Origin: a virus | Virus record (IMG/VR): IMGVR_UViG_3300025728_000346 | Coordinates: 1-31,525 of that record | DNA: 31,525 bases | Reading direction: 5' to 3' (one strand) | In this document: positions 1 through 31,525 of the stretch, in pieces | Position numbering within the stretch: position 1 is the first letter of the stretch | Layout: the number at the start of each line of letters is the position of its first letter | Notes under the pieces: model-generated | The model's database searches: none | What the model was told of the DNA's origin: nothing | What the model saw: only the letters and a program-made list of their open reading frames with translations | Position numbers and translations under genes: made by a program

Positions 1-1053
1 TTACGGGGCAATGCCAACCGCTGCCGCCATTTTGTCGCCACTTGGCATTGTAGCTATCGGGTTAAAGCGCAGAGCCGTTTCAAGGTGGTCAGGGGCCAGG
101 TGAGCATAGCGCATGGTCATTTTGATGTCGTGATGGCCGAGGATTTTTTGCAAGGCAAGAATGTTTCCGCCCGACATCATAAAGTGAGCTGCAAACGTGT
201 GACGCAGAACGTGAGTTAGCTGCCCGCGAGGGAGCACAATCGAGGTTTTGTCCATCACTGACAAGAACTGGAAGTAGCAATCTGTAAAAAACTTGAAGCC
301 GTCCAAAGCAATGATTTCCTCGTACAGCTCTTTGCTGATCGGAATGCTGCGGTTCTTTTTGCCTTTGGTTCTTACAAATGTGATTCGGTACTTAGTGACC
401 TGGGAGCGAGTGAGATTCACAGCTTCGCGCCAGCGTGCTCCGGTACTCAGGCAGATTTTAACGACCAGTGCGAGGAGGGCGCTTTGGCGTTGGCAGTCGT
501 ACAGAAGCTCGGTGATTTGTTCATGCGTCAGCCAGGCCATTTCCTTTTCGGCAATAGTGAACTTGCGCATGCTTTCCAGCGGGTTTGGTGCTGTCCATTC
601 TCCAAGGCGGGTCAGCTCGCTAAACACGCTACTCAGATAGCTTTGCTCCAGATTGATAGTTACCGGGCTGGCACCTTTCTTCCACTTCTCGCTAAAGTAG
701 ATTTCACCGGTCAGGCGCTTGTCACGGTAATGCGCGAATAATTTCGAGCTGAGATCAGTCGCGAGAGGGTTTCCGAGCGCATCGACCATCAGGACCAGCT
801 TGTCGTAAACATGCTCGCCAGCGGTGAGGGACTTGCCGTGCAGCTTGAACCAGAGTTCGACGACGTCTTTCAGAGTTCGGCGATCTACCGATTCTCCCAG
901 CCAGGGCTTAGCCTCTGTCTCATCCATCGTGTGACGTTCAAAAGCCAGTGCTTCGCCTTTGGTGGCGAACTGCTTGCGTACACGACGCCCACTGCGTCCG
1001 GCGGGGTAGCATTCGCAAATCCATTTTCCTGTATCGAGTTTTCGTACTGCCAT
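1..1053 (-). CDS. int: Tyrosine-recombinase integrase
   Basis: Site-specific recombinase that integrates and, with the Apl/Cox-type protein, excises the phage. The 350 residues are close to the 337 of P2 Int. Residues 1-60 look like the arm-site-binding domain, rich in Arg and Lys, and the middle part is the core-binding domain. The catalytic set is visible: Arg-207 in TGARWRE, a basic turn with Lys-230/232, His-281-x2-Arg-284, His-307/308 in LGHH, and the nucleophile Tyr-316 in MRYAHL. The start ATG at 1053 follows GAGGG by 6 nt, but that Shine-Dalgarno sequence is the arm of a hairpin (see 1057-1078). The gene is read towards the attachment site, as in P2. In 186, int is read from the repressor promoter; here a nuclease gene has been placed between the two. 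Confidence 0.95.
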   Translation of the reverse strand: MAVRKLDTGKWICECYPAGRSGRRVRKQFATKGEALAFERHTMDETEAKPWLGESVDRRTLKDVVELWFKLHGKSLTAGEHVYDKLVLMVDALGNPLATDLSSKLFAHYRDKRLTGEIYFSEKWKKGASPVTINLEQSYLSSVFSELTRLGEWTAPNPLESMRKFTIAEKEMAWLTHEQITELLYDCQRQSALLALVVKICLSTGARWREAVNLTRSQVTKYRITFVRTKGKKNRSIPISKELYEEIIALDGFKFFTDCYFQFLSVMDKTSIVLPRGQLTHVLRHTFAAHFMMSGGNILALQKILGHHDIKMTMRYAHLAPDHLETALRFNPIATMPSGDKMAAAVGIAP

Positions 1054-1056
1054 AAA

Positions 1057-1078
1057 AAGCCCTCATATCTGAGGGCTT
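1057..1078 (-). terminator. Terminator hairpin overlapping the int ribosome-binding site
   Basis: A perfect 9-bp stem (AAGCCCTCA / TGAGGGCTT) with a 4-nt loop is followed, in the leftward direction, by five T residues and then directly by the int ATG. It is a good intrinsic terminator for the cI-OLD transcript. The right arm contains GAGGG, which is also the only Shine-Dalgarno sequence for int, so a transcript carrying the whole hairpin should hide it. Confidence 0.75.
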
Positions 1079-1079
1079 A

Positions 1080-1108
1080 ATTTAACTGTGTATTTGAACA
1101 GTAATCAA
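1080..1108 (-). promoter_or_regulatory. Candidate LexA-controlled int promoter
   Basis: On the minus strand TTGATT (1103-1108) and TTAAAT (1080-1085) are separated by 17 nt, a plausible sigma-70 promoter facing int. The spacer holds CTGT-N8-ACAG (1086-1101), the core of a LexA box. The 20-nt box (1084-1103) matches the consensus at about 15 of 20 positions. Expected transcription start is near 1073, inside the left arm of the hairpin at 1057-1078. Promoter and operator are read from sequence only. Confidence 0.5.
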
Positions 1109-1126
1109 TGTTTTCTCAGGTATAAA

Positions 1127-2896
1127 TCATACAACTGGTGTTATCCACGCCACCAAGTCCTCAACACTATCATAATCAGTGCAGATGTCTGACAGAGGTT
1201 GTGCCTCAGCGTTAGATTTGAATTCGGCCCAAGCCGATTCACTTTTTTCTGTCAGGCCCAGATGATTTTCAATTGCTCCTTTTTGCCAAATCCATATATT
1301 TGATTCTAGTAATTTATTAGCCAAAGATAATATTAGTGGTGCCGCATTAGCTTTTTGTGACATAAGTTCATATGCTTGCGCTGCAGTAACTACACCATTC
1401 TTTGTTGGTAATCCAGAAGCATCTAATGCACATTGCCCATCATTCTGCATATCAACTAAAATAGCCTTAAGCCCGATAATATCGGGGTCGTTACTTTGTA
1501 GGAAATTATTTCTTATTGCACCCCTGAGTGCAAAATCAAGATCAACGATTGCCTTTGTCGGTATGTCCATACTGGCAAGTATTTGCATGGTTTTTGAAAT
1601 GCTATCAACTGAACCAGTTTCTATTAGAGCCACTTGCATTTGACCTGTTGTTTTATTATTTATTTTTTTGAATATAAATGGCAATAGGGTTGTTTCAGTT
1701 TTCCCTTCTGTTAGAACAACGTTATTAGCAAATAATATTTTTGAAGATTGAGTTAGTGAAAATAAATGTGTGGCTTGCGCAGGACGTTGTACTATTACTT
1801 GATTTACTGCTTCAGATATTGTCAACCTACAATGTGTTCCTTGTTGGTTGTTTTTTCGTATTAAAATAGTATCCTTAGCCAAATCTGAAGTAATCATTTG
1901 TGAGGAGTGAGTTGAAAAAATGATTTGATAGCCATGTTGGGATAAGGTATTTAATGATTCTCTTATTTGTTCTATTGCAAAAGGATGGAGATATAATTCT
2001 GGCTCATCAATTAATAGTAAGGTTGTTGTTCCGATGTTCTCATTTGTAGTAATGTCAGCTAAATGGCGAATAAGCGCCATCTGGATAGAGCGCTGAGTTC
2101 CATGACCGTAACATGAGCAGTCTCTTGCTATATCTGGCAGAGAGTCTTCGTAAACTTTTACTGTTCCAGCTTTAAAAATATCTTCAAAATTCGGAAGTTC
2201 AAAATGTAGTTTAAGATTGATGCCAGGAAAAAAATCTGCAACTTTATCACTAATTGAGTTATCGATATCAACAAGGTCTGATAGTCTTTTATTTCCTGAG
2301 GCCGTCATTCTCCTGTTTACTGCTTCTATGTGCTTCAATATTCTATTTGAGTGTTGCTCCTGAATTTTAGCGCTCAACTCTGATAATAATTTACCTATTG
2401 TTGATCCTGCTTTTGATTTAGACGAATCCTCTGCTGCGTTTTCCATCGCTCCGATGCGTATAGGATCTGGAAATAAGGCCTTTATCGCATTATCGATCCC
2501 TGATGGCGATGGTCGGAATAGGCCACTATCTGGATTTTTTATTAGTAGCTTCACATCTTTTGCTGCTAATGCACCAACAGACTGGGTACGTTTGAATGTT
2601 AATGTGCCTGCTGTAATAAATGGATTAATACGATTTCTGTTTTCTTCTGTTAAAGCTGACAGTATCTCGTCGGTAATACCTTCAACTTTACCCTCAACTT
2701 CTATCTCGTTATCATTATTAAAGTAATCGCTTGGTGATAATACCTTTTTCTTAAATAACCACTCAATAGCGTTCAGAACAGTGGATTTTCCCGCATTATT
2801 GTATCCAATTAAAGGTGTGAACAAGGAAAAATTTAAATTAATTTCTTTACAAGATCTAAAGTTTTTAATTGATATATTTGAAAGTCTATGGCTCAT
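1127..2896 (-). CDS. OLD-family ATPase with TOPRIM nuclease domain (class 1)
   Basis: Predicted ATP-dependent DNA nuclease of the overcoming-lysogenization-defect family, whose founder is P2 Old. The 589 residues compare with 586 for P2 Old. The N-terminal ABC-type ATPase shows Walker A GYNNAGKST (31-39), a signature-like YGHGTQRS (263-270), Walker B LLLIDEPELYLHP (293-305) and the switch His in STH (328-330). The TOPRIM domain follows with LTEGKTE (395-401, Glu-397) and Asp-452-x-Asp-454. No UvrD/GajB-type helicase lies beside it, so this is a stand-alone class 1 protein. The ATG has GGGA upstream and lies 21 nt behind the cI stop, which suggests one lysogenic transcript. The gene is more AT-rich than int. 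P2 carries its own old near cos, so this location is different. Exclusion of other phages is the likely role, but the target is unknown. Confidence 0.9.
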   Translation of the reverse strand: MSHRLSNISIKNFRSCKEINLNFSLFTPLIGYNNAGKSTVLNAIEWLFKKKVLSPSDYFNNDNEIEVEGKVEGITDEILSALTEENRNRINPFITAGTLTFKRTQSVGALAAKDVKLLIKNPDSGLFRPSPSGIDNAIKALFPDPIRIGAMENAAEDSSKSKAGSTIGKLLSELSAKIQEQHSNRILKHIEAVNRRMTASGNKRLSDLVDIDNSISDKVADFFPGINLKLHFELPNFEDIFKAGTVKVYEDSLPDIARDCSCYGHGTQRSIQMALIRHLADITTNENIGTTTLLLIDEPELYLHPFAIEQIRESLNTLSQHGYQIIFSTHSSQMITSDLAKDTILIRKNNQQGTHCRLTISEAVNQVIVQRPAQATHLFSLTQSSKILFANNVVLTEGKTETTLLPFIFKKINNKTTGQMQVALIETGSVDSISKTMQILASMDIPTKAIVDLDFALRGAIRNNFLQSNDPDIIGLKAILVDMQNDGQCALDASGLPTKNGVVTAAQAYELMSQKANAAPLILSLANKLLESNIWIWQKGAIENHLGLTEKSESAWAEFKSNAEAQPLSDICTDYDSVEDLVAWITPVV

Positions 2897-2917
2897 TACT
2901 ATGTCCCTTATAAGTAA

Positions 2918-3475
2918 TCATTTTATTTTCAAAACAACACTTGCCGTTACTTCTATATCGTCCAGCATACAGTCAAATTCTTTGCTGCCCCCAGAAACGA
3001 GAATTTTATTTTTAGGCAGGCGTGTTATTTCTCGAATGGAGACTTCATTGTCAATGTTAACTAGCCATATACCATCACGAACGTTAGTAAAATCCTTACT
3101 GCAAACGTAATTATCTTGCCCGTGACGAACAAAAAACAACCGACTAACTTTTGTAGGCAAAAGAGAGTTATCGAATGTTACAGCACCGTTTTCAGATAGC
3201 ACTCCCTCTACTAGGTCAAATCTAGGTAGACTAGTTGTGTTCTCTTTTTGTGAACTTGTCGGCCTGCCAGTTCCAGTAACAAGCCACGCTAAGTCAGATT
3301 CAGTTTCTAATGCACATTGAATTACCCACTCTGCAGGAAAAGAGTCACGCATGTATCTAGTTGCTAAAGTGCTTTTTGATATACCTAAATGATCACATAA
3401 AGCCTGTCTTGTCTTGAAACCATAGGCTTCAACCATGCGCTCTATAGCCCCACGACCGCCTTTTTCCAAATTCAT
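2918..3475 (-). CDS. cI: 186-type CI repressor
   Basis: Lysogeny repressor of 185 residues, near the 192 of 186 CI and much longer than the 99-residue P2 C. The N-terminal third resembles the phage CI helix-turn-helix family, with residues around 15-40 (TRQALCDHLGISKSTLATRY) as the DNA-binding segment. The C-terminal half should be the oligomerisation domain. No clear Ala-Gly cleavage site with Ser/Lys dyad is recognised, which agrees with 186-type repressors that are removed by an antirepressor and are not cleaved by RecA. The ATG at 3475 has TTGGAG 5 nt upstream. It is divergent from apl/cox, and OLD follows closely downstream in the same direction. Confidence 0.88.
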   Translation of the reverse strand: MNLEKGGRGAIERMVEAYGFKTRQALCDHLGISKSTLATRYMRDSFPAEWVIQCALETESDLAWLVTGTGRPTSSQKENTTSLPRFDLVEGVLSENGAVTFDNSLLPTKVSRLFFVRHGQDNYVCSKDFTNVRDGIWLVNIDNEVSIREITRLPKNKILVSGGSKEFDCMLDDIEVTASVVLKIK

Positions 3476-3499
3476 GGTAACTCCAAGTGAACTTTTACC

Positions 3500-3528
3500 T
3501 TGACGATTTCATGATGTGATCGTATGTT
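3500..3528 (+). promoter_or_regulatory. Candidate early rightward promoter (pR)
   Basis: TTGACG (3500-3505), a 17-nt spacer and TATGTT (3523-3528) make the best promoter in the cI-apl gap, facing apl/cox and the replication genes. Expected start is near 3535. No equally convincing leftward promoter for cI could be resolved. In 186 that promoter faces pR, so it would be expected at 3530-3600. Confidence 0.6.
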
Positions 3529-3556
3529 TATCGTGTTCACAAAATACAAACGATCA
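3517..3556. promoter_or_regulatory. Candidate operator half-sites in the immunity region
   Basis: TGATCGT (3517-3523) and ACGATCA (3550-3556) form a 7-bp inverted repeat across 26 nt. Related TATCGTG and TGACGAT words lie around it and overlap the -10 region of the rightward promoter. The position fits CI or Apl/Cox binding. Which protein binds is not shown by the sequence. Confidence 0.4.
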
Positions 3557-3600
3557 GTATTCATCCTGATTAATCATTGCTAAACGAGGAATGTTGCATC

Positions 3601-3822
3601 ATGAGACCTAACATTTCAATCACTCTCATCACCCCCCACGTCACTATCGAAAGATATAGTGAACTCACTGGGTTATCTATCGACACCATCAACGACATGC
3701 TTGCAGATGGTCGATTGCTTCGTCATCGCCTACGCAAGGACAAAAAGCGTGAAAAAGTGATGATTAACATCGCTGCGATGACGGTCGATGCCCTGTCTGA
3801 TTGCAACGTGACTATCAACTAG
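3601..3822 (+). CDS. Apl/Cox-type excisionase and regulator
   Basis: Small DNA-binding protein of 73 residues at the place of 186 apl and P2 cox. Those proteins repress the lysogenic promoter and direct Int towards excision. The sequence has the winged-helix excisionase pattern: ITPHVTIERYSELTGLSIDTINDML, then a basic turn RHRLRKDKKREK and a short strand. ATG 3601 is chosen because GAGG lies at 3586-3589. The frame is open back to a TTG at 3577, but no ribosome-binding site precedes that codon. It is the first gene after the early promoter. Family assignment rests on size, position and the helix-turn-wing pattern. Confidence 0.75.
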   Translation: MRPNISITLITPHVTIERYSELTGLSIDTINDMLADGRLLRHRLRKDKKREKVMINIAAMTVDALSDCNVTIN

Positions 3823-3854
3823 TTCCATTTTGAGACTTCACGGAGCAACTGACT

Positions 3855-4364
3855 ATGTTTGACTATCGCATATCAAAACATCCTTATTTCAATGAAGCTT
3901 GCCGGGCTTTCGCTATACGCCACAACATGGCGAAGTTGGCAGAGCGAGCAGGTATGAACGTTCAAACCCTGCGTAATAAGCTTAACCCTGAGCAACCACA
4001 TCAGCTCACAGCACCTGATATTTGGCTGCTGACCGATCTCACCGAAGACTCAACGCTGGTTGACGGGTTCCTGGCTCAGATTCACTGCCTGCCATGCGTA
4101 CCAACCAATGAAGTTGCACGGGAGAAAATGCCTCAGTACGTTCTGAAAGCTACCGCTGAGATCGGCCGTGTCGCTGCAAGTGCGGTTTCTGGTGCTCAGC
4201 TAAATGCAACCACCCGTCGCCAGGTTGTTGAAAGCGTCAACGCTGTTACCCGTCTAATGGCACTTACAGCTATTTCACTGCAGGCGCGTTTGCAGGCCAA
4301 TCCGGCAATGGCCAGTGTCGTCGATACCGTAACGGGCCTTGGCTCCTCGTTTGGGCTGAACTGA
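3855..4364 (+). CDS. cII: Phage regulatory protein CII (186 type)
   Basis: The 169-residue protein is the same length as 186 CII, the transcription activator that promotes establishment of lysogeny. The opening MFDYRISKHPYFNEACRAF and the helix-turn-helix MAKLAERAGMNVQTLRNKL (about residues 25-43) are typical of the phage CII/CP76 family. The C-terminal part is Ala-rich and helical. A CGGAG sequence lies 9 nt before the ATG. fil follows after 7 nt. In 186, CII acts on a separate promoter for cI; no such site is identified here. Confidence 0.88.
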   Translation: MFDYRISKHPYFNEACRAFAIRHNMAKLAERAGMNVQTLRNKLNPEQPHQLTAPDIWLLTDLTEDSTLVDGFLAQIHCLPCVPTNEVAREKMPQYVLKATAEIGRVAASAVSGAQLNATTRRQVVESVNAVTRLMALTAISLQARLQANPAMASVVDTVTGLGSSFGLN

Positions 4365-4371
4365 GGTGTTT

Positions 4372-4572
4372 ATGCTGAACAATGAACCCTCATTTGCGTC
4401 TCTTCTCGTTAAGCAAAGCCCGGCAATGCACTGCGGCCACGGCTGGATCATGGGGAAGGATGGTAAGCGCTGGCATCCGTGTCATTCGCAGGATGCACTT
4501 CTGGCCGACCTGTCCACTATCCAACAGGGGAAACCATGGCTATTGAAGGTCCTGCTGCGACTGTTCCACTGA
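4372..4572 (+). CDS. fil: Fil-type filamentation protein
   Basis: Sixty-six-residue protein resembling Fil of 186, which causes host filamentation when expressed and belongs to a short conserved phage family (DUF2724). A central CGHGWIMGKDGKRWHPC segment holds two Cys and two His that might bind metal. The start is set at ATG 4372 because GAGG of the cII stop region lies 5 nt upstream; a GTG two codons earlier overlaps that site. The end overlaps the next gene by 37 nt in another frame. No function beyond the family is visible. Confidence 0.7.
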   Translation: MLNNEPSFASLLVKQSPAMHCGHGWIMGKDGKRWHPCHSQDALLADLSTIQQGKPWLLKVLLRLFH

Positions 4573-4877
4573 GTACCGGTCAGCGGCTGAATGGGCTGAA
4601 CCATATAGCGGAGCTAAGAGCGAAAGTGTTTGGCCTGAATATTGAGCACGAGCTGGAACGGTTTATTAATGAGATGCGCGATCCACACGACATTAACCAC
4701 AAACAGAATGAGAGGGCACTGGCCGCCATATTCTTCATGGCAAAAATTCCGGCAGAACGTCACAGCGTCAATATTAATGAGCTGACCACTGACGAAACGC
4801 GGGAGCTGATTAAAGCAATGAATCATTTTCGTGCAGTGGTGAGCTTATTTCCTAAACGGCTAACCATGCCGAATTAA
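4536..4877 (+). CDS. DUF5347-type phage protein
   Basis: A 113-residue protein of unknown function found in the early region of P2-like prophages; the sequence resembles the DUF5347 family. Start ATG 4536 is preferred because AGGGGAAACC precedes it, and the upstream extension of the frame has no site. It begins inside fil. The protein is mainly helical and mixed in charge, without signal or membrane segment. It lies in the early operon between fil and the small genes before A. Confidence 0.65.
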   Translation: MAIEGPAATVPLSTGQRLNGLNHIAELRAKVFGLNIEHELERFINEMRDPHDINHKQNERALAAIFFMAKIPAERHSVNINELTTDETRELIKAMNHFRAVVSLFPKRLTMPN

Positions 4878-4909
4878 CCCAAAACAGAAATTAATGGCGT
4901 AAACCCGCC

Positions 4910-4925
4910 GGGCATTCTTTTGCCC
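4910..4925. other. Short intergenic hairpin
   Basis: GGGCA and TGCCC flank a 6-nt loop in the 64-nt gap after the DUF5347 gene and just before the ribosome-binding site of the next gene. The stem is only 5 bp and no long T tract follows on the plus strand. It may be an RNA-processing or weak attenuating hairpin. Confidence 0.3.
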
Positions 4926-4941
4926 AAATTCAGGAGAATTG

Positions 4942-5181
4942 ATGATGCGAAATAGTGAAACCCGTACCACTAAAACCGGTCCAGATGATGCCGGTTTATT
5001 CCAGCTGTTTAACGAGACTCGTCTGGATGAGCGTAAAAGCTGTGCCTTTGCCGTTTCCATCCGTATAGAGGCACTGGCGATCCACATCCTGAAAGAGGGG
5101 ATGAACGGAGTGGAGGCGGCAGAACTGCTGCGTAGTGAAGTTGCCCGTTATGAAGCTGAATCACGCGGAGACTGGCACTGA
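4942..5181 (+). CDS. DUF2732-type phage protein
   Basis: Small early-region protein of about 79 residues, similar in size and position to the DUF2732 family of P2-like phages. The function is unknown. AGGAGA at 4932-4937 precedes two successive ATG codons (4942 and 4945), and either may be used. The second half is helical (RIEALAIHILKEGMNGVEAAELLR) and the protein ends in an acidic stretch. The stop overlaps the ATG of the next gene by 1 nt, which indicates coupled translation. Confidence 0.65.
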   Translation: MMRNSETRTTKTGPDDAGLFQLFNETRLDERKSCAFAVSIRIEALAIHILKEGMNGVEAAELLRSEVARYEAESRGDWH

Positions 5182-5408
5182 TGGCTGATTCCATGGATCT
5201 CGTACAGCAGCGCGTCGAAGAAAACCTGCAGCGCCATATCCAGAACGCCCGCGCCAGAAAGCCTGGTACAGCTCGTGTTCTTTGCATCGACTGCGACGCG
5301 CCAATCCCAACGGCTCGCAGAGAAGCCATTCCGGGCGTGCAGTGTTGCGTGACTTGTCAGGAAATTGCTGAGCTGAAAGGGAAGCACTACACCCGAGGCG
5401 CGCTGTGA
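5181..5408 (+). CDS. TraR/DksA-type C4 zinc-finger protein
   Basis: Seventy-five residues with an N-terminal helix and a C-terminal four-cysteine zinc finger: Cys-35-x2-Cys-38 and Cys-56-x2-Cys-59 (CIDC, CVTC). This is the pattern of short phage TraR/DksA relatives, matching P2 orf82. TraR enters the RNA-polymerase secondary channel and mimics DksA with ppGpp; whether this one does so is not established. The start overlaps the previous stop, and gene A follows 19 nt after the stop. A RelA/SpoT-type gene in the same prophage makes this neighbour of more than routine interest. Confidence 0.8.
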
Positions 5409-5427
5409 CCTTCGGAGCCTGTCAGTG

Positions 5428-7809
5428 ATGCCTGAATTAACAAAAGATAAAGGCGGCCCGACTGAGGCCGCCGGGGTTTTCCCATGGAATGCTCCAAAAA
5501 AAGCAGTAAACCCCTATCTGGACCCGGCGGAAGTTGCGCCGGTGTCTGCGCTTTCAAACCTGATCACTCTCTACGCTGCGGATAACGAGCAGGAGCAGCT
5601 GCGCCGTGAGGCGCTGAGTGATGAGGTCTGGGAACGCTATTTCTTCAATGACGCCCGTGACCCTGTCCAGCGCGAACTGGATCAGGACCGGCTCATCAGC
5701 CGCGCCAAAATGGCCCGTGAGCAGCAGCGCTTTAATCCCGATCTGGTCATTCTTGCAAACGTCAGCGCCGAACCCGTGCACGTCAGCAAACCACTTCTCG
5801 AAAGAATTAAATTCTTCCAGGGTCTGGGAAGGCCAAAGGCTTATTCCCGCTATCTGCGTGAGACCATCAGGCCATGTCTTGAGCGGCTGGATCGTGTGCG
5901 TGAAAGTCAGGTGTCTTCCTCTTTTCGGTTTATGGCGAGCCATGAAGGGCTGGAGGGGCTGCTTGTACTGCCTGAAATGAATCAGGAACAGGTCAAGCGT
6001 CTGTCCACCCTGGTTGCGGCATATATGAGCATGTGTCTCGATGCCGCCTGCAGCGATCTGTTTGTGACGGATGACGTGAAGCCTGAACAAATTCGCCAGT
6101 CATGGGAAAAAGTAGCGGCAGAGGCTATGCGTCTTGATGTCATTCCGCCTGCCTTTGAACAGCTGCGCCGCAAGAAACGCCGTCTTAAGCCCGTGCCCTA
6201 TGACCTTATTCCGGGTTCGCTGGCACGTATGCTGTGTGCAGACTGGTGGTATCGCAAGCTGTGGCAGATGCGCTGCGAGTGGCGGGAGGAACAGCTGCGT
6301 GCCGTTTGCCTGGTCAACAAGAAAGCGTCCCCGTACGTCAGCTATGAAGCCGTGATCCACAAGCGCGAGCAGCGCCGCAAATCGCTGGAGTTTTTCCAGT
6401 CGCATGAGCTGGTCAATGCCGACGGCGACACGCTGGATATGGAAGACGTGGTGAACGCCAGCAGCAGCAATCCGGCGCACCGCCGCAATGAAATGATGGC
6501 CTGTGTGAAAGGACTGGAGCTGATCGCCGAAATGCGCGGCGACTGCGCCGTGTTTTATACCATCACCTGCCCGTCACGCTTCCACGCCACGCTCAACAAC
6601 GGCAGACCTAATCCGAAGTGGACCAGCGAAACGGTCCGGCAGAGTAGTAATTATCTGGTCGATACATTCGCGGCATTCCGCAAGGCTCTGCACAAAGCCG
6701 GGCTGCGCTGGTATGGCGTTCGCGTTGCTGAACCGCATCACGACGGTACTGTGCACTGGCATCTGCTGTGCTTCATGCGCAAAAAAGACCGCCGCACGCT
6801 CACTGCGCTGCTGCGTAAATTTGCCATTCGCGAGGACCGTGATGAGCTGGGCAACAATACCGGCCCGCGCTTCAAGTCTGAACTCATCAACCCGCGCAAA
6901 GGCACGCCGACCAGCTACATCGCCAAATACATCAGTAAGAACATCGACGGGTGTGGACTGGCAAAAGAGATCAGCAAAGAAACCGGCAAATCACTGCGCG
7001 ACAGTGCCGAGCACGTCAGTGCCTGGGCATCACTTCACCGCGTTCAACAGTTCCGTTTCTTCGGCATTCCTGGGCGTCAGGCATACCGCGAGCTGCGCCT
7101 ACTGGCCGGGCAGGCCGCGAGAGCGCAGGGTGATAAAACAGCCGGTGCGCAAGTGCTGGAAAATGCGCGACTAGATGCCGTGCTGGCAGCTGCCGATGCG
7201 GGCTGCTTTGCCACCTACATTATGAAGCAGGGTGGCGTACTCGTTCCCCGCAAACATCACCTTATCCGTACCGCATACGAGCTTAACGACGAGCCGGGCA
7301 CCTACGGCGATCACGGCATCCGTATCTATGGTATCTGGTCCCCGATAGTTGAGGGCCGGATCTGCACGCACGCGATGAAGTGGAAAATGGTTCGTAAGGC
7401 CGTTGACGTTCAGGAGGCGACAGCCGACCAGGGCGCTTGCGCCCCTTGGACTCGTGGCAATAACTGTCCCCCTATTGAAAAAATGTACCAGACAGGGGGC
7501 GAATCATCAGATAGAGAAGAGCCAGCAGCGCTGCCGGACTTCGAGAATATGAGTAAAAAGGAGCTGCGAGAGCTAACGGCAAGGCTGCAGCTGGTCAAAC
7601 CGAAGCGCAGGAAAGGGTACAAACAGGAAATTACGGATCACCAGCGCCTACAGCTCGATGCGGAGCTGATGTCCAGGGGCTTCGATGCCAGTGATACGGA
7701 AGTTGATCTGCTTCTGCGTGGCGGCAGTCTGCCATCTGGAGCCGGGTTGCGGCTGTTCTACCGAAACCAGCGGCTACAGGAGGATGACAAATGGCGTCAG
7801 TGGTACTGA
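5428..7809 (+). CDS. A: Replication initiator endonuclease A
   Basis: Rolling-circle initiator of P2 type. It nicks the phage origin, which in P2 lies within the A gene, and stays linked to the 5' end. The protein has 793 residues from the ATG (P2 gpA 761). The HUH metal-binding motif is His-443-Trp-His-445 (GTVHWHL), and the paired tyrosines are Tyr-497 and Tyr-501 in [13 protein letters not shown], the spacing of Tyr-450/454 in P2. A GTG immediately before the ATG is an alternative start. The C-terminal tail (about 680-793) is charged and less conserved in appearance. The stop region overlaps a small reading frame at 7791 with a strong ribosome-binding site. Confidence 0.95.
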
Positions 7810-7853
7810 AAAAGTCAGGAAAGAGGTTATCTATTAATCAAAGGGTTAGCTGA
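7791..7853 (+). CDS. Candidate 20-residue small protein after A
   Basis: ATG 7791 is preceded at the ideal distance of 7 nt by a full AGGAGG (7778-7783), stronger than the site of almost any gene here. The frame encodes a basic peptide, [20 protein letters not shown], and overlaps the last codons of A in another frame. It could be a real small protein, a translational coupler or a chance frame. No family is recognised. Confidence 0.45.
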
Positions 7854-7887
7854 GTAAAAAGTATTTCAGCTTTAAATACACATGATG

Positions 7888-7907
7888 TACTGTATATATA
7901 AACAGTA
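7888..7907. promoter_or_regulatory. Near-perfect LexA box (SOS operator)
   Basis: TACTGTATATATAAACAGTA differs from the LexA consensus at a single position and keeps the invariant CTGT-N8-ACAG. It lies 16 nt before the GTG of the gene at 7924, between A and cos. A -10 element probably lies within the TATATA of the box. Repression by LexA and induction by DNA damage are the expected behaviour. Confidence 0.88.
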
Positions 7908-7923
7908 ATAAGGGGAGGGAGTT

Positions 7924-8109
7924 GTGAACGATTTGTTCATGGAGTCACTTGCACTGCAGCGGATAGAACTTATGGCCCGGCTGGTTGCTAGCTCAGATTG
8001 TAGCGATGACGACAAGGAGGTTGCGATCTCGTGGCTGTCGGAGCTGACTAGCGATCTGGTTACCAGGCTAAATGAATATGGAGTAGGGCATGATGAGAGT
8101 ACGCATTAG
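7924..8109 (+). CDS. LexA-controlled small protein, possible antirepressor
   Basis: Sixty-one-residue acidic, helical protein starting at GTG 7924 behind the long purine-rich site AGGGGAGGGAG. It follows a near-consensus LexA box and is therefore very likely SOS-induced. In 186 the same interval between A and cos carries tum, the LexA-controlled antirepressor that inactivates CI. Tum is more than twice as long and no sequence similarity is recognised, so only position and regulation support that role. Small LexA-controlled antirepressors are known in Salmonella prophages. Since the CI here is of the 186 type, an inducer of this kind is required if the prophage responds to DNA damage. Confidence 0.7.
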   Translation: MNDLFMESLALQRIELMARLVASSDCSDDDKEVAISWLSELTSDLVTRLNEYGVGHDESTH

Positions 8110-8197
8110 TGATTTCGCACCATGGGAAACTCCCTCCAATATGGCATCCTGCGGTTTGAAAAAGCAGTGCATGTCTAGGGTGCATGGATTCGCATGA
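8093..8197 (+). CDS. Candidate 34-residue small protein before cos
   Basis: The frame starts at ATG 8093 (a second ATG sits at 8090) with GGAG at 8080-8083, overlaps the end of the LexA-controlled gene and encodes MRVRISDFAPWETPSNMASC followed by a basic tail with two further Cys or Lys clusters. It would be part of the SOS transcript. It runs into the terminase-binding region, so conservation there could reflect DNA signals and not protein. No family is recognised. Confidence 0.35.
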   Translation: MRVRISDFAPWETPSNMASCGLKKQCMSRVHGFA

Positions 8198-8310
8198 TCC
8201 AAAAAGGATCGCAACAGGTCGGGGCCGCCAGAACTGGCGCGCTTTCCGGCCCGTAGTGCACCTGCATGAAAACCGCTAAACAAAGCGGGCAGGCGTGGCG
8301 GGGATACGAG
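8196..8310. other. cos: cos region with cohesive-end site
   Basis: GGCGTGGCGGGGATACGAG at 8292-8310 matches the 19-nt cohesive ends of P2 and 186 in its first 12-13 positions and is followed by CGCGCG, as in P2. This is where terminase (P and M) would cut. Upstream are dyads that fit terminase binding: GATCC-AAAAA-GGATC (8196-8210), GCCAG-AA-CTGGC (about 8226-8237), and CCGCT-N6-AGCGG (8273-8288), 3 nt from the cut sequence. The interval 8198-8418 holds no convincing gene. The last 100 nt are AT-rich and likely carry the promoter of the next gene. Confidence 0.85.
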
Positions 8311-8418
8311 CGCGCGCAAGATAACAAATTAGTTGTTTTTATAACTCTTTTATTTATTATATAACCTATATGTTTTACGAATGTATATTATAAATTTTAT
8401 ATCATTAAGGAACGTCTT

Positions 8419-9426
8419 GTGGATAATGAAAGGATTAAGGAGCAATACGCTGTTTACAGCGGTGTTGCTGATATATTTCGTCGAGTAATGGTAGAACAAA
8501 TTGAGACAATTTTACTAAAGAATAATTTAACTTTAGGCGTTCCTATTGAGAGCCGAGTTAAGGCCTTAAGCTCAATTATTAATAGAGACAAAAGAAAACC
8601 TTTGTCAATTGACTCAATTAATGAATTAGATGATTTTATTGGTATTAGATTGATACTTCTTTTTAGTAGAGACGTAGATCAAGTTTTATTGTGTTTAAAA
8701 GATAATTTTGTAATTCTTAAAGAAGAAAATAAATCAGATGAATTAGATGAAGATAAATTTGGTTATCAATCATATCATTATATAGTAAGACCTCCAGTTG
8801 AATGGCTTAAAGTGCCATCATTTTCTCATTTTGATGGTTTTAAAATAGAAGTCCAAGTTAGAACTCTTTCTCAGCACATTTGGGCTGCGAGCTCGCATAA
8901 GTTGCAATACAAGAAAGAACAGAATGTTCCGTTACCTTTAAGACGGGCTATTCATAGAGTTTCTGCTCTATTAGAGGTTGTGGATTTAGAATTTGAACGT
9001 GTACTAGCGGAAAGGGCTGGTTATGTTGATAAATTGAGTAATGAAGTTCAACTAAACAGAGATGCGACTTTGGATGTTGACTTGCTAAAAATGATTGCTA
9101 GTAACGAACTACCTGATAAAAACAAAAGTGATAAAGAGGATTTTGATGACTTACATTCCGAGTTGATTTTTAACAATATAACTACGGTAGGTTCACTTTT
9201 AGATAATCTTAAAAAGGGATTGAAGGAAGCAATTGCTGAAGATAAACGTGTTGCCGAGCGTTTATTAAGTGATGGGAAAGCGTTTGATGAAAGTAATGAT
9301 AATGAAAAGGCTAGGGCAAAGCAAGGGGTGTATTTCTCGCGTGTCGGTCTTATAAGATTATCTATGAATAATGCACTAGGTGACTCTTATATTATAAATT
9401 CTTCGGGAGAAGAAGGGGATGAGTAG
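8419..9426 (+). CDS. RelA/SpoT-type nucleotide pyrophosphokinase, possible CapRel-like toxin
   Basis: Single-domain relative of (p)ppGpp synthetases, 335 residues, lacking the HD hydrolase domain. Synthetase motifs are complete: Arg-46-x-Lys-48 (SRVKALSS), Asp-72-x2-Gly-75-x-Arg-77 (DDFIGIR), Tyr-116-x-Ser-x-His-120 (GYQSYH) and Glu-144-x-Gln-x-Arg-Thr (EVQVRT) with His-160 and Tyr-164-Lys-165. The Glu before the His in many small synthetases (WAxxEH) is Ser-159 here. Residues about 185-335 form a helical acidic C-terminal region with no zinc finger. GTG 8419 follows AAGGAA. The gene is strikingly AT-rich and sits between cos and Q, an antiviral hotspot of P2-like phages. It may make alarmones or, like toxic small synthetases, pyrophosphorylate tRNA. 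No separate antitoxin gene is adjacent. Confidence 0.85.
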   Translation: MDNERIKEQYAVYSGVADIFRRVMVEQIETILLKNNLTLGVPIESRVKALSSIINRDKRKPLSIDSINELDDFIGIRLILLFSRDVDQVLLCLKDNFVILKEENKSDELDEDKFGYQSYHYIVRPPVEWLKVPSFSHFDGFKIEVQVRTLSQHIWAASSHKLQYKKEQNVPLPLRRAIHRVSALLEVVDLEFERVLAERAGYVDKLSNEVQLNRDATLDVDLLKMIASNELPDKNKSDKEDFDDLHSELIFNNITTVGSLLDNLKKGLKEAIAEDKRVAERLLSDGKAFDESNDNEKARAKQGVYFSRVGLIRLSMNNALGDSYIINSSGEEGDE

Positions 9427-9443
9427 ACGGTTTTTATGATGCG

Positions 9444-9468
9444 TAGATGCTCCGTAGTGGAGCATCTA
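9444..9468. terminator. Hairpin between the RelA/SpoT gene and Q
   Basis: TAGATGCTCC and GGAGCATCTA form a perfect 10-bp stem with a GTAGT loop in the 49-nt gap between two convergent genes. T tracts are poor on both sides, so termination strength is uncertain, but the position fits a bidirectional terminator that separates cargo from the P-Q late operon. Confidence 0.55.
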
Positions 9469-9475
9469 AGGTTAA

Positions 9476-10504
9476 TTAGCCCAATTTATAGTTTTCAAAC
9501 TTAATTACATCGGTATTAAGCCAGGGATTTAACTCCATGATTCTTCTCTGTAGGGGGATCAATTCATTCCTGACAAAAACATTACTAGCTTTCTCCACAT
9601 CCCCAAACCCCCCAACATTGCTCGGCATAATCCCCATCATTTGCGGTGGAACGCGGTGCGCGGCCATCATGTCGTCCCGGCTCACATTCTTGATGTTCAG
9701 AAATTCATCCTTAGCCGCGACCTCTGATAACGGGATGATCTGAATCCCGTCCTTTTTACCGTTGGGCGAGTACATAAACAGGTTGCGGAAATTGCCCGGC
9801 CCTTTGGCGCTTTTCATTGCCTGGCGGATATTGTTCACATCCTCCTGGTTCTGCGCGGCGTCGGTCATGTACATTATGAAACCCGCGTGGCTGCCGTTGA
9901 TGTAATACTTCCGGCGGAACAGCGTGGCGGACTCATTCAGCAGGGCGGAAGGGATGGCGGACAGGTATTCCGGCAGTCCGTAAATCTCCTGGTTTAGGTC
10001 CGGCTCCATCAGGTGAAAGATACTGCCTCTGGTGAACTCATACGGCTGCGTGGTCATGCCATATTGCACAAACCAGTAGGTATCCAGATCCACACCGCGA
10101 CGGGTGTATTTCGCCAGCGATGGCTCCAGCGACAGAATGCCGCCGAGCCGGTTGGTGCGCTTCTCCAGATAGGCGTTACCGAATACGAGATAGTCCTGCA
10201 CAAAGCGGCTGAACGCCTGCTGACTCAGCAGCGGATGCGGGATAAAGGTGCTGGTCAGAATGTTGCGTTTAACGGCAATCGGTGAGCTGTGATGCACGGC
10301 GGCGCGATAGGTGCGCGCCAGCCCGTCAAAACTCACCGGCGGCTCATACCAGCGGTCCATCTGCACGCACTCCACATAATCCAGCAGCTCGCGGCGGTCC
10401 AGCACCGGGATCGGGTCGCCAAAGCTGAACGCTTCTGCAGTTGTTGCGCCGTTATGCTGAACGTTATGCGCGGCTGCAGCGCGGTTTTTCTTACTCTTGC
10501 CCAT
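9476..10504 (-). CDS. Q: Portal protein gpQ
   Basis: Forms the dodecameric portal through which terminase fills the P2-type head. The 342 residues compare with 344 in P2. The sequence is recognisable along its length: an N-terminal Lys-rich segment, then FSFGDPIPVLDRRELLDYVEC, and PPQMMGIMPSNVGGFGDVEKA near the C-terminus, typical of PBSX/P2-family portals. The ATG at 10504 overlaps the TGA of P as TGATG, so translation is coupled. A GGAG lies about 9 nt before it. An in-frame TTG one codon upstream is not favoured. Transcription is leftward from the P promoter. Confidence 0.95.
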   Translation of the reverse strand: MGKSKKNRAAAAHNVQHNGATTAEAFSFGDPIPVLDRRELLDYVECVQMDRWYEPPVSFDGLARTYRAAVHHSSPIAVKRNILTSTFIPHPLLSQQAFSRFVQDYLVFGNAYLEKRTNRLGGILSLEPSLAKYTRRGVDLDTYWFVQYGMTTQPYEFTRGSIFHLMEPDLNQEIYGLPEYLSAIPSALLNESATLFRRKYYINGSHAGFIMYMTDAAQNQEDVNNIRQAMKSAKGPGNFRNLFMYSPNGKKDGIQIIPLSEVAAKDEFLNIKNVSRDDMMAAHRVPPQMMGIMPSNVGGFGDVEKASNVFVRNELIPLQRRIMELNPWLNTDVIKFENYKLG

Positions 10505-12270
10505 CAAAAAATCTCCACAATATTGCTGGTATTGGCGGATTCGCCCTGCAGCGGTTCGTTAAACAGTGCGTGCATCGTCGCCCACGCCAGATCGGCATGG
10601 CTGGCTTCTTCGCTGCGGCTGGCTTCATAGGTGGGGCGGTTGCCGCTGGCGGTGGTGGCCCGGCGGATAGCCATGAATGACTGCGCAATGTCGGTGTGCC
10701 CGGCGTCGAATTCCAGGCGGCGGTGGCTGATAATGTCGTACGCCTTGAGCACCAGGGCGTTTTTGACGTTGGGGTTGTAGACAAACTCACGCACGGCCGG
10801 GAAGAACGCCTTCACGTTCTCGTACACGCCGTGGCCGACGCCGGTGGAGTCGATGCCGATATAGGTCACGTTGTACTGCTGAGTCAGCATTTTGATGGCG
10901 TCGGCTTGGGCGCGGAAGTCCATCCCGCGCCACTGGTGACGCTCCAGAATGCGGAACTTACCGCCCGGCACCGTAGGCGGAGCCATGACCACGCAGCCCG
11001 CGCTGTCACCGTTTTGCGTACCCTTCGCCGGGTCATAGCCGATCCACACTTCGCGCCAGCCAAACGGGCGCAGCGCCAGCGCGTGAAAGTCGCTCCAGAC
11101 TTCCCAGCTGTCCACCATGCAGGCCTGCAGCTCGCTGAGCGGAAACACGGACGCCAGATCGTCGATAAACTCGCACATCAACAGGTTCTGGTATTCGTCC
11201 GGGCTGTACTCCATGCGCAGCTGGTCAATGTCGAACAGGTTACAGCCGCCGCGCACCGCATCTTCCACGGTCACAATCTGGCGATACTGTCCGTCCGGGC
11301 AGAGCAGGCCGGGGGCCAGGCTGCCGTGGGTCAGGTCAATATCCACCTTGTCCGCTTTAGCGCGGCCCCGGTTGAACAATGCGCCGGACCAGAACGGATA
11401 GGCGCTGTGGGTCAGGCTCGACGGCGTGGAGAAATAGGTCTGTCGCCATTTTTTGTGAATGGCCATCCCGGAGGCCACTTTGCGCAGCTCCTGGAATTTC
11501 GGTATCCAGAAATATTCATCCAGATACAGATTGCCGTGATAACTCTGCGCTGTGCGGGCATTTGTGCCGAGAAAGTACAGGCACGCGCCGTTACTGAGCG
11601 TCATCGGGTCGCCTTTTAGCTCCACATCGACTTCTTTGGCAAAGTCGATGATGTACTGCTTAAAGACGTGTGCCTGCGCCTTGCTGGCGGAGAGGAAAAT
11701 CTGGTTGCGCCCAGTGGTGATGGCGTCAATCAGAGCCTCACGGGCAAAGAAGAAGGTCGCCCCAATCTGGCGCGATTTGAGCAGGTTGCGGATGCGGTGC
11801 CGGTTGCCTGCCTCCCACCAGTGGCGCTGATAGGCAAACATAGAATCGTGGAAAACCTCCTGCAGCTTCTCGATCTGCTCGTCGGTAAACAGGTTCTTTT
11901 CCGGCGGTTTGCGCGGGCCTTTATTGCGGTTTGACACGTTGGGATTCAAATCTGCTTCGTTGCCGCCGTCGTTGAATTTGCCGATGCGGGCGTGGCGCTC
12001 GGACTGGCGCGCCAGCAGGTCAATTTCCTTGAAGTCTTTCCCTTCTTTCTGCTCCTTCATGATGAGCTGGCAGTAGCGCGCGGCGGTGGTGAGCTGCATC
12101 TGATCCAGCGGCCCGTACTCACCCCATTTGTCGCGCTTCTTCCAACTGTGAACGGTTGCAACTTTCTCGCCCAGCATTTCAGCAATGCGGGCTACGCGGT
12201 ATCCCTGAAAGTACAGCAGCATGGCCTGCCGACGGGGATCGAGGTCTGCGGGGGTCAGTGTCATATCCAT
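10504..12270 (-). CDS. P: Terminase large subunit gpP
   Basis: ATPase and packaging motor, 588 residues (P2 gpP 590). Residues 25-48 are a helix-turn-helix-like DNA-binding segment (RIAEMLGEKVATVHSWKKRD). The ATPase has a Walker-A-like SRQIGAT (166-172) and a Walker-B acid pair at Asp-251-Glu-252 (LYLDEYFW). The C-terminal nuclease shows IGYDPAKG and IGIDSTGVG acidic motifs. ATG 12270 and ATG 12264 are both possible; P2-like proteins begin like the second (MTLTPADLDPRRQ). An Ogr box midway to O would start RNA almost at the ATG. With gpM it cuts at cos. Confidence 0.95.
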   Translation of the reverse strand: MDMTLTPADLDPRRQAMLLYFQGYRVARIAEMLGEKVATVHSWKKRDKWGEYGPLDQMQLTTAARYCQLIMKEQKEGKDFKEIDLLARQSERHARIGKFNDGGNEADLNPNVSNRNKGPRKPPEKNLFTDEQIEKLQEVFHDSMFAYQRHWWEAGNRHRIRNLLKSRQIGATFFFAREALIDAITTGRNQIFLSASKAQAHVFKQYIIDFAKEVDVELKGDPMTLSNGACLYFLGTNARTAQSYHGNLYLDEYFWIPKFQELRKVASGMAIHKKWRQTYFSTPSSLTHSAYPFWSGALFNRGRAKADKVDIDLTHGSLAPGLLCPDGQYRQIVTVEDAVRGGCNLFDIDQLRMEYSPDEYQNLLMCEFIDDLASVFPLSELQACMVDSWEVWSDFHALALRPFGWREVWIGYDPAKGTQNGDSAGCVVMAPPTVPGGKFRILERHQWRGMDFRAQADAIKMLTQQYNVTYIGIDSTGVGHGVYENVKAFFPAVREFVYNPNVKNALVLKAYDIISHRRLEFDAGHTDIAQSFMAIRRATTASGNRPTYEASRSEEASHADLAWATMHALFNEPLQGESANTSNIVEIF

Positions 12271-12316
12271 GGCACAAGCCTACGGCCTTGACTGACGGCT
12301 TTCTCCGGCTTCGTTT

Positions 12317-12378
12317 TGTATGGCGAAAGGCACAAGCGCCGCGCGTTGTCTCACTCCCCCCATCCCCGCAACCATAAG
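12317..12378. promoter_or_regulatory. Ogr box and divergent late promoters for P and O
   Basis: TGT (12317-12319), 12 nt, ACA (12332-12334) is the binding site of P2-type late activators, here extended to TTGT-N12-ACAA. P2 late promoters start about 55 nt from the box centre. Rightward, CATAAG (12373-12378) is a -10 candidate giving a start near 12380-12385, ahead of O. Leftward, a poorer TAGGCT (12277-12282) would give a start near 12270, at the P start codon. Confidence 0.8.
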
Positions 12379-12410
12379 GCTCCAGACAGTTTTCTAACGG
12401 AGCACAGCTC

Positions 12411-13244
12411 ATGACAGTGAAAGCAAAGCGTTTCCGCATTGGGGTGGAAGGTGCCACCACAGACGGGCGCGAAATCCAGCGCGAATGGCTGGAACAGATG
12501 GCGGCCAGCTACAACCCGACGGTCTACACCGCGCTCATTAACCTTGAGCACATCAAATCGTATTCCCCGGACAGCGCCTTTAACCGCTACGGCCAGGTGA
12601 CGGCACTGGTTGCCGAAGAGATCAAGGACGGTCCTCTGGCAGGCAAAATGGCGCTGTACGCCGACGTGGAGCCGACCAGCTCCCTGGTTGAGCTGGTTAA
12701 AAAAGGGCAGAAGCTGTTCACCTCCATGGAGGTCAGCCCGAAATTTGCCGACACCGGTAAAGCCTATCTTGTCGGCCTGGCTGCCACCGACGATCCGGCA
12801 AGTCTCGGCACCGAAATGCTGGCATTCAGCGCCAGTGCCGCCCATAACCCGCTGGCGAACCGCAAACAGAAACCGGACAACCTGTTTTCTGCCGCTGAAG
12901 AAACGCTGATCGAACTGGAAGAAATCCAGGACGATAAGCCCTCCCTCTTTGCCCGCGTCACCGCCCTGTTTACCAAAAAAGAGCAGACCGACGACGCGCG
13001 ATTCTCTGACGTGCATCAGGCCGTGGAGCTGGTCGCTACCGAGCAGCAGAACCTGAGCGAACGCACTGCCAAAACCCTTACCGAAAATGGCGAACGCCTG
13101 TCCGCGCTGGAATCCTCTTTACAGGAACAGCAGGCGGCCTTTGCTGAGCTGGAGCAAAAGCTCAACCGCGAAGACAGTCGCAGAGACTATCGCCAGCGCG
13201 CGCCGGGCGGTGACGCCCCGGCTGGCACCGTGACCAATTGCTGA
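12411..13244 (+). CDS. O: Capsid scaffold and maturation protease gpO
   Basis: Directs head assembly as scaffold, then cleaves itself and other head proteins. It has 277 residues (P2 284). The N-terminal serine-protease domain carries the expected triad: Asp-18, His-47 (NLEHIKSY) and Ser-105 in FTSMEVSP, matching P2 Asp-19, His-48 and Ser-107 allowing for small shifts. The C-terminal half (about 185-265) is a coiled-coil scaffold. AACGGAG precedes the ATG. It is the first gene of the rightward O operon behind the Ogr-controlled promoter. Confidence 0.95.
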   Translation: MTVKAKRFRIGVEGATTDGREIQREWLEQMAASYNPTVYTALINLEHIKSYSPDSAFNRYGQVTALVAEEIKDGPLAGKMALYADVEPTSSLVELVKKGQKLFTSMEVSPKFADTGKAYLVGLAATDDPASLGTEMLAFSASAAHNPLANRKQKPDNLFSAAEETLIELEEIQDDKPSLFARVTALFTKKEQTDDARFSDVHQAVELVATEQQNLSERTAKTLTENGERLSALESSLQEQQAAFAELEQKLNREDSRRDYRQRAPGGDAPAGTVTNC

Positions 13245-13259
13245 GGAGCAAACCAACAC

Positions 13260-14324
13260 ATGAAACAGAAAACCCGCTTTGCCTTTAATGCCTACCTGCA
13301 GCAGCTGGCGCGCCTGAACGGTGTGGCCATGACCGAGCTTGCCAGCAAATTCACCGTGGAGCCGTCGGTATCCCAGACGCTGGAAGATGAAATCCAGCAG
13401 TCCGCCGCGTTTCTGACGCTGATTAACGTGATGGGAGTGGCTGAACAGTCCGGCCAGCTGCTGGGGCTGGGCGTTGGCAGCACCATTGCCGGAACCACCG
13501 ATACCACCACCAAAGAGCGCGAGCCAACCGATCCGACGCTGATGGCGGACGTGGAATACAAATGCGAGCAGACCAACTTCGACACGGTGCTGACCTACGC
13601 GAAGCTGGATCTGTGGGCCAAGTTTCAGGACTTCCAGGTGCGTATCCGCAACGCCATCGTCAAGCGCCAGGCACTGGACCGCATCATGATCGGCTTTAAC
13701 GGCGTGAAGCGAGCCAAAACCTCTAACCGTGGCGAGAACGTCCTGCTGCAGGACGTGAACAAGGGCTGGCTGCAGAAAATCCGCGAAGACGCGGCGGACA
13801 ACGTGCTGGGCATTAAAACGGCAGACGACGGCACCGTGACCATCGAACCGGTGAAAGTCGGCAAGGGTGGTCTGTACGCTAACCTCGACGCGCTGGTGAT
13901 GGATGCGGTCAACGAGCTTATCGATCCGATTTTCCAGGACGATGACGAGCTGGTTGTGGTCTGTGGCCGCGAGCTGTTGTCGGACAAGTATTTCCCGCTG
14001 GTCAACAAAGAGCAGGAGAACAGCGAGAAAATCGCCGCCGATCTGATCATCAGCCAGAAACGCATGGGTGGCCTGCAGGCCGTGCGCGCGCCGTACTTCC
14101 CGGCCAATGCTGTGCTGATCACTCGTCTGGATAACCTGTCCATCTACTGGCAGGAAGACACCCGCCGCCGCTCGGTTATCGACAACCCGAAACGTGACCG
14201 CATCGAAAACTTCGAATCGGTGAATGAGGCCTACGTGGTCGAAGACTATCGCTGCGCGGCCCTGGTGGAAAACATCGAAATCGGTGATTTCAGCATGCCC
14301 GCTGCACCGGACGTCGGGGAGTAA
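13260..14324 (+). CDS. N: Major capsid protein gpN
   Basis: Forms the T=7 shell and, after processing by gpO, the mature capsid. The 354 residues are close to 357 in P2. The sequence is typical of the family (MKQKTRFAFNAYLQQLARLNG start; NREDIENF-like DRIENFESVNEAYVVEDYR near the end). GAGGAG lies at the end of O, 16 nt before the ATG. It is followed after 3 nt by M. A long open frame on the opposite strand is only a shadow of this GC-rich gene. Confidence 0.95.
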   Translation: MKQKTRFAFNAYLQQLARLNGVAMTELASKFTVEPSVSQTLEDEIQQSAAFLTLINVMGVAEQSGQLLGLGVGSTIAGTTDTTTKEREPTDPTLMADVEYKCEQTNFDTVLTYAKLDLWAKFQDFQVRIRNAIVKRQALDRIMIGFNGVKRAKTSNRGENVLLQDVNKGWLQKIREDAADNVLGIKTADDGTVTIEPVKVGKGGLYANLDALVMDAVNELIDPIFQDDDELVVVCGRELLSDKYFPLVNKEQENSEKIAADLIISQKRMGGLQAVRAPYFPANAVLITRLDNLSIYWQEDTRRRSVIDNPKRDRIENFESVNEAYVVEDYRCAALVENIEIGDFSMPAAPDVGE

Positions 14325-14327
14325 CGC

Positions 14328-14975
14328 ATGAGCCTGAGTCCCGCACGGCAGCACCGCCTGCGCATTCAGGCCGAGCAGGCCGCCCGGGAGGGCGGCAGTG
14401 TTCGCCATGCGTCGGGTTATGACCTGATGCTGCTCCAGCTGGCAGAGGACCGTCGCCGCCTCAAGGGCATTCAGTCCACGGTGAAAAAGGCGCAAATCAA
14501 GGTGGAGCTGCTGCCGCGATACACCGCCTGGGCGGATGGCGTGCTGGCAGCCGGAGGCGCGCAGCAGGATGACGTGCTGATGTACGTGATGCTGTGGCGT
14601 ATTGATGCCGGGGATTATGCCGGTGCGCTGGAAATCGGGCGTCATGCCCTGCGCCATGGCTGGGTGATGCCGCTCGGCAATCGCAACGTGCAGACCGTGC
14701 TGGCCGAAGAAATGGCCGACGCGGCGCAAAGCGCAATGCTCGCCGCTGCACCTTTTGATGCCGATCCGCTGCTGCAAACGCTGGAGCTGACCACCGGGCA
14801 GGATATGCCGGACCAGTCACGGGCACGTCTGCACAAAGCCATCGGCGCGGTGCTGAGCGAGAACAATCCGGCATCGGCCCTGAATCACCTCACGCATGCG
14901 CTCCAGCTGGATTCCCGCTGCGGTGTGAAGAAAGACAAAGAGCGGCTGGAGCGCAGACTGCGCAACGACCGCTGA
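14328..14975 (+). CDS. M: Terminase small subunit gpM
   Basis: Small terminase subunit of P2 type that works with gpP at cos; 215 residues against 247 in P2. The start MSLSPARQHRLRIQAEQAAREG and the central DVLMYVMLWRIDAGDYAGALEIGRHAL are recognisable. The C-terminus is basic (KKDKERLERRLRNDR). The ATG lies 3 nt after N. After it 94 nt without a gene separate it from L. Confidence 0.92.
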   Translation: MSLSPARQHRLRIQAEQAAREGGSVRHASGYDLMLLQLAEDRRRLKGIQSTVKKAQIKVELLPRYTAWADGVLAAGGAQQDDVLMYVMLWRIDAGDYAGALEIGRHALRHGWVMPLGNRNVQTVLAEEMADAAQSAMLAAAPFDADPLLQTLELTTGQDMPDQSRARLHKAIGAVLSENNPASALNHLTHALQLDSRCGVKKDKERLERRLRNDR

Positions 14976-15069
14976 CGGAACGTGCCCCGCGCACGGGCGG
15001 CACGGGATGGCGACAGGCTTTGCCTCATCAAAATCCCGTCCACCGCCCACTAATTCAGGAGAACACCGC

Positions 15070-15534
15070 ATGAAGTTTGTTGCGCCCGAACCGGCACCGG
15101 AGCAGGCGGAGGTCATCAAAAACACTCCGTTCTGGCCGGATGTGGATCTGTCGGAGTTTCGCAGCGTGATGCGCACTGACGGCACGGTGACGCAGCCGCG
15201 TCTAAAGCAGGTGCTGCTGACCGCCATTTCCGAAGTGAACGCCGAGCTGTTCGACTTCCGCAACCGCCAGCGAATGCTGGGGTTTCAGGCACTGGCGGAG
15301 GTGCCGTCGGACGTGCTGGACGGCAAAAGCGAGCGCATCCAGCACTATCACAACGCCGTGTATTGCTGGGCGCGCGCCGTGCTCAATGAGCGCTATCAGG
15401 ACTATGACGCCACGGCGTCAGGCGTGAAGCGAGGGGAAGAGCTGGCGGAGGCCAGCGGCGACCTGTGGCGGGATGCGCGCTGGGCCATCAGTCGGGTGCA
15501 GGACGCCCCGCACTGCACGGTGGAGCTTATCTGA
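15070..15534 (+). CDS. L: Head completion protein gpL
   Basis: Stabilises the DNA-filled head and prepares the connector for tail joining. It has 154 residues from ATG 15070 (P2 169). AGGAGAA upstream decides this start, and an in-frame ATG at 15007 has no such site. Typical sequence: PFWPDVDLSEFRSVMRTDGTVT and the C-terminal RDARWAISRVQ. The TGA overlaps the ATG of X. Confidence 0.92.
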   Translation: MKFVAPEPAPEQAEVIKNTPFWPDVDLSEFRSVMRTDGTVTQPRLKQVLLTAISEVNAELFDFRNRQRMLGFQALAEVPSDVLDGKSERIQHYHNAVYCWARAVLNERYQDYDATASGVKRGEELAEASGDLWRDARWAISRVQDAPHCTVELI

Positions 15535-15737
15535 TGAAAGTGCGTGCGCACCAGTATGACACGGTGGACGCGCTGTGCTGGCGTCACTACGGGCGCACGC
15601 AGGGTGTCACGGAGCAGGTATTACGTGCCAATCCGGGGCTGGCTGAACACGGCCCCTTTTTACCGCACGGGCTGCAGGTGGAGCTGCCGGATCTCCCGGC
15701 ATCAACCACCGCGCAGACCGTCCAGCTATGGGACTGA
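15534..15737 (+). CDS. X: Tail protein X
   Basis: The 67-residue protein has the same length as P2 gpX, needed for tail formation. It is LysM-like (DTVDALCWRHYGRTQGVTEQVLRANPGL), a fold thought to act at the tail terminus or with peptidoglycan. The ATG overlaps the L stop by 1 nt, and the holin begins 3 nt after its stop. Confidence 0.92.
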   Translation: MKVRAHQYDTVDALCWRHYGRTQGVTEQVLRANPGLAEHGPFLPHGLQVELPDLPASTTAQTVQLWD

Positions 15738-15740
15738 ATC

Positions 15741-15956
15741 ATGACGCTTGAGAGAGTCAGCGCCTTTATCACTTACTGCATCGCCGTGCTGCTGGCCTGG
15801 CTGGGCGACCTGTCGCTCAAGGATGCGTCAACGGTCGGCGGCGTGCTGATTGGCTTGCTGATGCTGGCGATCAACTGGTACTACAAACACCAGTCTTTCA
15901 AACTGCTGCGCGGCGGCAAAATCTCGCGGGGGGAATATGAATCCTTCAATCGTTAA
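15741..15956 (+). CDS. Two-transmembrane holin
   Basis: Takes the place of P2 gene Y: it forms the inner-membrane hole or depolarising lesion that times lysis. The 71 residues differ from the 93-residue, three-segment Y of P2. Two hydrophobic helices are seen, about residues 6-22 and 30-48, then a positively charged tail (KHQSFKLLRGGKISRGEYESF). This is the pattern of class II holins (HP1 and lambdoid types). It overlaps the endolysin gene by 20 nt. A holin that only needs to depolarise the membrane would suit the signal-anchor endolysin downstream. Confidence 0.85.
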   Translation: MTLERVSAFITYCIAVLLAWLGDLSLKDASTVGGVLIGLLMLAINWYYKHQSFKLLRGGKISRGEYESFNR

Positions 15957-16452
15957 GCGCTGCCTGGTTGGGGCGGTGCTGGCTATCGCCGCCACGCTGC
16001 CCGGCTTTCAGTCGCTGCATACCTCCGTGGACGGGCTGAAACTGATTGCCGATTATGAAGGCTGTCGCCTGCAGCCGTATCAGTGTAGCGCGGGTGTCTG
16101 GACCGACGGCATCGGCAACACGTCCGGCGTGACGCCCGGCAAAACCATCACCGAACGGCAGGCGGCGCAGGGGCTAATCAGCAACGTGCTGATTGTCGAA
16201 CGGGCGCTGGAGAAGTGCGTCGTGCCGCCGGTGCCGCAAAAGGTCTATGACGCCGTGGTGTCATTTGCCTTCAACGTCGGCACCGGCAGCGCCTGCAGCT
16301 CCATGCTGGTGAAACTGCTCAATCAAAAGCGCTGGGCGGATGCCTGCCGCCAGCTTCCGCGCTGGGTGTACGTCAAAGGCGCGTTTAATCAAGGGCTGGA
16401 TAACCGCCGCGCGCGGGAAATGGCCTGGTGCCTGAAAGGGGCAGGGGAATGA
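15937..16452 (+). CDS. Signal-anchor-release lysozyme with P1 Lyz-type cysteine switch
   Basis: Peptidoglycan hydrolase of glycoside hydrolase family 24, 171 residues, in the position of P2 K but of a different type. Residues 8-22 (RCLVGAVLAIAATLP) form a weak, Ala/Gly-rich N-terminal anchor typical of signal-arrest-release enzymes. The catalytic set is Glu-41, Cys-50 and Thr-56 (EGCRLQPYQCSAGVWTDGIG). Cys-9 in the anchor and Cys-43 complete the arrangement known in P1 Lyz (Cys-13, 44, 51). In P1 Lyz the catalytic Cys is blocked by a disulfide until the anchor leaves the membrane. GGGGGAAT precedes the ATG. The stop overlaps lysB as ATGA. Confidence 0.93.
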   Translation: MNPSIVKRCLVGAVLAIAATLPGFQSLHTSVDGLKLIADYEGCRLQPYQCSAGVWTDGIGNTSGVTPGKTITERQAAQGLISNVLIVERALEKCVVPPVPQKVYDAVVSFAFNVGTGSACSSMLVKLLNQKRWADACRQLPRWVYVKGAFNQGLDNRRAREMAWCLKGAGE

Positions 16453-16877
16453 CTCGCACTCTGGCGATTATGCTCGCTCTGGTTATTGCTGCGCTGGGCT
16501 GGCAGTCGTGGCGGCTGAACAATGCCCGCCACACTATCGAGACGCAAGGCGAACAGCTGGAGGTTAAAGCGCAGGACCTGGCGAAGAAAAACAGCCAACT
16601 GATCGGCCTTTCCATTCTGACCGAAACCAACAGCCGGGCGCAGATGCGGCTTTATGCGGCAGCGGAGCAAACCACCGCGCTGCTACGCAACCGGCAGCAT
16701 CGGATTGAGGAACTGAAACGTGAGAACGAAGTTTTACGCCGCTGGGCTGACACTCCTTTGCCTGCTGACATTATCCGGCTGCGGGAACGTCCGGCCCTCG
16801 CCGGAGGTGCAGCTTACCGTCAATGGTTGTCCGAGAGTGACGCCGTGCAGCCTGAACCCGTCAGCGCCGCGCACTAA
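16449..16877 (+). CDS. lysB: Inner-membrane spanin subunit, LysB type
   Basis: Rz-like i-spanin of 142 residues that, with the lipoprotein encoded inside it, disrupts the outer membrane in the last step of lysis. Residues 1-20 (MTRTLAIMLALVIAALGWQS) are an N-terminal transmembrane anchor. Residues about 25-105 are a periplasmic coiled coil rich in Glu, Gln and Lys. ATG 16449 is chosen because AGGGG precedes it and it overlaps the endolysin stop (ATGA). The o-spanin gene lies in another frame from 16720. Confidence 0.9.
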   Translation: MTRTLAIMLALVIAALGWQSWRLNNARHTIETQGEQLEVKAQDLAKKNSQLIGLSILTETNSRAQMRLYAAAEQTTALLRNRQHRIEELKRENEVLRRWADTPLPADIIRLRERPALAGGAAYRQWLSESDAVQPEPVSAAH

Positions 16878-17007
16878 CGGCGACCTGAACGCGATGCTGG
16901 ATGAAACCGAGGCCGCCTGGGCGGTCTGTGCTGACAAAGTGGACACGATAGTGACGTGTCAGGAGCGAAACAGTGAACAAGCCGCAGTCCTTACGCCGCG
17001 CCCTTAA
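16720..17007 (+). CDS. lysC: Outer-membrane spanin lipoprotein, LysC type
   Basis: Rz1-like o-spanin nested in and running past lysB in another frame, starting at GTG 16720. Residues 1-20 are a signal peptide with lipobox Leu-18-Ser-Gly-Cys-21, so the mature lipoprotein begins at Cys-21 and has about 75 residues. Three further Cys-containing spots (CPRVTPC, CADK, CQER) may form disulfides. The end overlaps R by 35 nt. The arrangement is the usual P2 lysB/lysC overlap. Confidence 0.9.
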   Translation: MRTKFYAAGLTLLCLLTLSGCGNVRPSPEVQLTVNGCPRVTPCSLNPSAPRTNGDLNAMLDETEAAWAVCADKVDTIVTCQERNSEQAAVLTPRP

Positions 17008-17404
17008 TAAGGCGATACCCTATGTGCGCGATAACCCGGACAAGCTGCATCTGTTCGTGGATAACGGTTCCCTGGTGGCAACCGGCGCGCTGTCTATGTC
17101 GTGGGAATATCGTTACACCCTGAACGTGGTGATCGAGGATTTCAGCGGTGACCAGAATCTGCTGATGGCACCGGTGCTACTGTGGCTGAAAGCTAATCAG
17201 ACAGATGCCATTAATAACCCCGTCCTGCGTGAAAAACTGTTCACCTTTGAGGTAGATATTCTGCGCAACGACGTGTGCGATATCAGCCTGAACCTGCACC
17301 TGACGGAGCGCGTGCTGATCAGCACCGATGGCGGGATCTCGACGGTTGAGGCGGAGCCTGAACCCGACGAACCAGAAGAAATGTGGACGGTGAAACGTGG
17401 ATAA
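16973..17404 (+). CDS. R: Tail completion protein gpR
   Basis: Tail completion protein needed for head-tail joining, 143 residues (P2 155). It is recognised by SLRRALNKAIPYVRDNPDKLHLFVDNG at the start and the family's RYTLNVVIEDFSGD. GTG 16973 is supported by AGGAG 7 nt upstream. The last 20 residues are strongly acidic and differ between relatives. It overlaps S by 8 nt. Confidence 0.93.
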   Translation: MNKPQSLRRALNKAIPYVRDNPDKLHLFVDNGSLVATGALSMSWEYRYTLNVVIEDFSGDQNLLMAPVLLWLKANQTDAINNPVLREKLFTFEVDILRNDVCDISLNLHLTERVLISTDGGISTVEAEPEPDEPEEMWTVKRG

Positions 17405-17843
17405 TCTGCATAAAGTGGACGCCTGGCTGGCAGCACTGCTGGCGAATCTGGAGCCTGCCGCACGTCAGCGCATGATGCGGGAGCTGGCGCAAGAGTTGCG
17501 CCGGAATCAGCAAAACAATATTCGGCTGCAGCGCAACCCGGACGGAAGCGGATACGAGCCGCGTAAAGTCACGGCCAGAACGAAAAAGGGGCGCATTAAG
17601 CGGCAGATGTTTGCGAAGCTGCGCACGGCTAAATACCTGAAAACTGCAACCAGCGCGGATTCAGCCAGCGTGCAGTTTGCAGGGATGGTGCAGCGGATTG
17701 CGCGGGTGCATCATTACGGATTGCGGGAAAGAACCGCTGCCAGAGCCCCCGCAGTCCGTTACGCAGAACGCCAACTGCTTGGTATAAACAATGAACTGGA
17801 AATTTTTACTCAAGATACATTTTTGAGATGGATAAGAACATAA
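17397..17843 (+). CDS. S: Tail completion/virion morphogenesis protein gpS
   Basis: Second tail completion protein, 148 residues (P2 150), of the phage virion morphogenesis family. It starts at GTG 17397 inside the end of R. Typical features are a basic middle (PRKVTARTKKGRIKRQMFAKLR) and VHHYGLRERTAARAPAVRYAERQLLG. From about 17780 base composition becomes AT-rich and the last 20 residues look unlike the usual ending, which suggests that the junction of the inserted downstream gene lies within the 3' end of S. The reading frame remains intact. Confidence 0.9.
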   Translation: MDNLHKVDAWLAALLANLEPAARQRMMRELAQELRRNQQNNIRLQRNPDGSGYEPRKVTARTKKGRIKRQMFAKLRTAKYLKTATSADSASVQFAGMVQRIARVHHYGLRERTAARAPAVRYAERQLLGINNELEIFTQDTFLRWIRT

Positions 17844-17869
17844 TTGAGTACAAATTTTAGCTATCGCAA

Positions 17870-18850
17870 TTAAAATTTAAAATTTAACGGGTGATTAACG
17901 CTTATCTCTCTTAGTCGTCCCTCTTTTATTGTGTAGTTTCCTCTTTTTGATATTAACTTCCCACCACATTTACATAGTTTATTATGAGTAATGGTTTTAT
18001 TAACTATAATGAAGTCCCTTTTATCGAATAACGCGATGACTTCTTCCGTATTACCACATTGATTACATATCACTGTGAGATTAGGTAGGTCAGTGTATGG
18101 AATAAGATCGTAGCCGCAACGGTCAGTTGCGATGTAATGGCCTAGGAATGGGTAACCCCTACTTTCGGATACATCTCTGTATGTGTTAGTGATGCCTGCT
18201 ATTAAATTCAATATCTCATCATATTCTCGAGCGTTTCTCATAGTTACCCAGCATTCTCTGTCTTCATAACTGTACTCTCGGCCTGCAACACAAATAGCTG
18301 TTAAATAAGGTTCATCTGCTAGGTAAATTTTCATGTACCTTTCGGCTTCGGACAACCCATTCTCTTTTAGATCAGTGTTCAGGGCAAAAATAACAGAGCG
18401 AGGTCTGCTGATTGGTTGATGGATTGTTTCATTCTCATCTTTTAAATGATCTTGAAGGTATGTGAAACTTGTGTTGACCAGTTTTGCGCTCGCATGAGCT
18501 GTTTTTAATTCTCGAGAATTTAACTTTGTTTTAACTTCAATGGTATATAACACAGATTCAATTGGGAATAGACCTACACTTTCATCGATTAGTATCGGCG
18601 GTAGTATTGCTTTGTTGTAAATGACAATGTCAATTTGAGGTGAAGGAGTATTACCGTAAGCATCAATTATCTGACCTGTGCCAATTCCAATATCAGCTGG
18701 TAAAAGTGGTCTAAAAAGTTTACTTAATAAAATCTCAAGAACAGCTCCTTTCACACCTTTATGTGTGATTTTGGCAGCAGCCCTTGCTTGGGCAATGGCT
18801 GCTGCAATTTTACCTCTTAATAATGCTTGATATTGATTTTTATCTTCCAT
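17870..18850 (-). CDS. DUF6602-type PD-(D/E)xK protein with zinc ribbon
   Basis: AT-rich gene on the opposite strand between late operons O-S and V-G. The 326-residue protein has the nuclease-like DUF6602 pattern: Glu-39 (AVLEILL), a GIGTGQIIDAYGN strand-turn, Asp-74 (PQIDIVIYN) and Glu-105-x-Lys-107 (YTIEVKTKL), which is the D-ExK arrangement of restriction-type nucleases. Residues 262-300 hold Cys-262-x2-Cys-265 and Cys-293-x-Cys-295, a zinc-ribbon-like element. AGGG precedes ATG 18850. It is not part of P2. The probable role is defence against other phages or DNA, but neither cleavage activity nor target can be read from sequence. A late Ogr box lies between it and V. Confidence 0.8.
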   Translation of the reverse strand: MEDKNQYQALLRGKIAAAIAQARAAAKITHKGVKGAVLEILLSKLFRPLLPADIGIGTGQIIDAYGNTPSPQIDIVIYNKAILPPILIDESVGLFPIESVLYTIEVKTKLNSRELKTAHASAKLVNTSFTYLQDHLKDENETIHQPISRPRSVIFALNTDLKENGLSEAERYMKIYLADEPYLTAICVAGREYSYEDRECWVTMRNAREYDEILNLIAGITNTYRDVSESRGYPFLGHYIATDRCGYDLIPYTDLPNLTVICNQCGNTEEVIALFDKRDFIIVNKTITHNKLCKCGGKLISKRGNYTIKEGRLREISVNHPLNFKF

Positions 18851-18899
18851 AAGAGACCCTGTGAATCAAAAGAGTTTGAAAGTAATAATATTAGGAATT

Positions 18900-18917
18900 T
18901 GTACTAATAACCACACA
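18900..18917. promoter_or_regulatory. Ogr box of the V operon
   Basis: TGT-N12-ACA, extended to TTGT-N12-ACAA, lies between the DUF6602 gene and V. Its centre is about 55 nt from the V ATG and about 58 nt from the start of the divergent cargo gene. The expected RNA start for V falls at or next to its ATG, and no good Shine-Dalgarno sequence precedes V. No clear -10 element is seen. Confidence 0.7.
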
Positions 18918-18963
18918 AACTGCAAACGGCATATACAAAGACAATTAGTGGCAATCTACAGAC

Positions 18964-19542
18964 ATGAACGCACAACTCACAGAAATCATGCGCCTTATCA
19001 CCAACCTGATCCGCACCGGCACCGTGACCGAAGTGGACCGGGAGAACTGGCTGTGCCGGGTAAAGGTGGGCGAACTTCAAACCAACTGGATTAACTGGCT
19101 GACGCTGCGCGCCGGTGGTGCCCGAACATGGTGGTGCCCGTCGCCGGATGAGCAGGTAGTGGTCCTGAGCATGGGCGGCAATCTCGAAACCGCGTTTGCG
19201 TTGCCTGCTATTTACTCCAGCCAGTTTGCACCGCCATCGGATTCAGTGGACGGCAGCGTGACGCAGTACCCCGACGGCGGCTGGTTTGAGTACGAACCCG
19301 CCACCGGGCGCTGGCACGTCCGGGGCATCAAATCCATGGTGATCGAGGCGGCCGACAATATCACCTTCAAAACCTTGGAGTTAGTTGTGGAGGCCGACAC
19401 CACGCGCATCAACAGCGAGGTGGTGATCAACGGCGCTGTCACCCAGGGCGGAGGCCCGATGAGTTCCAACGGGATCGTGGTGGATGACCATGCCCATATC
19501 AAAGTCATGAAGGGCGGCGACACGTCGGGAGGACCTGTATGA
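18964..19542 (+). CDS. V: Baseplate spike protein gpV
   Basis: Tip of the contractile tail that pierces the outer membrane; 192 residues (P2 211). The OB-fold part is recognisable (TEVDRENWLCRVKVG, LTLRAGGARTWWCPSPDEQVV), then a short repetitive beta stretch. The end DDHAHIKVMKGGDTSGGP keeps a His-x-His that in P2 binds the iron at the spike apex. ATG 18964 agrees with P2 V in position but lacks a ribosome-binding site. It overlaps W as ATGA. Confidence 0.93.
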   Translation: MNAQLTEIMRLITNLIRTGTVTEVDRENWLCRVKVGELQTNWINWLTLRAGGARTWWCPSPDEQVVVLSMGGNLETAFALPAIYSSQFAPPSDSVDGSVTQYPDGGWFEYEPATGRWHVRGIKSMVIEAADNITFKTLELVVEADTTRINSEVVINGAVTQGGGPMSSNGIVVDDHAHIKVMKGGDTSGGPV

Positions 19543-19898
19543 CGGTGTATCTCGGCATGAGTCAGAGCAACGGCAAAGCCATTACTGACACGGATCATCT
19601 GCGCCAGTCGGTGCGCGATATCCTGCAGACACCGCAGGGCAGCCGAATTGCCCGGCGTGAATATGGCTCCCTGTTGTCCGTGCTGATCGACCAGCCGCAG
19701 AACCCGGCGCTGCGCCTGCAGATCATGTCTGCGGTGTATATGGCCCTGAGTCGCTGGGAACCTCGCCTGACGCTGGAATCCATCACCATCCGCTCTAACT
19801 TTGACGGTTCCATGCTGGTTGACCTTACCGGACAGCGCAACAGCGGCGCGCCGGTTTCCCTTTCCGTATCAACAGGAGCAGACAATGGCGGTCATTGA
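19539..19898 (+). CDS. W: Baseplate wedge protein gpW
   Basis: gp25-like baseplate wedge subunit, 119 residues (P2 115). The core DTDHLRQSVRDILQTPQGSRIARREYGS is diagnostic for the family. GGAGG lies before ATG 19539, which overlaps the V stop. The gene overlaps the start of J by 14 nt. Confidence 0.94.
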   Translation: MTVYLGMSQSNGKAITDTDHLRQSVRDILQTPQGSRIARREYGSLLSVLIDQPQNPALRLQIMSAVYMALSRWEPRLTLESITIRSNFDGSMLVDLTGQRNSGAPVSLSVSTGADNGGH

Positions 19899-20793
19899 CC
19901 TTTCCCAGCTCCCCGCACCGCAGATAGTGGACGTGCCGGATTTTGAAACGCTACTGGCGGAGCGCAAAGCCGCCTTTGTGGCGCTCTATCCGGCTGACGA
20001 ACAGGCTGCAGTCGCCCGCACGCTGGCCCTGGAGTCTGAACCCATCACAAAACAGCTGCAGGAAAGCACCTACCGCGAAGTCCTGCTGCGCCAACGCATC
20101 AACGAGGCCGCGCAGGCGGTCATGGTGGCGTATGCCCTCGGCGGTGATCTGGACCAACTTGCCGCCAACTACAACGTCAACCGCCTGACGGTAACGCCAG
20201 CTGACAACGACGCCGTGCCGCCGGTTGCCGCAGTGATGGAAAGCGATGACGCGCTGCGCCTGCGCGTGCCTGCGGCATTCGAAGGGCTGTCCGTTGCGGG
20301 GCCGACGGCGGCCTATGAGTTTCACGCAAGAAGTGCGGACGGGCGCGTAGCTGATGCCAGCGCAACCAGCCCGGCACCGGCTGAGGTCGTGCTGACCGTA
20401 CTGAGCCGGGAGGGTGATGGAACGGCAGAGAATGACCTGCTGGCCGTGGTTGAAAAAGCGCTGAACAGTGAAAGCGTGCGCCCGGTGGCGGACCATCTGA
20501 CGGTGCGCAGTGCCGAAATTATCGCGTACAGCGTGGATGCAACCCTCTTTCTCTATCCGGGACCGGAGGCTGAACCGGTGATGGCAGCGGCAAAAGCCAG
20601 CCTGCAGAAATACATCGCCAGCCAGACGCGACTCGGACGTGATATCCGCCGTAGTGCCCTATATGCCGCGCTGCATGTCGAAGGTGTACAGCGTGTGGAG
20701 CTGGCGTCTCCGTTGAATGATGTGGTGCTGGACAAAACGCAGGCCGCCTCCTGCACGCAGTCGAATGTGACCAACGGAGGCACAGATGAATAG
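19885..20793 (+). CDS. J: Baseplate protein gpJ
   Basis: Baseplate assembly protein J at the edge of the P2 baseplate, 302 residues as in P2. ATG 19885 is chosen because AGGAG lies just before it and the encoded MAVIDLSQLPAPQIVDVPDFE is the usual start. The upstream extension of the frame only shadows W. It overlaps I by 8 nt. Confidence 0.94.
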   Translation: MAVIDLSQLPAPQIVDVPDFETLLAERKAAFVALYPADEQAAVARTLALESEPITKQLQESTYREVLLRQRINEAAQAVMVAYALGGDLDQLAANYNVNRLTVTPADNDAVPPVAAVMESDDALRLRVPAAFEGLSVAGPTAAYEFHARSADGRVADASATSPAPAEVVLTVLSREGDGTAENDLLAVVEKALNSESVRPVADHLTVRSAEIIAYSVDATLFLYPGPEAEPVMAAAKASLQKYIASQTRLGRDIRRSALYAALHVEGVQRVELASPLNDVVLDKTQAASCTQSNVTNGGTDE

Positions 20794-21391
20794 CCTGCTG
20801 CCGCCTGGCTCATCGCCGCTTGAGCGTAGACTGGCGCAGAGCTGTAGCGGGATTTCCGGGCTGGAGGTGCCATTGCGCGATCTGTGGAACCCGGCAACCT
20901 GTCCGGTCAGTTTCCTGCCGTATCTGGCGTGGGCCTTTTCCGTTGACCGCTGGGACGAGAGCTGGACGGAGAGCGTGAAGCGCAGGGTGGTGCAGGATGC
21001 GTTCTATATCCATCAGCACAAAGGGACGACCAGCGCAGTGCGTCGGGTGGTGGAGCCGTTCGGTTTCCTGATCCGCATTATCGAATGGTGGCAGACCGGT
21101 GAACAGCCGGGCACGTTTCGCCTGGATATCGGCGTGCAGGACCATGGCATCACAGAAGAAACCTATCTGGAGCTGGAGCGCCTCATCAGCGACGCCAAAC
21201 CCTGCAGCCGTCATCTGATCGGTATGTCCATCAATCTGCAGACCAGCGGGCCGTATTTCGTCGGCGCGGCCACCTACACCGGCGAAGAAATTACGATTTA
21301 CCCGTACATCAATGAAACCATTATTTCCGGCGGCACCGCCTTTGAGGGCGGGGCGGTCCACGTTATCGACACAGTGAGAGTGAATCCATGA
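20786..21391 (+). CDS. I: Baseplate/tail protein gpI
   Basis: Connects the baseplate with the tail fibres; 201 residues (P2 176). Its family signature is visible: CPVSFLPYLAWAFSVDRWDESW and the HKGTTSAVRRVVEPFGF segment. The extra 20-25 residues are at the C-terminus (TGEEITIYPYINETIISGG). It overlaps J and H by a few bases. Confidence 0.93.
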   Translation: MNSLLPPGSSPLERRLAQSCSGISGLEVPLRDLWNPATCPVSFLPYLAWAFSVDRWDESWTESVKRRVVQDAFYIHQHKGTTSAVRRVVEPFGFLIRIIEWWQTGEQPGTFRLDIGVQDHGITEETYLELERLISDAKPCSRHLIGMSINLQTSGPYFVGAATYTGEEITIYPYINETIISGGTAFEGGAVHVIDTVRVNP

Positions 21392-22719
21392 GCGCAAAAT
21401 TCTACACCCTGCTGACGGAGATCGGCGCGGCGAAACTGGCTAGCGCCGCCGCGCTCGGCGTCCCGCTGAAAATTACCCAGATGGCGGTGGGCGACGGCGG
21501 CGGTGTACTCCCTACACCCAGCGCGCAGCAGACCAGACTAATTGCTGAGAAGCGCCGGGCCGATCTCAATATGCTGTACATCGACCCGCAGAACAGCAGC
21601 CAGATTATTGCCGAACAGGTGATCCCCGAAACCGAGGGCGGGTGGTGGATTCGTGAGGTCGGGCTGTTCGATGATACCGGCGCGCTGATTGCCGTCGGCA
21701 ACTGCCCGGAAAGCTACAAGCCGCAGCTGGCTGAGGGGAGTGGGCGTACGCAGACCGTGCGCATGGTGCTGATCACCAGTAGCACCGACAACATCACCCT
21801 GAAAATTGACCCTGCCGTGGTGCTGGCAACGCGCAAATATGTCGACGACAAGGTGCTGGAGCTGAAGGTTTATGTGGATGACCAGATGGCGAAGCATCTT
21901 GCTGCCGCTGATCCGCATTCGCAGTACGCCCCGAAAGAAAGTCCGACCCTGACGGGCACACCCAAAACGCCGACGGCACCGGCGGGAACGAATACAACCC
22001 AGATTGCCAGCACGGCATTTGTGCAGGCGGTGGTGACGGTACTCAATAATGCGCTGGCACTGAAAGCGCCGCTGGCTAATCCTGCCCTGACGGGAACACC
22101 GACGGCACCCACTGCAGCACAGACCACCAACAACACGCAAATTGCTACAACGGCCTTTGTAAAGTCAGCGCTGGCAGCCCTGGTGGGTTCATCCCCTGCG
22201 GCGCTGGATACCCTGAACGAACTGGCGGCCGCGCTGGGTAACGATCCGAACTTTGCCACCACCATTACGAATGCGCTGGCAGGAAAGCAACCTCTGGACA
22301 ATACACTATCCGCGTTATCTGGGAAAAATGTCGAGGCATTGCTGCAATATCTGGGGGTGAAGAGCGCAGCCCTTCGCGATGTGGGAACCGCCAGCGGACA
22401 GATCCCTGATATGAATGCGTTTAGTTCAGGAGGCAGCAGTAACGCTAAATTCACTAAACTGCCTGATGGAACTGTTATTCAGCGTGGAAGTGCATCAGTA
22501 CCATATGGCGGGGCAACAATTACGCTTCCGACAGCTATGCCGTCGTCAAACTATGTTGTGCTGGGGATGGATTTGGACGGGACTGTGGGGAGTGGCGGAA
22601 TGATTGCGGGTAATCCCCTGACCGCAACAACACTGCATCTACATGGCATTAACTGGAATGGGGGAACGACAAACGATAGCTCCCCTGGGGCGATGTGCTG
22701 GATGGCGATTTCATTATGA
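21388..22719 (+). CDS. H: Tail fibre protein gpH
   Basis: Receptor-binding fibre, 443 residues, shorter than the 669 of P2 H. Residues 1-160 are the conserved baseplate-attachment part (MSAKFYTLLTEIGAAKLASA; WWIREVGLFDDTGALIAVGN). Residues 180-265 contain two 46-residue fibre repeats. The last 100 residues (from about nt 22410) are Gly/Ser/Thr-rich beta structure with a drop in GC content, ending in MCWMAISL. That end is the variable receptor-binding tip and looks exchanged as a unit with gene G. It overlaps G as ATGA. Confidence 0.93.
   Translation: MSAKFYTLLTEIGAAKLASAAALGVPLKITQMAVGDGGGVLPTPSAQQTRLIAEKRRADLNMLYIDPQNSSQIIAEQVIPETEGGWWIREVGLFDDTGALIAVGNCPESYKPQLAEGSGRTQTVRMVLITSSTDNITLKIDPAVVLATRKYVDDKVLELKVYVDDQMAKHLAAADPHSQYAPKESPTLTGTPKTPTAPAGTNTTQIASTAFVQAVVTVLNNALALKAPLANPALTGTPTAPTAAQTTNNTQIATTAFVKSALAALVGSSPAALDTLNELAAALGNDPNFATTITNALAGKQPLDNTLSALSGKNVEALLQYLGVKSAALRDVGTASGQIPDMNAFSSGGSSNAKFTKLPDGTVIQRGSASVPYGGATITLPTAMPSSNYVVLGMDLDGTVGSGGMIAGNPLTATTLHLHGINWNGGTTNDSSPGAMCWMAISL
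21940..22177 (+). repeat. Tandem 46-codon fibre repeat in H
   Basis: Two units start 138 nt apart (21940 and 22078), with protein text SPTLTGTPKTPTAP and NPALTGTPTAPTA followed by TQIA(S/T)TAFV. Such units are common in enterobacterial tail fibres and can change in number by recombination. Confidence 0.85.
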
Positions 22720-23120
22720 ATAAATTCTATTTTTCTGCCGGGAACCCGGGCTTTTATGTTGATGGCGCGTCTGCTGTTCCTTTTGATGCGGTTGAAGTTT
22801 CAGAGGATATATATAGCGCATTCATTGGAGTGCCCTGGCCCGAAGGTAAACAATTAGGTGCTGATGTAAAGGGGTCACCTGCCTGGGTTGATATCCTGCC
22901 TCTAACGGAGCAGGAGCTCACGATCAAAGCCGATGCTTACAAACAGCGATTACTCTCAGCCGCAGATGACTTCATCTCCGACTGGAAACTGGAGTTGATG
23001 CTTGGAACCATCAGCGAAGCAGATAAAGTCACTTTAACCGAATGGATGGCCTACAAGAGAGCTGTTAAGGCCGTGGATACCAATGAGCCATTAGCGATTG
23101 TCTGGCCGAGTACACCATAA
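22716..23120 (+). CDS. G: Tail fibre assembly protein gpG
   Basis: Chaperone for the fibre tip, 134 residues, of the caudoviral tail fibre assembly family. It starts at ATG 22716, overlapping the H stop. MNKFYFSAGNPGFYVDG and the C-terminal LTEWMAYKRAVKAVD are characteristic. Its base composition resembles the H tip, in keeping with joint exchange. The next 135 nt to the acyltransferase contain no gene; TTGTAG-N17-TGATAG there is a weak promoter candidate. Confidence 0.93.
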   Translation: MNKFYFSAGNPGFYVDGASAVPFDAVEVSEDIYSAFIGVPWPEGKQLGADVKGSPAWVDILPLTEQELTIKADAYKQRLLSAADDFISDWKLELMLGTISEADKVTLTEWMAYKRAVKAVDTNEPLAIVWPSTP

Positions 23121-23255
23121 AGAGAGTGGTTCGCCAGAGTAGTATTCTTTTTAAGCAGATTTTAGAGGCTCAGGGTAACTTATCACTGTGACTTGTGCTT
23201 GTAGGCTGGGTTATTGAGTTGTGATAGCATCTCCCAAAAACTAATGAGAGTGAAA

Positions 23256-24305
23256 ATGAATCAGCGTGTTTATTGGTTGGATGCCGCAAGAGCAATAGCT
23301 ATTTTGCTGGTTGTTTTTACTCATTGTCATGAGCAAGCGCAGGTTACTGACCCTCTTTGGGGGGGCATATTCTATTCAATAGACCGGCTCGGGGTTCCTG
23401 TTTTCTTTATGCTTTCAGGCGGATTAATTCTTGATAGAATCAAAGATATTCCGATAATGGATTTTTACAAGCGAAGAATTGTTCAGTTTGTAATTCTTTT
23501 ATGTGTTTATTCTATTCTAACAAATACAGTTAAACTCACTCTGGATTCCGGAGATATTCTTTCATCATTTAGTAAGTCCGTTATTAGCTACAATGCTATT
23601 TTTAACTCCACAGAGTTTAATGGTATTTATGGCTATGCAAGACAGCTCTGGTATATGTATGCGATTATTCAGTTGTATCTCATTGCTCCTTTTGTTTCAA
23701 AATTGCTTACGGCGCTGACGACGAGACAGATTGTTGGTTTTCTGGTTTTGTGTGCATTGTTTAACCAGGTTAAAATGACGGGGCAAACCTTCGGATTTGA
23801 CTGGAATTTACTTCGTCGTTTAGGGACCGATTTTACGGGTTCCTTCCTGTTTTACTTCGTACTGGGTTACGTTCTAATTGCCAGGAACGGTCTTGATGCG
23901 ATGAGTAAAAAATTACAGTGGCCATTGTCGGTTTTACTGATTGCATTGCCATCATTTCTTTTAGTAAAGGCAGATGTAAGCGCAGGGAAGTTGTCAGGGG
24001 AAATGCACTGGTATACTGCCTCATTATTTATTTTGATTTCAAGTATCGGCTTGATGATGATGCTTAAACTCTTGTTTTCAGTTCGACGCATCGCAATTTT
24101 TGAAATGTTGAGTTTATGCTCTTTCGGGGTTTTCCTTTCCCACTATGCCTTTATTTATATAGTAAAACATTTACAACAAATATATTCTATTGCAGGTAAT
24201 CAGTTCGAAAACACAGCTATGTATTTTGTTTTTTCGATAGTTGCAAGTCTGATGTTCACGCTAGTGATGCTCAAAAGCAAAGTCACGCGTTACTTTGTCG
24301 CGTGA
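23256..24305 (+). CDS. Membrane O-acyltransferase (acyltransferase 3 family)
   Basis: Integral membrane protein of 349 residues with about ten hydrophobic segments, of the family that O-acetylates surface sugars such as O-antigen. The active-site pattern is present: Asp-9-x2-Arg-12 and His-23 in WLDAARAIAILLVVFTH, VPVFFMLSG (47-55) and the basic FYKRR (70-74). ATG 23256 with GAGAG upstream is preferred to earlier starts. It is AT-rich and lies between G and FI, where P2 carries Z/fun and relatives carry other cargo. A phage-borne enzyme of this type can change the surface receptor and exclude related phages. The substrate is unknown. Confidence 0.9.
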   Translation: MNQRVYWLDAARAIAILLVVFTHCHEQAQVTDPLWGGIFYSIDRLGVPVFFMLSGGLILDRIKDIPIMDFYKRRIVQFVILLCVYSILTNTVKLTLDSGDILSSFSKSVISYNAIFNSTEFNGIYGYARQLWYMYAIIQLYLIAPFVSKLLTALTTRQIVGFLVLCALFNQVKMTGQTFGFDWNLLRRLGTDFTGSFLFYFVLGYVLIARNGLDAMSKKLQWPLSVLLIALPSFLLVKADVSAGKLSGEMHWYTASLFILISSIGLMMMLKLLFSVRRIAIFEMLSLCSFGVFLSHYAFIYIVKHLQQIYSIAGNQFENTAMYFVFSIVASLMFTLVMLKSKVTRYFVA

Positions 24306-24317
24306 TGTCCTAATGGT

Positions 24318-24382
24318 GAATTGTGCCAGAGCAGGCACAATTCACTGCATGTGCTTTTCCTTCCATTCTCTAAGAGCATAAG
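24318..24382 (+). promoter_or_regulatory. Ogr box and late promoter of the FI operon
   Basis: TGT-N12-ACA (24322-24339) lies inside a longer perfect 10-bp inverted repeat, GAATTGTGCC / GGCACAATTC (24318-24343). CATAAG at 24377-24382 stands about 47 nt from the box centre, as the identical word does at the O promoter, and predicts a start near 24386-24389, 23-26 nt before FI. The repeat may also act as a transcript-end hairpin for the acyltransferase gene. Confidence 0.85.
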
Positions 24383-24411
24383 CAGACCACTTATTTTGGA
24401 GTGACTGCCTT

Positions 24412-25584
24412 ATGGCTCAGGATTACCACCACGGGGTGCGCGTTGTTGAAATCAACGAGGGCACCCGACCCATTACCACGATCAGCACTGCTATCGTGGG
24501 CATGGTCTGCACCGGCGATGATGCCGATGCGGCAATGTTCCCTCTCAACAAACCGGTTCTGCTGACCGACGTCCTGACCGCCAGCGGTAAAGCGGGCGAG
24601 TCCGGCACGCTGGCCCGCTCGCTGGATGCAATTGCTGACCAGGCCAAACCCGTCACCGTCGTAGTGCGCGTGGCGCAGGGCGAAACCGAAGCGGAAACTA
24701 CCTCCAACATTATCGGCGGCGTGACCGCAGACGGCAAAAAAACCGGTATGAAAGCGCTGCTGTCGGCGCAATCCCAGCTCGGCGTTAAGCCGCGCATCCT
24801 TGGCGTGCCGGGGCATGATACGCAGGCGGTTGCCACTGAGCTGCTGAGCGTGGCGCAGAGCCTGCGCGGGTTTGCCTATCTGTCCGCCTACGGCTGCAAA
24901 ACGGTGGAAGACGCTATTGCCTATCGCGCCAATTTCAGCCAGCGAGAGGGGATGCTGATCTGGCCTGACTTCATCAACTTTGACACCGTGCTGAATGCCG
25001 ACGCGACAGCCTACGCCTCCGCCCGTGCGCTTGGTCTGCGCGCCAAAATTGACGAGCAGACCGGCTGGCACAAAACCCTGTCCAACGTCGGCGTGAACGG
25101 CGTCACCGGGCTATCCGCCGATGTGTTCTGGGATCTGCAGGACCCGGCAACCGATGCGGGACTGCTGAACCAGAACGACGTCACGACGCTGATCCGCAAG
25201 GACGGCTTCCGCTTCTGGGGTTCCCGTTGCCTGAGCGACGATCCACTGTTTGCCTTTGAGAACTACACCCGCACGGCGCAGGTACTGGCGGACACCATCG
25301 CCGAGGCGCACATGTGGGCGGTGGATGGCGTGCTCAACCCGTCGCTGGCCCGCGACATTATCGAAGGCATCCGCGCCAAACTGCGCAGCCTGAAATCGCA
25401 GGGCTACATCATCGGCGCGGAGTGCTGGCTGGATGAGGCCGTGAACGATAAGGACTCCCTGAAAGCCGGGAAACTCACTATCGACTACGACTACACGCCA
25501 GTGCCGCCGCTGGAAAACCTGATGCTGCGCCAGCGCATTACCGATCAATACCTGCTGGACTTCTCCAGCCAGGTCAGCGCGTAA
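24412..25584 (+). CDS. FI: Tail sheath protein gpFI
   Basis: Contractile tail sheath, 390 residues (P2 396). The start [39 protein letters not shown] is diagnostic for the family. GGAG lies about 10 nt before the ATG. It is the first gene of the tail operon behind an Ogr-controlled promoter. Confidence 0.96.
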
Positions 25585-25593
25585 GGGGACACC

Positions 25594-26109
25594 ATGGCTT
25601 TACCACGCAAGCTGAAACACCTGAACCTGTTTAACGAAGGGAACAACTGGCAGGGGATTGTCGAATCGCTGACCCTGCCGAAATTTACCCGCAAGTTTGA
25701 GAAGTATCGCGGCGGCGGAATGCCGGGCGCTGTGGACGTGGATATGGGGCTGGATGACGGCGCTATTGATACGGAGTTTTCCATCGGCGGCACCGAGCTG
25801 CTGCTGTTCAAACAGATGGGCAAAACCACGGTGGACGCCATCCAGCTGCGCTTTACCGGCTCCATCCAGCGTGACGACACCGGCGAAGTGCAGGCCGTCG
25901 AGCTGGTTGTGCGCGGACGCCATAAAGAGCTGGATTCCGGTGAGTGGAAGACCGGCGAAAGTAGCACCACTAAAGTCAGCAGCACCAACAGCTACGCGAA
26001 GCTAACCATTGACGGCGAAGTGCTCTATGAGGTCGATCTGGTCAACATGATTGAAATCGTGGACGGTGTGGATCTGATGGAAGCGCACCGTAACGCCCTC
26101 GGACTCTAA
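25594..26109 (+). CDS. FII: Tail tube protein gpFII
   Basis: Forms the inner tube of the contractile tail; 171 residues (P2 172). MALPRKLKHLNLFNEGNNWQG and the Gly-rich YRGGGMPGAVDVDMG are typical. AAGGGGAC precedes the ATG. It follows the sheath gene by 9 nt, and E follows after 53 nt. Confidence 0.96.
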   Translation: MALPRKLKHLNLFNEGNNWQGIVESLTLPKFTRKFEKYRGGGMPGAVDVDMGLDDGAIDTEFSIGGTELLLFKQMGKTTVDAIQLRFTGSIQRDDTGEVQAVELVVRGRHKELDSGEWKTGESSTTKVSSTNSYAKLTIDGEVLYEVDLVNMIEIVDGVDLMEAHRNALGL

Positions 26110-26162
26110 TTAATTTAACGGCGCGGGCAGCCGCGCCTGTACCCCATTAACAGGAAAAGAAC

Positions 26163-26465
26163 ATGAGTGATAAACCAACCGAAAAGACCGTGCAGCTGGA
26201 TACGCCAATCAAGCGCGGTAAAACAGAAATCACCGAAATTATTCTGCGTAAACCGCAGTCCGGCGCGCTGCGTGGCACCCGCCTGCAGGCGATTATGGAT
26301 ATGGACGTGGGCGCAATGATGACCGTCATCCCGCGTATCTCCACGCCGACCCTGACCGCGCAGGAAATGGCGGAGCTGGACCCCGCCGATCTCACCGCGC
26401 TGTCGGTTGAGGTGGTGACTTTTTTATTGAAGAAGTCGGTGCTTGCCGGTTTGCCGACAGCCTGA
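26163..26465 (+). CDS. E: Tail protein gpE
   Basis: Tail assembly protein of 100 residues (P2 91), made in the zero frame. It and its frameshifted form act as the chaperones for the tape measure, the counterpart of lambda G and GT. A T TTT TTA slippery heptamer (26420-26426) lies near its end. AGGAAAAGAAC precedes the ATG. Confidence 0.94.
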   Translation: MSDKPTEKTVQLDTPIKRGKTEITEIILRKPQSGALRGTRLQAIMDMDVGAMMTVIPRISTPTLTAQEMAELDPADLTALSVEVVTFLLKKSVLAGLPTA

Positions 26466-26599
26466 CGGTTGATGATCTGGTGGCGGATATTGCCACCATC
26501 TTTCACTGGTCGCCGTCCGTCACCGACGTTATGCCGCTAACGGACGTGCTGGAGTGGCGACATAAAGCCATTCAGCGAAGCGGGGCCAGCGATGAGTGA
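26426..26599 (+). CDS. E': gpE' extension, made by -1 frameshift
   Basis: After the slippery T TTT TTA at 26420-26426, the -1 frame continues as IEEVGACRFADSLTVDDLVA and so on for 57 codons to TGA 26597-26599. The fusion E+E' would have about 145 residues (P2 E+E' 142). The part alone has no ribosome-binding site. The end overlaps the ATG of T. P2 uses the same mechanism with T TTT TTG, so the change of the last base is the only difference in the heptamer. Confidence 0.92.
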   Translation: MEEVGACRFADSLTVDDLVADIATIFHWSPSVTDVMPLTDVLEWRHKAIQRSGASDE

Positions 26600-29500
26600 C
26601 AACAACCTGCGCCTGCAGGTGATTCTAAATGCGGTTGATAAGCTCACCCGCCCGTTCCGATCCGCGCAGGCCAGTTCGAAGGAGCTGGCAACAGCCGTCC
26701 AGCAAAGCCGCGCCCGTCTAAAAGAGTTAGATGCCCAGGCGGGCAGGATTGACGGTTTCCGCAAAGCCAGCGCGCAGCTGGCCGTCACCGGTAACAGCCT
26801 GAAAGCCGCCCGTGAAGAAGCGGCTAAACTTGCCACACAGTTTACTGCCACCAACCGCCCGACTGCGGCGCAGTCCCGACTGCTGGAGCAGGCAAAAAAC
26901 CGCGTCACCGACCTGCAGAATAAATATAACGGGCTTCGCCAGTCGGTGCAGCGTCAGCGCCTTGCACTCAATGAGGCCGGGCTGGATACGAAGAAGCTCA
27001 GTAGTGCGCAGCGCGAACTCCGGCAGAATGCCGACGAAACCCGCCAGGCGCTGGACCGTCAAATGAAATCCCTGAAACGCCTTGGCGAACAGCAGGCCCG
27101 GATGAATGCGGTCCGCGATCAATATTCCCGCCGTCTGGAAGTGCGGGACAGGATTGCCGGAGCCGGGGCAACCACTACGGCCGCCGGGCTGGCGATGGGC
27201 GCGCCGGTGATGGCGGCGGTGAAAAGCTACGCCAGCATGGAAGACGCCATGAAGGGGGTGGCAAAGCAGGTCAACGGTCTGCGTGATGACAACGGCAACC
27301 GCACCGCCCGGTTCTATGAAATGCAGGATGCCATCAAAGCCGCCAGCGAACAGCTGCCGATGGAAAACGGCGCGGTGGACTATGCCGCACTGGTTGAAGG
27401 CGGGGCGCGCATGAACGTGACGAACCCGAATGATTCGTGGGCGGACCAGAAGCGCGACCTGCTGGCCTTTGCCAGCACGGCGGCCAAAGCATCTACGGCA
27501 TTTGAACTGCCTGCTGATGAGTTGTCCGAGGGGCTGGGGAAAATCGCCAGTCTGTATAAGGTGCCGACCCGCAATATCGAACAGCTGGGCGATGCGCTGA
27601 ACTACCTCGACGATAACGCCATGTCGAAAGGCGCAGACATTATCGACGTGCTGCAGCGTATGGGAGGCGTGGCCGACCGTCTTGACTATCGCAAGGCCGC
27701 CGCACTCGGCTCCACGTTTCTGTCATTAGGTGCTGCGCCGGAAATTGCCGCCAGCGCGTCAAACGCCATGGTGCGCGAGCTGTCGATTGCCACCATGCAG
27801 AGCAAGCGATTCTTTGCGGGCATGGACCTGCTGAAACTCAATCCGGCAGAGATTGAAAAGCAGATGACCACGGACGCCATCGGCACCATCCAGCGCGTGC
27901 TGGAGAAGGTCAACCGTCTGCCTCAGGATAAGCGCCTGTCCGCCATGACGATGCTGTTTGGCAAAGAGTTTGGCGATGATGCGGCGAAGCTTGCGAACAA
28001 CCTGCCGGAGCTCCAGCGCCAGCTCAGACTCACGTCCGGCGGAGATGCGAACGGCTCGATGCAGAAAGAATCCGACATCAACAAGGACTCTCTTTCCGCG
28101 CAGTGGTTGCTGGTGAAAACGGGCGCTCAGAACGCGTTCAGTAGCCTGGGCGAAACGCTGCGCCAGCCGCTGCTGGATATCATGGACTCCGTGAAAGGTG
28201 TCACCGGTGCGCTGCGTCGCTGGGTGGAGCAAAACCCGCAGCTGGCAGGCACGCTGATGAAAGTGGCGGCAGCAACAGCAGCGATCACCGTTGTGCTCGG
28301 CACGTTAGCGGTAGCCGTGGCCGCCGTACTGGGACCGCTGGCGGTGATCCGCTTTGGCCTGTCGATGCTGGGCGTTAAAACTCTGCCCTCCGTGACGGCT
28401 GCCGTATCACGCACCGGCAGCGCACTCTCCTGGCTGGCGGGTGCCCCGCTTTCCCTGTTGCGTCGGCGAATGGCGTCATCCGGCGGCAGTGTCGGATTGC
28501 TGAGCGCGCCGCTAAATGCCCTGCGCCGTTCTGCCGGGCTGGCGGGTAATGCGCTGAAAGCGGTTGCTGGGGCACCGCTGGTGATGCTCCGCGCTTCAAT
28601 GGCTGGCTTTCGTAATGTTATCGGTGCAGTGATGAACCCGCTGGCAGCGCTGCGTGGTGGAGTCTCCGCCGCCACTGGCGTGCTGCGCTTTCTGGTCTCC
28701 GGTCCGCTGGCCCTGCTGCGCGTGGCGCTGTATGGTATTTCCGGTTTGTTGGGCGCGCTGCTCAGTCCGGTAGGGCTGGTTGTGGCGGCCCTTGCAGGTG
28801 TGGCACTCGTTATCTGGAAACACTGGCAGCCCATCAGCGCCTTTTTGGGCGGCGTGGTGGAAGGATTCAAAGCCGCTGCCGCACCAATTAGTGCCGCCTT
28901 TGAACCGCTCCGTCCGGTGTTTCAGTGGATAGGTGACAAAGTGCAGGCGTTATGGGGATGGTTCACGGATTTGTTAGCGCCGGTGAAATCCACCGCCGAA
29001 GAGCTGAGCAGTGCGGCGGCGATGGGCCGCAGCTTTGGTGAGGCGCTGGCCGAAGGTCTGAACATGGTGATGCACCCGCTGGAGTCGCTGAAATCCGGCG
29101 TGTCGTGGTTGCTGGAAAAGCTAGGCATTGTTAGCAAGGAAGCGGCAAAAGCGAAATTACCTGAGCAGGTCACGCGACAACAGCCCGCTACGGTCAACAG
29201 TGACGGCAAGGTATTGCTGCCGCCAGGCGGTTTTCCCTCGATGGGGTTTGCGGGGATGTACGACAACGGCGGGGCGATCCCACGCGGCCAGTTTGGCATC
29301 GTGGGAGAGAACGGCCCGGAAATTGTCAACGGTCCGGCCAATGTGACCAGCAGGCGGCGCACTGCTGCGCTGGCGTCCGTGGTGGCCGGAGCGATGGGTG
29401 TAGCTGCAGCACCTGCAGAGGCGGTACCTCTGCACCCGTTCAGTCTTCCGGTCAGGGCATACCAGACGCAGACCGTGAAGGCAGACAGCCCGCCACCGGT

Positions 29501-29663
29501 AATCCGCTATGAGATTAATGCGCCGATTCATATCACCGCCCAGCCGGGGCAGAGCGCGCAGGATATCGCCCGTGAAGTGGCGCGGCAGCTCGATGAGCGC
29601 GAACGCCGGGCCAGGGCGAAGGCGCGCAGCAACTACAGCGATCAGGGGGGATACGATTCATGA
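26592..29663 (+). CDS. T: Tape measure protein gpT
   Basis: Sets tail length and passes into the cell envelope at infection. The 1023 residues exceed the 815 of P2. Residues 1-185 are coiled coil (Arg/Gln/Lys-rich). Residues 190-510 contain the TP901-like domain (GVAKQVNGLRDD, MTMLFGKEFGDDA). Residues 550-770 are hydrophobic with six Pro-centred units spaced 21-22 residues apart. The C-terminal part is Pro/Gly-rich with the tape-measure-type GQFGIVGENGPEIV. The start overlaps the E' end. The extra length suggests a longer tail than that of P2, if the usual proportionality holds. Confidence 0.94.
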   Translation: MSDNNLRLQVILNAVDKLTRPFRSAQASSKELATAVQQSRARLKELDAQAGRIDGFRKASAQLAVTGNSLKAAREEAAKLATQFTATNRPTAAQSRLLEQAKNRVTDLQNKYNGLRQSVQRQRLALNEAGLDTKKLSSAQRELRQNADETRQALDRQMKSLKRLGEQQARMNAVRDQYSRRLEVRDRIAGAGATTTAAGLAMGAPVMAAVKSYASMEDAMKGVAKQVNGLRDDNGNRTARFYEMQDAIKAASEQLPMENGAVDYAALVEGGARMNVTNPNDSWADQKRDLLAFASTAAKASTAFELPADELSEGLGKIASLYKVPTRNIEQLGDALNYLDDNAMSKGADIIDVLQRMGGVADRLDYRKAAALGSTFLSLGAAPEIAASASNAMVRELSIATMQSKRFFAGMDLLKLNPAEIEKQMTTDAIGTIQRVLEKVNRLPQDKRLSAMTMLFGKEFGDDAAKLANNLPELQRQLRLTSGGDANGSMQKESDINKDSLSAQWLLVKTGAQNAFSSLGETLRQPLLDIMDSVKGVTGALRRWVEQNPQLAGTLMKVAAATAAITVVLGTLAVAVAAVLGPLAVIRFGLSMLGVKTLPSVTAAVSRTGSALSWLAGAPLSLLRRRMASSGGSVGLLSAPLNALRRSAGLAGNALKAVAGAPLVMLRASMAGFRNVIGAVMNPLAALRGGVSAATGVLRFLVSGPLALLRVALYGISGLLGALLSPVGLVVAALAGVALVIWKHWQPISAFLGGVVEGFKAAAAPISAAFEPLRPVFQWIGDKVQALWGWFTDLLAPVKSTAEELSSAAAMGRSFGEALAEGLNMVMHPLESLKSGVSWLLEKLGIVSKEAAKAKLPEQVTRQQPATVNSDGKVLLPPGGFPSMGFAGMYDNGGAIPRGQFGIVGENGPEIVNGPANVTSRRRTAALASVVAGAMGVAAAPAEAVPLHPFSLPVRAYQTQTVKADSPPPVIRYEINAPIHITAQPGQSAQDIAREVARQLDERERRARAKARSNYSDQGGYDS

Positions 29664-30145
29664 TGATGGTGCTGGGGTTATACGTTTTTATGCTGCGCAC
29701 CGTGCCGTATCAGGAGCTGCAGTATCAGCGCAGCTGGCGACATGCGGCCAACAGTCGGGTTAACCGCCGCCCGTCCACGCAGTTTCTGGGACCGGATAAC
29801 GACTCACTTACTCTGTCCGGTGTGCTGCTGCCGGAAATCACCGGCGGCAGGCTGTCCCTGCTGGCACTGGAGCAGATGGCGGAGCTGGGGAAAGCGTGGC
29901 CGCTGATTGAGGGCAGTGGGACTATCTACGGCATGTTTGTGATCGAGAGCCTAAGTCAGACCAAAACGGAGTTTTTCGAAAGCGGAATGCCGCGGCGGAT
30001 TGAGTTCACGCTTACCCTGAAACGGGTGGATGAATCGCTGTCTGAGATGTTCGGCAGCCTGAGCGACCAGCTCAGCAACCTGCAGGACACGGCGACCTCT
30101 GCGATTGGCAAAGTGAAAAATATGGCGGGAGGGTTGCTGTCATGA
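29660..30145 (+). CDS. U: Tail protein gpU
   Basis: Tail assembly protein at the baseplate hub side, 161 residues (P2 159). The MMMVLGLYVFMLRTVPYQELQYQRSW start and the GRLSLLALEQMAELGKAWPLIEG core are characteristic. The ATG overlaps the T stop by 4 nt, and D overlaps its end in the same manner. Confidence 0.94.
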   Translation: MMMVLGLYVFMLRTVPYQELQYQRSWRHAANSRVNRRPSTQFLGPDNDSLTLSGVLLPEITGGRLSLLALEQMAELGKAWPLIEGSGTIYGMFVIESLSQTKTEFFESGMPRRIEFTLTLKRVDESLSEMFGSLSDQLSNLQDTATSAIGKVKNMAGGLLS

Positions 30146-31242
30146 ATCTGAATTCCGATCTCATGAACCTGACCAGTAAAAGCCCGGCGTTCAGTATCAC
30201 CATCGAAGGCAAAGATGTGACGACGGTGATGGACGCGCGCCTGATGAGCCTGACGCTGACCGACAACCGAGGGTTTGAGGCGGACCAGCTCGATCTGGAG
30301 CTGGACGACGCGGACGGAATGATTGTTCTGCCGCGTCGGGGGGCGGTGATTCACCTGGCGCTGGGCTGGAAAGGACAGCCGTTGTTCCCGAAAGGGGTGT
30401 TTACCGTGGATGAGATTGAGCATAGCGGCTCACCTGACCGGCTGACCATCCGCGCCCGCAGCGCTGACTTCCGCGAAACCCTGAACACCCGGCGTGAAAA
30501 GTCCTGGCATCAGACCACGGTGGGCGAGGTGGTGAAGGAAATTGCTTCCCGCCACAATCTGAAACTGGCGCTGGGTAAAGACCTGACGGAAAAAGCGCTG
30601 GACCATATGGACCAGACCAACGAAAGCGATGCGAGTTTCCTGATGAAGCTGGCGCGCCAGTACGGCGCGATTGCCTCCGTGAAGGACGGGAACCTGCTGT
30701 TTATTCGACAGGGGCAGGGTAGAACGGCCAGCGGCAAGCCGCTGCCGGTTATTACCATTACCCGGCAGGCAGGTGATGGTCACCGGTTCACCCTGGCAGA
30801 TCGTGGGGCATACACCGGCGTCATCGCCAGCTGGCTGCATACTCGTGAACCGAAGAAGAAAGAAACCACTCAGGTGAAGCGACGCCGCAAGAAAACCGCC
30901 GCGCCCAAAGAGCCGGAGGCGAAGCAGGGTGATTATCTGGTGGGAACGGATGAAAACGTGCTGGTCCTGAATCGGACCTACGCCAACCGCAGTAATGCAG
31001 AGCGTGCAGCAAAGATGCAGTGGGAACGTCTGCAGCGCGGGGTAGCGTCTTTCTCCCTGCAGTTGGCAGAAGGCCGGGCCGATCTCTACACCGAAATGCC
31101 GGTGAAGGTGAGCGGCTTTAAGCAGCCTATTGATGATGCAGAATGGACCATCACCACGCTGACACATACCGTCAGCCCGGATAACGGGTTTACGACCAGT
31201 CTGGATCTCGAAGTGAAAATAGATGAGTTCGACATTGAATGA
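30142..31242 (+). CDS. D: Baseplate hub protein gpD (late control D)
   Basis: Hub protein to which the spike V attaches; 366 residues (P2 387). The sequence is of the phage late-control D family (PAFSITIEGKDVTTVMDARLMSLTLTDNRGFEADQLDLELDD). A Lys/Arg-rich linker (KKKETTQVKRRRKKTAAPKEP) sits at about residues 238-258. The start overlaps U. It is the last gene of the FI operon, before ogr. Confidence 0.94.
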   Translation: MNLNSDLMNLTSKSPAFSITIEGKDVTTVMDARLMSLTLTDNRGFEADQLDLELDDADGMIVLPRRGAVIHLALGWKGQPLFPKGVFTVDEIEHSGSPDRLTIRARSADFRETLNTRREKSWHQTTVGEVVKEIASRHNLKLALGKDLTEKALDHMDQTNESDASFLMKLARQYGAIASVKDGNLLFIRQGQGRTASGKPLPVITITRQAGDGHRFTLADRGAYTGVIASWLHTREPKKKETTQVKRRRKKTAAPKEPEAKQGDYLVGTDENVLVLNRTYANRSNAERAAKMQWERLQRGVASFSLQLAEGRADLYTEMPVKVSGFKQPIDDAEWTITTLTHTVSPDNGFTTSLDLEVKIDEFDIE

Positions 31243-31309
31243 TTAGTTCCAAAATGAGAACAATGATGTATCATTATTGCGAACTGGTTAAGAGTGAGGG
31301 CGGAACGAA

Positions 31310-31525
31310 ATGATGAATTGTCCAATGTGTGGCCAGGCCGCGCATACACGCAGTAGCTTTCAGGTTTCCAGCGAAACCAAAGAACGATACAACCAGTGCA
31401 CCAATATTGAGTGCGGACATACGTTCGTGACACATGAAACTTTTGTGCGATCCGTGTGCCGTCCGCAAAAAATCAGCGCTGCACCGCCTCATCCGAAGGG
31501 AATGCAGGAACAATTAGCTTACTGA
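31310..31525 (+). CDS. ogr: Late gene activator Ogr
   Basis: Zinc-finger activator that binds TGT-N12-ACA sites and recruits RNA polymerase through alpha to late promoters. The 71 residues (P2 72) keep the exact cysteine spacing Cys-4-x2-Cys-7-x22-Cys-30-x4-Cys-35, with AAHTRSS and TKERYNQC around it. ATG 31310 is preferred to 31313 because it aligns with P2 Ogr. A 67-nt gap after D holds a 14-nt palindrome (31262-31275) and probably its own promoter. The window ends at the stop codon. Confidence 0.96.
   Translation: MMNCPMCGQAAHTRSSFQVSSETKERYNQCTNIECGHTFVTHETFVRSVCRPQKISAAPPHPKGMQEQLAY

Follow-up and report, generated by a model that had tools for sequence, protein, structure and literature searches.

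A candidate int promoter cassette in 186-type phages combining a CII-type operator, a LexA box and a hairpin over the ribosome site

Introduction

The int promoter pI of phage lambda lies inside xis, is activated by lambda CII when lysogeny is established and is silent in the lysogen. A different form of control operates in IS10 and IS50, the insertion sequences of Tn10 and Tn5, where incoming RNA folds over the ribosome site and the element's own transcript escapes. Stem-loops of IS200 both terminate transcripts that arrive from outside and mask the ribosome site (cited in PMC3196728), and the IS50 transposase promoter carries a weak LexA site (PMC4265352). Among tyrosine recombinases, the integron integrases (intI) have a LexA box in the promoter, and SOS induction releases recombination (PMC3108266); LexA binding upstream of an integrase has also been observed in vitro for the int promoter of a gut-metagenome phage (PMC3998124).

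The usual picture of 186-type phages treats int control as a by-product of the cI operon. The CII protein of these phages is unrelated to lambda CII, and in 186 the SOS response additionally switches on tum from p95, and pR is thereby freed of CI (PMC7708051). The locus described here appears to join several of these features in front of a 186-type int gene. Its parts are known singly; their union in one 186-type phage cassette was not found in the searchable literature, and an earlier description of a cassette with a CII site, a LexA box and a lock on the Shine-Dalgarno (SD) sequence in such a phage was not found in open-access sources.

Results

Gene order in the window

The window, i.e., the whole 31.5-kb stretch of DNA analysed, from a virus of gut bacteria (IMG/VR virus record IMGVR_UViG_3300025728_000346, positions 1-31,525), begins with the minus-strand int gene (1-1053), coding for a P2/186-type tyrosine integrase of 350 aa (PHROG integrase, E 6e-71). 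Further along the same strand lie a gene for an OLD-family ATPase/TOPRIM nuclease, regarded here as cargo (1127-2896; PADLOC Old, E 8e-232; Pfam OLD-like_TOPRIM), and the cI repressor gene (2918-3475; PHROG transcriptional repressor, E 5e-34). On the plus strand are found an apl/cox-type gene for an excisionase and repressor (3601-3822; PHROG Cox-like, E 1.5e-29) and the cII activator gene (3855-4364; PHROG CII-like activator, E 1.5e-52), whose product is 67% identical to 186 CII. The window phage itself thus encodes a CII of the 186 type.

The int promoter and its LexA box

The earlier note on this DNA had described an int-facing promoter with a LexA box in its spacer, a 9-bp hairpin and an SD sequence, and all of these are present on the minus strand where it had placed them. 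The -35 element TTGATT (1103-1108), read from the sequence, is conserved in relatives, most of which have TTGACC or TTGACA; it is separated by a 17-nt spacer (1086-1102) from the -10 element TTAAAT (1080-1085), which is conserved among close relatives. A consensus promoter scan of the window did not list this promoter because TTGATT/TTAAAT fall below the threshold of the scan. The LexA operator TACTGTTCAAATACACAGTT (1084-1103, minus strand) occupies the spacer between -35 and -10, with its core CTGT-N8-ACAG at 1086-1101.

Scored with a matrix built from 20 E. coli LexA sites, the int box reaches 21.2 bits, against 13.0-26.1 bits (median 19.9) for the known sites themselves. Across the whole window it ranks second to a site at 7888-7907 (28.0 bits), the next match scoring 9.9 bits, and no maximum among 15 shuffled windows exceeded 15.7 bits. 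The plain LexA pattern with up to three mismatches gave 8 matches in the window vs. 5.8 expected, so that the matrix and the conservation of the box bear the weight. Over 55 distinct boxes, CTG and CAG are invariant and the middle is variable. The box is retained by all close relatives whose upstream sequence extends far enough, which lends sequence support to the earlier proposal of a dedicated LexA-type int promoter.

The 9.9-bit match (2645-2664, one mismatch to TACTGT-N8-ACAGTA) lies inside the OLD coding region and is probably a chance occurrence. The best-scoring site, a perfect LexA box TACTGTATATATAAACAGTA, stands 16 bp before an ORF of 61 aa (7924-8109) with a weak DinI/Tum-like PHROG match, and this ORF is probably an SOS-induced antirepressor or DinI-like gene.

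A candidate CII-type operator overlapping the int -35 element

An inverted repeat absent from the earlier note overlaps the int -35 element and matches the phage's own CII operator, which is of the 186 pE type. This candidate operator (1108-1134, minus strand) consists of the half-sites TTGTATG (1134-1128) and AAAACAT (1114-1108), 13 bp apart, and the last base of the right half-site coincides with the first of the -35 element. The operator of the window's pE, ATGTTTT-N13-CAAACAT (3855-3881, minus strand), overlaps the cII start codon and is the best CII-type site in the window; in the 186 genome record, where the pE CII site is annotated, the pE strand reads ATGTTTG-N13-CAAACAT.

Only pE sites, 19 distinct ones, went into the half-site matrix; because they lie in cII, they are independent of the int leader. 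Applied to the whole window, it places pE first (19.96 bits) and the int-promoter site second (12.1 bits). The latter has three mismatches to the 186 consensus ATGTTTG-N13-CAAACAT, which is found exactly upstream of int in locus L121 and, with N12, in L344 and L100. Among int upstream sequences that bear a LexA box, 93% score above the 95th shuffle percentile with this matrix, vs. 10% of those without a box, and in nearly all relatives the CII-type site ends 5-6 bp before the LexA core. The idea that integrase appears only after LexA release is made unlikely by a candidate CII-type operator overlapping the -35 element.

The left half-site overlaps the last codons and the stop of OLD (window 1127-1134), so that the cargo extends into the operator, and the OLD-bearing relatives L015 and L067 likewise deviate at the first two bases of this half-site. 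Altered half-sites in L116 (ATGTTCG/CGGACAT) were considered as CII co-evolution and set aside, as both cII and int are broken there. A further, near-identical CII-type repeat, ATGTATG-N13-CATACAA, occurs upstream of int in L358 (at 3279) and L359 (at 4218), possibly marking another CII-controlled promoter.

A hairpin over the int Shine-Dalgarno sequence

The hairpin (1057-1078, minus strand) has a 9-bp stem with arms at 1078-1070 and 1065-1057 and a 4-nt loop, and its 3' arm contains the only int SD, GAGGG (1060-1064), six bases before the ATG at 1053. It folds with -15.2 kcal/mol (z = -3.4), and 1 of 200 shuffled sequences folded as well. A terminator scan of the window did not list it, and an Rfam search of the region returned no family at threshold, with sub-threshold chance matches only.

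The hairpin had been described earlier as a terminator. The 9-bp stem is indeed there, with three T remaining past it in the window, and in the window clade and the E. coli types the stem is GC-rich and followed by T. Termination as the main conserved function was nevertheless rejected: the U-tract is absent in eight loci (L090, L094, L095, L100, L121, L125, L338 and L341) that keep the SD-hiding stem, and since the U-tract is often lost while the pairing of the SD is kept, the conserved function is taken to be SD occlusion. The same loci bear on a simpler account, in which LexA alone controls int, the hairpin is mainly a terminator of the cI-cargo transcript and the upstream repeat has no role. 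It would explain the strong LexA box and the GC-rich, T-flanked stems of the window clade and the E. coli types, but not the loci that dispense with the U-tract, nor an upstream repeat that matches the pE operator and stands at a fixed distance across distant clades; we consider it unlikely.

As the stems are out of register between lineages, pairing was assessed by permuting arms between leaders rather than by counting pairs in a MAFFT alignment. In 13 representative leaders with clearly different arms, two of which (the window and L024) are close kin, own arms gave a mean of -15.0 kcal/mol vs. -8.3 for swapped arms, and none of 20,000 permutations was as low. In read-through RNA the SD is predicted to be almost wholly paired, with a mean unpaired probability of 0.01 in the window and a median of 0.02 over 59 leaders. 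The arm-swap difference supports, at the level of sequence, the earlier suggestion that the hairpin hides the int SD from read-through RNA. It may still be asked whether the hairpin instead serves to bind a protein or small RNA, e.g., Int regulating its own leader, and although phage integrases are often autoregulated (PMC2951348) and the lack of an Rfam family leaves room for an unlisted RNA element, this is very improbable given that arm and loop sequences vary widely between lineages and only the pairing and the burial of the SD are kept.

Escape of locally started RNA from the hairpin would depend on the exact start. In 186, 35 bp lie between the end of the pE CII site and the annotated end of the promoter; if that annotated end is the start point of pE, equal spacing at int would give a start at 1073. 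The first purine after 1073 is at 1070, 10 nt past the -10 element and at the long end of the range, and the predicted start region is accordingly 1070-1073 (minus strand). The modelled unpaired probability of the SD rises from 0.02 for a start at 1074 to 0.19 at 1073, 0.51 at 1072, 0.76 at 1071 and 0.79 at 1070. The fold energy of the leader with the first codons is -18.3 kcal/mol for the full RNA, -9.0 for a start at 1073 and -5.5 for 1071 or later, about -5.5 being due to the coding part. These values suggest partial escape at 1073 and good escape from 1072 on. The earlier expectation that local RNA exposes the SD is therefore borne out by the model for starts at 1072 or later, whereas RNA begun at 1073 would still carry about half of the first arm, with the SD largely paired.

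Relatives with and without the cassette

About 100 related int loci were read at first, and later 149 distinct upstream sequences; most loci are related, so that their counts are not independent and conservation alone overstates independence. Three lines of support are independent of this: the matrix made from pE sites alone, the distant clade in which int is unlinked, and the permutation of hairpin arms.

The cassette is present in all close relatives (about 70% integrase identity or more) that were readable far enough upstream, whatever adjoins it, and a large clade of 186-like prophages keeps it with OLD, with other cargo or with no cargo at all. In ESSI2_ev129 only 78 bp separate cI from int, and this short interval accommodates a CII repeat that is exact, together with a LexA box and an SD hairpin; in E. 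coli PSS-08-1, OLD stands together with an E. coli-type cassette. The earlier note had tied the rewiring of int to the insertion of OLD, a link that does not survive the comparison of relatives with and without OLD, the same cassette occurring in both and beside many other cargo genes or none. The cassette is absent in 186, Fels-2, RE-2010 and Yersinia phage YenM324, where int follows cI or a short operon. In 186, where int directly abuts cI, neither a promoter nor a LexA box or hairpin precedes it, in agreement with the view that it is read from the repressor promoter.

The distant clade consists of five loci (L341, L342, L344, L303 and L305) with int 52-56% identical. Two members were examined, L358/L341 and L360/L344; in both, int comes after the tail gene D, and an ogr gene was identified in L360. 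The cII gene lies about 30 kb away on the same contig in four of the five, that of L341 being on another contig. These cII genes start with the same CII operator, and both the CII-type repeat and the LexA box are retained in the int leaders; the SD hairpin is clear in L341 and L342 and not in L303 and L305. The P2-like prophages of L358-L362 have int co-directional with tail genes and far from cI and cII, and still have a CII-type repeat and LexA box at int.

This arrangement bears on the proposal that Int is made mainly by read-through from pE/pL, as in 186, with the hairpin only lowering translation and the local promoter playing a minor part. Cargo and int are co-directional with cI, and in 186, with its abutting int, an int-lacZ fusion reports leftward transcription (PMC7708051), but the sole SD is buried in read-through RNA and phages with int placed after the tail genes, about 30 kb from cI and cII, keep the cassette, which makes such a proposal decidedly unlikely.

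LexA-type boxes are present in more than one int clade. On the integrase tree the "box" label needs six changes, five of them forced by well-supported branches, and LexA-type control therefore has more than one origin or several losses. The int genes of L312, L320 and L322 have a LexA box over the -10 element (CTGTATATAATNACAG), a separate SOS layout without the CII repeat.

A 73-base query of the E. coli-type cassette is matched, with a coverage of at least 80%, in no fewer than 1,012 (about one-fifth) of the 5,426 complete E. coli genomes. A second cassette type is found in 962 complete E. coli genomes, a set that overlaps the first.

The slot between cI and int

In relatives, the slot between cI and the cassette holds many different cargo genes, mostly co-directional, and the final cargo gene mostly stops 71-92 bp short of the int start, i.e., one cassette length. 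Besides OLD, matches include an AriA/OLD-like ATPase, PD-Lambda-1, PDC-S20 (a KAP NTPase) and a HEPN_Swt1 domain, and many genes have no match. The cargo of L003, L014, L019, L020, L028 and L061 has no match or distant matches only, making these genes candidates for new anti-phage systems. A defence hotspot between cI and int has been reported for P2-related phages of Vibrionaceae (PMC9122126). The cassette looks like a border that would let cargo be read together with cI without Int being made.

Discussion

We favour, with a probability of roughly 70%, the reading that int in this phage is governed by a free-standing cassette that CII would activate at infection and LexA would repress in lysogens until SOS releases it, with an RNA lock protecting against read-through. 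The elements themselves, their conservation and the co-variation of the hairpin arms are demonstrated by the sequence statistics; we infer from them that CII activates and LexA represses the promoter, where its transcript starts and that the hairpin acts as a translational lock.

During infection, CII bound to the operator overlapping the -35 element would switch int on, as at pE. In the lysogen there would be no CII, LexA in the spacer would keep int off, and RNA reading through from cI and the cargo would hide the SD in the hairpin, so that no Int would be made from it. Cleavage of LexA upon SOS would open int, and RNA from the cassette's own promoter, which would be without all or half of the first arm, could be translated; which way recombination runs would then depend on Apl, expressed from pR. 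At infection, LexA should be an obstacle to the int promoter as well, which counts against activation by CII.

By freeing int from cI, the cassette would permit cargo to settle between the two or int to be relocated. Whether a portable three-input cassette, by making int independent of the repressor operon, permits both the defence-gene slot and the relocation of int to the far prophage end is in our estimation an even bet. The cassette could explain how defence genes come to gather between cI and int while the integrase stays off. A large group of phages, present in about one-fifth of complete E. coli genomes, would then control int by a promoter of its own that joins infection and DNA-damage signals within about 80 bp.

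Comparison with known systems

The proposed cassette resembles lambda pI in giving int its own promoter, which, as proposed here from sequence, the phage's CII would activate when lysogeny is established and which would be silent in the lysogen. Differences are that the window encodes a 186-type CII, that the cassette additionally has a LexA operator and the proposed SD lock, that int shares no transcript with the excisionase gene and that the promoter does not lie within that gene. Closer at the level of the operator is 186 pE, with the same CII family and the same layout overlapping the -35 element, whereas the 186 cI-int operon differs in having int directly after cI without promoter, LexA box or hairpin.

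The integron integrases share the LexA box, but in intI it overlaps the -10 element, a CII site is absent and such a hairpin was not considered. The gut-metagenome case is a single one with a Gram-positive LexA motif, for which neither a CII site nor an SD lock was reported. With IS10, IS50 and IS200 the window shares an SD predicted to be buried in a hairpin of RNA derived from outside, although those elements protect a transposase rather than a phage integrase and have no phage activator. The combination would present a directly testable case of convergence with both lambda pI and the self-protection of transposons.
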